Shown here: piece by piece, positions 1-45,040 of the stretch
Layout: the number at the start of each line of letters is the position of its first letter
How positions within the stretch are numbered: the stretch's first letter is position 1
From: a virus
Virus record (IMG/VR): IMGVR_UViG_3300017783_000052
Location: 1 to 45,040 of that record
Strand: one strand, 5' to 3'
DNA length: 45,040 bases
Position numbers and translations under genes: made by a program
Notes under the pieces: model-generated
Databases searched by the model: none
What the model saw: the letters and a program-made list of their open reading frames with translations, nothing else
Told to the model about the DNA's origin: nothing

Positions 1-1
1 T

Positions 2-220
2 AGCAGTTCTAGTGACGGGCTACGAAAGTGGTTCAGTCGAAATAAAGGCAAAGGGTGGGTTAACTGCAAGACAGGTGGCCCTTGTGGACGTAAGTCCAGA
101 AAAAGTGGTGGCTCCTATCCTGCATGTAGGCCGACAATGGCGCAATGCAAAACTGCCAAAGGTAAAGCAGCAACCCGAAAAAAGACATCCTCGAAAAGGG
201 TGAGTTGGAAAAAGAAATAA
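2..220 (+). CDS. Small basic protein, 5' end cut by window edge
   Basis: The frame open from base 2 to the TAA at 218-220 encodes a Lys/Arg/Gly/Cys-rich protein of at least 72 residues. It contains a GLRKWFSRN-type start, then GPCGRKS, a PACRPT segment with more cysteines, and a lysine-rich tail. No start codon is inside the window, so the gene begins upstream. I recall similar small proteins (a basic stretch, then CGRKS and YPxCRP) in marine phages next to the terminase genes, but I cannot assign a function. A competing frame at 12-203 lacks such features and is rejected. Its stop lies 10 bases before the next gene, which suggests one operon. Confidence 0.6.
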   Translation, partial: SSSSDGLRKWFSRNKGKGWVNCKTGGPCGRKSRKSGGSYPACRPTMAQCKTAKGKAATRKKTSSKRVSWKKK

Positions 221-230
221 AGGGTTGGGT

Positions 231-494
231 ATGGAAGACAGGCTAGATCGGATTGAGACTAAAGTGGATAAGCTTTCAGATGCAATGGTGGAAATGGTTC
301 GCATGGAAGAGCGCATGGTTACTGCGTTCAAGCGTATGGACAACATCGTAGACTACCAGAAAAAATCTGATGAACGCCTAGATGAGATGGAAAAGCAAGC
401 TCTTGTTAGAGGTCAGAAGATAGCCTTTGCCGAGCGTATTTTTTGGATGATTGCTACAGGCATCGTTGGCCTGTGTTTTGTATTTTTGAGGTAA
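231..494 (+). CDS. Coiled-coil protein with C-terminal membrane segment (XhlA-like)
   Basis: This 87-residue protein has a long charged heptad-like helix (about residues 1-65) with repeated Met/Glu/Arg. One hydrophobic segment follows near the C terminus (FWMIATGIVGLCFVF). The shape, a cytoplasmic coiled coil plus a single tail anchor, matches XhlA-type phage proteins that sit beside holins, so a membrane or lysis role is possible but unproven. The ATG at 231 is preferred over the TTG at 225 because AAGGG lies upstream at a suitable distance. The stop is 2 bases before the small terminase start. Confidence 0.65.
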   Translation: MEDRLDRIETKVDKLSDAMVEMVRMEERMVTAFKRMDNIVDYQKKSDERLDEMEKQALVRGQKIAFAERIFWMIATGIVGLCFVFLR

Positions 495-496
495 TA

Positions 497-880
497 ATGA
501 CTGACAAGAAATATACCGAAAAGCAAACTGCCTTTTTAGAAGCCCTGATGGGCGAGGGCCGTGGGAATATTCGTAAGGCTATGGATATTGCAGGGTACAG
601 CAAAGGTACAAATCAAGGGGAAGTAACGGGGCCGCTGCGTGAAGAGATTATTGAACGGGCATCGATGATGTTGGCTATGAATGCGCCAAAGGCTGCACAC
701 GGCCTCGTAGATGTCCTGAACGATCCGACAGCATTGGGAGCTAGGAATGCAATCAACGCAGCCCGTGAGGTTTTAGACCGTACAGGCTTAGTTAAGAGAG
801 AGAAGATTGAGGTCACCAATAATGGTGGTGGCATGTTCATTCTTCCACCCAAAGCAGATGACTTGGAAAAACAGAACTAG
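497..880 (+). CDS. terS: Terminase small subunit
   Basis: The protein is 127 residues. It begins with the typical TEKQTAFLEAL helix followed by a helix-turn-helix-like stretch (NIRKAMDIAGYS), then a helical middle part and a short tail ending in LPPKADDLEKQN. Small terminases use such a domain to bind phage DNA and recruit the large subunit for packaging. The ATG at 497 follows GAGG at 5 bases. An upstream in-frame start at 443 would lie inside the previous gene and is rejected. The gene overlaps the start of the large subunit by 23 bases, which fits translational coupling. Confidence 0.85.
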   Translation: MTDKKYTEKQTAFLEALMGEGRGNIRKAMDIAGYSKGTNQGEVTGPLREEIIERASMMLAMNAPKAAHGLVDVLNDPTALGARNAINAAREVLDRTGLVKREKIEVTNNGGGMFILPPKADDLEKQN

Positions 881-2732
881 AAAAAACGCCACCCAGAGAA
901 TACCCTACGCCTACAAAGCTACCGAAGAAGATCCTCTACAGTTAATCCCTGATGAAGATTATATTCCGTTTGTAGAACAGGCAATGGATCATCTTGATGA
1001 AGGGTATAGTGGACGAAAGGTTACGGAGTGGCTCAACGACAAATGTGAGCGTACACTTTCGCACCAAGGTCTACGAAACATTTGGGCAGAGCATAGGCCG
1101 AAAAGTAAACGGCTGAAAGCTCTGAAGAAAGAGAATAAGAAGTCTAAGCCCAAGACTAAGGATGCAAAGGAAGAGGCCCGACTAAGACGTAAGATAGCCG
1201 ACAGCAAGCGTGTTAAGACCATGATGGAAAGCAAGCTTGCAAAACACAAAGGCACGGATGTCGAGGCTGAAGAAGAGTTCCAGAGCATTTCAGACACGCT
1301 AGATTTTGGCGTTATTACTCAAGAGCAACAAGAACGTGAAGTTGTGTTTCAACCCAATCCAGGGCCACAGACAGACTTCCTAGCAGCTAGTGAACGAGAG
1401 GTACTATATGGCGGTTCGGCAGGATCTGGAAAATCGTTCGCCCTACTCGCTGATCCAATGCGCTATTTTAATAATAGTAACTTTAGCGGTCTTATACTTA
1501 GACGTACAAATGACGAACTACGGGAACTAATCTGGAAGTCACAAGAATTATATCCAAAGATTTATCCTGAATCTAAATGGCAAGAAAAGAAAAGTCAGTG
1601 GGTCTTTCCTAGCGGTGGAAAATTATGGATGACTTACCTTGAACGGGATGAGGATGTTCTTCGATACCAAGGTTTGTCTTTCAGCTACATAGCTTTTGAC
1701 GAACTTACCCAGTACGCAACGCCATTTGCTTGGAACTACATGCGCTCTCGTTTGCGTTCCACAGATCCAACCCTTCCACTATTCCAAAGGGCTACAACAA
1801 ACCCAGGTGGTAGAGGACATGGATGGGTAAAGAAGATGTTCGTAGATCCTGCCCCAGGCAATATAAAGTTTGCAGCAACGGACATCGATACAGGGAATGC
1901 ACTTACGTTTCCCCAAGGACATGAAAAAGAAGGACAGCCGCTGTTCTACCGCAGGTTCATACCTGCAACTTTAAAAGACAACCCTTACCTGATGAAGGAC
2001 GGGCAGTACGAAGCCAACCTCTTAGCATTGCCAGAGATGCAAAGGCGGCAATTACTAGAAGGGGATTGGGCTGTAGCAGACGGTGCAGCGTTCCCTGAGT
2101 TTAAACAGTCTGAACATGTCTGCGAACCATTTGATATACCCCCCGATTGGCGCAGGTTTAGGAGTTGCGATTATGGATATTCGTCTTTTTCTGCAGTTCA
2201 TTGGTTTGCAATTGATCCAAGTTACGAAACGCTTTACGTCTACCGTGAGCTTTACCTCTCTAAGCACACTGGCAAAGACCTCGCCCAAGCAGTTATGGAA
2301 GCGGAGCAGGGCGAAAGTATCCAATACGGTGTCCTCGATTCATCGTGTTGGCACAATCGGGGCCAAATTGGGCCGTCTATTGCGGAAGAAATGATCTCTA
2401 TGGGATGCAGATGGCGTCCTAGTGATCGTACCGCAGGTGCAAGAGTATCAGGAAAGAACAGATTTCACGAAGTTTTAAAGGTAGACCCTGTAACAGAAAC
2501 CGCAGGTATTATTTTCTTCAATACATGCCGACAGATTATAGCAGATTTACCCGTAATACCGTCAGACCCAAAAGGATCAGACGATATAGACCCAAGATAC
2601 GCATCAGATCACACATACGATAGCGTTAGATACGGGATTATGAGCCGCCCCAAAGCTTTCTCGCCCTTCGATATGGGCCAAGGCGTTCCGATACAGCGGT
2701 GGAAACCTTCAGATTCAACATTTGGATATTAA
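858..2732 (+). CDS. terL: Terminase large subunit with N-terminal extension
   Basis: This is the ATPase and nuclease motor that cuts and packages DNA. With the ATG at 858 it has 624 residues. Residues 34-80 resemble a recombinase-type helix-turn-helix segment (FVEQAMDHLDEGYSGRKVTEWLN), and about 81-130 are a Lys/Arg-rich coiled coil. Walker A is GSAGSGKS at 186-193, and Walker B is IAFDE in the sequence FSYIAFDELTQY. A C-terminal RNase H-like nuclease contains SCDYGY and later acidic residues (SDHTYDSVRYG). The roughly 130-residue extension before the ATPase is unusual in length. Starts at 807 or 822 are possible but would overlap the small subunit much more. Confidence 0.92.
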   Translation: MTWKNRTRKNATQRIPYAYKATEEDPLQLIPDEDYIPFVEQAMDHLDEGYSGRKVTEWLNDKCERTLSHQGLRNIWAEHRPKSKRLKALKKENKKSKPKTKDAKEEARLRRKIADSKRVKTMMESKLAKHKGTDVEAEEEFQSISDTLDFGVITQEQQEREVVFQPNPGPQTDFLAASEREVLYGGSAGSGKSFALLADPMRYFNNSNFSGLILRRTNDELRELIWKSQELYPKIYPESKWQEKKSQWVFPSGGKLWMTYLERDEDVLRYQGLSFSYIAFDELTQYATPFAWNYMRSRLRSTDPTLPLFQRATTNPGGRGHGWVKKMFVDPAPGNIKFAATDIDTGNALTFPQGHEKEGQPLFYRRFIPATLKDNPYLMKDGQYEANLLALPEMQRRQLLEGDWAVADGAAFPEFKQSEHVCEPFDIPPDWRRFRSCDYGYSSFSAVHWFAIDPSYETLYVYRELYLSKHTGKDLAQAVMEAEQGESIQYGVLDSSCWHNRGQIGPSIAEEMISMGCRWRPSDRTAGARVSGKNRFHEVLKVDPVTETAGIIFFNTCRQIIADLPVIPSDPKGSDDIDPRYASDHTYDSVRYGIMSRPKAFSPFDMGQGVPIQRWKPSDSTFGY

Positions 2733-2735
2733 AAT

Positions 2736-4874
2736 ATGGCGTTAATGGATAAACCTACTGGCCCGTCACCTGACGATGCAACTGAAACAGAACAAGTTGT
2801 AGCTTTAGAAGAAAATGGGGATGTAGAAGAAGAGAATATTGAGTATTCTGGCATTGCTTCTTTTATAGAAAGTCAGTTTAGACGATCAAAAGACCAAAGA
2901 TTGTTCGATGAAGACCGTTGGTTAATGGCGTATCGCAATTACAGAGGCTTATACGGCCCAGAAGTTCAGTTTACCGACACTGAAAAGAGCCAAGCCTTTG
3001 TAAAAATCACAAAAACAAAGGTTTTAGCGGCCTACGCACAGGTTGTAGACGTATTATTTGCAGGAAGTAAGTTTCCTGTTGGTATTGAGGCCCGAAAAGA
3101 CCCAAATAGCGTAGCAGGGGCAGTAAATTATGATCCTAACGCTATAACACCAGAAAAAGTGCAAGATAAAGTAGGTGTTGAGTATACACCAAAGCGTCCT
3201 ATTGCACGTCCAGATCTTGATCGTGATTTAGGGGTTTTTAAAGACACATTAAGCCCGATTTCTGAAGAATTACAGTCGGGAGATGGTACTACGAAGTCTT
3301 CTGTGACTTTTGAACCTGCAAAAAAAGCGGCTCTGATGATGGAGCGCAAGATGCATGATCAATTGGACGAAACTGATGCATCAAAGCACCTTCGATCTGT
3401 AGCATTTGAAACATGTCTATTTGGAACAGGTATTTTAAAAGGGCCGTTCGCTTTTGATAAAGAATACCCTCGTTGGGATGAAGAAGGGAACTACGATCCT
3501 ATCTTCGAAACGATCCCCAAAGTAGAATACACAAGTATATGGGATTTCTATCCTGATCCAGATGCTCGAAACATGAGTGAGGCAGAGTTTACTATTCAAA
3601 GACATAGGCTGAACCGAAGTCAGATGAGAGCTTTGAAAAAACGCCCACACTTCCGTGAAGAGAGCATTGAATTAGCTATTGATTATGGGGCCTCTTATTC
3701 CAGAGAATACTGGGAAGATGCTTTGGATGAAGCAAACAGTTCTGAAAGCCCAGAAAGATTTGAAGTACTAGAATACTGGGGGGTTATGGATGCAGAGTTA
3801 GCGGAGGAAGCTGACTTAGATTTACCAGATGAAGTAAGTGACCGTGATGAAGTGCAGGTAAATGTCTGGGTATCTAATGGGCAGATACTAAGACTAGTTA
3901 TTAATCCATTTACCCCAACTCGCATACCATACACTGCTGTTCCATATGAAGCTAATCCATACTCATTCTTTGGGGTGGGTGTTGCTGAAAACATGGAAGA
4001 CACGCAGCTTCTTATGAACGGCTTCATGCGGCTCAGTGTAGACAACTCAGCCTTATCTGGAAACCTACTTATAGAGATCGATGAAACTAATTTAGTTCCA
4101 GGCCAAGACCTGAGTGTGTATCCAGGAAAAGTCTTTAGGAGACAAGCAGGTGCTCCAGGTCAAGCTATCTTCGGCACTAAGTTTCCAAACGTATCTAACG
4201 AACTAATGATGATGTTCGATAAGGCTCGACAGTTATCAGATGAAGCTACAGGCATCCCGTCATACAGCCACGGTGTTGGTGGTGTTATGGGAGTAGGTCG
4301 GACTGCTTCAGGTATGTCGATGCTCATGGGAGCCGCAGCGCAAAATATCAAAGCTGTGGTAAGAAACATCGATGACTACTTATTATCCCCGTTGGGCAAG
4401 GCGTTGTTTGCTTTTAACATGCAATTCAACTTCGATGAAGAATACACCAAAGGAGATTTGGAAGTAAAAGCCCGTGGCACGGAAAGCTTGATGCGTAACG
4501 AAATCCGTAGCCAACGCTTACTACAGTTTATGCAGATGACAGCTAATCAACAGATGGCTCCGTTTGTTAAGTACGACTTCATCCTTCGAGAGCTTGCCGC
4601 TTCTATGGACTTGGACGAAGACAAAATTCTTAACGATCCACGGGAAGCACTTATCCAAGCTAAGATGATGGCAGAGATACAGGCAATGATGCCTGAACAA
4701 CCACCACAAGCACCTGTACAAGGAGCACCATCACCAGATGACCCAACAGGCACAGGTGGCGGCAACATAGCTCCAGGCAATGCACCAGAGCCTACAGCCG
4801 AAGGTTTTACAGGCACAGGTGGAGGAGACAACGGGGGGAACCAACCACAACAACCTCAAGGCCCCGTTAATTAA
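2736..4874 (+). CDS. Portal protein (head-tail connector)
   Basis: A 712-residue protein directly after the large terminase, where portal genes sit in T7-like and N4-like phages. It forms the dodecameric ring through which DNA enters and leaves the head. Support is position, length and content: an acidic N terminus, long helical segments, and a GIPSYSHGVGGVMGVGRTASGMS stretch with a following helix (about residues 505-560). Portal proteins of this type have a similar region. The last 60 residues are Pro/Gln/Gly-rich with two GTGGG elements and are probably disordered. It starts 4 bases after the terminase stop and overlaps the next gene by one base. Confidence 0.85.
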   Translation: MALMDKPTGPSPDDATETEQVVALEENGDVEEENIEYSGIASFIESQFRRSKDQRLFDEDRWLMAYRNYRGLYGPEVQFTDTEKSQAFVKITKTKVLAAYAQVVDVLFAGSKFPVGIEARKDPNSVAGAVNYDPNAITPEKVQDKVGVEYTPKRPIARPDLDRDLGVFKDTLSPISEELQSGDGTTKSSVTFEPAKKAALMMERKMHDQLDETDASKHLRSVAFETCLFGTGILKGPFAFDKEYPRWDEEGNYDPIFETIPKVEYTSIWDFYPDPDARNMSEAEFTIQRHRLNRSQMRALKKRPHFREESIELAIDYGASYSREYWEDALDEANSSESPERFEVLEYWGVMDAELAEEADLDLPDEVSDRDEVQVNVWVSNGQILRLVINPFTPTRIPYTAVPYEANPYSFFGVGVAENMEDTQLLMNGFMRLSVDNSALSGNLLIEIDETNLVPGQDLSVYPGKVFRRQAGAPGQAIFGTKFPNVSNELMMMFDKARQLSDEATGIPSYSHGVGGVMGVGRTASGMSMLMGAAAQNIKAVVRNIDDYLLSPLGKALFAFNMQFNFDEEYTKGDLEVKARGTESLMRNEIRSQRLLQFMQMTANQQMAPFVKYDFILRELAASMDLDEDKILNDPREALIQAKMMAEIQAMMPEQPPQAPVQGAPSPDDPTGTGGGNIAPGNAPEPTAEGFTGTGGGDNGGNQPQQPQGPVN

Positions 4875-5089
4875 TGAATAAAGAAACCTACCGCAGCTTA
4901 CTCCCTCTCGTTAACGACAAAGACATGATGGATAGGCTGAAAGAATACGCCAACAGCCGTATTACTTATTTCCATCACCTTCTAGAGCTACAAAAAGACA
5001 CAGATCGTATCTTGGAAATACAAGGCGCAATCGCTGAATTGCGTAGAATAAACACCCTCAGAGAAGAAGTAATAAAAGGTTCAGAATAG
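4874..5089 (+). CDS. Small helical protein, function unknown
   Basis: A 71-residue, charged, wholly helical protein (for example RLKEYANSRITYFHHLLELQKDTDRILEIQGAIAELRRINTLR). It is joined to its neighbours by one-base overlaps on both sides (ATG in TAATG; TAGTG to the next GTG). Small coiled-coil proteins at this place between portal and scaffold may be virion or assembly factors, but I recognise no family. The tight coupling argues that the frame is translated. Confidence 0.75.
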   Translation: MNKETYRSLLPLVNDKDMMDRLKEYANSRITYFHHLLELQKDTDRILEIQGAIAELRRINTLREEVIKGSE

Positions 5090-6357
5090 TGGATAGTAGT
5101 CTTCGCCCTCAAGCAAGACCTATGACAGAACTTCCTTACTCCGACATCGAAAAAATCGAAAAGATTGTATGGGCAGAAGCCCGTGGAGAAAGTTTGGAAG
5201 GTCGTGATGCGGTCAGAGGTGTAATCTTAAATAGGTTAGCTTCAGACAGGTTTCCAGACACAGTAGATGAAATACTTAATTCTACAGAGTTTGAGCCTAT
5301 AGAAACCTATGGCTCCCTCTCTAGCATTCCTGCGCCACAGGATGATCTAGAAAATCAAATACAAGAGTTCGTAGATTATATTCAGTTAGGAGATGACGCT
5401 GTCGAGGGAAGAACCTTTTTTCAAAACAGTTCCACAACTGAGGGCAGAGGCACAGACTTCACTGGGCCAGATGCAGTTACCATAGGCAATCACACATTCA
5501 CCCGTGGGTACGAAGGACAAGAGCCTGTTCTAGATACCCGTTTTTCTCACAACATACAGATCACTTATCCCGAAATCGCAGATGCGAATTTTTTTTCATC
5601 TTCTGAAATGGCTCTGGGGGGTTTGATGGTAGGTCGCAAAGGCATCGATACAGAGGAAGGTCACAAAATGGCTAATAAAAAATTTCAAGTAGATGAAGAC
5701 GCTGCAGATTTAGATGACGATGGAGAACTATCATCTTATGAAAAAGCCCGTGGCGAGGCTATTCAAAAAGCTATGGTTGATGATCCAGAGGCAGATGAAA
5801 AACTAAAGATGTATCATGGCGGCATGGCCTGTGGTTGCAGTGGCGATTGCGATGGAGACTGTATGGATGATGGTATGATGATGCCAGTTGATCCTGTCTC
5901 AGGTAATCCAATTCCAATTGGTTCAAGTTCTAACGAAGTAAGGGATGACATCGAAGTGATGCTGTCTCAGGGGGAATACGTTTTACCTGCAGATGTAGTG
6001 AAGTGGCATGGCCTCAAGCACATTATGAATATGCAGGAAGAAGCAAAGATGGGCCTGATGGCAATGGACTCAATGGGTCTTATTGCTGAAGTCGATATGT
6101 CAGGGTCAGAAGAGGGTGTTACCGAATGTCCAATGTGTGAGGGTCGAGGTTGCGAACACTGCAACGACACTGGCTATCACACAGAAGACGAAGACACGGA
6201 AACACCAGAGGGAAATAAGGTGGAAACGGCTGAAGTGGAGGTTTCTGAAGAGGAACCAGAAGTCGATGAAACGGAAGAGTATCAGGAAAGCGATTACTCT
6301 ACCAAGACTTCTATGTTTGGCATGGTGAAAAAACCAAAAGTTACCTTCATCGTGTAA
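5089..6357 (+). CDS. SleB-type cell wall hydrolase fused to EF-hand-like and zinc-cluster regions
   Basis: The GTG start overlaps the previous stop. Of 422 residues, 20-150 look like the Hydrolase_2 (SleB/CwlJ) peptidoglycan hydrolase domain: IVWAEARGES with Glu30 as candidate catalytic residue, then GRDAVRGVILNRL. A loop at about 207-218 reads DLDDDGELSSYE, an EF-hand/dockerin-like calcium motif. Two cysteine groups follow, CGCSGDCDGDC and a CPMCEGRGCEHC zinc-finger-like cluster resembling half of a DnaJ Cys-rich domain. The tail is strongly acidic. It probably opens the wall during DNA entry or is a virion structural protein. The fusion order is seen in the sequence; the role is inferred. 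Confidence 0.75.
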   Translation: MDSSLRPQARPMTELPYSDIEKIEKIVWAEARGESLEGRDAVRGVILNRLASDRFPDTVDEILNSTEFEPIETYGSLSSIPAPQDDLENQIQEFVDYIQLGDDAVEGRTFFQNSSTTEGRGTDFTGPDAVTIGNHTFTRGYEGQEPVLDTRFSHNIQITYPEIADANFFSSSEMALGGLMVGRKGIDTEEGHKMANKKFQVDEDAADLDDDGELSSYEKARGEAIQKAMVDDPEADEKLKMYHGGMACGCSGDCDGDCMDDGMMMPVDPVSGNPIPIGSSSNEVRDDIEVMLSQGEYVLPADVVKWHGLKHIMNMQEEAKMGLMAMDSMGLIAEVDMSGSEEGVTECPMCEGRGCEHCNDTGYHTEDEDTETPEGNKVETAEVEVSEEEPEVDETEEYQESDYSTKTSMFGMVKKPKVTFIV

Positions 6358-6399
6358 ATTTAAATGGGCTACCTTCAGTAGAAGCCCCCAGAGGAAAAC

Positions 6400-7176
6400 A
6401 TGAGTAAATACAAAAGAAAAGAAGAAGTAGAAGACACACAAACTTATTCACAAGAGTTGGCGCAGCAACAGCCGCAAGCTGAAGCAGAGCCAAAGGATGC
6501 CGAAGAAGCTTCCTTTAAAAAACGCTACGGAGATCTCCGCAGACACTCTCAAAGTTTAATGGGTCAGAAAGATCAAGAAATACAAAAGCTGCAACAACAA
6601 TTAGATAGTGCAGCCAAAGGTCAGATTAGGTTTCCTAAAACGGATGAAGAGATCGAAGCATGGTCAACAAAGTATCCTGACGTAGCTAAGATTGTTGATA
6701 CGATTGCTAGGAAAAGAGCAAACGAAGCTCTCGAAGAAGGTGAGAAGCGTCTTGGGCATTTAAAAGATCTTGAAACGAAGCTTACCAAAAAAGAAGCTGA
6801 ACAACAGCTTATGAAAGCACACCCAGATTTTAATGAGATTAGGCAAGACCCTAAATTCCATGAGTGGGTAACTCTACAGCCAATGTATATACACGATGCT
6901 CTCTATAAAAATAATACGGACGCACAGGCCGCTTCCCGTGCAATCGACTTGTATAAAGCCGATACAGGCAAGCGAAAAACTACGTCTAAAAAGTCAGCGG
7001 CACAGGCCGTTGGACGTTCAACACCAGTTGCACCAAAAGGCGAACCAAAAGCGAAGTTCTCAGAAAGTCAGGTAGCTAAAATGTCTGACAAAGAGTATGA
7101 TACTAATGAAGCCGCAATCCTAGAATCTATGAAGACAGGTGAGTTTATCTACGATGTCTCAGGTGCAGCAAGATAA
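6400..7176 (+). CDS. Probable capsid scaffolding protein
   Basis: A 258-residue, highly charged protein lying just before the capsid gene, the usual place for a scaffold. The N-terminal third is Gln/Glu-rich with a coiled coil (LMGQKDQEIQKLQQQL). The middle is helical (KKEAEQQLMKAHPDFNEI). The C-terminal third is Lys-rich and ends in a short helix, the region with which scaffolds often touch the coat protein. No enzyme motif is seen. GAGG lies 7 bases before the ATG. The assignment rests on position and composition, not on a recognised family motif. Confidence 0.75.
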   Translation: MSKYKRKEEVEDTQTYSQELAQQQPQAEAEPKDAEEASFKKRYGDLRRHSQSLMGQKDQEIQKLQQQLDSAAKGQIRFPKTDEEIEAWSTKYPDVAKIVDTIARKRANEALEEGEKRLGHLKDLETKLTKKEAEQQLMKAHPDFNEIRQDPKFHEWVTLQPMYIHDALYKNNTDAQAASRAIDLYKADTGKRKTTSKKSAAQAVGRSTPVAPKGEPKAKFSESQVAKMSDKEYDTNEAAILESMKTGEFIYDVSGAAR

Positions 7177-7204
7177 GTGGCGCAACACTTAAACTAATTA
7201 GCTA

Positions 7205-7233
7205 TTTACTAAGTGGCATAATTATGCTATAAT
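7205..7233 (+). promoter_or_regulatory. Capsid gene promoter with shared GTGGC element
   Basis: TTTACT (7205-7210) and a perfect TATAAT (7228-7233) are separated by exactly 17 bases. The spacer begins AAGTGGCATAA and contains the perfect palindrome GCATAATTATGC (7216-7227). It reads into the capsid leader. The same AAGTGGC or AGGTGGC element recurs in other promoters of the window. A further copy, TAAGTGGC, lies at 7174-7181, at the scaffold stop codon. Confidence 0.8.
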
Positions 7234-7448
7234 TATTAGTAATGAAGCTTTTCGGAGTCGGGCCTCAGTAGACTACCCCTACACCGTTTTTAACCAGAAG
7301 AATGAAACAAACAGTCCACCAGTGTAGTGAGGCCCATGTGTACCGCAAATACATATGCACCCTTACAAAACGCACTGCCACTTAATGTGACCTTCTGAAA
7401 TAGTCTGTCAGCAATAGCTGACCTGCCATCTCAAAAGGAGTATTAACA
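7234..7448 (+). promoter_or_regulatory. Structured 5' leader of the capsid mRNA
   Basis: About 210 bases between the promoter and the capsid ATG hold no convincing gene. Base 7260-7267 (GGGCCTCA) pairs with 7328-7335, and 7279-7284 (CTACAC) pairs with 7322-7327, giving a long-range stem of 14 pairs with one bulge. A second hairpin, GTCAGC-AATA-GCTGAC, lies at 7407-7422, just before the ribosome site (AAAAGGAG, about 7433-7440). It could stabilise the capsid mRNA or regulate its translation; this is inferred from base pairing only. Confidence 0.6.
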
Positions 7449-8775
7449 ATGGCATTTCCAGTAGCAAGTGGTTACGGCAATTTACCTAACGGTAATTTTT
7501 CGCCAGTAATCTATTCTAAGAAAGTCCAAAAGGCTTTCCGTAACACCTCTGTTGTAGAGGATGTCACTAACACCGATTACGCAGGTGAAATTTCAAACAT
7601 GGGTGATAGCGTAAAAATCATCAAAGAACCAGAAATCACAATCAACTCATATACTCGTGGAACAGCACTTGCGACACAAGATTTGACTGACGCAGATTTC
7701 ACTATGGTAGTTACAGAAAGCAACTACTTCCAATTTGCTATTGACGATATTGAGGAAGCACACTCTTAACTTATGGGAGCTTTTAGGAGTAATCCTAATC
7801 GAATAACTAGGTGAATTGTCTGGGACACCCTAACGTAAAGACGAGGGCAATCAGCAGCCAAGCCGCACAGCGGAAGGTTCAACGACCATCTCGAAAGAGA
7901 GTAGGATCAAGTGATCCGAAGCGCCTAGCCCCTGAAAAATATCAGGGTGATGATATGGTCTTCTCTGTAAGGACAACTTGCAGCAGTTCATAAGAGAACG
8001 GACAAGTAATTAACGAGACTTGTTGAAAATACGGCATGTGAACTTCATCGATTTAGCAACTGACCGTGCAGGTTTTAAACTTCGTGATGCATTTGATCGT
8101 GAAGTGCTAGGCTATATGTCTGGTTGGAATTGGAATGGTTCTGCATGGGTTAGACGTACAGCATTAGACACAGGTGGATCTAAAGCTGACTCAAACGCAG
8201 GTAATGACGAATTGCTTGCAGCCAACAAATTAGACATCACTGACTTTGGTGGTTCTGATGTTGGTGGAGAGGCTGAAGTAACGTCTATTCCTCTAGCTGC
8301 AGGTGGTGGCGCAGGTGCTATCACTTCACCATTAGCTGTTATAGGCCGTATGGCTCGTTTAATGGATGCAGCAAACGTAGATACCGAAGGTAGATGGTGT
8401 ATTGTTGACCCCGTCTTTAAAGAGCTACTCCTTTCAGAAGATTCAAAATTAATGAACGCTGATTTTGGTGGCGAAGGTGAAATAAGAAACGGACGTATGC
8501 CAGGTACTATTCGTGGTATGCGAGTATACGTTTCAAATAACCTTCCATACGAGTCAACAGGCCCAGGAACTTCAGCTTCTGCAGGTTCTGAGGCTGCCTA
8601 CGGTGTTATGGTTGCAGGTCACGATGCAGCGGTAGCTGTAGCGGATCAAATTGCGAAAACTGAGAGCTTCCGTTCTCCAGACACATTCGCAGACATCGTC
8701 CGTGGTATGCAGCTTTATGGTCGTAAAATCTTACGTCCTGAAGCTCTTATGACAGCGAACTACAACTTAGCCTAA
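7449..8775 (+). CDS. Major capsid protein, gene split by a group I intron
   Basis: Exon 1 is 7449-7766 (106 codons, ending ...EEAHS) and exon 2 is 8035-8775 (246 codons plus stop, starting HVNFIDLATDRAGFKLRD). Joined in frame they give 352 residues, close to the length of T7-type capsid proteins. The N part (MAFPVASGYGNLPNG) and the DDIEEAHSHVNF junction look like a continuous coat protein of podovirus-like marine phages. The contig frame is broken by the intron, whose first codon is an in-frame TAA, so unspliced RNA would yield a 106-residue fragment. A strong ribosome site (AAAAGGAG) precedes the ATG. The gene has its own promoter, leader and terminator, fitting very high expression. Confidence 0.92.
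7767..8034 (+). ncRNA. Group I self-splicing intron (IA-like, no endonuclease ORF)
   Basis: Helices that can be traced: P1, exon CTCU 7763-7766 with GGAG 7776-7779, giving the required U-G pair at the 5' splice site; P10, exon CAUG 8035-8038 with 7772-7775; P2 7785-7796; P3 7807-7813 with 7922-7928; P7 7884-7888 (GACCA) with 7956-7960 (UGGUC); P8 7930-7934 with 7943-7947; P9 7961-7966 with 7993-7998. Two extra hairpins at 7889-7900 (GAAA loop) and 7904-7917 match the P7.1/P7.2 insertion of subgroup IA. A terminal hairpin is at 8002-8023. The conserved core strings AATCAGCAGCCAAGCC and GGTTCAACGACC are present. The intron ends in G8034. No homing endonuclease is encoded. Confidence 0.95.
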
Positions 8776-8783
8776 CAGCTTTT

Positions 8784-8819
8784 GGGGGCAGGGCTACTTG
8801 CCCCCTTCCTTCTTTTAAG
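8784..8819 (+). terminator. Hairpin terminator after capsid gene
   Basis: GGGGGCA (8784-8790) pairs with TGCCCCC (8799-8805) around an 8-base loop, followed by the T-rich TTCCTTCTTTT. It probably stops part of the capsid transcript, leaving read-through for the tail genes. Confidence 0.7.
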
Positions 8820-8827
8820 GATCACCC

Positions 8828-9517
8828 ATGCCAAGTACTTACATCGATTTATGCAATCAAGTTCTTCGTAGGATTAATGAAGTTGAGATCGTATCGGGAG
8901 ACTTCCTTACGGTACGGGGTGTTCATGCACTAGTAAAAGATGCGGTTCAGTCTGCGGTGGCTCGAATAAATCAAAGTGAATACGAATGGCCTTTTAATGC
9001 TTCTGAGCATACCCAATCTTTAACTATAGGTCAGACAGAGTATACGTGGCCTACTAATTACAAAGTGGCTGATTGGAATACTTTTCAAATACAGTCCAAT
9101 AGTAGCCAAGGAGTTACTTATAAAACGTTAAAAGCCATAGAACGAGATCTATGGTATTCAAATTTTAGAGATGATGATTATGATGCAGGATCAACAGGGC
9201 GCAATGTCCCTGATTTTGTTTTTCCAAGCCACGGTAATGGGTTTGGCGTAACACCATCCCCCGACAAAGCTTACAGTGTTAGATTTAGATATTACCTAAA
9301 TTACACGGAACTTACCAATGCTACGGATGTCACTCGCATCCCCGAAGCATTTGATAACGTCCTTGTAGATGGGGCAATGTACTTCTTATATATGTTTAAG
9401 GATAATATACAGGCGGCACAGGCCGCTTATCTTTCTTTTGAAACAGGCGTTAAGAACCTGCAATCCATCTACATAAATTCATATGAATCTATTCGTGATA
9501 CGAGGATTGCCTTTTAA
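8828..9517 (+). CDS. Tail tubular protein A-like (head-tail adaptor)
   Basis: A 229-residue protein immediately after the capsid gene, the position of T7 gp11. It opens with STYIDLCNQVLRRINEVE and an AINQSEYEWPFN-like segment, then FDNVLVDGAMYFLY and helices near the end, a pattern I associate with the gp11-like tail adaptor family of podoviruses. It would join the portal to the tail nozzle. AAGG lies a few bases before the ATG at 8828. The stop TAA shares its last base with the next ATG. Confidence 0.7.
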   Translation: MPSTYIDLCNQVLRRINEVEIVSGDFLTVRGVHALVKDAVQSAVARINQSEYEWPFNASEHTQSLTIGQTEYTWPTNYKVADWNTFQIQSNSSQGVTYKTLKAIERDLWYSNFRDDDYDAGSTGRNVPDFVFPSHGNGFGVTPSPDKAYSVRFRYYLNYTELTNATDVTRIPEAFDNVLVDGAMYFLYMFKDNIQAAQAAYLSFETGVKNLQSIYINSYESIRDTRIAF

Positions 9518-11154
9518 TGCCTGATGAAATTCAGAGTTTTAAAGTAGTAAGTTCAGGTGGATTGAATAGCACTCAAAATCACCTTTACTTGGCTGAAGCA
9601 GCCTCTGGTTCTGCAACTCGTTTAGTAAATTTCGAACCCTCTCTTTATGGCGGCTACAGGCGCATAGAAGGTTATGGTTTGCTTGGTAATCTCGACGTTT
9701 CTGTTGGGGGTTCTAATGCAGAAGGGCCAGTACTGGGTTTGGCAATTTATAAAAATGAACATTTAGGAAATTCCTACATAATTGCAGCCCGAAAAGACGT
9801 AGGGGCAGATACATATAAGTTATATAAGTTTGTTGATCTTGTAGGATGGCAAGCCATTACAACTGGGTTTACTTTAGCTACAACCGCAAACAATCGAACC
9901 GTAAAAAAAATACGCCATACTCAATTTGATTTTGGATCAGGTTCACAAATAATATTTGTAGATGGTGTAAATAATGCTGTCGTTTTTGATGGTAGTAATT
10001 GGTATCAATTAAATAGTTCAAACACTGGCGGTAGCAGTAGTCCAGGGGGAGATCAGATTGTTAATGCCCCTTCGATTGTAGAGGTTTTTGAGAACCATAT
10101 ATTTCTAGGCGGTGACGTAGGAGCCAAGGCAGTGGTTTGTCACTCAGCGGCTTTAGACCCTTTAAATTTTATGCATGGGGATGGAGCAAGACAGTTAACT
10201 CCAGGTTTTAATGTTGTACAAATAAAGCCCTTTAGAGATGACCTTTTTATATTCGGGATTAATAGTATTAAAAAAGCTTCTGCAGATATTACTGCAGGTT
10301 TTCTTTTAGATCAGGTTACTACCAATGTAGGCTGCGTAGCACGGGATAGTGTTCTCGAAATCGGTGGGGATCTTATATTTCTTTCACCCGAAGGATTTAG
10401 ACCCGTGGCAGGTACTTCACGAATTGGTGACGTAGAACTAGGAACGCTTTCTAAATCTATTCAAATTTTACTTGTTGATATGATTAATAAGTATGACATG
10501 GACACACTTAATGGTGTTGTAATTAGAGGAAAATCCCAAGTCAGATTTTTTGTTGGGGATGATACTTATACGTTAGCAGAAAGCTATGGTATTCTTGGAG
10601 GTCTTTCAGATAATGAGGGGAGAATATCTTGGGAGTTTGGGGAACTAGTAGGAATAAGAGCATCTTGTTGTACCTCTGACTATATAGGAAACACGGAATT
10701 TGTTTTGCATGGAGACTATGATGGAAAAGTCTACCGACAGGAAACTGGAACATCATTTAACGGCACTGATATATTAGCTGTTTACGCAACTCCGTATCTA
10801 GATTTTGGTGATACTGAAGTTCGTAAAACTCTCCGAAAAGTAAATACATTTATACGGGCAGAGGGGCCTGTCGAGTTGCTTCTATCGATGGCATATGATT
10901 GGGGTTCGCCTGAATCTGCTAGACCAATAAATTATTCTCAAGCAAGTTTAGGTTCTCCAGTGGAGTACGCAGGTGATAACGTCACCTATTCAGGAACGAA
11001 TGTTCTATATGGCGGTAATTCAAAACCCATTATGACAACAGACATTCAAGGCTCTGGCTTCTCAGCGAGGGCAACATTCACAACAATAGGGCAATCAGAA
11101 CCATACAGTATTCAGGGTATTGTGTTCGAATTTAGTATTTCAGGAAGGCGCTAG
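9517..11154 (+). CDS. Tail nozzle / tubular protein B-like
   Basis: A 545-residue, beta-rich protein with repeated Gly/Asn/Val-rich blade-like segments (for example GSQIIFVDGVNNAVVFDGSNWYQL and later TLAESYGILGGLSDNEGRISWEFGEL). Order and composition fit the nozzle protein that follows the adaptor in T7-like tails, with a beta-propeller-like body. It is coupled to the adaptor by a one-base overlap and is followed 2 bases later by the fibre gene. The assignment rests on gene order and fold pattern rather than a sharp motif. Confidence 0.65.
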   Translation: MPDEIQSFKVVSSGGLNSTQNHLYLAEAASGSATRLVNFEPSLYGGYRRIEGYGLLGNLDVSVGGSNAEGPVLGLAIYKNEHLGNSYIIAARKDVGADTYKLYKFVDLVGWQAITTGFTLATTANNRTVKKIRHTQFDFGSGSQIIFVDGVNNAVVFDGSNWYQLNSSNTGGSSSPGGDQIVNAPSIVEVFENHIFLGGDVGAKAVVCHSAALDPLNFMHGDGARQLTPGFNVVQIKPFRDDLFIFGINSIKKASADITAGFLLDQVTTNVGCVARDSVLEIGGDLIFLSPEGFRPVAGTSRIGDVELGTLSKSIQILLVDMINKYDMDTLNGVVIRGKSQVRFFVGDDTYTLAESYGILGGLSDNEGRISWEFGELVGIRASCCTSDYIGNTEFVLHGDYDGKVYRQETGTSFNGTDILAVYATPYLDFGDTEVRKTLRKVNTFIRAEGPVELLLSMAYDWGSPESARPINYSQASLGSPVEYAGDNVTYSGTNVLYGGNSKPIMTTDIQGSGFSARATFTTIGQSEPYSIQGIVFEFSISGRR

Positions 11155-11156
11155 TA

Positions 11157-13037
11157 ATGGCAGGTTATACAAGACAATCTAGACCAGATATTACAAACGG
11201 GGCAGACGTTACAGCGCCCCCATTAAATGCTGAGTTTGATCAGGTCGAAACTGCATTCGGCACTGGTGGGCATAGCCATGACGGTACTGCAGGAAATGCT
11301 CCTAAGATTAATCTAGCCACCTCTGTCTCTGGCTATTTGCAAGCGATTAATGGTGGTATAGGCGGCAAAAACACCATTACTGCAACTTCAAACCCAACCA
11401 TTACAAACGATACAGGCGAAGGATATGCTCCAGGTTCTATCTGGATCAACACTTCTACCAACAGAGCATTTCTTTGTTTAAGTAATACTTCAAGTGCAGC
11501 CGCTTGGCATGAGATTGTTGCAATTACAGGCGCTAATACAATTGTTCCTGCTACAACCAACACTGTAGACATTGGTTCCTCTAGCCTAAAATACAAAGAC
11601 CTACATTTAGGTAGTAATGCATTAATTGGCGGCACTCTAGGAGTGACAGGTCTTAGTACCCTAGCTTCACTAAACTCCACAACCTCTACACTAGGCTCAG
11701 TAACTGTCGGTGGGGCAGGTAACAACGGATCTATCAATGGTGTCGTAATCGGGTCTACAAACCCAACGGCTATATCTGGCACAACAGTTGCTGCCTCTAG
11801 TGGTTTCACTGGTGACCTTACTGGTAATGTGGCAGGTAACGTAACGGCTTCTTCTGGTACATCTACCTTTGACAACTTAGCTATAAATGGAACGCTTACA
11901 GGTAACCTTACAGGTGGGATTACTGGTAACGTAACAGCTACGACAGGCTCTAGCCAATTCAATGATGTGACTATCAACGGCACATTAAACATGGATGCAG
12001 GTACGACAGGTACGATTACTAACCTTACTACCCCGACTAATCCAAATGATGCTGCGACTAAGGGTTATGTTGATACCGAAGTATCAAATCTTGTAGCTTC
12101 TTCCCCTGCAGCATTAGACACCCTCAATGAATTAGCTGCAGCCATCAATGATGATGCAAACTTCTCCACTACGATTACTACCAGTATAGCTGCAAAATTA
12201 CCCAAAGCAGGTGGCACAATGTCTGGTGCTATCGACATGGGTAGCCAGAAGATTACGACTACTTATGCACCTACCAATACGCCAGACCTCACAAACAAAT
12301 CTTATGTAGATACTCAAGACGCTCTCAAGCTTAGTCTCTCTGGTGGCACTATGTCTGGTGCAATCGCAATGGGTAATAATACTGTCAGCGGTGTTCCAAA
12401 TCCAACTGCCAGTGACCATGTTTCAAATAAAGCTTATGTAGACTCCGTTGCAGGTAGTGCTTCAGCGGCTGCAGGTTCAGCTACAGCGGCTGCAAACAGT
12501 GCGGCTGCAGCCCTTACCTCAGAGCAAACTGCTGCTACTCATGCGGCTACAGCGACAACTGCCATCACCACATCACAACAGTTTTTAGATACATATTTTG
12601 TAGATTCAAACGAACCAACAGGAAATAACGTAGGTCTTGGTGATCTGTGGTTCGATACTGCCAATAATCTTATGATGGTATATGGTGCTAATGGTTTTCA
12701 GAATGCAGGTTCTTCGGTCAACGGAACATCTAGCAGAAACGACTACGTTGTAGGTACTTCATCAGGATCATACTTAGGATCAACCACTACATTCCCTGCT
12801 ACTTATGATGCAGGTTTTGTAGACGTTTATCTCAACGGTGTGAAACTAGCACCTTCAGATTTCACCGCAACCTCTGGATCAACTATCGTTCTTGGTTCAG
12901 CGGCTGCAACTGGCGATTCAGTGGCAATCGTCGGTTATGGTACATTTACGTTAGCCACCCATTATACAAAAATTGAAAGTGATGCTCGTTATTCTCCAGT
13001 AAACGATCCAATCACTTTTGCTATTGCGTTAGGATAA
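11157..13037 (+). CDS. Tail fibre-like protein with tandem repeats
   Basis: Of 626 residues, the first 60 (RQSRPDITNGADVTAPPLNAEFDQVETAF, then a GGHSHDGT histidine motif) form a conserved attachment region seen in many phage fibres. The middle consists of Thr/Gly/Asn-rich short repeats (SLTGNLTG, SGDLTGNVAGNVTA) typical of trimeric beta-structured shafts. At about 345-425, two copies of a unit of roughly 40 residues (GGTMSGAI.MG...NK.YVD) are followed by an Ala/Ser-rich coiled coil (SASAAAGSATAAANSAAAALTSE). The C-terminal 150 residues probably make the distal domain (FVDVYLNGVKLAPSDFTATSG). It is likely a receptor-contact fibre. Confidence 0.75.
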   Translation: MAGYTRQSRPDITNGADVTAPPLNAEFDQVETAFGTGGHSHDGTAGNAPKINLATSVSGYLQAINGGIGGKNTITATSNPTITNDTGEGYAPGSIWINTSTNRAFLCLSNTSSAAAWHEIVAITGANTIVPATTNTVDIGSSSLKYKDLHLGSNALIGGTLGVTGLSTLASLNSTTSTLGSVTVGGAGNNGSINGVVIGSTNPTAISGTTVAASSGFTGDLTGNVAGNVTASSGTSTFDNLAINGTLTGNLTGGITGNVTATTGSSQFNDVTINGTLNMDAGTTGTITNLTTPTNPNDAATKGYVDTEVSNLVASSPAALDTLNELAAAINDDANFSTTITTSIAAKLPKAGGTMSGAIDMGSQKITTTYAPTNTPDLTNKSYVDTQDALKLSLSGGTMSGAIAMGNNTVSGVPNPTASDHVSNKAYVDSVAGSASAAAGSATAAANSAAAALTSEQTAATHAATATTAITTSQQFLDTYFVDSNEPTGNNVGLGDLWFDTANNLMMVYGANGFQNAGSSVNGTSSRNDYVVGTSSGSYLGSTTTFPATYDAGFVDVYLNGVKLAPSDFTATSGSTIVLGSAAATGDSVAIVGYGTFTLATHYTKIESDARYSPVNDPITFAIALG

Positions 13038-13047
13038 GGATTAAGAA

Positions 13048-13380
13048 ATGGGTAACACCTTTAGAAACGCAGTTAGTTCAAGTATAGGCACATCTCAGAC
13101 TAGTGTCTATACTGTACCTGCTGCAACTACCACAACAGTTATAGGTTTGACTGTAGCAAACATACACTCATCTGCAATCACAGTAGATGTAGTCGTAACC
13201 GACAGTTCTGCTTCTGCCAGTATCTTTTTAGTAAAAGCCGCAAATATACCAGTTGGGGGAGCATTAGTTCCAATAGGTGGTGAGCAGAAATTAGTACTAG
13301 AAACTACTGACATACTAAAGGTTACAAGTAATACAGCTTCAAGCGCAGACGCAATAGTTTCTGTGCTAGAGCAGACGTAA
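13048..13380 (+). CDS. Small virion-associated beta-rich protein
   Basis: A 110-residue protein rich in Thr/Val/Ala/Ser (TSQTSVYTVPAATTTTVIGLTVANIH, then KVTSNTASSADAIVSVLE). It looks like a small beta-sandwich that sits between tail-fibre genes in marine podo- and myoviruses. No catalytic residues are apparent. It is preceded by GGA and lies 10 bases after the fibre gene. Probable structural decoration or fibre connector; the function is inferred from context. Confidence 0.6.
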   Translation: MGNTFRNAVSSSIGTSQTSVYTVPAATTTTVIGLTVANIHSSAITVDVVVTDSSASASIFLVKAANIPVGGALVPIGGEQKLVLETTDILKVTSNTASSADAIVSVLEQT

Positions 13381-13392
13381 GGAAAAGAGTAG

Positions 13393-14343
13393 ATGCGATA
13401 TATAGGAAATAAACCTGCACCAATTAATGTTGATAGCAGTAGTATCACAGATGGTTCTATTACCGATGCTGATATTAATGCAAGTGCAGCTATCGCTTCA
13501 AGTAAACTAGCCTTTTCTGGCGATACAGATTTTGGGGCTAATAAGATTACATACTCTAATGTATACTCAAACCTAGCTGACCTTCCATCAGCGTCCACTT
13601 ATCATGGGATGTTCGCACATGTTCATGCCACTGGCAAAGGGTATTTTGCACATGGGGGTAACTGGATACCAATAGTAAATGAGGACACTTCTGGAAACGT
13701 AAGTCTTGGTGGTGATCTAACTGTAACAGGTTCTTTCACAGTCAACGGAACTCAGACTACTATCAACTCAACGACAATGGATGTTGATGATTTAAACATC
13801 ACAGTGGCTTCTGGTGCAGCTAACTCAGCCGCAGCTGATGGCGCAGGTATTACTATTGATGGTGCAGGGGTTAATTTCCAGTATTCCGATACTGGTAAAT
13901 ACATGAGCTTAAATAAAACTCTACAACTCGATCAAGCCGTTGTGGAGAGGGTTAAGTATAGCAACTCAACCTTTGGTACTATTAATACAGATATTGGTAA
14001 TACTGGCACTGGCAGAGGTGCTATTGTATATAATCTTATAGATGCAACCGCAAATCGCACACTGAATATTAATATGGCTACTTCTGCTACTGTTGACGGT
14101 GTTATGGCGCAGGGCGATGTAATGACCGTAGTGGTTATTGTTAAAAATGGTGCTACCGCATACTACCTAAACGCATTTGAAATAGAAGGTTCTGCAGGTC
14201 AGATTACGGTAACTCCACTTTGGCAGGGCGGTTCTGCACCCAGTGGGGGAAATGCTAACAGCCATGACGTATACACATTCACTGTAATCAAACAAGCTAC
14301 TAACCAGTTCCAAGTTTTAGGCTCAGTTTCTAAATTCGCATAA
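13393..14343 (+). CDS. Tail fibre/structural protein
   Basis: A 316-residue protein starting MRYIGNKPAPINVDSSSITDGSITDADINASAAIASSKL, the standard opening of many cyanophage and marine-phage virion structural proteins. The middle has VTGSFTVNGTQTTINSTTMDVDDLNITVASGAAN, which is the conserved fibre segment that follows. The remainder is beta-rich. It probably belongs to the tail-fibre apparatus together with its neighbours. AAGGAAAAGAG lies before the ATG. No enzyme motif is seen. Confidence 0.65.
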   Translation: MRYIGNKPAPINVDSSSITDGSITDADINASAAIASSKLAFSGDTDFGANKITYSNVYSNLADLPSASTYHGMFAHVHATGKGYFAHGGNWIPIVNEDTSGNVSLGGDLTVTGSFTVNGTQTTINSTTMDVDDLNITVASGAANSAAADGAGITIDGAGVNFQYSDTGKYMSLNKTLQLDQAVVERVKYSNSTFGTINTDIGNTGTGRGAIVYNLIDATANRTLNINMATSATVDGVMAQGDVMTVVVIVKNGATAYYLNAFEIEGSAGQITVTPLWQGGSAPSGGNANSHDVYTFTVIKQATNQFQVLGSVSKFA

Positions 14344-14358
14344 TAGAGAAAAATCATA

Positions 14359-15000
14359 ATGATTTTACCTAAAAAACCACAAATATTATATGCTCCTATG
14401 TTGGCTACTTTTGGTGGTGGGTCTGCTAGAGGCTTTGGTAGGGGGATTGATACAGGGCCATCGATGCCTGAAGGTTTAAGCTCTAGCCTATTCAACGTAT
14501 ATGGGAATAACGCTGTTTGGACACAACGAACTATAGATGTAAGTGACTATGTAGGACATACAATACGTTTAGTATTTAAACACCAAGTTGCGTCTAGTGG
14601 TACAGTATATCGGGCAGACCTTCAATTAGATGAAATTACTGTAAACGGTTCTACTTATACGTTTGAGAATACTGGTGATTTAACTGGTTGGCAGACAAGT
14701 ACTTCTGGGAGTTATTCTAACTACATAGATGTTCAGTGGAGTAGCCTTTTAACAAGCACAACTGCCGAAAGATGGTGCAGAGACTCTGGCGGTACAGCCT
14801 CTGGCTCTACAGCTTTAACCACTGGTGGCGATGGCACTAGCTTCTACTTATATACTGAAACATCAAGTCCTGTAGTCAATAATGACAGGTTTTGGTTAAG
14901 AAGCCCTGAGATTACCCTGACATCTAGCAATGTGAGTTTTTTCGAAGCTAGATATGGTTCTACAATCGGTGATTTTGATTTTTATATAGATGTGCAGTGA
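14359..15000 (+). CDS. Virion structural protein with jelly-roll-like domain
   Basis: A 213-residue protein. After a Gly-rich head (TFGGGSARGFGRG), residues from about 50 form a beta-rich region: WTQRTIDVSDYVGHTIRLVFKHQV, YRADLQLDEITVNG and FFEARYGSTIGDFDFYIDV. This is the pattern of MAM/jelly-roll-like domains that I recall from cyanophage structural proteins, which can bind carbohydrate. It is a candidate receptor-binding or fibre-cap protein, with low certainty about the exact partner. Confidence 0.55.
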   Translation: MILPKKPQILYAPMLATFGGGSARGFGRGIDTGPSMPEGLSSSLFNVYGNNAVWTQRTIDVSDYVGHTIRLVFKHQVASSGTVYRADLQLDEITVNGSTYTFENTGDLTGWQTSTSGSYSNYIDVQWSSLLTSTTAERWCRDSGGTASGSTALTTGGDGTSFYLYTETSSPVVNNDRFWLRSPEITLTSSNVSFFEARYGSTIGDFDFYIDVQ

Positions 15001-15026
15001 CAAGAATATCATAAAGGAGAGACTAG

Positions 15027-15464
15027 ATGTCTAGAGCAAGAACTCTTGCCGACTTCATAAGCACAGGTGTGGGTACTGGTATCCTCGCTGATGGCGCAAT
15101 CGACAGTACAGAAATAACAGGCGTAACAGTTTCTTCTACTGAGATAAACCGACTAGCAGGGGTTACTTCAGATGTTCAAACTCAGATTGATACCAAAGCG
15201 GCTACCTCTAGTTTAGCTACAGTAGCAACGTCTGGGGCAGCATCTGACGTAAGTGGATTAGCTACAGTAGCAACGTCTGGTGCTTACAGTGATGTAACTG
15301 GAACCCCAAGCTTGGGAACAGCGGCTGCACTGGACGTAGGTACTGGGGCAAATAATATTCCTCAGTTGGATGGATCAGGAAAATTAGGGGCTATCGATGG
15401 CTCTGCTTTAACAGGCATTGAAGGATTTTCTTATGCCGCAACTTTAGCATTTGGAGATTATTAA
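15027..15464 (+). CDS. Fibre-like protein with tandem repeats
   Basis: A 145-residue protein opening SRARTLADFISTGVGTGILADGAIDSTEITGVTVSSTEINRLAGVTSDVQTQIDTKA, the standard marine-phage fibre start. Two tandem 15-residue units (LATVATSGA.SDVSG) and a GSGKLGAIDGSALTGI segment follow. It is probably the short N-terminal fibre part that works with the next gene. That gene's ATG directly abuts its stop (TTATTAAATGG), so the two may have been a single fibre gene or are strictly coupled. GGAGAG lies 8 bases before the ATG. Confidence 0.65.
   Translation: MSRARTLADFISTGVGTGILADGAIDSTEITGVTVSSTEINRLAGVTSDVQTQIDTKAATSSLATVATSGAASDVSGLATVATSGAYSDVTGTPSLGTAAALDVGTGANNIPQLDGSGKLGAIDGSALTGIEGFSYAATLAFGDY
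15213..15280 (+). repeat. Two 23-bp direct repeats, 45 bases apart
   Basis: A 23-base sequence beginning TTAGCTACAGTAGCAACG occurs at 15213-15235 and again at 15258-15280, in the same frame. It adds 15 codons per unit to the fibre protein, so copy-number slippage would change the length without a frameshift. Confidence 0.9.
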
Positions 15465-16724
15465 ATGGCTGACACACTACAAGAAATTTATGAAGGAACT
15501 CTACAAGAGAGCGACTTTAACAGCAGTGGTGAGGCAACCATTGTTACAACAAACACTACCACTCGTCATGTTATAAAGGACGTTAATGTTAAACAAGGTG
15601 ATGCTGAAATTCCTATTAATGGTAATTTAGATATAAATGGATACAATATTGCAGACCTTACAAGGTCATCCCAAGGTTCTGCAATTATGGGAACAAGTAA
15701 TACTTTAAAAGTTAAGACAAATGACTTTCCATTAACTTATGAAGACTTAACACTACAAATTCATCATCCTTCAACCACAATTAAAACTTTTGATCAACCA
15801 AGAGTTAATGGAGTTTCTGGAAGATCAAGCACAGCAATAACTGATGTAGATGTTTCTGGTTTTGATAACTTAACAGAAAATCAAAATTATCGACAATTTT
15901 GGACAAATATAGGTCCAAGCAATAATGTTGTACAAGTTTTTAAAAACACAAATAATACCCATAAGAGTTACGTTTTAAATAGTTCAGGAACTCAAATTTA
16001 TAGCCATACTACAGATTATGAAGTTAAATGGTTTGATGGTACTCAATACCTTTATTATATGAGTTCACCTAATCTTTATAGAGTTGACACTCATTCCGCT
16101 TCTCCAAGTGCATCAGTTTATATACAAGCTCCTAGCGCAACCACTCTCTCTTCATACCCAAGTCTGTTTGGTCTTAAAGATAAATATGTAATTGCTTGGG
16201 CTGCAGGGGCCGCCTACCCATTTCTTTTTGATTTTGCTAATAATTCTTCTAGAGTAATTTCAACTGCCACTGCTACGAATACTTTTGCTTCTAATGCCAA
16301 GTTTTTTTATTTAATTGAAAAAACAAATGGTGACACTGTAATTGTAAAACCTACTAACGCCTCTGTTATTCACTATTGGGATTTTTCTCCTGCAACCACA
16401 TCATTTGACACAAATGCGTCATCAAATTACAATCAGATTAACTTATCCAAAAATTTTAAAAATTATACTGCTAGTCATGCCGTAATTGGTTCAAAACTTT
16501 ATTACGTAACTACTGACAATGACGTTGCTTTTGTTGATTTTGAGAATGCTACTCAGTTTGTAGATAGCAATGTAACACTGCCTACTAACTTTGTTGGTAC
16601 AAACTCTTATGGCACAGATATTTGGGGTACATTAACAACACCTACTGCTTCAGATGTTTCTGCCAGAACTTACACAATGTCACCGTCAATTGGAGTAAGA
16701 TTGACAGGCGTAACTTCAGCATAA
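15465..16724 (+). CDS. Probable receptor-binding/adhesin-like tail protein
   Basis: A 419-residue protein with an N-terminal segment (VTTNTTTRHVIKDVNVKQGD; residues 29-48) that resembles attachment parts of phage fibres, followed by an Asn/Thr/Tyr-rich beta-structured body. The body has repeated Tyr-containing stretches (YEVKWFDGTQYLYYMSSPNLYRVD) that could form a propeller. Its DNA is visibly more A+T-rich than the flanking fibre genes, which hints at recent acquisition. Receptor proteins often vary this way. The ATG directly follows the preceding stop. I cannot name the fold with confidence. Confidence 0.55.
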   Translation: MADTLQEIYEGTLQESDFNSSGEATIVTTNTTTRHVIKDVNVKQGDAEIPINGNLDINGYNIADLTRSSQGSAIMGTSNTLKVKTNDFPLTYEDLTLQIHHPSTTIKTFDQPRVNGVSGRSSTAITDVDVSGFDNLTENQNYRQFWTNIGPSNNVVQVFKNTNNTHKSYVLNSSGTQIYSHTTDYEVKWFDGTQYLYYMSSPNLYRVDTHSASPSASVYIQAPSATTLSSYPSLFGLKDKYVIAWAAGAAYPFLFDFANNSSRVISTATATNTFASNAKFFYLIEKTNGDTVIVKPTNASVIHYWDFSPATTSFDTNASSNYNQINLSKNFKNYTASHAVIGSKLYYVTTDNDVAFVDFENATQFVDSNVTLPTNFVGTNSYGTDIWGTLTTPTASDVSARTYTMSPSIGVRLTGVTSA

Positions 16725-16735
16725 AGGAAATTTAA

Positions 16736-17035
16736 ATGGCACTTCAAACTTTAAATCCAGAGGCAAAAACACCTGTTGCTGAGAAAAGCATTACTGTTAT
16801 GCTGACTGGGACGGCATCTGCTGAGATGTATAAATGTCCACTAAACAGAAAATTTGTTGGTCAGCTTTGGACTTCTGATGTAAATTATTATGGTCAAATA
16901 AATGGCATTGCGCTGCGTAGTACGCAGAATGAAGCTGAACCTCTTAAAATAGAATTAAGGTCAGGTGATACAGTACAATCTTCACTTACTGCATCTGAAT
17001 ATACTATGCTTCATGGGGTAGAGTCAGATGTCTAG
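16736..17035 (+). CDS. Small tail-associated protein
   Basis: A 99-residue protein (ALQTLNPEAKTPVAEKSITVMLTGTASAEMYKCPLNRKFVGQLW) with mixed beta character and one cysteine. It lies between the adhesin-like gene and the chaperone-like gene, and overlaps the latter by 8 bases (ATG within GATGTCTAG). A tail or fibre-assembly role is inferred from position; I recognise no family. Confidence 0.55.
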   Translation: MALQTLNPEAKTPVAEKSITVMLTGTASAEMYKCPLNRKFVGQLWTSDVNYYGQINGIALRSTQNEAEPLKIELRSGDTVQSSLTASEYTMLHGVESDV

Positions 17036-17354
17036 TCAACCAATTGTAAAATTATCAGAAGAGCAACTAGATGATATTCTTGCTGAAGGTAATCGTTTAA
17101 AGCGTAATCGGTTACTTGCAAAGTCTGATTGGACACAAGTTAATGATAGCCCACTAGATAACGCCACTAAAGTGCTTTGGGCTACCTATAGATCCTCACT
17201 GAGGTCACTCCCAGAGCATGAAAACTGGCCTAATCTAGAGGATGCCGATTGGCCTACTCTAGAGGATGAGCCTGATCTAGAGGATGAGGGTGAGCCTGAT
17301 CTAGAGGATGAGGATGATGTAGAAGACACAGATGCGTCTACTGAACCAGAATAA
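17028..17354 (+). CDS. Tail fibre assembly chaperone-like protein with acidic repeats
   Basis: A 108-residue protein. Residues 23-65 (LKRNRLLAKSDWTQVNDSPL ... WATYRSSLRSLPEHENWPN) match the phage tail assembly chaperone (Phage_TAC/Tfa-like) signature RNxLLxxSDWTQ and YRxxLRxLP. The last 40 residues are acidic units related to LEDEGEPD, encoded by repeated CTAGAGGATGAG-type DNA. Such chaperones help fold or attach the fibres encoded just upstream. The acidic tail is longer than I expect in the family and could vary in copy number. Confidence 0.7.
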   Translation: MSSQPIVKLSEEQLDDILAEGNRLKRNRLLAKSDWTQVNDSPLDNATKVLWATYRSSLRSLPEHENWPNLEDADWPTLEDEPDLEDEGEPDLEDEDDVEDTDASTEPE

Positions 17355-17377
17355 AGATTTTAAAATAGGATAAGAAA

Positions 17378-17884
17378 ATGAAGATTTTATTGAGTATAGT
17401 TTGCACTATATTTTTAGTTGGTTGCGCTACAAATAAAGACGTAGCTATGAACAAAGATAGTCAGTGGTCTGCGTCAGAAGCCGAACAGAAACGGCTAGAG
17501 ACTATTGCTAAAATCGCAGAGCAAGGTGAAGGTGGCGTTATCGCAGCGGCAATGCTTATGCAACAAAACAATACATACAGACCTACCATTACAAAAACCA
17601 CTGGAGATAAAGTGCTTGATGTAGTTAGCGCATTGTCACCGTCGATCATCGGCTTGGGCCAGATTTATGCGACAGTTGATGGTAACAAAATGAACAAAGA
17701 AATAGCAGTTGTTCAAAGCAATAATTCCAAAGATGTAAGAATTAATAGCAGCGACAATGCTGCGACTGTAGATATGCATACTTCAGATGTAATGGCTGAT
17801 ATTGCAGCGGCTACAATCGTTACTCAAACGAATACTACAGCTACTGTTTTATGCGTAACTGATGCAACTTATGACTGTGAATAG
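17378..17884 (+). CDS. Putative lipoprotein
   Basis: A 168-residue protein with a signal peptide MKILLSIVCTIFLVGC; the lipobox is LVGC with Cys16. It would be exported, lipidated and anchored to a membrane facing the periplasm. The remaining part has a helical segment (EAEQKRLETIAKIAEQGEGGVIAAAMLM) and Asn/Thr-rich repeats. Phage lipoproteins can block superinfection or act in lysis. Cysteine-containing ends (TVLCVTDATYDCE) may form a disulfide. No specific family was recognised. Confidence 0.65.
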   Translation: MKILLSIVCTIFLVGCATNKDVAMNKDSQWSASEAEQKRLETIAKIAEQGEGGVIAAAMLMQQNNTYRPTITKTTGDKVLDVVSALSPSIIGLGQIYATVDGNKMNKEIAVVQSNNSKDVRINSSDNAATVDMHTSDVMADIAAATIVTQTNTTATVLCVTDATYDCE

Positions 17885-17886
17885 GC

Positions 17887-17915
17887 TTGCATAAAGAACT
17901 TATTTTTTGTATAAT
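17887..17915 (+). promoter_or_regulatory. Sigma70-like promoter before the GNAT-like gene
   Basis: TTGCAT (17887-17892) and TATAAT (17910-17915) are 17 bases apart, just after the lipoprotein stop and about 34 bases before the next ATG. It lies inside the late region and lacks the GTGGC element found at other promoters of this phage. Confidence 0.75.
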
Positions 17916-17948
17916 AATAGCTATATAATCTAGGAAAATCAGAAACTT

Positions 17949-18410
17949 ATGTTAATAACGAGATCTCCTCAAAAAGAGGATATTTCTGCCATAATTGCAA
18001 TGGCAAAAGACTTTCAAAAAAACAGTTTATTTCGAGATTGCGGCTTTGAAGAAGACAAGGTCAGGCAAATAATTCTTAAATGTATAGACCCATCTAAACC
18101 TTATTTTATGGTCGTAGGTGAGCAAGATGGAATTATCTTAGGTGCTTTTTGTGGTCAAATATCTGAATACTTTTTTAGCACAAAGCGCATAGCGTCTGAT
18201 TTAGCTATCTATGTAAATCCAGAGGATAGACGATTTACTTTAAAATTTTTAAATGCTGCAGTTTCTGAGTTTGAAAAATGGGCAAAAGAGTGGGGAGCTA
18301 TTGAAATATGTATCGCCCCTTCTTCAGGGACTTACAGTCCTTCTTTCGAAAAATATTTAAAAAAGAAAAACTACAACAGAGTAGGTTTTATAACTAAGAA
18401 AGGAATATAA
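17949..18410 (+). CDS. GNAT-like acetyltransferase
   Basis: A 153-residue protein with the layout of a GNAT fold: a strand-helix start (MLITRSPQKEDISAIIAMAKDFQ), then YFMVVGEQDGIILGAFCGQIS, DLAIYVNPEDRR (the strand before the acetyl-CoA loop) and a final IEICIAPSSGTYSPSFEKYLKKKNYNRVGFITKK. The usual RxxGxG/A loop is weak here (NPEDRRFTLKFLN), so activity is uncertain. N-acetyltransferase genes of this kind occur in the structural region of marine phages. It has its own promoter and may therefore be expressed apart from the late genes. Confidence 0.6.
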   Translation: MLITRSPQKEDISAIIAMAKDFQKNSLFRDCGFEEDKVRQIILKCIDPSKPYFMVVGEQDGIILGAFCGQISEYFFSTKRIASDLAIYVNPEDRRFTLKFLNAAVSEFEKWAKEWGAIEICIAPSSGTYSPSFEKYLKKKNYNRVGFITKKGI

Positions 18411-18411
18411 T

Positions 18412-19866
18412 ATGTGTGGTGGCGGTGGCGGTGGAGCTTCGACTGAAGAAGTAGAAACCATTGTAGATGAAAAAATAGGTACATCTTCAGGGACTGTGGA
18501 TGCCCCTGGTGGAACAATGGATATTCCTACTTCCTCCGTTGATCCTGAAACTGGCGAAGTTACAACAGGTACTAACACCGTTGGATTTGGTGGTGGAACA
18601 GTAGCAGTCGGTGGGACGGTTAAAGAGGATACTGAAACGCTACTTGGCGGTCAGTCTGATATAACAGATCAGATTACGACAGGTTTCGAAACATTTCAGC
18701 CTGTTAATGTCACTAACGTTGATACCTCTGACCTAGCAAAAGAAGAGTCTATGAACGAGGGCTTTGCAGGTCTAACAAGCGGTCAGGAAGGTTTAGCACT
18801 TGGTCAGGAAGGTTTAGCAGGAAATCAAGAAACTATTGTAAATAATCAAGGTGTATTAGCAGGAAATCAAGAAAGTATATTGTCAGACACTGGAAATATA
18901 CTAGGCGAAGTAGGTGGTTTAGGTAACAAAGTAGGTGAAATTGGCGAGAACGTAAGCACTGGTTTTGATACTGTTGGAAACACACTTAATGATATTTCAG
19001 GTAATGTAGGTGAGAGATTTGATACTGTAGATGATACGTTATCAAAAGGTTTTACAGATACCAGTGATCAAATAAGTACAGGTTTTGGAGATCAAGCGAG
19101 TACGTTAGAGACTTTATCTTCTAATGTATTGGGGGGCCAAACGAGCTTACAAGAATATCTAGAAAAAGTTTCTGGAAAACAAGATACATACTTTGGGGGT
19201 CTTTCGGAAGGTCAGGCAAACCTGCAAACTGGACTTGGTGGTTTGCAAACAAACTTTTCGAATTTTGAAAATCAATACACAGACGATACGACTTTAGCAA
19301 ATCAAGCAAGGGCTGATTTACAAAGCCAAGTTACTGGTGGCTTCAATTTAGTCAGAGATGATATTTCCCAAAGCAACAACATAGCTGAACGTCAGAGGTC
19401 ACAAATTGCAAGGGATACTCAAGATTTTAACCAACAAATGCAATCATCTTTTTCATCAGCATTGAGAAATATAGATGCAGGAGTGCAAGCACAGTCACAG
19501 GATGAAGTAAATATTCGTAATGATCTCAAGCAGCGGTTAGCAACTATTAGGCAAGTAATCCTGCAACAAGGATCTAATTTAGATCCTAGCTTATCTACTG
19601 AGTTTGCTAAGTTTGCTGACAGCTTTGATGCAGATGGAAACCTAATCAGAAGTTCAACTAATAACCAAGGTAATGTAACTCAACGTGCTTTAGATGGAAA
19701 TAATCTGAATTTAGCCACATTTTCTAATACAGGCACGTTAGTAAGTAGAGACAGTATAAATGTTGATGAGGTTATGTCGGCAATGGATAGGCTAGGGTAC
19801 AAAGGCGCACAGAATAATCAGGGGCTTATGTCTCAAGGTGCGCCCTTCAATTCCACGTTTAGTTAA
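18412..19866 (+). CDS. Gly-rich/coiled-coil virion protein
   Basis: A 484-residue protein starting MCGGGGGGAS and continuing into an Asn/Gln/Gly-rich helical body with degenerate repeats (NEGFAGLTSGQEGLALGQEGLAGNQE, STGFDTVGNTLNDISGNVGERFDTVDDTLSKGF). The MCGGGGG opening is familiar from marine phage virion proteins. The heptad-like body suggests an elongated trimeric coil, for example a tail needle or internal protein. It starts 2 bases after the GNAT-like gene. The exact role is unknown. Confidence 0.6.
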   Translation: MCGGGGGGASTEEVETIVDEKIGTSSGTVDAPGGTMDIPTSSVDPETGEVTTGTNTVGFGGGTVAVGGTVKEDTETLLGGQSDITDQITTGFETFQPVNVTNVDTSDLAKEESMNEGFAGLTSGQEGLALGQEGLAGNQETIVNNQGVLAGNQESILSDTGNILGEVGGLGNKVGEIGENVSTGFDTVGNTLNDISGNVGERFDTVDDTLSKGFTDTSDQISTGFGDQASTLETLSSNVLGGQTSLQEYLEKVSGKQDTYFGGLSEGQANLQTGLGGLQTNFSNFENQYTDDTTLANQARADLQSQVTGGFNLVRDDISQSNNIAERQRSQIARDTQDFNQQMQSSFSSALRNIDAGVQAQSQDEVNIRNDLKQRLATIRQVILQQGSNLDPSLSTEFAKFADSFDADGNLIRSSTNNQGNVTQRALDGNNLNLATFSNTGTLVSRDSINVDEVMSAMDRLGYKGAQNNQGLMSQGAPFNSTFS

Positions 19867-19877
19867 TAGGATAAAAT

Positions 19878-20612
19878 ATGCACCCTAAATCAACCTCTGA
19901 TCAGGGCATAAACCTGATTAAAAAATTCGAAGGATTAGCAAAAGTAGAAGACGATGGGATGATTGTTCCGTACCGTTGTGCAGCTAATGTTCTCACGATT
20001 GGATTTGGTCACTGCAAAGGCGTAAAGAAGAATATGACGATCACAAAGGACGAAGCAGAACAGCTTCTACGGGATGATCTGAAGGTCTTCGAGCGTGAGG
20101 TTAAAAACCTTGTGACCGTACCATTAACCCAATACCAGTTCGATGCTCTAGTGTCATGGTGCTTCAACGTAGGTGCAGCCAACGTAAAAAGCTCAACACT
20201 TTTGAAGAAACTAAATGCATCTGATTATTCTGCAGTTCCTGCACAACTAATGCGTTGGAACAAGGCACGGGTTAATGGTGTTCTTAAACCCCTCAACGGG
20301 CTTACTCGCAGACGATCAGCGGAAGCTGCTTTGTTTACGATGGACTCACAGCTACCAAGTGACGATCCTGATATACCAATGGCTCAAAAAGTTACTGTAC
20401 AGGATAAGAAACCCCTGACTAAATCTAAGACGATGGCAGGTGTCGGTATTGCAGGTGCAGCCACGGGTCTGAACGAAGTAGCAGGTCAGCTAGAGGGATT
20501 AGCTTCTTACTCAGGAAACCTACAAACCATCTTTTTAATCTGTGCGGTGGGCGGCATAGCATTGGCTGCATTCGCACGATGGAAAGACCAAAAGGATGGC
20601 GTAGATGTTTAG
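19878..20612 (+). CDS. GH24 lysozyme (endolysin) with C-terminal membrane segment
   Basis: A 244-residue protein. The T4-type muramidase domain is residues 1-155: LIKKFEGL with catalytic Glu18, PYRC with Cys34 in the place of Asp, and TIGFGH with Thr40. The Glu-Asp/Cys-Thr triad spacing is E-15-C-5-T; family members also occur with Cys. The C-terminal part carries GVGIAGAATGLNEVAG and then a membrane helix (about residues 213-232, LQTIFLICAVGGIALAAF). The enzyme may therefore be tethered to the membrane. It degrades peptidoglycan at lysis. It overlaps the i-spanin gene by 8 bases. Confidence 0.85.
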   Translation: MHPKSTSDQGINLIKKFEGLAKVEDDGMIVPYRCAANVLTIGFGHCKGVKKNMTITKDEAEQLLRDDLKVFEREVKNLVTVPLTQYQFDALVSWCFNVGAANVKSSTLLKKLNASDYSAVPAQLMRWNKARVNGVLKPLNGLTRRRSAEAALFTMDSQLPSDDPDIPMAQKVTVQDKKPLTKSKTMAGVGIAGAATGLNEVAGQLEGLASYSGNLQTIFLICAVGGIALAAFARWKDQKDGVDV

Positions 20613-20850
20613 CATCTTCGGCAAGATTAAAGACTTAATAATTGCGGCTTTAGTTATTGCCCTGCCCATCCTGTACATCGTAGGTCGGGTCAAAGGTAAG
20701 GCCGCAGAGAAAAACAAAATTCTTAAAGATGAATTACAAGCCAAAGAAAAGGCTACAGATTTTTATAAGGCAATGGCTGAACATGAAGAAGATGGCTCTC
20801 TTGATACTCGCAGTGGGCTTACTGACAGGCTGCGACAGGACGGTTTATAG
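20605..20850 (+). CDS. Inner-membrane spanin (i-spanin, Rz-like)
   Basis: An 81-residue protein with a single N-terminal transmembrane helix (LIIAALVIALPILYIVG, about residues 11-27) and a charged coiled-coil tail facing the periplasm (KAAEKNKILKDELQAKEKATDFYKAMAEHEEDG). This is the shape of i-spanins. The outer-membrane partner is nested in another frame at its 3' end. Together they would fuse the inner and outer membranes at lysis of a Gram-negative host. Confidence 0.75.
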   Translation: MFSIFGKIKDLIIAALVIALPILYIVGRVKGKAAEKNKILKDELQAKEKATDFYKAMAEHEEDGSLDTRSGLTDRLRQDGL

Positions 20851-21037
20851 GACTAATTTAGAAGTCTACTGTCCACCAATTAAAACATATTCAAGTAAAT
20901 ATAGTGAACAACTGGCGAGTGAGATTGAGTCATTACCAGAGGGCTATACTGCAGTTCAAGTAACTATAGCCGATTATATAAAACTTAGAGATCGTATTCG
21001 GGTCTGTGAATTAGAAAAGGATAACCTAGATGGCTGA
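20783..21037 (+). CDS. Outer-membrane spanin lipoprotein (o-spanin, Rz1-like)
   Basis: Starting at ATG 20783 or 20792, the protein has a signal peptide MALLILAVGLLTGC with lipobox LLTGC, then a periplasmic part (YRTNLEVYCPPIKTYSSKYSEQLASEIESLPEGYTAVQVTIADYIKLRDRIRVCE). The first 59-68 bases overlap the i-spanin gene in the +1 frame, the usual embedded Rz/Rz1 arrangement. The ORF's more upstream start at 20729 is rejected because it would put 18-21 extra residues before the signal peptide. The two cysteines after the lipobox may form a disulfide. Confidence 0.75.
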   Translation: MKKMALLILAVGLLTGCDRTVYRTNLEVYCPPIKTYSSKYSEQLASEIESLPEGYTAVQVTIADYIKLRDRIRVCELEKDNLDG

Positions 21038-22868
21038 AGAAGAAAGCTTATTCACAAAAATCACGGGCTTCGATGATACAAAGGATATGTTTGATGGTGG
21101 TGGCAAGGGTGGCTCTGGCGATCAGTTTTATGGCGGCACTAATGAAGAGTATGAGGCTGCAGATGGCACTAACAACGATTCAGATAGCAATGTTGTAGAT
21201 AGATTTCTCAATACTGTCTCTAATGAAAATAACTTAGACTACCAAAATGATAGTAATACGGCCACTCAAATAACTACGAACAATTCAGGAGGTTCTTCGA
21301 ACACAACTGATGGTACTGACACACAAACTGATAATACAGCGCCAAATGAAAGTGCAATTTCTCAAGACAAAATAATAGAAATGCTTACGACTTCAGGTCT
21401 TGTTCAATCAAACGAAGATATAAAAGCGTTAGTAGACAACCCCGAAAAGTTTTTAAAGGATAGAAACGCTAGTCTTTCAGACATCGTACCAAGTATAGAC
21501 CCTAATGTTGCAGGTGCTCTTTTAGACCCAAATAATCCAAATTACATCCTAGCAGATTTAGAAAAGTATGATGTACAGATAATTGATGGCGTACCTAAAG
21601 TTACTTTGCCAGATGGTGGTACGGCTAATACATATGATGTTGTTTCAAGCGTAGATAGATTAGATGACCCAAAATACATAGTTGATCCCGTAACAGGGGA
21701 AATTAGAGATGAAAATCTCGTTAATGCTGATGATATTGTTAGTGATGTAGATGCCATTGCCACAGGAGTTAATAAAGATGGTACGGTAAACGAACTAGGT
21801 AAGTCTCTAGATGCTGTAGCAATACAAAATACAAGTCAGGTTATCGATACAAGTACAGTTTCAGGAAAGCTTCTAGCTGACGAACTTGGGCCGCTAGGAT
21901 ATGTAGACAGTAAAGAAACTATGCTAGGGCAACTAGACATTATTTCTAAATCTTTTGTGGATGCTAGTGGAAATCCTGTAATACCGTCTTGGGCGCAAGG
22001 GGCTGCGGTAAATATAAGTCGCACAATTGCATTTAGCGGCATGACGGGTGGGGCTGCAGTAGCTGCACTAAGTGGCGCATTGATGGAAGCTTCTTTGCCC
22101 ATAGCAAAATCAGACTCTGAATTTTTTAGATCTTTAAGACTTAAAAATATAGATAACACTCAGCAATCTTTTATTAACAAGTCTTTGGTTTTGTCTAAGC
22201 TTGAACTAGCTAACTTAGGGGTAAGGGAACGTGCCGCTGTAGAGAATGCTAAGTCTACACTCAAGATGGATTTAACTAATCTTGATAATGAACAACAGGC
22301 TGAAATCCTTAATACACAAATTATGGCAGATGCCTTATTTGAAGAAGTTAAAGAAGAAAATCTACAGCGAAGATTTACTGCAGAATCTCAAAATGATTTA
22401 GACAAATTCTATGACCAACTCAGTGTAGATGTTCAGACAGTAAATAGTAAACTTATAGCGGATATTAAAAGATTTAATGCAGGTGAAATTAATGACGCTA
22501 CTGAGTTCCGACAGACATTAGAAAATAGACGGTCTGAGTTTTACGCTAATATGCAGTACCTAATAGATAGCTCTAACGTTAAATGGAGGCAGACGGTTGA
22601 AACTGAGAATACTCGACTTGCTTTTGATGCTGCAGCTACCGATGTTAAGGCCATGTTGGATTTGAGCCAAGAAGGGTTAAACCGAACTTGGGATAGATTA
22701 GATTCTACTTTTGATTATTTATTTAAAGGTGCTCTTTCAGAAGAAGAATTTGAACTCAGATTATTATTAGGAGAAATGGACGCCCAAGCTCAAAGTTCAG
22801 GAGGCTCTAGTATATTTGATACTCTGATTTCGACTGCATCAAAAATTGCAGTTGCAAAACTTGTATAG
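21030..22868 (+). CDS. Internal/ejection-type virion protein 1
   Basis: A 612-residue protein that overlaps the o-spanin by 8 bases. The first 110 residues are Asp/Asn/Thr-rich and disordered. About residues 330-360 contain a Gly/Ala-rich hydrophobic segment (TIAFSGMTGGAAVAALSGALMEASL) that could insert into a membrane. The C-terminal 240 residues are helical coiled coil. Large proteins of this kind after the tail genes are typical of the internal core or ejection proteins that help DNA cross the host envelope. Inferred from position, size and composition. Confidence 0.6.
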   Translation: MAEEESLFTKITGFDDTKDMFDGGGKGGSGDQFYGGTNEEYEAADGTNNDSDSNVVDRFLNTVSNENNLDYQNDSNTATQITTNNSGGSSNTTDGTDTQTDNTAPNESAISQDKIIEMLTTSGLVQSNEDIKALVDNPEKFLKDRNASLSDIVPSIDPNVAGALLDPNNPNYILADLEKYDVQIIDGVPKVTLPDGGTANTYDVVSSVDRLDDPKYIVDPVTGEIRDENLVNADDIVSDVDAIATGVNKDGTVNELGKSLDAVAIQNTSQVIDTSTVSGKLLADELGPLGYVDSKETMLGQLDIISKSFVDASGNPVIPSWAQGAAVNISRTIAFSGMTGGAAVAALSGALMEASLPIAKSDSEFFRSLRLKNIDNTQQSFINKSLVLSKLELANLGVRERAAVENAKSTLKMDLTNLDNEQQAEILNTQIMADALFEEVKEENLQRRFTAESQNDLDKFYDQLSVDVQTVNSKLIADIKRFNAGEINDATEFRQTLENRRSEFYANMQYLIDSSNVKWRQTVETENTRLAFDAAATDVKAMLDLSQEGLNRTWDRLDSTFDYLFKGALSEEEFELRLLLGEMDAQAQSSGGSSIFDTLISTASKIAVAKLV

Positions 22869-22877
22869 GAAAACGCC

Positions 22878-23057
22878 ATGAGATTTGAAGACGTAATAGA
22901 AAAATCCATAAAATCTTTTTTAAAGGGAAAACTGCCTGAAGAGCTAGAAAAGGTTCAAGGGGAGAGCATTGTATATACGCCTGTATACATGGATGAATTA
23001 GAAGAAGAATTAAATGATATGGAACCAGAAGTTGAGGAAGATGTAGATGCTAAATAG
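22878..23057 (+). CDS. Small acidic protein (59 residues)
   Basis: The ATG at 22878 follows AGGAAAACGCC and gives a 59-residue product starting MRFEDVIEKSIKSFLKGKLPEELEKVQ with a very acidic C-terminal third. It overlaps the start of the next gene by 11 bases in another frame, and its start is 9 bases after the previous stop. Tight packing and a plausible ribosome site support it. Function unknown, perhaps a virion assembly factor. Confidence 0.65.
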   Translation: MRFEDVIEKSIKSFLKGKLPEELEKVQGESIVYTPVYMDELEEELNDMEPEVEEDVDAK

Positions 23058-23601
23058 TCAAAACTCTGGGCCAATTCCAGGTGCTAATTATACGTCCGAT
23101 ACTCGAAACTACCCTTGGCATAGACCCCCAGAAATAGAAACCTATGATGCTACGGTTGAGTATGTAATGGGTCTTATGCAGGAAGAAGAGACAGCCGAAG
23201 TTGTGTACAGCTTAATGGGTATAGGAAGACCTCTGACTAATATCGTTGCAGGTTTGATGATGCAAAGTATAGCCAGAGGTAAATTCCAAATAGACATGGC
23301 TATTCTAGCTGCAGGGCCAGTGTATCGATACCTACAAATACTGGCTGATAATGAAGGTATTTCTTACGAAAGTGGCCTAGATAAAAAGCGTATTCCAATC
23401 ACCTCAACTACTATGAAAGCCCTCTTAGGAATAGTTGATGAAGAGGACGAAGAAGAAGACGCTTCTGAGGCCCCCACAGAGGCCGCAGCAATGCCTGTAG
23501 GCGGCTTAATGGGATCACCCGAACCTACGGATGAAAGCGTAGCTCCTGCGGAAGAACAGGCAGCAATGCTTGGCATGAACGAAGAAGAAGAGGAAGCTTA
23601 A
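23047..23601 (+). CDS. Helical virion protein, function unknown
   Basis: A 184-residue protein with a Pro/Tyr-containing N-terminal head (NSGPIPGANYTSDTRNYPWHRPPEIETYDATV), a helical middle (MGLMQEEETAEVVYSLMGIGRPLTNIVAGLMMQSIARGKF), and an acidic Ala/Glu-rich tail. No enzyme motif was recognised. Its place between putative ejection proteins suggests a virion component. It overlaps the 59-residue gene and ends 1 base before the next start. Confidence 0.65.
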   Translation: MLNSQNSGPIPGANYTSDTRNYPWHRPPEIETYDATVEYVMGLMQEEETAEVVYSLMGIGRPLTNIVAGLMMQSIARGKFQIDMAILAAGPVYRYLQILADNEGISYESGLDKKRIPITSTTMKALLGIVDEEDEEEDASEAPTEAAAMPVGGLMGSPEPTDESVAPAEEQAAMLGMNEEEEEA

Positions 23602-23602
23602 T

Positions 23603-26116
23603 ATGGCATGGGGTACAGCTAAAAGTAATATCCGAAAAAAGATTGCTGCAGGTTCTTTCCAGAAGCCTGATGATACCCTTCAACGTGGTATTATGGAAGC
23701 AGGGGATTTAGCCGTCGCTAAGATACTTCAGAGAGAAGAAGAGGCCAAAGAAGAGGCGAAGCGTAAGGCGGCTGAAGCCCGTGAGCTTGCTAAAGAACAA
23801 AAGGCTAAAGAACTGGCTGCTAAAAACCGTGAGAGAAAAGCTAAAGCCCTTGCGGAAGATTTAGGAGCAAACCCAAATAATAGTGAGGCTATTGCTTATT
23901 TTACGGAACAGCTTTTCTTCTTCGATGACGATACTAAAGCAGCATATGACAAAGCAGAATCTGATAAGGAAAAAGGTAAAATTAAATTTGTTCCAAAAGA
24001 AGAGGAATTGTTTCTACAAGGCCCAGATGTACCTAGAGATTTTCCACTTACCGTTTCGCCAGATGGTCTAAAACCTATTACAAAATTTTCTAATGGAGAA
24101 GCTTTAACTGCAGGTAATGTAGATAATTTCGTAAGCAATCAAGACAAAGACGGCAATGAAAAAAATAGATATAAAACTGAAGGTGATCAGATGGCAGCAA
24201 TCTTTGCTCCTATTTCTGAACAACCTGCAAAAAGTGTTTCAGTTGAAGGGTTAGAGATCAATCCTGACGCCAGACCCCCTGTCGAGTTAGACTATCAGAG
24301 ACTAACTACCTTAGATGACATCGATCTCTATGAAGGTGAAATTAAATCTAACGGTCAAACTCTTACAGACGCTCAACAAAAGGTAATAAAAAACAGAAAA
24401 GACCTTTTAGACGGGCGTAGAGTTGATGCTGCAATAGCTGATGCTGTTAAAGACGAAAACAATGCCAAGAGTGCGCTGATGGCTCTTGAGGCGAAGGTAA
24501 ATCAGGCAGGAACTCAGAAAGAAAAAGAGGCAATAACAGACAGCTACGAATACAAAGCTATAAAAGGTTTTGTAGAGAGGTTTGCGCTTGGTGAAGCCTA
24601 TGAGGTTCCATTTACTCAGCTAAAAACGGCACAAGATGTTCAGTTAGAAAAAGCATTTATTGTAATGAACAAAAAGAATGTTGGCAAAGACGTACTAGCA
24701 AAATTAGACGAAATGGAGCAAGCTTATTTAGCTAAAGACGCAAGAGGTGAATTAGACGTTCAGCGAGAAACTAGACGAGGTTTTGTAACCCAAAAGACAG
24801 ACGCATTAAAATCTATCGCAAATTTGACAACCTTCGACACATATTCTCAAGAAGAAGTTAATCTTGCTAAAGAAATAGTTGAGTCAAGAACCAATGCAGA
24901 TGCCGCAGACAAGCTTAAAGAATTTAAGCGTGACCTAGTAGGTAAGTCCAAAGAAGAGTTAATTCAAATATCTACGGGCGAAGGGTTTACGCTGTTAGAA
25001 AAAGTTGCAGCAAGAGCTTACATAGCTTCTTTTCCAGAGGAATTTGATATTACAAAATATGATGATGTCGAAACCTCTACCATACAAACTATTATAGCTG
25101 CAAAGGGTACTGATGCAAAAGTTATAACTCAACTTGAAGCTTTAGTTGCCAATAGGGAGCTAGGACAGGATGTTATAGATCCTCAAAGTGAGGATTATGT
25201 AGTAACTTACGAAGATAAAAATGGTGATCTTCAAGTTACCACTGCAAAACTAGCAAAAGATGGTAAAACCTATATTGATTTAAGTAATCCAACTAATAAG
25301 ATTACACCTGCAGAAAATACGAACGTAACTAATCTAGCACAAAGTGATGCACTTTATGACAACGTCATTAAGATAAATCAGTCACTGATCAAGCCTCTAA
25401 AAGAACAGCGTACTGCAATGCAGACTGTGCTTCTTTCAGCTAAGAAATTAGATGATCTAGTTAATCCTGATATGGGTGGCGATCCTGCAATTCTAACTAC
25501 ACTTGGTGGAACTCTACCACAACTAATGCAAAGCGTTGGTTTAGAGACTGCAGCGTTAATAGATTTATTTGATGCAACAGGAAATCCACAATCTGTTTTT
25601 GATGCAATAGACCAAGCTTTTAAAAATGCACCTGCAATTAATGAAGCTGCACAAAAAGCAATTTTGTTTAATGCAGAAAAGCTAAAGTTAGCATTTGCTT
25701 TTGCCGCTGCACAGGGTCAAACAGGTGTAGGTCTTTCCAACAAAGATTTTGCGAACGCACTTACAATAATTAGTTCAGGTAAAGATTACGAAACCTTTAC
25801 CAAGAACATCCGTAGTCAGATGAACCAAGTAATTCTCAAGACAGAGGGTATGATACAGGATTTCAGAGAGGATGAATCTGTTAAACTTCTCTCCCCATTT
25901 GATCCAACAGGTAAACTCTTCGATGGCTATACACAGTCTGCAGAAGATTACGCTAAGACCAGAGGCGTTGGTGATGCATTTGCTTGGGCGAAGGGCAAGA
26001 CAGGGCCATTACTAACTCAAAAGGCAATCGAGTATTTAAAACAAAACCCAAACACTAGGGCTGAGTTTGATAATAAATACGGATCAGGTGAAGCTGCAAA
26101 AATACTTGGGAATTAA
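23603..26116 (+). CDS. Internal/ejection-type virion protein 2
   Basis: An 837-residue, mainly helical, highly charged protein. The N-terminal 90 residues are a Lys/Glu/Ala coiled coil (REEEAKEEAKRKAAEARELAKEQKAKEL). The rest alternates helices and acidic linkers, with an Ala-rich helix (KLKLAFAFAAAQGQTGVGLS) near residue 700. Size, position and lack of enzyme motifs resemble T7 gp15/gp16-class internal virion proteins, but I see no sequence proof of homology. It begins right after the previous stop. Confidence 0.6.
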   Translation: MAWGTAKSNIRKKIAAGSFQKPDDTLQRGIMEAGDLAVAKILQREEEAKEEAKRKAAEARELAKEQKAKELAAKNRERKAKALAEDLGANPNNSEAIAYFTEQLFFFDDDTKAAYDKAESDKEKGKIKFVPKEEELFLQGPDVPRDFPLTVSPDGLKPITKFSNGEALTAGNVDNFVSNQDKDGNEKNRYKTEGDQMAAIFAPISEQPAKSVSVEGLEINPDARPPVELDYQRLTTLDDIDLYEGEIKSNGQTLTDAQQKVIKNRKDLLDGRRVDAAIADAVKDENNAKSALMALEAKVNQAGTQKEKEAITDSYEYKAIKGFVERFALGEAYEVPFTQLKTAQDVQLEKAFIVMNKKNVGKDVLAKLDEMEQAYLAKDARGELDVQRETRRGFVTQKTDALKSIANLTTFDTYSQEEVNLAKEIVESRTNADAADKLKEFKRDLVGKSKEELIQISTGEGFTLLEKVAARAYIASFPEEFDITKYDDVETSTIQTIIAAKGTDAKVITQLEALVANRELGQDVIDPQSEDYVVTYEDKNGDLQVTTAKLAKDGKTYIDLSNPTNKITPAENTNVTNLAQSDALYDNVIKINQSLIKPLKEQRTAMQTVLLSAKKLDDLVNPDMGGDPAILTTLGGTLPQLMQSVGLETAALIDLFDATGNPQSVFDAIDQAFKNAPAINEAAQKAILFNAEKLKLAFAFAAAQGQTGVGLSNKDFANALTIISSGKDYETFTKNIRSQMNQVILKTEGMIQDFREDESVKLLSPFDPTGKLFDGYTQSAEDYAKTRGVGDAFAWAKGKTGPLLTQKAIEYLKQNPNTRAEFDNKYGSGEAAKILGN

Positions 26117-26121
26117 TAAAT

Positions 26122-29100
26122 ATGGCAAATATTTACGATCAATTTGACGAAGAAACAGAAGAAAAAACTGAAAATATATATGATCAGTTTGATGAGCCTG
26201 ACAATACAATAAATGTACCTGCACAGCCAACGGTGGCTGAAGATAAGCCTGATGCTATTAGTACTCAGATGTATGAAGGTATGTCCTTTGAGGAAGCAAA
26301 CCAGTACTACAATGACCTGTTACAGAACCCTAATGTAAAACCCCCTGTAGCAATTGGGGCAACTGCTACTTACACAGACCCTGACACAGGTAAGAAAGAG
26401 TATATACTTCAGCCAAGACCTGCCATGTTTACGGCTGCAAAGGATGCTCTAATTGAAGCTGTTGCGGCTCCATTTTCAGAAGAGGCTTCACTTGCAGGGG
26501 CAGCGGAAAAATTTCTTAACCCTAAAGCTAAAGTAAGTAATTTAGATAAAGTTGGCGCAGGTTTTGCTGAAAGCCTTGGCGCAACGGTAGAATTGGGTGC
26601 TGCAGGGGCCGAAAAGCTTGGGGTAGACGGTGCGCTCGAAGCTGTAGACCCTTTGGTTGTTAATATAGATACAGGAGACAGCATTGGTGATGCGATATTA
26701 ACTGATGCCATCCCTGCAGTTACTTTGGCATTTACTGGTGGGGGGACTGCCCAACAAGTACTAACTAATTTCCCAAAGGCCATACGAGGCATTGGCGTAT
26801 TGTTAGGGGCTGAAGTGGCTGCAAGTTCTACAGTAAGCACAGACGAAGGTACTATCTTTATGGGAGATAATGCAGCGTTTCCCATACTCAAAGGAGTTGA
26901 TTTAGGTAGTTCTGAAGCAGATGCAATACTTGAACAAAGGCTTAATACATTAGCTGAAGGTATGTTTTTAAACAGTGCCTTAGTGGGGGTAGTCGGTACT
27001 ACAATCTCTGCTTTGAAGTTAGCCTCTAAGTTCACTATACTTCCACTATTAGCAGAGGGAAGTACAAGTGCGGTAGAACGAAGAGTATATGAAGAAATAA
27101 CAGAAAGCCTTGCAGATATAGATGCTAGTTCAACACCTGAACAAATAGCTATAATCAGAAATAAAATTGCAGAAACTATAGAAAAGAATAAAGAAATAAT
27201 TATTCCAAGTATAGCTAACTTAGCAGGTGACCCTAATACAGTAAAATTAGATACTTTGTCTGCACTTTTACGAGGAGCCAAAGATCCTACTGAAAGAGCT
27301 AAGATTGGGTCAACCCTAACAGGTTTTCTGCAAAAAGGTGGAGCCGCTGCGCCCAAAACAATCGTTGCTAGTGAATCTTCTCAAGCAGAATTAGAAAAGC
27401 AAATAGCAGAGTACCTCGCCAAGGTAGCAGGAGATACTGCAGGAGATCAGACTTCTGCCATTACACGGGCAGCGGATGAACTGGCAGAAGAGGGCAGGAC
27501 AGTTGTAAGTGCGGCTGACTCAGGGGCTACTTCTGCAGTAGCCGATTTTGATGTAGCGGCCCAAAAAGTTGTGGATGATATTAACAGTGCCGACATAGAG
27601 CTTAGTGGGCAGCTAAGTAAGCTTGAGGATATTACAGGCACAGATATAGTTGTAGGGCAGACAACCTCATTCAACCAAGTACGGGATGGGCTTGTAGAAG
27701 CTGTCACTAATATGACAAAGCGCAAGAATGATTTGTATAATGCTATCCCTGAAGGAACAAAGTTTGATTACAAAGGTTTTGCAGACAGCGTTAATAAAGC
27801 AGTCGAAGAGATAAATTTATTAGACACTAGCGGTAGCAGAACAAGCGGTATTGATCTAATAAATACTATCCGATCAGTTCTTAAACCCAAGACGGTTGTT
27901 CAAGAAGGTGTAAGACCTCCGTTTGGAGTACCCCTACCTACATCAACTACTACTGACGTGGGTGATCTGGCTTCTGAACTAGTGGAAGGTGGAGTAGACT
28001 TTAGAACACTATATACCCAAGTTCGTCCTGAAATATCAGATCTCATAAGCCAAGCGTATAAGCGTGGTGATGACATGGTAGCCAAGAGACTAATCCAGGT
28101 TAAAAAAGCCATCGATGAACAAGTTGGGTGGGTTGCTAAAAATGGTGATGAGGCTTCATCTGACGCTGCAAAGGCTGCATTTAATTATTATTTAAAAGAG
28201 TTTGCCCCTGTATGGCGTGATGGCGGTTCAATGCAACAATTCGCAGACATATATGATCCCGTAATGGTGAAAGGAACAGGGCAAGCAGGATTTGCAGAGC
28301 AAAGCAGGGATTTAGTCACGGGTATCTTGTCAGGCAACAATGCAGACGCTGTAATTAATATGAAAACAGCTTTGTCTGAGGTTGCTGATCCTAAACCTAT
28401 TGCAGACTACATGATTGCAGACGTAATAAATGGCTTTGCTTCTGCAGTTAGAAAAGATGGTCTTAACGCAGATAGCTTGGCAGGGATGTCAGACCGACTT
28501 AGACAGTATGCTGTATCACTTAACGAAGCATTTCCAGAGCGTGCCGCCCAAATAAATAGGCTTATTGCTTCAGTTGAGAATGCTGCAGGTAATAAAGCAC
28601 AGGTTGAACTTGCCCTTAAAGAAGCTGAAGAAATTGCTACACAGACAAGAAAAGATGTTAAGAAGTCTGAACTTGGTAAGTTCTTGAGTAGTATTTATGG
28701 AAGAGAGTTTGATACGACATTTAACCCTGAAGCAGCTTTTGGTAGAATATTTAAAGAAGCAGAGGGTCTTGGAACAATTCAGGATATTTTAGTCAGACTA
28801 GATGACTTACCGAAAGCCCGTGCAGATGTGGTGCGTGATGGCCTTGAGACTGCGTATTTACGATATTTAAGGGGGTCTATCAAATCAACCAAAATGCAAA
28901 GTGGTGGAGCCGCTGCACAAAAGGGGGCCGTAGTAGATAAAGCTCTAGAAGAATCTGATAACATCTTGGCTATTGGACGAGAAGTATTTTCAACCAAACC
29001 TGAAATTATGGAGGCACTAGAAACTCTGCTTGAGACTTCCAGATTAATAGAAAAGCAGAAGCAAGCCCAAGCAGTACAAGGGATGTCACCAACCATATTT

Positions 29101-29439
29101 AATCGGGAAGCTGTCACAGCAACTAATAGATTAATAATGACTTTTATAGGGCCGTTAACCCGTACAGGTGCTAAAATTAGATCTTTTGCAGGGGCTGCAT
29201 TTGATAAGTTAGATTCTGCCAAAAAAGCTACCAGAATAATGGATAATATATTTGCAGACCCTGATTATTTTCTTGAGCTAACTCGTAAGTATAATAGAAC
29301 CCCTTTAGATCCTGTACTTCAAGAAAATATGATCACCGCACTTACCTCTGGTCTAGTAAAAACTATAAATACAGAAACAGATTCAGTATTCCAAACTAAT
29401 TCTGATCAGCAAATGGAACAGCTATTAGGCTACCAATAG
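26122..29439 (+). CDS. Large internal/DNA ejection virion protein
   Basis: A 1105-residue protein. It starts with a duplicated motif (NIYDQFDEETEEKTE then NIYDQFDEPD) seen at the start of many podovirus ejection proteins. About residues 165-320 contain several Gly/Ala-rich hydrophobic segments (LGATVELGAAGAEKLG, DAILTDAIPAVTLAFTGGG, EAILNSALVGVVGTTISALKL-type stretches) that could span membranes. The rest is helical. No lytic transglycosylase motif was found. It is the last and longest of the late genes, a place typical for the largest internal core protein. Confidence 0.65.
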   Translation: MANIYDQFDEETEEKTENIYDQFDEPDNTINVPAQPTVAEDKPDAISTQMYEGMSFEEANQYYNDLLQNPNVKPPVAIGATATYTDPDTGKKEYILQPRPAMFTAAKDALIEAVAAPFSEEASLAGAAEKFLNPKAKVSNLDKVGAGFAESLGATVELGAAGAEKLGVDGALEAVDPLVVNIDTGDSIGDAILTDAIPAVTLAFTGGGTAQQVLTNFPKAIRGIGVLLGAEVAASSTVSTDEGTIFMGDNAAFPILKGVDLGSSEADAILEQRLNTLAEGMFLNSALVGVVGTTISALKLASKFTILPLLAEGSTSAVERRVYEEITESLADIDASSTPEQIAIIRNKIAETIEKNKEIIIPSIANLAGDPNTVKLDTLSALLRGAKDPTERAKIGSTLTGFLQKGGAAAPKTIVASESSQAELEKQIAEYLAKVAGDTAGDQTSAITRAADELAEEGRTVVSAADSGATSAVADFDVAAQKVVDDINSADIELSGQLSKLEDITGTDIVVGQTTSFNQVRDGLVEAVTNMTKRKNDLYNAIPEGTKFDYKGFADSVNKAVEEINLLDTSGSRTSGIDLINTIRSVLKPKTVVQEGVRPPFGVPLPTSTTTDVGDLASELVEGGVDFRTLYTQVRPEISDLISQAYKRGDDMVAKRLIQVKKAIDEQVGWVAKNGDEASSDAAKAAFNYYLKEFAPVWRDGGSMQQFADIYDPVMVKGTGQAGFAEQSRDLVTGILSGNNADAVINMKTALSEVADPKPIADYMIADVINGFASAVRKDGLNADSLAGMSDRLRQYAVSLNEAFPERAAQINRLIASVENAAGNKAQVELALKEAEEIATQTRKDVKKSELGKFLSSIYGREFDTTFNPEAAFGRIFKEAEGLGTIQDILVRLDDLPKARADVVRDGLETAYLRYLRGSIKSTKMQSGGAAAQKGAVVDKALEESDNILAIGREVFSTKPEIMEALETLLETSRLIEKQKQAQAVQGMSPTIFNREAVTATNRLIMTFIGPLTRTGAKIRSFAGAAFDKLDSAKKATRIMDNIFADPDYFLELTRKYNRTPLDPVLQENMITALTSGLVKTINTETDSVFQTNSDQQMEQLLGYQ

Positions 29440-29466
29440 AAAAACCCCCAAGCCGAAGCAAGGGGG
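29440..29466 (-). terminator. Minus-strand hairpin with T run
   Basis: CCCCC (29445-29449) pairs with GGGGG (29462-29466) around AAGCCGAAGCAA. On the minus strand the arm is followed by TTTTT (29440-29444). It would stop transcripts running towards the late genes from the right; on the plus strand no T run follows. Confidence 0.55.
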
Positions 29467-29522
29467 ATAACACTTAATAAAGGGGTAACTAATCCCTTCC
29501 TATATTCATAATAGAATAAAAG

Positions 29523-29552
29523 CTCTTGGGTCAAATGATTCGGGAGTTTTTT
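29523..29552 (+). terminator. Rho-independent terminator of the late operon
   Basis: CTCTTGGGTC (29523-29532) pairs with GATTCGGGAG (29537-29546), ten pairs including several G-T, with an AAAT loop. TTTTTT and then CGTTTT follow directly. It lies 84 bases after the last late gene. Confidence 0.8.
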
Positions 29553-29573
29553 CGTTTTACATGCGATAAATCC

Positions 29574-29592
29574 TATAGTATCCCATACTATA
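29574..29592. repeat. Perfect 8-bp inverted repeat (operator-like)
   Basis: TATAGTAT and ATACTATA flank a CCC centre. The symmetric 19-bp site is typical of a dimeric repressor operator. It lies in the boundary region before the small 58-residue gene. Confidence 0.6.
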
Positions 29593-29806
29593 TATTGATT
29601 TTAGACCTGGTAAATATCAACATGTAGTTGTGGATAACTTTTGGCAGCATTGATTTTATTAGGTTTTTTCAGTCAAGTATAAAATAATTAAATTAAACAA
29701 ATTACTTTATTGACCTTTGGGTGCTTCCTACGTCAGAATTACGTTAGGCAGAGATTAACTACCTCAATAACGCCTATCGAAGTAACACTTAATAAAGGAG
29801 TAGTTA

Positions 29807-29983
29807 ATGCTATTAACTGCAGAAAAAGCCAATGAATTTGGCATTGCTCTACTTGAGGCAGCAAAACAAAGTAGAGAGGCAGAACAACAATATCTTATCG
29901 TCTGTACTCTCGACACTTTTACAGCAATCCCTTTTAGGGAAGCATGTGGATATGATCCCAACGAAGATATTCTAGTAGCGTAA
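29807..29983 (+). CDS. Small protein, paralogue of the 43.8-44.0 kb gene
   Basis: A 58-residue protein starting MLLTAEKANEFGIALLEAAKQSREAEQ. The ribosome site AAAGGAG lies 8 bases before the ATG. Its first 36 residues share 10 identities in ungapped register with the product of 43801-43980 (M, L, A, E, G, A, L, A, E and D at matching places). Both start with a helix after M[LI]L[ST]. Function unknown; likely a small early or regulatory protein. Confidence 0.65.
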   Translation: MLLTAEKANEFGIALLEAAKQSREAEQQYLIVCTLDTFTAIPFREACGYDPNEDILVA

Positions 29984-29985
29984 AA

Positions 29986-30014
29986 GTAAAAACCCTAGGC
30001 AATTAAGCCTAGGG
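29986..30014 (-). terminator. Minus-strand terminator after the 30.3 kb gene
   Basis: CCCTAGGC (29993-30000) pairs with GCCTAGGG (30007-30014), an 8-bp perfect stem. On the minus strand TTTTTACTTTT follows. It closes the transcript of the 90-residue gene; the plus-strand gene ending at 29983 may also be affected by the hairpin. Confidence 0.75.
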
Positions 30015-30016
30015 TC

Positions 30017-30032
30017 ACTAAACTGAAAAAGG
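30017..30032 (+). repeat. 16-bp repeat shared with the Gp88-like gene leader
   Basis: ACTAAACTGAAAAAGG occurs here and at 44229-44244, where it includes the ribosome site of the Gp88-like gene. Here it is followed by CAGTGACCAAACCG instead of ATTAACCAAAATG, with no gene behind it, so this is a probable remnant of a lost gene leader. Confidence 0.7.
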
Positions 30033-30073
30033 CAGTGACCAAACCGCCAACTTCAAGTATATTATATACTTTT

Positions 30074-30346
30074 TTATACCCTGTGGTCAATAGCTACGGG
30101 GCTTTTTTGAACCTTTTTAGGAGTTCTACTGCCTCTAAAAACAATCTTATTTAAAGGGCCTGTTTTCTTTGCCCTGCGGTTCATTAAAATAGCAGCTTCA
30201 TTGTGAGAAACCTTACAATCAAAATTTTTCTCAGCATGAATTAAAAATTCGTCCCAGATTTCTTTGAAATGTAATTCCATTTCTGCAGGGTCTGTAATCC
30301 CTGTTTTAGAAAAATTAACGTCAGCTACTGCGACTAGTCTTAGCAT
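30074..30346 (-). CDS. Small hypothetical basic protein
   Basis: A 90-residue protein starting MLRLVAVADVNFSKTGITDPAEMELHFKEIWDEFLIHAEKNFDCKVSHNEA and ending in a Lys/Arg-rich tail (RRAKKTGPLNKIVFRGSRTPKKVQK). GAGG lies 9 bases before the ATG. No family recognised. It has a terminator right after it, so it is a small transcription unit by itself or with the 23-residue membrane protein upstream. Confidence 0.65.
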   Translation of the reverse strand: MLRLVAVADVNFSKTGITDPAEMELHFKEIWDEFLIHAEKNFDCKVSHNEAAILMNRRAKKTGPLNKIVFRGSRTPKKVQKSPVAIDHRV

Positions 30347-30402
30347 AATAAAATCCTCATTAGTTAATGCGAATCAAAGTATACAACTACTACACTTAAT
30401 AA

Positions 30403-30409
30403 GCCACCT
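30403..30409 (-). promoter_or_regulatory. Shared GTGGC element upstream of the 30.3 kb gene
   Basis: AGGTGGC on the minus strand lies about 57 bases before the ATG at 30346. A TATACT at 30378-30383 is 19 bases downstream of it. The -35 box is poor, so this may be an operator copy more than a strong promoter. Confidence 0.45.
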
Positions 30410-30429
30410 AATAATAGTAATTTTCTATT

Positions 30430-30501
30430 TTAGTTTGTATCTTTCCAGACGGTGTAAATTAAAACAGCCGCTGCTACAATTATGAGTGCATCAATCCACA
30501 T
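30430..30501 (-). CDS. Tiny single-span membrane protein (23 residues)
   Basis: MWIDALIIVAAAVLIYTVWK is one transmembrane helix with a short polar end (DTN). AGGGG lies 6-7 bases before the ATG. It is too short to be found by normal gene callers. Membrane miniproteins of phages often modify host membrane enzymes or lysis, but nothing specific can be said here. Confidence 0.55.
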   Translation of the reverse strand: MWIDALIIVAAAVLIYTVWKDTN

Positions 30502-30511
30502 TTTTTACCCC

Positions 30512-30551
30512 TAAAAATAAACCCCCGTAAGTTTAGCGCCTACGAGGGTTT
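30512..30551 (-). terminator. Minus-strand hairpin terminator or attenuator
   Basis: AAACCCCCGTA (30519-30529) pairs with TACGAGGGTTT (30541-30551) with one mismatch. On the minus strand TTTATTTTT follows. It lies between the promoter at 30599-30627 and the 23-residue gene. Confidence 0.7.
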
Positions 30552-30598
30552 ACCCATATCCATCGATCCAAAGAAACCAATCCCCGAAACTCTTTATA

Positions 30599-30627
30599 AT
30601 AGTAGAATAAAAATGCCACTTAGTCAA
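30599..30627 (-). promoter_or_regulatory. Minus-strand promoter with shared GTGGC element
   Basis: TTGACT (30627-30622) and TACTAT (30604-30599) on the minus strand are 17 bases apart. The spacer starts AAGTGGC, as in the capsid promoter. Transcription would run into the hairpin at 30512-30551 after about 70 bases. Confidence 0.75.
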
Positions 30628-30641
30628 TACCTTAAAAATAA

Positions 30642-31064
30642 TTAATTAATTGTATTAACAAAGTGCGCCTTTGATACGGGAACGTCATAGAACTTTTCAC
30701 CGAAAGCGATCTTATAGTTTGGTACTTCAGTCGTAGGGCTTTCCTTAACAACCTTACGCCCAAAGATGGCTGCATGGGTCAGACTATTGTTGAACACCAT
30801 GAACTGTGTGGGTTTATCTAGGAATTTAGCCTTTCTGACAGGAAGGTGGATGGTGTCGTATTTAAACTTAACACCATGCCATACCTTCTTACGCTCTACC
30901 TCACAGTAGAAACGCTTGTTTTGTCCTTCAACTATTAGGTCAACCCCATACTCATCAGGGTTGTCCGTACAAATATACCCCAGTGAATGCCAAAAGCTTT
31001 TAGCTGCTTCACGGGTTGCACCATCTGACTCTTGAAAATCTTTCTTCTGGAACTCTTTGTACAT
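30642..31064 (-). CDS. PD-(D/E)XK-like endonuclease
   Basis: A 140-residue protein with a compact restriction-endonuclease-like core: AKSFWHSLGYICTDNPDEYGVDLIVEGQNKRFYCEVERKK, where D (GVDL) and E-x-E-x-K-like (CEVERK) residues fill the usual metal-binding pattern. These small nucleases often resolve recombination intermediates or degrade host DNA. The start (ATG at 31064) overlaps the previous gene by 56 bases, which is large but keeps an AGG upstream. It is the last gene of the minus-strand early run. Confidence 0.65.
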   Translation of the reverse strand: MYKEFQKKDFQESDGATREAAKSFWHSLGYICTDNPDEYGVDLIVEGQNKRFYCEVERKKVWHGVKFKYDTIHLPVRKAKFLDKPTQFMVFNNSLTHAAIFGRKVVKESPTTEVPNYKIAFGEKFYDVPVSKAHFVNTIN

Positions 31065-31203
31065 TTGCTTGCCTGTTGTAGTTGAATGCTGAGTTAAACC
31101 CTCGCAACCACTCCTTTGCGTAGAAGCTGCGAGGGCGATATTTACAGGTTAGGTTTCCTTCGAAGAAATCTGTGTAACCTGTTTGATAGGGGTCTTCCTG
31201 CAT
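31009..31203 (-). CDS. RMF-like small protein
   Basis: A 64-residue basic protein (DPYQTGYTDFFEGNLTCKYRPRSFYAKEWLRGFNSAFNYNR). The pattern of Tyr-Gly near the start, a short basic loop and W..GF..A resembles the ribosome modulation factor (RMF) family, which dimerises ribosomes in resting cells, but the match is only a pattern. GAGG lies 7 bases before the ATG. If real it could alter host translation. The last 20 residues overlap the nuclease gene in another frame. Confidence 0.55.
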   Translation of the reverse strand: MQEDPYQTGYTDFFEGNLTCKYRPRSFYAKEWLRGFNSAFNYNRQANVQRVPEERFSRVRWCNP

Positions 31204-31242
31204 GTGTCTGCCTCAATAACATTACGGAAAACCTAGCCTCTT

Positions 31243-32988
31243 TTATTCGCATTTTCGCAGTCCTGATGATGGCTCATAGTAACAAGCACCACCTTCTTCC
31301 ACGAAATCTGCGTTGGCCTCTTCTTGAGGCTCTTCTACAACGTCCTCAGATGCTGATGCATTGAGAATGCCGTATCTCTTACCCGATGCACGGAAGGTTG
31401 TGCAGCCGCTGCTACCCCCCTCATAAGCATCCATGTATACTTTCTTGAAATCTTCCCATGATACATTGTCACCAACGTTACATGTCTTCGAGCAAGCTGA
31501 ATCAACATAGCGACTTGCTACGTTTAAAACTCTTACATGATCGAAGACTGAAAGCTCATCTGCGGTCTTACCTTTTGTACCAAACTCACGGTATCCATAA
31601 TCATCTACTCTCTCGACTTTAGGCCCATCAAAGGTCTGTATGGTGCGGTCATAGCCAAGGCTAAACACAGGCTCAATGCCAGAGCTTACGTTGTCAGCCG
31701 ACAGGGAAATAGTTCCTGTTGGAGCTACAGACAGTAGGTGGCTGTTACGGATGCCATACTTTGCAATCTCTGTCCGGATATCAGTAGGTAAGGTCAGTGC
31801 AAAGCCACTGGTCAGGTAGTCGTTCTTGAACAGCGGAAACTTACCTTTTTCTTTAGCAAGCTCAATAGAAGCCTTGTAAGCTTCATCCCGAATTGTAGCC
31901 ATGATGTCCTCGAAGATCCTGATGAAATCATCTGAGCCATAGTCAAAGCCTAGAGCTTCGATGGCGTTGGCTACGCCTGTAACACCCAAGCCCATGCGTC
32001 TTTTGCTTTTGGCTTCTTCTTCTTGTTCAGGAAGAGGGTAGGTTGCTCTATCAACAACGTTGTCCATAGCTCTTACAACCCAAGGAATATCATTTCTCAG
32101 CATGTTCATGTTGAAGACATACTTTCCATCATGCTCAACAACATACTTAGTTAAATTAAATGAACCTAGTAGACATGCCCCGTTGGGTGGCAGCGGCTGC
32201 TCCCCACAGGGATTAGTGGCACAAATTTCTTCGCAGTAGTGCAGGTTGTTCTTCTGATTAATTCTATCGATAAATAGTATTCCAGGTTCAGCCCAATCCC
32301 ATGTACTTCTGAGAATGTCATCCCACAGGGCTTTTGCTTTCACTGTTTTGTAAGCTGTTCCCTCGAACACTAGGTCAAAGTCGTTGTCTAATTTAACTGC
32401 TTCCATGAACTTATCTGTCACTGCAACGCTCATATTAAACTGAGTTAGGTCAGTGCTATTGTTCTTAGCTCTGATGAACTTTTCGATGTCAGGATGGTCT
32501 ACTCGCATTACCGCCATCTGTGCGCCTCGACGATGCCCTGCAGAGCTAATGGTTTTGCAAGTTGCATCAAAAATACCCATAAAACTTAGTGGCCCAGAGG
32601 ACTTACTGTCTAAGCTCTTAATTAAGGCCCCGTGAGGGCGCAAAGTGGAAAAGTCGTACCCTATACCGCCACCTAGTTGCATGGTCTTAGCGGCCCTTGC
32701 AACGGCTCTGGTGATGCCATCCATAGAATCCTCAATTGTGGAGCTAACAAAGCAATTATACGGGGTTACAGTACGGGGCGCACCCATAGCCGATTGTACC
32801 CGTCCTGCAGGGAGAAATCTCTGGTTGAGTAAAATTGTTCTAAACTGTTCAAAATGTATATCATCGTCTTTTAATGCGTCAGCCACCCGTGTCATGGCCT
32901 CGTAGAAAGTCTCACCCTCAGATCTATATTTCGTTGCGTGTATTTCTTCAGAGATTGGTAGTTTCGGCCCGTATTCGTTTTTTATCAT
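31243..32988 (-). CDS. nrdJ: Adenosylcobalamin-dependent (class II) ribonucleotide reductase
   Basis: A 581-residue enzyme that reduces ribonucleotides to deoxyribonucleotides for phage DNA synthesis. The active-site motif NPCGEQPLPPNGACLLGSFNL begins at about residue 259 with Cys261 and Glu263, and the first redox cysteine is Cys79 in PYNCF. GTISLSADNVSSGIEPVF and the CSKTCNVG...GCTTFRASGKR end are typical of the B12-dependent class. The C-terminal CYYEPSSGLRKC may carry the thiol pair. ATG 32988 follows GGGAG at 8 bases; TTG 33003 is an upstream alternative. It overlaps no neighbour. Confidence 0.93.
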   Translation of the reverse strand: MIKNEYGPKLPISEEIHATKYRSEGETFYEAMTRVADALKDDDIHFEQFRTILLNQRFLPAGRVQSAMGAPRTVTPYNCFVSSTIEDSMDGITRAVARAAKTMQLGGGIGYDFSTLRPHGALIKSLDSKSSGPLSFMGIFDATCKTISSAGHRRGAQMAVMRVDHPDIEKFIRAKNNSTDLTQFNMSVAVTDKFMEAVKLDNDFDLVFEGTAYKTVKAKALWDDILRSTWDWAEPGILFIDRINQKNNLHYCEEICATNPCGEQPLPPNGACLLGSFNLTKYVVEHDGKYVFNMNMLRNDIPWVVRAMDNVVDRATYPLPEQEEEAKSKRRMGLGVTGVANAIEALGFDYGSDDFIRIFEDIMATIRDEAYKASIELAKEKGKFPLFKNDYLTSGFALTLPTDIRTEIAKYGIRNSHLLSVAPTGTISLSADNVSSGIEPVFSLGYDRTIQTFDGPKVERVDDYGYREFGTKGKTADELSVFDHVRVLNVASRYVDSACSKTCNVGDNVSWEDFKKVYMDAYEGGSSGCTTFRASGKRYGILNASASEDVVEEPQEEANADFVEEGGACYYEPSSGLRKCE

Positions 32989-33007
32989 TATTCTTGCTCC
33001 CAAGGGT

Positions 33008-33439
33008 TTATTGTTTTAAATCTTCTAGGTAAGGCTCTTTGTAATTTGGCCCTTTCAATACTTTCCCGTCCTCACGGAAAATTGGTTGCCCATTGATATC
33101 AAGCTTGCTCATGTTGCTTGCATGGACACGTCTGACAGCTTCATCTAAGTTCCATCCGAATGTGGATGCGTAGCCGTAGGTAACGTAGACTAGATCTGCT
33201 AGTTCTTTGATTAGGTTCTCTTCGTCCGTTGCGCTGAGAACTTCGGCATATTCTTCCTTCACCAACATTAACCTCAGTTGGTCATGTCGGGTGTCTTTCA
33301 TCCAAGGAAGGTTAACGGATTGCTTATAAGTTCTGGCAAACTGCGTAACCATTTCCAGTGGGGTTTTATTTAGGTAAGTATTAGGATCACGAATTAGTTC
33401 ATCATCCTCATAGTAGTACTCGTATCCAGGGGTATTCAT
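33008..33439 (-). CDS. MazG-like nucleotide pyrophosphohydrolase
   Basis: A 143-residue protein with the all-helical NTP pyrophosphohydrolase signature: KEEYAEVLSA (EExxE) followed by ELADLVYVTYGYA (ExxD) and the last helix DEAVRRVHASNMSK. MazG-type enzymes hydrolyse NTPs/dNTPs, and phage versions may lower ppGpp or clean the nucleotide pool. Placed next to RNR, this fits nucleotide metabolism. GGGGGAG lies before the ATG. It overlaps the DUF3310 gene by 4 bases. Confidence 0.8.
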   Translation of the reverse strand: MNTPGYEYYYEDDELIRDPNTYLNKTPLEMVTQFARTYKQSVNLPWMKDTRHDQLRLMLVKEEYAEVLSATDEENLIKELADLVYVTYGYASTFGWNLDEAVRRVHASNMSKLDINGQPIFREDGKVLKGPNYKEPYLEDLKQ

Positions 33440-33702
33440 GGCTCCCCCTTTTTAATTTCTTTGATTAATCGCTTGAGGTAATATTCAGCCTTTTCGAGAT
33501 CCTCTACGCTCTTTCCTTTTTTAGGAAATCGCCAAAGATACTTGAAAACAGACTGCCAACAGTAACTGGCATGGGATGATACATTTGTACCCTCTGCCAT
33601 AGCTGCCATAGCATCAATGCACTCAATGCGGCTCTTGGAATAATGCGGTGGGCTGTTCACCATATCGGTGTCGGGTTTTTTATGGACGTGCGGTATGCTC
33701 AT
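33436..33702 (-). CDS. DUF3310 protein (phage nucleotide-kinase-like)
   Basis: An 88-residue protein carrying the family signature: VNSPPHYSKSRIECIDAM, then SVFKYLWRFPKKGKSVEDLEKAEYYLKRLI. DUF3310 is found in many podoviruses and includes T7 gp1.7-like nucleotide kinases, but the short forms have no proven activity. It is operonic with the MazG-like and RNR genes. It overlaps the 100-residue gene upstream by a single base. Confidence 0.8.
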   Translation of the reverse strand: MSIPHVHKKPDTDMVNSPPHYSKSRIECIDAMAAMAEGTNVSSHASYCWQSVFKYLWRFPKKGKSVEDLEKAEYYLKRLIKEIKKGEP

Positions 33703-34004
33703 TATTGTTTCCTATTAAATGGTATGATTTTGGATTCAGCGATTGCATCAATGAGTTCGTCTTCAGGCTCAAACTCAATCTCTTCACTGCGCTCGTTTTC
33801 TAAGATTATCTTTCCTATTGAAGTAAGATACTCATATCCCTCAGATGCTATATGCATTAGCCCGTATACGAGTTCTTCATATCGATCAGCCTCATCTTCG
33901 CTAAGAGTTGCATGTAGATTGTTGAAGGGTCTGATAGTAAAACTATCACCGTCCAATGGGATAAGAAAAATTCCACATGCTTGTGGGACATCGTCTTCAC
34001 TCAT
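33702..34004 (-). CDS. Hypothetical acidic early protein
   Basis: A 100-residue protein (DDVPQACGIFLIPLDGDSFTIRPFNNLHATLSEDEADRYEELVYGLMHIASEGYEYLTSIGK ...) with a beta start and helical, acidic remainder. Part of an unbroken overlapping minus-strand operon. No family recognised. Confidence 0.6.
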   Translation of the reverse strand: MSEDDVPQACGIFLIPLDGDSFTIRPFNNLHATLSEDEADRYEELVYGLMHIASEGYEYLTSIGKIILENERSEEIEFEPEDELIDAIAESKIIPFNRKQ

Positions 34005-34351
34005 TTGTTTTTTCCAATCATTTTAAAAAAATGTTCTGCATCGATAATTGCTAACGGCTTCTCTCTGTTGGCTTTTACGATGGCTACTGGCTCTGCTTTT
34101 GTGGGGCAGTTATCTTCGGCCTGACGCATAATCTTATAGATGCTCAAAGCCTTCAGAGACTTGCACTCAACAGAATAAGGAAATAGTTTTCTAGCGGCAG
34201 GGGATAACTGAATATCCTCACCCCCTGCACCCATAGAAGTGGATCTAACATCATCAGGTTCCAACTTCGGAAACAATGTTAGAATTTTGTCCCTCACCCA
34301 TTGCTGATGTAGCCGCCCTTTGGCTTTAGCCGATTGGGTTTTTATTGGCAT
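34001..34351 (-). CDS. VRR-NUC/Holliday-resolvase-like nuclease
   Basis: A 116-residue protein with a compact nuclease pattern: DDVRSTSMGAGGEDIQLSP ... PYSVECKSLKALSIYKIMRQAEDN, where D/E...ECK supplies the PD-(D/E)XK metal site. The helix after it is typical of small phage Holliday-junction-resolvase-like enzymes. It would act in recombination or processing of replication intermediates beside the exonuclease that follows. Overlaps both neighbours by 1-4 bases. Confidence 0.7.
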   Translation of the reverse strand: MPIKTQSAKAKGRLHQQWVRDKILTLFPKLEPDDVRSTSMGAGGEDIQLSPAARKLFPYSVECKSLKALSIYKIMRQAEDNCPTKAEPVAIVKANREKPLAIIDAEHFFKMIGKNK

Positions 34352-35202
34352 TAATCATCCTCAATGAACCAGTACATTGGTGGGTTTTTAGCTTCAGACT
34401 TTGGGTGCGGCATGTACTTAGCTTTTGGGTAACATGGCTTTATAAAGTCACAGAACTCACAAGATTTAGTTAACCTTTTTAATCCTGTTGGCTTTCCTCG
34501 AAACGTATCTGGAATTGGAGCAAACTGACGATCCAGAGGTGCGCCCGTAGTGACCTGATCAACATTATGCTCCATCTTAAATAGGTTCATCTGTTTCTCA
34601 GTTTCAGACACTTCTGCATCAACAACGGCAATACGCCCATTGGATTTATTAACTACGATCCAACCACCAAGCTCTTTGTTCTGGGCTTGGGCATAACCCG
34701 TAAGCTGACCGACATAGCCAAAGTCATCACTAAGCTTTAAGCCAGAGTATCCCTTGTCCCATTTGTTATCGAACGCCCACGGGCTGCAGGATTTTACGTC
34801 ATAGACCTTATGATCTATTTCAATATCATCCTCACCCTTAACAACGGTTTCACCAATTTTTAATTCTACTTGGTTCTTACCACCTGTAATGTTTGCACCT
34901 GCAATCTTCAGCATGATGTTGGTGATACATTCTACTGCATCACCGATTAGCATTTGGATTTTGAAGTTGTAGTCTTTGCGTTTCTTTTCAGAACCCATAG
35001 CTCCATGCTGCAATTGGCACAAAGGCTTGCCAACGTTGGACATCCGCAGCCGAAAATCTCTTTCCTGCGGAGTTAGCTGTTTGCGAAGTGCGGCCTTAAA
35101 TTCTTCAGCCGCTTCATCGATCCATGCTTCATCAATAGTCAGACCATCAAATTCGTCATTAGACAGCTTGTCCAACGTCATCTCTAGTTGCTGTTGTAGC
35201 AT
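34351..35202 (-). CDS. RecB/Cas4-like exonuclease with cysteine cluster
   Basis: A 283-residue protein. VVKGEDDIEIDHKVYDVKSCSPWAF holds the metal-binding DxD-K motif (D...DVKS) of the PD-(D/E)XK exonucleases, followed by GQLTGYAQ, the conserved motif seen in RecB-type nucleases. The C-terminal CEFCDFIKPCYP may bind an iron-sulfur cluster together with an earlier cysteine. It probably resects double-stranded ends for recombination. Start ATG at 35202 overlaps the ssDNA-binding gene stop by one base. Confidence 0.75.
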   Translation of the reverse strand: MLQQQLEMTLDKLSNDEFDGLTIDEAWIDEAAEEFKAALRKQLTPQERDFRLRMSNVGKPLCQLQHGAMGSEKKRKDYNFKIQMLIGDAVECITNIMLKIAGANITGGKNQVELKIGETVVKGEDDIEIDHKVYDVKSCSPWAFDNKWDKGYSGLKLSDDFGYVGQLTGYAQAQNKELGGWIVVNKSNGRIAVVDAEVSETEKQMNLFKMEHNVDQVTTGAPLDRQFAPIPDTFRGKPTGLKRLTKSCEFCDFIKPCYPKAKYMPHPKSEAKNPPMYWFIEDD

Positions 35203-36053
35203 TAAGCTGCAGCGTCCTCGAAGTCTTCTTCAAGGCTGTCACCTAGTGCTTTCATGGCTGCATTATCGACAGACCCTTCTTTAATTGCTTTGAAGTAGGA
35301 ATCCATAATGTCAGCTTTTTCAGCCTTAATGGAGTTAAAGAAAACTTCCATCGTTTGGTACACAGGCATGGTTAGAGGAATTTGGTTACCCAAATCTACA
35401 GCATAATTAAATGTGTACCAAGTCACTGAGCCGTTTTCTTGATACTCAGATGTTAAAGTTGCCTCATACTCATATAGGTTTTTACCTCTGGGCAGACGCT
35501 TCATATATTGATTCCAGAAGCCGCTGTAGTTAGAGTTTTTGTGAAACATGATCACTGGCTCGTTCTCATACACAACCTCTTCACCGTCCACGGTCTTACC
35601 AGTGTAGGTTACTAAGCCTCTGGTGACCCGATGCTGCATATCTCGCCAACGCTTTTGCTCTGTAGGTTCAAGCAGCTTGCGGTCTTCCCAAGAGGGCATC
35701 CCACAGGCAATCCCACCTAGTTGATCATTCGCCTCTTGACTATTGTTAATCACTGGAACGCTTTTATTAATTAGCTTTCTTTTCCCATCAACTTCTTCCC
35801 AATGAAAATATTGAATGTGAGAGCAAAGAGGTCTGAAAGTAACGCTTTCTGCGTATGCAGTTTTCTCTGCATTATGAAGATAGAAACTACCCTCTGGAAT
35901 TGGCTTTTTTGTATCCTTATCCTTACTTCTAGCATTAATTTTAAGTTCTGGAACTTTAACGATGGAGCTTTTGCCACCACCTTTAATTTCTGTTCCAAGT
36001 TCTGCCTGTAATTCCTGCAACGCTGCAGGATCTATTGTCGTGAGATCATTCAT
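35202..36053 (-). CDS. Probable single-stranded DNA-binding protein
   Basis: A 283-residue protein of beta-rich character (SIVKVPELKINARSKDKDTKKPIPEGSFYLHN) that ends in an acidic tail (SLEEDFEDAAA), the hallmark of many phage ssDNA-binding proteins, which use the tail to contact polymerase and helicase. It lies in the replication operon just downstream of a promoter and before the exonuclease. The assignment is by composition and place; other DNA-binding roles are possible. Confidence 0.55.
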   Translation of the reverse strand: MNDLTTIDPAALQELQAELGTEIKGGGKSSIVKVPELKINARSKDKDTKKPIPEGSFYLHNAEKTAYAESVTFRPLCSHIQYFHWEEVDGKRKLINKSVPVINNSQEANDQLGGIACGMPSWEDRKLLEPTEQKRWRDMQHRVTRGLVTYTGKTVDGEEVVYENEPVIMFHKNSNYSGFWNQYMKRLPRGKNLYEYEATLTSEYQENGSVTWYTFNYAVDLGNQIPLTMPVYQTMEVFFNSIKAEKADIMDSYFKAIKEGSVDNAAMKALGDSLEEDFEDAAA

Positions 36054-36086
36054 TTATATACTACCCGATCTTTATTAAGTGGACTT

Positions 36087-36118
36087 ATAGTATGCCATAG
36101 TTAGGTGGCGTTAGTCAA
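36087..36118 (-). promoter_or_regulatory. Promoter/operator before the ssDNA-binding gene
   Basis: The minus strand has TTGACT (36118-36113), then AACGCCACCT with the shared element (AGGTGGC read on the plus strand, 36103-36109) and TACTAT (36092-36087). The spacer is 20 bases, longer than ideal. The stop codon TGA of the polymerase gene lies inside the TTGACT. CACTTAATAAAG follows in the leader (36080-36069). Confidence 0.6.
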
Positions 36119-38193
36119 CTAAATTCGACTTGATCCATCCAATTTTTTCCACCAGAAATCTCAATTTTTAAAGGTAATGCAAATTCATAGCCCCATCGAT
36201 CAGTAGCTTCCTCAGTGACCCCTTCCATAGCCCACGTCAGGGCCTCTTTGACCTGTTCTAATTCGTCAGGATGGGTATCCACAACGATGGAGTCGTGGAC
36301 AGTCAGAACAAGCTTAGATTTGAGGTTTAACTCCCGAAACTTTCGCAATGCTCGAATGCAGCTTAGAGGGACGATATCAGCGGTGGCTGTAGACTGCACA
36401 GGATAGTTCACTTGCTGAGTGTAATGCTTTGTACGTCCGTTCCTTCGTCTGGTTTCATTGGGCCAGTAAAACTGTCGGCCTGAGAATGTAGTGATATGTC
36501 CGTCCTTCATTACGCCATCAGTTAGCTTTTTATGGTAGGCTCCCAAACCTTTATAGATTCCAAAGAACTCCTTAAAATAATTTCGGATGTGGGGTTCTTC
36601 CCCACCACCAACTCCCCCATAAATCGGACTAAAACTGAATTTTTTTGAATTTTGGCGTTGATCTTTAGTCACCTGTTCTTGGTCACATTGGTATATTATA
36701 GAAGCAGTCTGCTTATGCAGATCTTTACCTTCGAGGACATCCTTAATGATCTGGGGGTCACGGGATAGCTCCCCTGCCATGACGAACTCAAGATTTGAGT
36801 AATCCGTCTCTAAAATTTTCCCGTTTTCAAACCTGCTAATTACCGCACTTCTAACAGGGAAGCCTCGCTTGGGTTGATTTTGAAAGTTTGGGTTAGATGA
36901 AGACAGTCTGCCTGTACTAGTGATGCATTGATTGAAGTTTGTGTGCAGCAACCCATCAGGGCGTGTCCATGTCTCTATACCTTGAATGAAGCTATCTAAA
37001 TATGTCGATAGGGCGTTCATACGAGACAGTTTAGTAAGGAACTCAACAGCAATGTCGTTCCCTTTGGCTGCAGCCTGATCGATCAATCGTTTAATTGTAG
37101 TCTTGTCAGTCTTAAATCCGTGAACGGATGCATCCTCTGGCTCTTGTGGCACTAGTTTCAGACCTGCAACCTTGCCGTTAGGGATATACAAAGCTCCTTT
37201 GCTGTCACAGGTTTTACATGGAGATGTATTCTTAAATGGCTCTCCATTTACTTTGAACTTTCTGATCCTGCCACTGCCTCTACAGTCAGGGCAGACCTTT
37301 GCATCTGTCTTCTGAATAACCTCAGTCGTGGATCTAACTGCTTTAGTAAACTCCGCTTTCTTCATCCACGGTGGAAACTTGTTAGGGCCAATATTAAAGA
37401 CGGTCTTATGTATGTTCTTGTCTTTAACTCTGCGGCTGTAGATCACCTTATTCATATCCTCGCCCGAAGCTAAGTTAATCGGAGTATCTCCCATTACCTC
37501 TTCTACAATTTCTTCAAGACGCTTTGATATTTCCTGATACTCTTCAGTAAACTGTTGCTTTATCTCTTCGAGCTTTTCTAAATCAACTTTGATGCCGTTT
37601 TTTTCAAGCTCTACCAAGAACAGAAGCATTTCGTTCATCAAGGTTACTATATAAGCCATGCTTGTGTTCTCAGGCTTTGCGAAGTCCTTTTGCTGCACCA
37701 AGTAAACGCACTGGCAAGATTTAACATCAGCCTCTGCATACTCTATCACAGTATCTAAAGGCATCATTTCAAAGCCAGTTCCAGACTTAAATAGATCGTC
37801 TACTAAATCTGACTTCTTCCTAGTTACATCCCTTCGTTCTGCAGTAGCTTTTAGGGATAGCTCTTGCCTCTGTCCTTTAGCCAAGATGTATTCACCAATC
37901 ATTGTGCAATATACAGTTTCAGGGATATTAAAACCCATTTCTACAAGCCACTGAACATCAAACTTAGCGTTGTGACATACTAAGATGTTAGCTTCTTCTA
38001 GGGATTGCTCCAGTGTAACAGGGCTGTCAGGTGTTTCCTTTTCATTATGATGAAATACCAGTGTCTGTACAGGCTCTCTAAGCCAACAGAAGTGGGCTGA
38101 TACGCATTTGTTCTTAGGGTTAAAGGGTGAGTTATCTATCTTTCCGTTTAGTCTTTGTATGGTCGTTTCCAAGTCCAGTATTAGTGTTTTCAT
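36115..38193 (-). CDS. DNA polymerase I-type with DnaJ-like zinc-finger insertion
   Basis: A 692-residue replicative polymerase. 3'-5' exonuclease: Exo I D7/E9 (LDLET), Exo II N75-D79 (HNAKFD), Exo III Y152-D156 (YAEAD). Inserted between the exonuclease and polymerase parts are two CxxCxGxG-type groups (C301/C304 CPDCRGSG, C326/C329 CKTCDSKG), half of the four groups in DnaJ. Polymerase: motif A DYSNLE 464-469, motif B R513-K517-F521-Y525-G526, motif C H633-D634 (TVHDSIV). Residue 521 matches the E. coli 762 position and is Phe. This insertion is the character I associate with HMO-2011-type marine phages. It overlaps the upstream coiled-coil gene by 4 bases (ATGA). Confidence 0.93.
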   Translation of the reverse strand: MKTLILDLETTIQRLNGKIDNSPFNPKNKCVSAHFCWLREPVQTLVFHHNEKETPDSPVTLEQSLEEANILVCHNAKFDVQWLVEMGFNIPETVYCTMIGEYILAKGQRQELSLKATAERRDVTRKKSDLVDDLFKSGTGFEMMPLDTVIEYAEADVKSCQCVYLVQQKDFAKPENTSMAYIVTLMNEMLLFLVELEKNGIKVDLEKLEEIKQQFTEEYQEISKRLEEIVEEVMGDTPINLASGEDMNKVIYSRRVKDKNIHKTVFNIGPNKFPPWMKKAEFTKAVRSTTEVIQKTDAKVCPDCRGSGRIRKFKVNGEPFKNTSPCKTCDSKGALYIPNGKVAGLKLVPQEPEDASVHGFKTDKTTIKRLIDQAAAKGNDIAVEFLTKLSRMNALSTYLDSFIQGIETWTRPDGLLHTNFNQCITSTGRLSSSNPNFQNQPKRGFPVRSAVISRFENGKILETDYSNLEFVMAGELSRDPQIIKDVLEGKDLHKQTASIIYQCDQEQVTKDQRQNSKKFSFSPIYGGVGGGEEPHIRNYFKEFFGIYKGLGAYHKKLTDGVMKDGHITTFSGRQFYWPNETRRRNGRTKHYTQQVNYPVQSTATADIVPLSCIRALRKFRELNLKSKLVLTVHDSIVVDTHPDELEQVKEALTWAMEGVTEEATDRWGYEFALPLKIEISGGKNWMDQVEFS

Positions 38194-38354
38194 TCAATGC
38201 CCCAAAGTTTATTTTGATTTCGGATAAGCTTCTGCAAAAGATCTATTTGCTCTTCAAATAACTTAGCCTTTTCTTGCGTTGCTCTCCGCAGCTTTTCTTG
38301 CTGTTCTTTTAATTGCTCTTCGTAAAATTCTTGTAGGTCTGTCTCATTCAACAT
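38190..38354 (-). CDS. Small coiled-coil protein between helicase and polymerase
   Basis: A 54-residue protein (LNETDLQEFYEEQLKEQQEKLRRATQEKAKLFEEQIDLLQKLIRNQ) that is one long charged coiled coil. Its ATG lies 11 bases inside the end of the helicase gene, and its TGA overlaps the polymerase start as ATGA, so it is translationally coupled to both. A polymerase or helicase accessory role is possible; none is recognised. Confidence 0.7.
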   Translation of the reverse strand: MLNETDLQEFYEEQLKEQQEKLRRATQEKAKLFEEQIDLLQKLIRNQNKLWGIE

Positions 38355-39561
38355 ATCTGCTTACCTCTGGTTGAATTTCGCAAATAACACTCCCGTGAAA
38401 TCCGCTTAGTTTGTTTTTGCTGATGTATAATTGGCGTGTGGTATTGGGTTCATCATCATTACCGCCTGATGGTTTTCCAATGCCCAGACAGACATCGATC
38501 TCAGCGGCCTTGCCTGTCTTAGATCCTTCGAGCATACTGAAGTCGATCCGCAGCTTGCCCTCTGCTTCAGCCGAAGCTTGGCTCACGGCAATCACGGCAC
38601 AGTCATGTCGCTTTGCGAGTTCCCTGATAGATCGATAGAGTTCCCTGATGCGCTCATGGCTTGCGTTATAGTTGCCAGAGATTTGTATCTTGTCTGCCTG
38701 ATCTAGTATTAGAACATTCGGCTGCACTCTTTCGCAGTATGCACTGATCTTATCTAAATCCCATTCTTGGGCATCATGCATGATCAAGTTATCTCTAACG
38801 CCAGTGTACATGCTCATGGCTAAATCAGGATCTTCAGCTATTTGCTCTCTGGTCATTCCAGAACAAGCTTGGATAGCTCTCAGCTTTGTCCGTGTGGTTT
38901 TCTCTTCGTTCCCAATATAGACAACTTTATATCCTTGATGACAAAAGCCCCCAGGTGATGCACACAAAGAAATCACAAATGCAGACTTGCCCGTTTCAGG
39001 CCTAGCTGCGACTAACATGAAGTCACCGCCACCAATGCCGTAGAGGTGTCGGCTTAGAGTTTCGATATTAAACTTACATTTATTCTCATTGCTTGTTTCA
39101 GCCAGAAGTTCATAGATATTGTCGGTGGTAGGTTCGCCAAAGTCATCAACTACAAAACCATCACCAACACTTTCGATAAGGCTCTGCAGCCTTGAAAGCG
39201 CACCTGTGTCTCCTTCAGCCATGTTAATACCAATGTTGGCTATCTCACGGCCTATATCGGCTCTCCAGAGCTTTGTTATAACGTCAGTAGTTATATCCTC
39301 ACCAAGAGCCTCAACTCTCTTGAGTTGGTCTATTACATCCCTGATCTCATGTATTTCTGCAGGAGTAGCTACAGGATTGTCTATAAGCCACAAACTGTAG
39401 ACTTCTTCTAAAGTAAGATCCCTTGCATACTTTTCATGTGCTTCTTTAATCTTGTCATAGATGTATGCATATTCACCGCTAAATAACGTCCTTCTTAAAT
39501 TAGCCTGATTCGTTAAGAAGGTGCTATTACTAAGCAGCGTTTTTATTAGCTGTTGTTCCAT
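38344..39561 (-). CDS. DnaB-type replicative helicase
   Basis: A 405-residue protein. The N-terminal 150 residues are helical. The RecA-like ATPase core has Walker A ARPETGKS (about 186-193), Walker B VLILDQ with Asp287, and a later SQAS sensor element. GNEEKTTRTKLRAIQ carries the motif 1a-type glutamate. It unwinds DNA ahead of the polymerase encoded downstream. Primase activity is on a separate gene, unlike T7 gp4. It follows the promoter region at 39584-39596. Confidence 0.85.
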   Translation of the reverse strand: MEQQLIKTLLSNSTFLTNQANLRRTLFSGEYAYIYDKIKEAHEKYARDLTLEEVYSLWLIDNPVATPAEIHEIRDVIDQLKRVEALGEDITTDVITKLWRADIGREIANIGINMAEGDTGALSRLQSLIESVGDGFVVDDFGEPTTDNIYELLAETSNENKCKFNIETLSRHLYGIGGGDFMLVAARPETGKSAFVISLCASPGGFCHQGYKVVYIGNEEKTTRTKLRAIQACSGMTREQIAEDPDLAMSMYTGVRDNLIMHDAQEWDLDKISAYCERVQPNVLILDQADKIQISGNYNASHERIRELYRSIRELAKRHDCAVIAVSQASAEAEGKLRIDFSMLEGSKTGKAAEIDVCLGIGKPSGGNDDEPNTTRQLYISKNKLSGFHGSVICEIQPEVSRYVE

Positions 39562-39583
39562 AATACCGCCCTATACTATTATT

Positions 39584-39596
39584 ATTATAAGGTGGC
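39584..39596 (-). promoter_or_regulatory. Promoter/operator before the helicase-polymerase operon
   Basis: On the minus strand TATGCCACCT (39599-39590) is followed directly by TATAAT (39589-39584). The half-site AAGTGC (about 39611-39606) upstream makes an imperfect dyad with AGGTGGC. No good -35 box at 17 bases is seen, so an activator or the dyad-binding factor may be needed. Confidence 0.6.
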
Positions 39597-39618
39597 ATAA
39601 TAAAGCACTTAGTGTAAC

Positions 39619-39656
39619 AAAAAAAGCCCCAATCTTTAGACTAGGGCTACTTTTTT
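39619..39656. terminator. Bidirectional terminator
   Basis: AGCCCCAATC (39625-39634) pairs with GACTAGGGCT (39639-39648), ten pairs with G-T, TTTA loop. Minus strand: TTTTTTT follows (39625-39619). Plus strand: ACTTTTTT follows. It separates the AUU-start gene from the helicase operon. Confidence 0.8.
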
Positions 39657-39672
39657 AAATTGTTGTTTGAAA

Positions 39673-39876
39673 TCAGTTAGTTCTAAATTTCATCCGTGAA
39701 ATGTCGGGTGGGATATCACCCCTACGTTCTTTCATGTCTATCTGATGAAAAACCACACGCTTATTATCTTTTACGATTTCAGCTATTGCTTCTTCTAATT
39801 TCTCTTGTTCTTCAGCGGCTCCTTTAAAGCCCCCTTCAATTGTGTAATCAATAACGATTATTGCTCTTGCTTTAAT
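39673..39876 (-). CDS. Conserved-looking small protein with apparent AUU start
   Basis: The frame encodes 67 residues, (M)KARAIIVIDYTIEGGFKGA, then a helix (EEQEKLEEAIAEIVKDNKR) and VVFHQIDMKERRGDIPPD. It looks like a compact alpha/beta protein. No ATG, GTG or TTG lies between the upstream in-frame stop (TAG, before 39876) and the body of the protein. AAGGA lies 8 bases before ATT 39876-39874. AUU starts are known for E. coli infC and pcnB and give low or regulated translation. I recall similar small phage proteins with MKxxxIIxID starts. A terminator follows the stop. Confidence 0.6.
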   Translation of the reverse strand: MKARAIIVIDYTIEGGFKGAAEEQEKLEEAIAEIVKDNKRVVFHQIDMKERRGDIPPDISRMKFRTN

Positions 39877-39928
39877 TGTACTATTCCTTTTTGTTTTAAG
39901 TCGGTACTAGTAAGCTTCGACTCAGTAA

Positions 39929-40264
39929 TTATTTATCTACGTAATCTATATACGTATCTATATTCAATGCTAATCCGTGATCATTTTTTCTTGGTGGAGC
40001 AGTATGAGAATACATGAACTTAAATTGATTAGCCCAACTGCAAAATATTAAGGAATTGAGTAAATTAGAGTTAGATTTTTTATTGCGTGATTTAAACATA
40101 AATCTTGTAATAGTTCTGTGATAAATAACACCAACACTCGTTAGAGTAACTAATCTTTTATTCCACCACCGAAAAGAAATATAGTTTCGGAAAAAACTTC
40201 TTCTCCATCCAGTGTATTCGGTAATGTCTACGTTTCTATGGTTGTATATCACTCTTTTAGTCAT
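39929..40264 (-). CDS. Hypothetical basic protein
   Basis: A 111-residue protein rich in Arg/Asn/Trp/Tyr (MTKRVIYNHRNVDITEYTGW, WWNKRLVTLTSVGVIYHRT, CSWANQFKFMYSH). It starts 5 bases after the primase stop and has only a weak ribosome site. No family was recognised; it may be a nucleic-acid-binding or membrane-edge protein. Moderate certainty that it is translated. Confidence 0.5.
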   Translation of the reverse strand: MTKRVIYNHRNVDITEYTGWRRSFFRNYISFRWWNKRLVTLTSVGVIYHRTITRFMFKSRNKKSNSNLLNSLIFCSWANQFKFMYSHTAPPRKNDHGLALNIDTYIDYVDK

Positions 40265-40268
40265 ATTA

Positions 40269-41033
40269 TTATACCAGTACTTTGTTTAACTCTACTACAG
40301 ATAATAATTTTAAATCTTTGTCAGTGAATCTCACATAACTAATGTTTGAACACTGCCTACTAATAAATACTGACCTGGAACTTGCATCTTTGTCAAGAAC
40401 AATTGCTACGTTATTGTACTTACTAAGTGCTTTTTTAACTGGCACTGTGACATTTGTGCCCAATAGAGCGTAGCCTGTATACCCATCTAAGCGACTGACA
40501 GAACATGCCGAAGGAACATCCTCGACAAGGACTGCATGGCTTCCTTCGCCAACTTCAATCCCTTTAGAGGTATCCCCGTAGCTAAACCACTTAGGTTTGC
40601 GCTTATCTAAAGCCCTTCCCACAGCCCCCAAGTTATCAGGGGTGTAGAAAAGAACTCTATTATAACTTGGAGCATATCTGATCTTTATATAGCCTCGCTC
40701 GTAAGCTTCAAGAGAATTGACCGCTTCGAGGTATTCGAGGGCAGGGGGATAGTTCTCTACTGCGGTGGTTATGTCGGGCATCCGATTGACCTTCCGCTTT
40801 CGTTGAGTAGGAGAACCACCGATATAGTTCTTCAGAGCATCCATGTCCCTAGAGCCTCGAAAGCTACCCTTAACTGAACAGGATGCAGAGTAACAGTTCC
40901 ACACTAGTACCCCGTCATATTTGTCCACGGTAAATTTATTTCGCTTGCCGCAAGCAGGACAAGCAACTGTCTTTTTTTCACCCTCAGTAATATTTAGGGT
41001 TTGGACAAACTGTAGTTGTTCACGGTATATCAA
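40269..41033 (-). CDS. DNA primase (zinc ribbon plus TOPRIM)
   Basis: A 254-residue protein from the TTG at 41033 (GGGGAAAAG upstream; TTG 41069 would add 12 residues and overlap the neighbour more). CPACGKRNKFTVDKYDGVLVWNCYSASC is the zinc-ribbon that reads template triplets. The later AVLVEDVPSACSVS and VAIVLDKDAS are the Glu and DxD TOPRIM motifs. T7 gp4 has both in one chain with its helicase; here they are on separate genes. Shorter than complete primases, so the basic middle part is reduced. Confidence 0.75.
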   Translation of the reverse strand: MIYREQLQFVQTLNITEGEKKTVACPACGKRNKFTVDKYDGVLVWNCYSASCSVKGSFRGSRDMDALKNYIGGSPTQRKRKVNRMPDITTAVENYPPALEYLEAVNSLEAYERGYIKIRYAPSYNRVLFYTPDNLGAVGRALDKRKPKWFSYGDTSKGIEVGEGSHAVLVEDVPSACSVSRLDGYTGYALLGTNVTVPVKKALSKYNNVAIVLDKDASSRSVFISRQCSNISYVRFTDKDLKLLSVVELNKVLV

Positions 41034-41253
41034 GATGCTTTTCCCCACACTCAGGGCATAAAAATTCAAAACTCATTGCCCTGTCTTCTTCTTCACCTTC
41101 TATGTAAAAACTAGGAATATATGTGTAGCAAACTATGGTTACATCTTCTTTTGGACATATTAACTTACAACATTCACCACAGGCTCTTAGCTTATCTGAC
41201 TTTGCTTTTTCTGCACCCTTAACTCTTATATCTGTTATCTTTTTGTACTGCAT
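41020..41253 (-). CDS. Small zinc-finger protein
   Basis: A 77-residue protein with four or more candidate zinc ligands: CGECCKLIC early and CPECGEKH at the end, with a Tyr/Glu middle (TYIPSFYIEGEEEDRA). It overlaps the start of the primase by 14-50 bases. It may regulate transcription or aid the primase. It starts just downstream of the promoter at 41300-41327. Confidence 0.65.
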   Translation of the reverse strand: MQYKKITDIRVKGAEKAKSDKLRACGECCKLICPKEDVTIVCYTYIPSFYIEGEEEDRAMSFEFLCPECGEKHLDIP

Positions 41254-41299
41254 CGATTTGATCCCAAAGTTATAATGGAATCTTGAGAGCAGTTAGCCT

Positions 41300-41327
41300 A
41301 GTCTACATAGTTACGCCACTTAGTCAA
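41300..41327 (-). promoter_or_regulatory. Primase operon promoter with shared GTGGC element
   Basis: The minus strand has TTGACT (41327-41322), AAGTGGC in the spacer and TAGACT (41305-41300), 16 bases apart. The first 13 bases, TTGACTAAGTGGC, equal those of the 30.6 kb promoter. Confidence 0.7.
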
Positions 41328-41401
41328 TACTATAAAACGCCAGTAAGTTATGGGCTTATCTAATACCGCCACCTGCTAACCTATTGATTTATAAGGAATC
41401 T

Positions 41402-41447
41402 GGCTATAACCTGAAGGTCAGAGGTTCAAATCCTCTCCCCGCAACCA
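41402..41447 (+). other. attP: 3' part of an initiator tRNA gene
   Basis: The 46 bases from GGCTATAACC to GCAACCA match the 3' part of tRNA-fMet: anticodon stem ACCTG, variable GGTC, T arm AGAGG-TTCAAAT-CCTCT, acceptor 3' strand CCCCGCA and ACCA. The 5' half (CGCGGGG acceptor and D arm) is absent, so it cannot be a working tRNA. The anticodon loop lacks one C relative to CTCATAA, which probably marks the edge of homology. It sits about 1 kb from the integrase with phage genes on both sides, so this is the uninserted phage site. Crossover here would restore the host tRNA. Confidence 0.85.
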
Positions 41448-41458
41448 ACTCCTTGATA
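41446..41458 (-). promoter_or_regulatory. Candidate IHF site beside attP
   Basis: On the minus strand TATCAAGGAGTTG fits the IHF consensus WATCAANNNNTTR at every fixed place. It adjoins the tRNA-derived core. IHF bends arms of many attP sites. Chance matches of this 13-base consensus are not rare, so the confidence is limited. Confidence 0.45.
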
Positions 41459-41530
41459 ATAAACAATATTTTCTCAAGATTTTATTTTATTTTATATTAT
41501 TTGATTTTTATTTGTCAAATAGTATTTTTT

Positions 41531-41845
41531 TCAATCTAAAATTCCACCAAACTTATCTCTCAGTTGTAACTCTTTTAGATACAACGCAAGTGTTCTTAGC
41601 TCCTCAACCATTCCTGTATCCACAAAGCCTGAGAATAGTGGCTTGCGGTCTTTAGCTGATAGAGCTTCCCCTGCTATGAGAGAGAAAGTAAGGCCATGCT
41701 CTTCAGAGTTATTAATCTCAAAAGTTACATGGCCCACTTGGAAGAACTTAGTCTCCTGCGAGGCTTTACTCCTTTTCGCAGCCTCTTGCATATGATGTCT
41801 ATTCTGTACGTTCATTACGAGGTTTTCCTCTGCCCCTTCGTTCAC
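41531..41845 (-). CDS. Hypothetical protein next to attP
   Basis: A 104-residue protein from GTG 41845, or 94 residues from the ATG at 41815 with GAGG upstream. It contains a helical Lys-rich start, a beta segment (TKFFQVGHVTFEINNSEEHGLTFSLIAGE) and a final helix (EELRTLALYLKELQLRDKF). Last gene of the integrase operon, about 80 bases from attP. It overlaps the probable excisionase in another frame. No family recognised; possible regulator. Confidence 0.6.
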   Translation of the reverse strand: MNEGAEENLVMNVQNRHHMQEAAKRSKASQETKFFQVGHVTFEINNSEEHGLTFSLIAGEALSAKDRKPLFSGFVDTGMVEELRTLALYLKELQLRDKFGGILD

Positions 41846-42005
41846 TGTAAGGAATATTCTTATTCATTCCATTACGAACCATGTACGCCACCCAACCGTG
41901 GCTGAGTTTGTGATACTTGGCGGCTTCCGCTGCGTTTATGAAGTCTTTTCCGAACAGCCGACATGGATGATGGTACTGCGGTTTTAGAGTTTGATTTGTT
42001 TCCAA
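41799..42005 (-). CDS. Probable excisionase-like helix-turn-helix protein
   Basis: A 68-residue basic protein starting at TTG 42005 (GGAA upstream). FINAAEAAKYHKLSHGWVAYMVRNGM forms a MerR/AlpA/excisionase-like helix-turn-helix, and the remaining tail is Arg-rich (SERRGRGKPRNERTE). Location between attP and the integrase supports excisionase (Xis), which steers integrase to excision. It overlaps the upstream zinc-finger ORF by 134 bases in another frame, and the two may form a frameshift fusion. Identity is inferred. Confidence 0.55.
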   Translation of the reverse strand: METNQTLKPQYHHPCRLFGKDFINAAEAAKYHKLSHGWVAYMVRNGMNKNIPYSERRGRGKPRNERTE

Positions 42006-42123
42006 AGATATTTATTCCTTTTCGTTGAGCGTAACATTTTGGGCAGAAAGCTTTTTCTTCATACCCGTCTTTGAAGACCCCGTAGGATCTGCATTCGTCA
42101 TAATTTTCGCAAGGTGGTAGCAT
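41872..42123 (-). CDS. Small zinc-finger ORF overlapping the excisionase
   Basis: An 83-residue frame whose first 35 residues look real (LPPCENYDECRSYGVFKDGYEEKAFCPKCYAQR): C5-C11 and C27-C30 form a zinc-finger-like pair. After about residue 40 the composition turns Ser/Arg-rich and reads like a shadow of the excisionase frame. Either the protein ends in an unstructured tail, or a +1 shift near 42010 joins the finger to the excisionase. The stop of the 55-residue gene lies upstream by 10 bases, and GGAG precedes the ATG. Confidence 0.55.
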   Translation of the reverse strand: MLPPCENYDECRSYGVFKDGYEEKAFCPKCYAQRKGINIFGNKSNSKTAVPSSMSAVRKRLHKRSGSRQVSQTQPRLGGVHGS

Positions 42124-42132
42124 AGCAAACTC

Positions 42133-42300
42133 CTAAAAATCTGGTTCGCCATTGGCATCAAAGTTAGGCTTTCTAAAGAAGCTCTTTCCGATTTCTTCAC
42201 TTTCAATATTGTCTATGCCATCTTCATCGATGTGCCTTGGTAGCAATCCGATGTATTCTAAATGCGCTAAAAGCTTGATAGGTAACTGCGCTATATCCAT
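42133..42300 (-). CDS. Small acidic hypothetical protein (55 residues)
   Basis: A 55-residue protein (MDIAQLPIKLLAHLEYIGLL then PRHIDEDGIDNIESEEIGKSFFRKP). AAGGA lies 8 bases before the ATG, inside the end of the 44-residue gene, so translation is coupled. No family recognised. Part of the integrase operon. Confidence 0.6.
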   Translation of the reverse strand: MDIAQLPIKLLAHLEYIGLLPRHIDEDGIDNIESEEIGKSFFRKPNFDANGEPDF

Positions 42301-42304
42301 TTGG

Positions 42305-42439
42305 TCATTCCTTTCTAAGTTCAGTTTGTATTGCCTGTATTAAGTCAATTAGTCTTTCCGTTAGGACGCTTGGTGGCTTGTTGATCAGCCGTTGTAATTC
42401 TTTCTCAAACGCCCTTCTTGCCTCATTGGTATTGTTCAT
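42305..42439 (-). CDS. Very small helical protein (44 residues)
   Basis: A 44-residue protein (MNNTNEARRAFEKELQRLIN ... LTERLIDLIQAIQTELRKE) that begins inside the last codons of the integrase gene, with AAGGAG just before the ATG, and ends 4 bases before the next ATG. A charged helical product; a regulatory role near integrase is possible. Confidence 0.55.
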   Translation of the reverse strand: MNNTNEARRAFEKELQRLINKPPSVLTERLIDLIQAIQTELRKE

Positions 42440-43520
42440 TCTCCTTAAACCTCAGTTGTTGTGCAGACGAAGCCAAACGCTTAGTCTTTTTGACGTAGAT
42501 GTTTAGCATTTGTCTGGATTTGTGTCCTGTAACTGCGGAGATCTGATCTTCCGTAGCCCCGTTCTCGCCAAGAACAGTAGCCCCTGAGTGCCGAAGAAAC
42601 TTCATCTTGAGCTTTTCAGGGAGCATACACTGCTTCCTTATTTTAGAAGCAATCTCGTTATATTTTCGATTATCATACCCCTTGTTCGTTTTTTCATATT
42701 GAACAATGGTTTCATGCTGACCGTATTTATTATGTAGCGGCACTAGCCGTTTAATTAGACGTGGGCTTGCATCGATTTCTATCTTTACGCCTGTCTTTTC
42801 CTGATAGAAGTCGAAGCTTTCGCCATCGAACTGTTCCCATGTAAGCTGACGCATATCCCCAGGTCTTTGACACAGATCGTAGCAGAGCATTGCCAGTGTT
42901 CCCATCGAAGGGTAACCCATATCGTCTGCGGTACTGATAAACCGATCTACTTGGCTATCCTTCCAGACTACATCACTAATCGGATCTTGATCTAACTCCA
43001 AATGTCTCCAAGGATTACCTTTAAGCTTCTTTTTCTTTTCGCAAACATTCCATACACGTTTCAGGAATTTAACTGTGTGTCTTGCTCTGTGATCTGAAAT
43101 GTTATCTCTCAGGAAAGCATGTAATTTATCCGCATGATCCTCTGTTACGTTAGAGGCCAACATATCTAAAAATAGGCCGCTTTTAGAACGTAACTGTACA
43201 TCTTTTAGTGAACTTACTAACTGATCGTATGTCTTCTTGCTGTTAGCAGCTAACCTAACGAACTCATTAGTGCTTTTGTAATAGTTAATCGTACCTAAAA
43301 CGGTGGCAGAGCTAACCCTGATTACAATTTGATCGTCCTTCAACCACTGTTGATGTAACTGATCAATCTCCAGACATCTATCCACGGCTGTTGTACGCCT
43401 ATTATATAGCTCGAACTTACACTCTAACCGTTCTTTTAAATACTCAGGGGGTGCAAATGCCCACTTGCTTTGCCCCGTTTTCTGTTTCACCTCTTGTAAA
43501 TATTTAACCCTATTAACCAT
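42423..43520 (-). CDS. int: Tyrosine site-specific integrase
   Basis: A 365-residue recombinase. Catalytic residues: Arg219 (RPGDMRQLTW), Lys307 and Arg310 in MKFLRHSG (the box II region, with Lys in place of the first His), Gly332-His333 (TGHKS) and nucleophile Tyr342 (NIYVKK). The N-terminal 150 residues form the arm/core-binding domain. It would insert the phage at the host initiator tRNA. The promoter lies at 43547-43576. The gene contains the start of the 44-residue gene at its end. Confidence 0.92.
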   Translation of the reverse strand: MVNRVKYLQEVKQKTGQSKWAFAPPEYLKERLECKFELYNRRTTAVDRCLEIDQLHQQWLKDDQIVIRVSSATVLGTINYYKSTNEFVRLAANSKKTYDQLVSSLKDVQLRSKSGLFLDMLASNVTEDHADKLHAFLRDNISDHRARHTVKFLKRVWNVCEKKKKLKGNPWRHLELDQDPISDVVWKDSQVDRFISTADDMGYPSMGTLAMLCYDLCQRPGDMRQLTWEQFDGESFDFYQEKTGVKIEIDASPRLIKRLVPLHNKYGQHETIVQYEKTNKGYDNRKYNEIASKIRKQCMLPEKLKMKFLRHSGATVLGENGATEDQISAVTGHKSRQMLNIYVKKTKRLASSAQQLRFKENEQYQ

Positions 43521-43546
43521 CGTCCTACCCTCCTATAATATTCATC

Positions 43547-43576
43547 AGCATACTTAGGTGGCATAACTAAAGTCAA
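43547..43576 (-). promoter_or_regulatory. Integrase promoter with shared GTGGC element
   Basis: The minus strand has TTGACT (43576-43571), a spacer of 18 with TATGCCACCTAAG, and TATGCT (43552-43547). The shared element (AGGTGGC on the plus strand, 43556-43562) lies inside the spacer. Confidence 0.7.
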
Positions 43577-43669
43577 GAAAAATATTAACACTTGCATTTA
43601 ATAGTGGAATCACTTAAACTTACAATTAGGAATGCTCCATATAAGTATTTCTACCTAGCCCTCCCTACT

Positions 43670-43704
43670 AGCCCTCTGACATCCTCCCCGTCAGGGGGCT
43701 TTTT
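43670..43704 (+). terminator. Plus-strand terminator facing integrase antisense direction
   Basis: AGCCCTCTGAC (43670-43680) pairs with GTCAGGGGGCT (43690-43700), eleven pairs with one T-G, followed by TTTTT. No plus-strand gene lies upstream before 29983, so it would stop antisense transcription through the integrase or read-through of the prophage flank. CTAGCCCTC occurs twice nearby (about 43655 and 43668). Confidence 0.7.
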
Positions 43705-43740
43705 AATTGCTAAGTCGAACTAGTATGGGGAAAAGGGGCT

Positions 43741-43766
43741 AAAGAAAAAGGCCCCAAAAGGGCCTT
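43741..43766 (-). terminator. Minus-strand terminator of the 59-residue gene
   Basis: AAGGCCC (43748-43754) pairs with GGGCCTT (43760-43766). On the minus strand TTTTTCTTT follows. It closes the small gene ending at 43801. Confidence 0.8.
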
Positions 43767-43774
43767 AATCAAAC

Positions 43775-43790
43775 TACTCGCACGTCAATT
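43775..43790. repeat. 16-bp direct repeat, copy 1
   Basis: TACTCGCACGTCAATT, identical to 44021-44036. This copy lies just after the stop codon side of the 59-residue gene (minus strand) and before its terminator. Confidence 0.9.
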
Positions 43791-43800
43791 GTATTATATA

Positions 43801-43980
43801 CTAACGTGTACTGACTGTTGCTACTGTTTCCCAATCATCTACCAATAAATCAGATTGGATGGATATTGCTGAGTCTTTAACTACTATAATCTTATGATCG
43901 TTTTGGCCTTCACTTACGGTTTCTGACGCATCGATCAACGCCTCACCGATCTCTCTGGCCTGTTTAGGGCTAAGAATCAT
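43801..43980 (-). CDS. Small protein, paralogue of the 29.8 kb gene
   Basis: A 59-residue protein starting MILSPKQAREIGEALIDASE, then EGQNDHKIIVVKDSAISIQSD. The internal ATG at 43980 is chosen because GGAGA lies 6 bases upstream; the ORF's ATG at 44007 has none. It shares a start with the product of 29807-29983 (see there). It is flanked by two exact 16-bp repeats and followed by a terminator, so it looks like a self-contained small cassette. Function unknown. Confidence 0.65.
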   Translation of the reverse strand: MILSPKQAREIGEALIDASETVSEGQNDHKIIVVKDSAISIQSDLLVDDWETVATVSTR

Positions 43981-44020
43981 TATCTCTCCATGTTTGAATG
44001 TTCCCAATCTGTTCTTTTTT

Positions 44021-44036
44021 TACTCGCACGTCAATT
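44021..44036. repeat. 16-bp direct repeat, copy 2
   Basis: TACTCGCACGTCAATT, identical to 43775-43790, in the leader of the 59-residue gene. Both copies are in the same orientation, 246 bases apart, and enclose the gene. Confidence 0.9.
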
Positions 44037-44053
44037 ATTATTTATAGACATAT

Positions 44054-44081
44054 AGTATAACGTTACAAAATAGTTAATCAA
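44054..44081 (-). promoter_or_regulatory. Promoter of the 59-residue gene
   Basis: The minus strand has TTGATT (44081-44076) and TATACT (44059-44054), 16 bases apart, 74 bases before the ATG at 43980. Confidence 0.6.
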
Positions 44082-44150
44082 CAAATAAATACTTAGTAAA
44101 AAACTAAATAAAATCAAAAAAGTAAATAAAAAAGCCAATTAACAAAACAT

Positions 44151-44181
44151 TTGACTCCGCATTTAAAAGTGCATTTATTAA
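44151..44181 (+). promoter_or_regulatory. Weak plus-strand promoter before the Gp88-like gene
   Basis: TTGACT (44151-44156) is followed at 19 bases by TATTAA (44176-44181). The spacer is longer than ideal. The pair at 44054-44181 is divergent. The shared GTGGC element is absent here. Confidence 0.4.
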
Positions 44182-44254
44182 AATAGATTCGGATGGATTG
44201 ACCACCATTAACAAAGCGAATCAAAAAAACTAAACTGAAAAAGGATTAACCAAA

Positions 44255-44983
44255 ATGAAGAATGTAAAACTATTGAACACTGGCGGCACTAACTCGAAAA
44301 TAGCAAAGAGCCAAAACGGAACAGAATTTAAAATTGCAAGTTTAAGCCTATTTCCGAATGATATAATTTGTGCAGGGGCAAAGGCCGCTGACTGTATGCG
44401 GTTATGTTTAAAGGATTCTGGATTTTCGGAAATGTTCAAATCCGTTAATGAAGCCCGTAAATATAAAACTGATATGTTTATGAACGAAAAGCCTAAGTTT
44501 CTCGAAAAGCTGAAACGGGAAATCGAAGCCTTTATAAGTAAAACTGAAAAGCAAGGTTTTAAAGCAGCATTTCGATTAAATACCATTAGCGATATAGACT
44601 GGATTAAGGAAGGCATACCGCAAGAGTTTCCAAACGCTTTTTGGTATGACTACACGAAAAGAGTTAAAACCCTAAACACTGGCTTAGATAATTATAAAAA
44701 AATCTTCAGCTATTCAGGGACTCCACAATATCAGGCGCAAGTTAAGGAAGCATTAAAAACGGGCTTCCCAATTGCTGTAGTATTTCGGGGTAATGTCCCT
44801 ATTGGTAAATACTTTTTAGGTCGTGAAATTATAGACGGAGATAAAAGTGATTTAGTAAATGTCAATTCGTTTAATAAAATTTGTGGCTTGAAATTAAAGG
44901 GAAACAAAAACAAACGTCAGGAAGGTGCTTTTATAGTTGACCAAATGCAAGCAATCGAAGCATTCGATAAGGTGGCGGCATAA
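44255..44983 (+). CDS. Gp88-like protein
   Basis: A 242-residue protein. NSKIAKSQNGTEFKIASLSLFPNDIICAGAKAADCMRLCLKDSG is followed by WFDY-like NAFWYDYTKRV, YQAQVKEALKTGFPIAVVFRG and DGDKSDL, a pattern I recall from the phage gene product 88 family found in phages and plasmids. That family has no settled function. The three Cys in ICAGAKAADCMRLC may bind metal. AAGGA lies about 9 bases before the ATG. It ends in TAATG, overlapping the next start by one base. Confidence 0.6.
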   Translation: MKNVKLLNTGGTNSKIAKSQNGTEFKIASLSLFPNDIICAGAKAADCMRLCLKDSGFSEMFKSVNEARKYKTDMFMNEKPKFLEKLKREIEAFISKTEKQGFKAAFRLNTISDIDWIKEGIPQEFPNAFWYDYTKRVKTLNTGLDNYKKIFSYSGTPQYQAQVKEALKTGFPIAVVFRGNVPIGKYFLGREIIDGDKSDLVNVNSFNKICGLKLKGNKNKRQEGAFIVDQMQAIEAFDKVAA

Positions 44984-45040
44984 TGGAAAAACTATTATAT
45001 TCGGCTGTTGTTTTAGATAATGAAAGCAAAGAAAACTTAA
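44983..45040 (+). CDS. Start of an unrecognised gene, cut by window end
   Basis: ATG at 44983 begins MEKLLYSAVVLDNESKENL and runs to the window end without a stop, coupled to the Gp88-like gene by TAATG. The first residues are a beta strand plus helix. Too short to identify. Confidence 0.55.
   Translation, partial: MEKLLYSAVVLDNESKENL

Follow-up and report, generated by a model that had tools for sequence, protein, structure and literature searches.

A family of ORF-less group I introns in the major capsid gene of HMO-2011-type marine podoviruses, with signs of movement between alleles

The interrupted capsid gene and the parts of its intron

The whole stretch of DNA analysed, called the window below, takes in the whole of an IMG/VR virus record, is 45,040 bases long and is classed as linear. 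Judged by its capsid gene and the adjacent genes, which are homologous to those of HMO-2011 and the CRP phages, the window phage is an HMO-2011-type marine podovirus. In protein sequence, exon 2 of the capsid gene shares 85.4% identity with the coat protein of Roseobacter phage CRP-738 and 52.0% with that of HMO-2011, and the order of the genes neighbouring the capsid gene is the same as in CRP-738 and CRP-235. Because the named isolates of the group span 52.7-56.2 kb, the window is probably several kb short of a complete genome.

The major capsid gene lies on the plus strand in two pieces. Exon 1 (7449-7766, residues 1-106) starts with the ATG at 7449 and reads to Ser106, which ends at 7766 and is followed by UAA (7767-7769), at a point where the gene of relatives is unbroken. 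The coat frame restarts at His107 (8035) in exon 2 (8035-8775, residues 107-352 and the stop codon ending at 8775), which matches the PHROG major head protein (1.3e-36). When 7766 is joined to 8035, Ser106 is followed by His107 and a coat protein of 352 amino acids results. A preliminary description had placed a 268-base intron at 7767-8034 between these two residues; its coordinates proved exact, and the 352-residue product was reproduced. Upstream of the gene is a gap of 272 nt (7177-7448), which measures 214-478 nt in most relatives and is possibly a promoter or leader.

The intervening 268 nt end in G8034 and are matched by the Rfam covariance model for group I introns (RF00028), a run of which had been suggested earlier as a check. 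The match, at 7757-7983, scores 72.4 bits (gathering score 50; E = 1.4e-16) and is the sole Rfam match at gathering level within the window. On the strength of this match and of the covariation described below, 7767-8034 is a group I intron in the major capsid gene, and it is ORF-less.

All of the elements that the preliminary description had traced (the U-G pair of P1, P10, P2, P3, P7, P8, P9 and two hairpins of IA type) could be placed, and all lie on the plus strand. The exon strand of P1, CUCU (7763-7766), has U7766 at the splice site and pairs with GGAG (7776-7779) of the internal guide (7773-7779). The guide begins with AUG (7773-7775), which pairs with CAU at the start of exon 2 (8035-8037) and so forms P10. 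The UAA at 7767-7769 is the first codon of the intron, and is expected to halt ribosomes before they reach the ribozyme core. There follow the P2 hairpin (7783-7798), the 5' strand of P3 (7807-7813), whose partner is 7922-7928, the P4-P5 region (7820-7854, with P4 at 7820-7823/7851-7854 and P5 at 7828-7831/7844-7847) and the P6a hairpin (7863-7873). The guanosine-binding helix P7 is formed by 7884-7888 and 7956-7960, and between its strands lie the IA-type hairpins P7.1 and P7.2 (7889-7917), the 3' strand of P3 and the P8 hairpin (7930-7947). The 3' part of the intron consists of the hairpins P9 (7965-7983), P9.1 (7986-7999) and P9.2 (8002-8023), the last two together occupying 7986-8023. The helices from P2 to P9.2 are placed by structure and covariation, and the exon strand of P10 by structure.

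Two near-copies of the window intron were found, one in L007 (2 bases different in the alignment) and one in L145 (99.6% identical). Since these IMG/VR records are distinct and bear different dataset numbers, the window intron is not a one-off assembly error.

The intron family, its fold and its intron-free relatives

Among the 293 loci read, which partly overlap, 31 introns with 20 distinct sequences were found in 29 records including the window, and one further intron is severed by a contig end (L054). In the codon numbering of the window capsid, 17 introns (265-272 nt) lie after codon 106, 13 (247-258 nt) inside codon 55 and one (270 nt) after codon 20. Introns at codons 55 and 106 occur together in one capsid gene in L160 (on the same contig as L135) and in L152, and all introns of these two loci exceed the Rfam cut-off. 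All 27 records recovered from viral contigs with a 30-letter intron pattern have the intron in this capsid gene, the pattern having been derived from capsid introns and being therefore biased toward them; the same pattern had no match in genome contigs. RF00028 scores above its cut-off in each of these 27 records (29 introns), and in L225. Removal of the intron or introns leaves a single open frame over the junction or junctions in 29 of 29 loci. The spliced frames are full-length in 25 loci, short at the 5' end in two and run off the 3' end in two; the incomplete carrier loci are L007, L145, L154 and L242.

The structure was scored over the 20 distinct introns for P2, P3, P4, P5, P6a, P7, P7.1, P7.2, P8, P9, P9.1 and P9.2. 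Of 1222 cells, 98.4% are paired, and both sides have changed in 31 of 62 pairs. Doubly changed cells number 160 against a shuffled mean of 49.8, and none of 500 shuffles reaches the observed percentage paired, the number of doubly changed pairs or of doubly changed cells, or the covariation score. When partners are slid, at most 42.7% of the cells are paired, a comparison in which the true structure is favoured, as it was drawn on the window's intron. One measure, the number of further pair types, runs in the opposite direction (47 observed against 53.7 shuffled, with 499 of 500 shuffles as high); concerted changes would produce such a lower count. The pseudoknotted P3-P7 core is present, with P3 100% paired and doubly changed in 2 of 7 pairs, and P7 100% paired and doubly changed in 1 of 5. 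Subgroup IA2 is defined by the P7.1/P7.2 and P9.1/P9.2 extensions. All four of these helices are present and covary in the family, which may belong to this subgroup; the window intron has the look of an IA intron.

The splice signals follow the exons. In all 20 distinct introns P1 is paired, with a U.G at the 5' splice site, and the terminal base is G. The first three positions of P10 are paired in 17 of the 20, across three different sites, and the third P10 pair fails in L047, L160 and L152, at codon 106. The guide varies to fit the local exon, P1 being CUCU/GGAG at codon 106, CCGU/GCGG at codon 55 and GCGUU/GACGC at codon 20. An in-frame stop comes immediately in 18 introns and within 13 nt of the splice site in all 20; a review describes such stops as a likely device by which the intron is allowed to fold through a stalled ribosome (PMC3984707).

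A course of splicing may be read from this structure. A ribosome on exon 1 would halt at the UAA that opens the intron, and the RNA core would then fold; P1 would set the bond after U7766, guanosine would attack it, P10 and G8034 would align exon 2, and ligation of the exons would restore the capsid mRNA. The capsid pieces might instead be translated apart, as in the split, non-spliced nrdA gene of phage Aeh1 (PMC7344957), or the insertion might be a dead remnant. Such a lack of splicing is very improbable, however, as it is opposed by the compensatory changes throughout the introns, by the way in which P1 and P10 track the exon at three sites and by the restoration of one open frame in every locus where the introns were removed.

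In the 20 distinct introns (247-272 nt), the longest stop-free stretch in any frame is 65 codons, and no homing endonuclease ORF was found inside any of them, in agreement with the ORF-less character first noted for the window intron.

Intron-free alleles, a search for which had also been advised, exist among the closest relatives: in L004, L005 and L006 (98-99% protein identity; L006 is cut at residue 31) the capsid gene is unbroken at the codon-106 point. The exon proteins of the carrier L037 are 100% identical to those of the cultured, intron-free CRP-235, and its contig has 92.3% DNA identity to CRP-235 across 93% of its length. In all 12 named HMO-2011-type isolates the coat gene is uninterrupted. 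The idea that these phages generally carry group I introns was discarded, since RF00028 was found in none of 25 records; 12 of these are complete genomes of named isolates, and for the other 13, picked from intron-free capsid loci, the test covers their other genes only. In a set of 80 loci, obtained with a query that favours close relatives, 7 of 79 readable loci have an intron at site 106 and 5 of 78 have one at site 55. No overall carriage rate is given, as some of the later queries had been selected for bearing an intron. The conservation of the insertion sites is unremarkable, codons 106, 55 and 20 lying at the 65th, 81st and 65th percentile of the gene, respectively. The L008 contig opens with base 1 of exon 2 (residue 107), as if a mixture of alleles with and without the intron had broken the assembly at the intron's edge.

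Traces of movement between alleles

Presence changes were counted on a quick capsid protein tree of 163 rows, from which 6 near-identical carriers and near-duplicate intron-free capsids had been dropped. At site 106, 13 changes are required for 16 carriers (200 shuffles: mean 15.5, minimum 13), and at site 55, 7 changes for 8 carriers (shuffles: mean 7.93, minimum 6). Carriage is widely scattered and is not random at site 106, where it is mildly clustered, because 13 changes is the lowest value among the 200 shuffles.

In the intron tree, the site-106 introns form one group (82/83) and the site-55 introns another (97/95), including those of a contig that holds both; the inner branches of the site-106 group are mostly weak. 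The capsid proteins (58 rows) reject a clade of L042 and L242 (p = 0.0045), a pair starred in the intron tree. They also reject two sets chosen by intron similarity only, namely L001, L007, L145 and L154 (p = 0.0029) and L042, L242 and L046 (p = 5e-13). The introns of L042 and L242 are 98.5% identical and their capsid genes 74.4% identical. Part of the descent is vertical, because introns tend to be more alike where the capsids are more alike (r = 0.62, 105 pairs). The family presents an ORF-less intron that moves between alleles, which is one of the features of collaborative homing.

The exon bases next to the introns tell of the same movement. CTCT stands directly before site 106 in 17 of 17 carriers as against 6 of 205 intron-free alleles, and CCGT before and C after the break at site 55 in 13 of 13 carriers as against 7 of 205; the carriers counted are partly near-copies, so that the events are not independent. 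The CTCT may reflect the pairing need of P1. The intron-free alleles that bear this footprint at codon 106 are L004, L020, L021, L084, L173 and L194, and L004 is identical to the window across 112 nt round the junction. These six may be sites of exact intron loss.

When carriers are compared with their nearest intron-free siblings, mismatch falls with distance from the junction, from 0.228 within 6 nt to 0.111 at 6-15 nt, 0.091 at 15-30 nt, 0.084 at 30-60 nt and 0.058 beyond 240 nt. Twenty carriers were compared after 9 near-identical ones had been dropped, and the sum uses the 15 with a sibling of more than 85% identity, the 5 below this value being excluded. The ratio of local to global mismatch exceeds that of pairs of intron-free alleles (p = 0.0016 with 10 pairs and p = 0.0011 with 5 pairs, L156 having been dropped from the pairs). 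This aggregate signal is modest, because among 1026 pseudo-junctions elsewhere in the gene 6.2% (site 106) and 3.6% (site 55) are equally dense.

The pair L042 and L039 is the clearest case. L042 differs from the intron-free L039 by 24 mismatches in 1056 nt, of which 20 fall between -64 and +48 round the intron and none changes an amino acid, and none of 50 control pairs of intron-free alleles has a like pattern. Within this span of 112 nt, L042 is 87.5% identical to L242 and 91.1% identical to the intron-free L038, and L039 is 76.8% identical to L242; outside it, L042 and L039 are both about 73% identical to L242. As the intron-free L038 is closer to L042 than L242 is, gain of the intron by L042 and its loss by L039 are both possible. 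Between L044 and L045, 84 of 86 mismatches lie before +208. Up to 45 nt from the junction, L037 is identical to L081, which carries the intron, and elsewhere its best matches are the intron-free L035 and CRP-235. The window differs from L005 in the codon of Ser106, which is TCT instead of AGT, and in a third change at -7. In 11 pairs with similar introns and distant capsids, no clear excess at third positions was found near the site, except downstream in L042/L242. On the evidence of these alignments, the footprints are marks of DNA-level gene conversion round the intron. Site-specific intron lineages would thus pass between related phages by homing-like DNA recombination, and the transfer would co-copy a short stretch of flanking exon, including the bases needed by P1. 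The earlier suggestion that the intron had been mobilised is supported in respect of movement between alleles, and is extended by the trees, the footprints and the L042/L039 tract. Another nuclease may move it, or it may have lost its own.

Movement at the RNA level, in which the intron would reverse-splice into capsid mRNA and the product would then be reverse-transcribed and recombined, would be expected to leave just such a trace as the re-matched P1 and P10 at three sites of one gene, which ectopic insertion of RNA would produce. Nevertheless it appears improbable, since within a site the introns travel with their exon flanks, as in DNA-level transfer, and the site groups are separate in the intron tree.

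Candidate nucleases and comparison with known systems

No homing-type nuclease was found in the window by Pfam (E 0.001) among 56 distinct ORF proteins of the 103 listed, and PHROGs applied to 20 window proteins gave a RusA-like resolvase and a Cas4-type exonuclease, which are ordinary replication genes. Over the records, HNH_3 was found in 0 of 36 (the window excluded), GIY-YIG in 0 of 37, LAGLIDADG_3 in 0 of 38, HNH in 1 of 37, Endonuclease_7 in 3 of 37 and T5orf172 in 5 of 38. The Endonuclease_7 matches are all in records with an intron-free capsid gene. In carriers with readable flanks, no nuclease gene lies between the capsid gene and its neighbours, and no free-standing endonuclease gene was found adjoining the intron-bearing gene in these records, which are mostly fragments. 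In 24 of the 25 carriers whose upstream gap is readable, the longest ATG-initiated ORF there has 64 aa; the exception is L240, with 90 aa on the opposite strand. Three other genes near the capsid gene were considered as nucleases and rejected. Two of them lie on the minus strand between the upstream neighbour and the capsid gene in intron-free loci (L043, 1763-2365; L057, 1449-2030), where by eye one has ankyrin-like repeats and the other a start like that of a secreted protein. The third (L225, 166 aa), 3' of the capsid gene, is not nuclease-like by eye, and a small gene is found there in several isolates too.

The low domain counts and the lack of a nuclease gene beside the capsid gene are what would be expected if ordinary phage recombination during co-infection, with no site-specific nuclease, were alone at work and the scatter arose from gain and loss by allele exchange. 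Long near-identical stretches shared by L081, L120 and L037 also agree with this explanation, as does a tract in L042/L039 that may record either gain or loss. It is possible, though we doubt it: the intron-centred tract of 112 nt and the 13 changes for 16 carriers fit driven transfer better, and plain recombination offers no reason for the repeated rise of a neutral intron. A trans-acting nuclease is ranked above it in view of the position of the tract, with the intron at its centre, and of the repeated spread, from which we infer a driven process.

The T5orf172 domain, counted as a homing endonuclease class (PMC10448857), offers a candidate. Its five holders among the 38 records are the carriers G010, G013 and G015 and the intron-free G029 and CRP-235. 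In the carriers these GIY-YIG-type genes (in two of them L316, 648-1184, and L317, 1030-1560) lie about 9.1-10.3 kb upstream of the intron. Six carriers reach 9.9 kb or more upstream, and 3 of these hold such a gene; in CRP-235 the gene lies about 9.4 kb upstream of the coat gene, past the terminase genes. The upstream reach of the window, 7.4 kb, is short of this locus. The sole HNH match, in the carrier G015 (L159; L317, 1562-2029), is about 10 kb from the intron and directly follows the T5orf172 gene. Of 39 records whose capsid gene is intron-free, 7 have T5orf172 as well (2 of 9 and 5 of 30), CRP-235 included, and no link between it and the intron is therefore established; by its distribution it is a lead, not a demonstrated cause of intron carriage.

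These genes bear on strict collaborative homing, in which a free-standing homing endonuclease of the same phage would cut the intron-free alleles at the insertion site. Precedents are the ORF-less psbA intron with F-CphI (PMC6083498) and cases in T3, T7-like phages and ICP1 (PMC10448857), and the T5orf172 genes upstream of the intron in half of the carriers that reach so far would suit it. It is rather unlikely for the capsid introns, given the absence of a nuclease gene beside the capsid gene, the shortness of the gap ORFs and the occurrence of T5orf172 in intron-free records.

The explanation that we consider highly probable from the sequences at hand is that of a capsid-gene group I intron that is spliced and moves by homing-like recombination, most likely with a nuclease acting in trans. 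Since no intron encodes a nuclease, the initiating DNA break would most likely be made by an endonuclease from outside it. A further step may be ventured only tentatively, namely that throughout the group the entry of ORF-less introns at three fixed capsid-gene positions is driven by such a trans-acting endonuclease, which may be the upstream T5orf172 protein or belong to a type that the domain models do not cover, and that the capsid gene is for this reason the only place where group I introns are found there.

The system may be compared with several others. In the mycobacteriophage LittleE, as here, an intron that is most likely of group I lies in the major capsid gene, with U ending exon 1, G ending the intron and intron-free relatives; unlike the window intron, it measures 819 bp, has a LAGLIDADG-type ORF on the opposite strand, interrupts an HK97-fold capsid gene of a mycobacterial siphovirus, and its splicing was proven by RT-PCR and N-terminal sequencing (PMC3706429). 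The same paper cites a capsid intron in Tuc2009, and describes a 265-bp intron in the minor tail gene of BAKA and Optimus that is likewise ORF-less, of similar size and in a virion structural gene, but is in a tail gene of two genomes and has RT-PCR-proven splicing in BAKA (PMC3706429). The psbA intron of S-PM2 resembles the capsid intron in relying for its movement on a nuclease outside the intron, as we infer for the latter, but the F-CphI gene is adjacent and has a known cleavage site (PMC6083498), whereas the capsid intron is without an adjacent nuclease gene. The group I introns of Jug phages are also short, about 206 nt on average; these are huge gut phages, however, with about 18.5 introns per genome, many stand-alone nucleases, and terL and nrdD split (PMC12363816).

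By sequence, the introns of Alteromonas phage AD45 (in thyX) and Escherichia phage nepoznato form one supported group with the capsid introns (98/95); unlike in the window, the pieces of thyX in AD45 have a homing endonuclease gene between them, and the nepoznato intron lies between two hypothetical genes. A similar intron occurs in the ribonucleotide reductase gene of Rhizobium phage RHph_N3_13, a distant capsid relative (L294, 2423-3181), where the ORF between the reductase pieces is annotated as an Srd-like sigma decoy. Pseudoalteromonas phage HP1 (L299, a record without annotation) has two group I intron matches, at 1337-1607 and 2111-2392.

The preliminary description had called a capsid intron without an endonuclease unusual. 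The intron and its ORF-less status stand, but its rarity is to be put less strongly, in view of LittleE and Tuc2009 and of how common short phage introns are. No report of capsid introns in HMO-2011-type phages was found in the open-licence literature of PubMed Central. The word "intron" does not occur in the main text of the HMO-2011-type genome paper, in which the capsid gene served as the bait gene (PMC9038755), and a second paper deals with DNA polymerase genes (PMC10580990). Capsid-gene introns and short phage introns being already known, what is added here is the evidence of movement, and the alleles preserve an unusually clear natural record of how introns moved at several sites within a single structural gene.

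Siblings with and without the intron form a natural series in this family, one pairing being that of a carrier contig with the cultured CRP-235 (92% identical), and the series allows the movement of a nuclease-less intron to be followed nucleotide by nucleotide and put to laboratory test. There is a warning here as well, that marine capsid marker genes may be split by introns and cut short by gene callers.

Follow-up and report, generated by a model that had tools for sequence, protein, structure and literature searches.

The window analysed here, which is the whole 45,040-nucleotide stretch of the IMG/VR virus record IMGVR_UViG_3300017783_000052, carries a small gene on its minus strand flanked by the DNA primase and DNA helicase genes. 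A translated search revealed homologues in four isolates, the Roseobacter phages CRP-235, CRP-212, CRP-3 and CRP-738, all HMO-2011-type roseophages in which the unnamed gene occupies the same position between primase and helicase, and 319 IMG/VR stretches encode a relative of the 67-residue product. The features of the gene and its immediate surroundings are as follows.

39929 to 40264, minus strand: small open reading frame (111 amino acids, ATG start, from the open reading frame list) between the primase and the AUU gene
39874 to 39876, minus strand: candidate AUU start codon, in the same column as ATG, TTG, GTG, ATA and ATC in 96 distinct leader and protein combinations
39673 to 39876, minus strand: coding sequence of the 67-amino acid protein (stop codon at 39673 to 39675), supported by translation, homologues and selection
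39625 to 39648, minus strand: putative intrinsic terminator directly after the AUU gene and before the helicase, with a 10-bp stem and a T tail

The frame at 39673-39876 (minus strand) translates as IKARAIIVIDYTIEGG...SRMKFRTN, 67 amino acids followed by the stop, within a stop-to-stop length of 77 amino acids. The upstream in-frame TAG is found at 39907-39909, and the ten codons leading from it to ATT (TAC CGA CTT AAA ACA AAA AGG AAT AGT ACA) contain no ATG, GTG, TTG or CTG. The preliminary description, which had reported no ATG, GTG or TTG after the in-frame stop and an AAGGA 8 bases before ATT, was thus accurate on both points, with AAGGA at 39885-39889 and ATT at 39874-39876; its expectation that a standard ORF finder would miss the gene also held, as the list of standard-start open reading frames of at least 30 amino acids lacks the 67-residue frame. 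The other two frames over the same stretch are interrupted by 7 and 12 stops, which, together with the abundant homologues and a dN/dS of 0.05-0.13 between the window copy and its relatives, argues that the frame is not a product of chance.

Coding constraint was observed across members with different start codons. L011 (ATT) and L014 (ATG) differ by 18 synonymous and 0 nonsynonymous changes, L142 (ATC) and L156 (ATT) by 19 and 1, L006 (ATT) and L007 (TTG) by 13 and 1, and the window and L002 (ATG) by 20.5 and 8.5 (dN/dS 0.07). The frame is under purifying selection whatever its start codon, which excludes a sequencing error or a dead gene, and the AUU-start gene is a real, conserved small phage gene. 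The two objections that the preliminary description had itself raised, a sequencing error creating the ATT and relatives lacking a homologous protein, both fell away, with ATT present in other contigs and homologues in the four CRP phages and the 319 IMG/VR stretches. It is accordingly very improbable that the ATT is an artefact or that the true start lies elsewhere, through a frameshift or further upstream: apart from the unusual codon itself nothing speaks in favour, whereas the same ATT with a nearly identical leader recurs in two contigs (L006 and L011), a second ATT lineage, distinct in both protein and leader, comprises several more (L150, L153, L155, L157 and L167), no ATT sequence has a canonical in-frame start upstream, and the N-terminus of the window protein aligns exactly with those of the AUG members.

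The protein matched no Pfam family and nothing convincing in NCBIfam and PHROGs; the best hit of a PDB sequence search had an E value of 0.81, and a fold search gave none in the PDB and only matches with E>4 in a viral library. Residues R4, D10, ERRG, D58, K63 and R65 are invariant in the alignment. Of the alpha/beta architecture proposed earlier only the alpha part was recovered, the AlphaFold monomer (pLDDT 84) featuring a single helix at residues 16-35, with no strand assigned.

In 101 of 102 relatives the gene is followed by a terminator-like hairpin, so it is probably the last gene of a transcription unit that precedes the helicase and polymerase genes. The terminator at 39625-39648 separates the small gene from the helicase, which suggests that the replication genes are preceded by a point of attenuation or antitermination. 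On the other side, the small open reading frame filling the gap after the primase (39929-40264 in the window, minus strand; also in CRP-3, CRP-212, CRP-235 and relatives, without annotation in the CRP records) changes fast, with its end conserved as PP[S/N/T/A][G/A]PP. Many relatives have it overlapping the end of the primase gene in the -1 frame, its ATG or GTG apparently falling within the codons for the primase residues LKWL (AAATGG, for example), and it was for this reason not taken as a case of -1 frameshifting or as a second start-less gene; it looks like an ordinary overlapping gene.

The start column of the 96 distinct leader and protein combinations, a set in which ATH is partly overrepresented owing to a directed scan for it, which yielded 22 contigs, holds ATG 74 times, ATT 10, ATA 5, TTG 5, GTG 1 and ATC 1; before that scan, 7 of 86 were ATH, the window excluded. 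Relatives bearing ATG at the same codon, for which the preliminary description had proposed to search, are therefore the majority. An ATT, ATA or ATC start was found in 22 contigs and the window, ATA occurring in L092, L095, L100, L103 and L160 and ATC in L142. On a gene tree built from codons 2-67, the ATH label requires 8 changes, at least 5 of which are forced by starred branches, and one clade (SH-aLRT 99) includes ATC, ATT and ATA. Since leaders and bodies recombine, as exemplified by L011 and L014, which share the protein and differ in the leader, these changes are counts on a gene tree.

AUH (AUU, AUA or AUC) is not conserved among orthologues in the manner of infC, AUG being present in the 74 of 96 above; the gene nevertheless has the properties of a natural AUH start, namely no canonical in-frame start, an N-terminus conserved from the AUH codon onward and a Shine-Dalgarno sequence in range. 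Two other entries into the frame were rejected: an upstream in-frame TTG in L142 and L160 is absent from their sister L156, and an out-of-frame AUG in AAGGAAUGG of some relatives corresponds to AUA in the window. Judged by these alignments, ATT is by far the best candidate start and AUU the only one compatible with the conserved N-terminus, and translation of the small gene appears to begin there.

The scattered, minority occurrence of AUH variants might reflect mere tolerance, in which a gene expressed at a low level lets its AUG decay occasionally to UUG, AUU, AUA or AUC with no regulatory purpose, leaving the leader structure described below as the sole regulator. The interchange of three AUH codons within one clade is what would be expected if they were equally weak. 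The adjacent helicase on the same contigs, in contrast, never has an AUH start, its start being canonical in 79 of 79 readable cases (in 8 of these it lies within ten codons of that of the model), and the difference in non-canonical starts between the two genes gives a Fisher p of 0.014 with relatedness ignored. Moreover, AUG lies one step away and yet was not restored in the L142/L156/L160 clade or the L150-L167 group. Decay without purpose is a serious contender under these observations, though we would put it at somewhat under even odds.

Start codons of this class are subject to initiation factor 3, which speeds the dissociation of non-canonical 30S complexes (PMC8266586), and in S. aureus AUU and AUA give ~10% of AUG expression, one case being the 61-amino acid cvfC1 (PMC13009471). 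The preliminary description had suggested that the AUU, if used, may tie translation of the phage protein to initiation factor levels, and by analogy expression of the small gene may be linked to the IF3 level. In the stronger form of this idea, AUU makes expression track cellular IF3 as for infC, so that the phage reads or exploits the initiation state of its host. AUU, AUA and AUC, the codons that IF3 rejects, do recur in the gene, and a strong Shine-Dalgarno sequence is combined with a weak start, as in infC. In the family of one MAG titled Rhodobacteraceae, infC begins with ATA in 20 and ATC in 1 of the 21 readable genomes, so AUH starts are used in the presumed host family. Most members of the phage gene have AUG and some UUG, which means that any link to IF3 would not be conserved across its members, and none of the tests made ties the identity of the attachment site to the start codon; an IF3 sensor is thus rather unlikely. 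The infC starts themselves (AUA in 20 of 21 and AUC in 1 of 21 among genomes L330-L356) are the counterpart of the E. coli infC AUU start.

The attachment site had been described as an initiator tRNA. This is consistent with a match to the 3' part of tRNA-fMet at about 41395-41442 and with the integration of CRP-3 in tRNA-Met(CAT) (PMC6918029), while its suggested link to the start codon found no support. The match at 41395-41442 (minus strand), from the anticodon loop onward, is a probable attP, in which the first base of the anticodon reads T instead of C; that base likely falls outside the core that is shared.

The main regulatory feature would be one that the first reading of the locus missed, an RNA pseudoknot enclosing the Shine-Dalgarno sequence. 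Its elements in the window are listed below.

39918 to 39922, minus strand: predicted stem S1, 5' strand AGUCG
39908 to 39912, minus strand: predicted stem S2, 5' strand UACUA, in the hairpin loop (aligned leaders, fixed register)
39899 to 39903, minus strand: predicted stem S1, 3' strand CGACU
39885 to 39889, minus strand: Shine-Dalgarno sequence AAGGA, in predicted pseudoknot loop L3 (sequence and aligned leaders)
39879 to 39883, minus strand: predicted stem S2, 3' strand UAGUA, 2 nt before AUU

A hairpin of the form [A/C/U]GUC[G/U]-A[A/U]G...[A/G][U/C]AC-[C/A]GAC[U/G/A] is present in 73 of 106 leaders, its commonest end lying 22 nt before the start, and the leader hairpin folds better than shuffled sequences (z-score -2.9). 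S1 covaries, being paired in 46 of 46 leaders with three pair types at pair 1 (A-U, C-G, U-A) and two at pair 5 (G-C, U-A). In the aligned leaders, the loop of this hairpin is complementary to the stretch that separates the Shine-Dalgarno sequence from the start codon; the UACUA/UAGUA of the window is replaced elsewhere by UUCAUA/UAUGAA, UACCA/UGGUA, UAUCUA/UAGAUA, UUACCU/AGGUAA, GCCA/UGGC, CCAU/AUGG or UGAUA/UAUCA. Because MAFFT put the S2 columns in the wrong place, pair counts were made in an anchored, fixed register, in which S2 pairs 2-4 are formed in 45 of 46 distinct leaders and Watson-Crick pairs occupy 153 of 184 positions at pairs 2-5, compared with a shuffled mean of 84.9 (sd 6.5); a single position can show as many as four different Watson-Crick pairs. 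A shift of the S2 partner by 1-3 lowered the Watson-Crick fraction from 68% to 22-23%, and when spacers were permuted among leaders, with one leader per distinct loop, 0 of 5000 permutations reached the observed score. In a hold-out limited to 9 unseen and redundant leaders, 8 fit the register, including a new pair type, and L301 did not; with 380 of 5000 permutations reaching the score, this small set falls short of significance by itself. Read from these aligned sequences, the leader is an H-type pseudoknot with both stems supported by covariation, and its unpaired bases A[A/U]G in L1 and [A/G][U/C]AC in L2 are near-invariant.

Among the fetched loci, the element lies upstream of this gene in 171 of 171 matches, and an IMG/VR-wide scan returned no new locus lacking the small gene, so that in both searches the element is confined to the gene it would regulate, as for an autogenous operator. 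Rfam gave only sub-threshold matches at the leader and none above the gathering threshold; an RNase P class B match (E 0.013, 15 bits where the cut-off is 97) was taken as chance. The leader hairpin is absent from 33 of 106 leaders and S2 is lost in some short-loop leaders, so the gene can do without the pseudoknot. Members with an AUH start include some that have the pseudoknot and some that lack it; the two features are therefore not coupled and look like separate means of lowering initiation.

Variation was also noticed within the leaders. In those of the ATA lineage (L100, L103 and L095) the usual hairpin has a shorter loop and S2 has been lost, and an inserted hairpin, GGGCGAUAAAUCGUCC, has a GUCC able to pair with a GGAC beside the start, possibly as a replacement of S2. 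The leaders of CRP-235 (L018), L009, L140, L125 and others have another conserved hairpin, farther upstream than the pseudoknot: CGCAGAGG...ACUGCG, after which CAACAACC often follows.

The reading that we favour, at a probability of roughly 0.78, is that of a real, conserved gene translated from AUU, whose ribosome-binding site lies within an H-type pseudoknot that limits initiation, whose AUH start lowers output further in several lineages and which is plausibly autoregulated. In this proposal S1 forms just upstream and its loop pairs between the Shine-Dalgarno sequence and the start as S2, which would close directly against the start codon, ending 2 nt before AUU, and leave the Shine-Dalgarno sequence in the A-rich L3. 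The folded pseudoknot would compete with 30S binding, and either have to be melted or trap the 30S subunit, as suggested by its geometry and by the known rpsO, alpha-operon and T4 gene 32 systems. A weak AUU, AUA or AUC start would reduce output again, with IF3 expected to reject most complexes. The small gene is probably kept at a low output, with control exerted at the initiation of protein synthesis.

The gene would most likely be controlled by the protein it encodes, which is small, has basic residues that never vary in the alignment (R4, ERRG, K63, R65) and would repress its own synthesis. The confinement of the element to one gene and its conserved unpaired bases make autoregulation by the basic 67-residue product the simplest guess, albeit one we consider a little short of an even chance. 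The pseudoknot might instead be a riboswitch-like sensor of a small molecule or host protein, its H-type topology, A-rich loop and near-invariant unpaired bases being reminiscent of SAM-II and preQ1-class ligand pockets. An element located only before one phage gene with no known metabolic role, and with no Rfam match above threshold, makes such a sensor improbable. Broader still is the proposal of an undescribed phage cis-regulatory RNA family, in which an RBS-embedded H-type pseudoknot acts as an autogenous switch for a small RNA-binding regulator at the end of the early transcription unit, with AUU, AUA or AUC starts of the host infC class adding, in several lineages, a double control at 30S initiation; we advance it tentatively, as a conjecture with about one chance in three.

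Pseudoknot operators that overlap the ribosome-binding site are found in E. coli rpsO (S15), the alpha operon (S4) and rpmI-rplT (L20). The phage leader would share with them an RBS-overlapping pseudoknot whose expected effect is to trap the 30S subunit or compete with it, while its sequence is unrelated and the gene downstream encodes no ribosomal protein. In T4 gene 32, an H-type pseudoknot lies in the leader upstream of the ribosome-binding site; both are phage replication-region genes with an H-type leader pseudoknot, whereas in the present gene S2 would close directly between the Shine-Dalgarno sequence and the start, and the 67-residue protein is no known single-strand binding protein. 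SAM-II and preQ1 riboswitches are H-type with the Shine-Dalgarno region in the pseudoknot, a topology that the leader shares, although it has no Rfam match and no metabolic gene downstream. With respect to the start codon, infC and pcnB, which start with AUU or AUA, and S. aureus cvfC1 and ccpN resemble the small gene in combining an AUH start and a good Shine-Dalgarno sequence for low-output translation, cvfC1 being likewise a small conserved protein with an AUU start (PMC13009471). Different from these, the present case is a phage gene whose start varies across relatives instead of being fixed, and the IF3 feedback known for infC would be conjectural here.

The locus thus offers one gene of an abundant marine phage group that took up AUU, AUA or AUC repeatedly, with AUG relatives as a built-in comparison. 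To our knowledge, natural AUU, AUA and AUC starts are few and the known cases mostly bacterial. Genes of this kind escape annotation pipelines when they begin with AUH. The pseudoknot, an RNA element that is compact, covaries strongly and is absent from Rfam, makes possible phage throttling of a replication-region gene directly testable.

Elsewhere in the window, a group I intron (RF00028, 72 bits) at 7757-7983 (plus strand) interrupts a gene, the upstream exon open reading frame ending at 7769 and the next long one extending from about 8020. The split gene probably encodes the major capsid protein.
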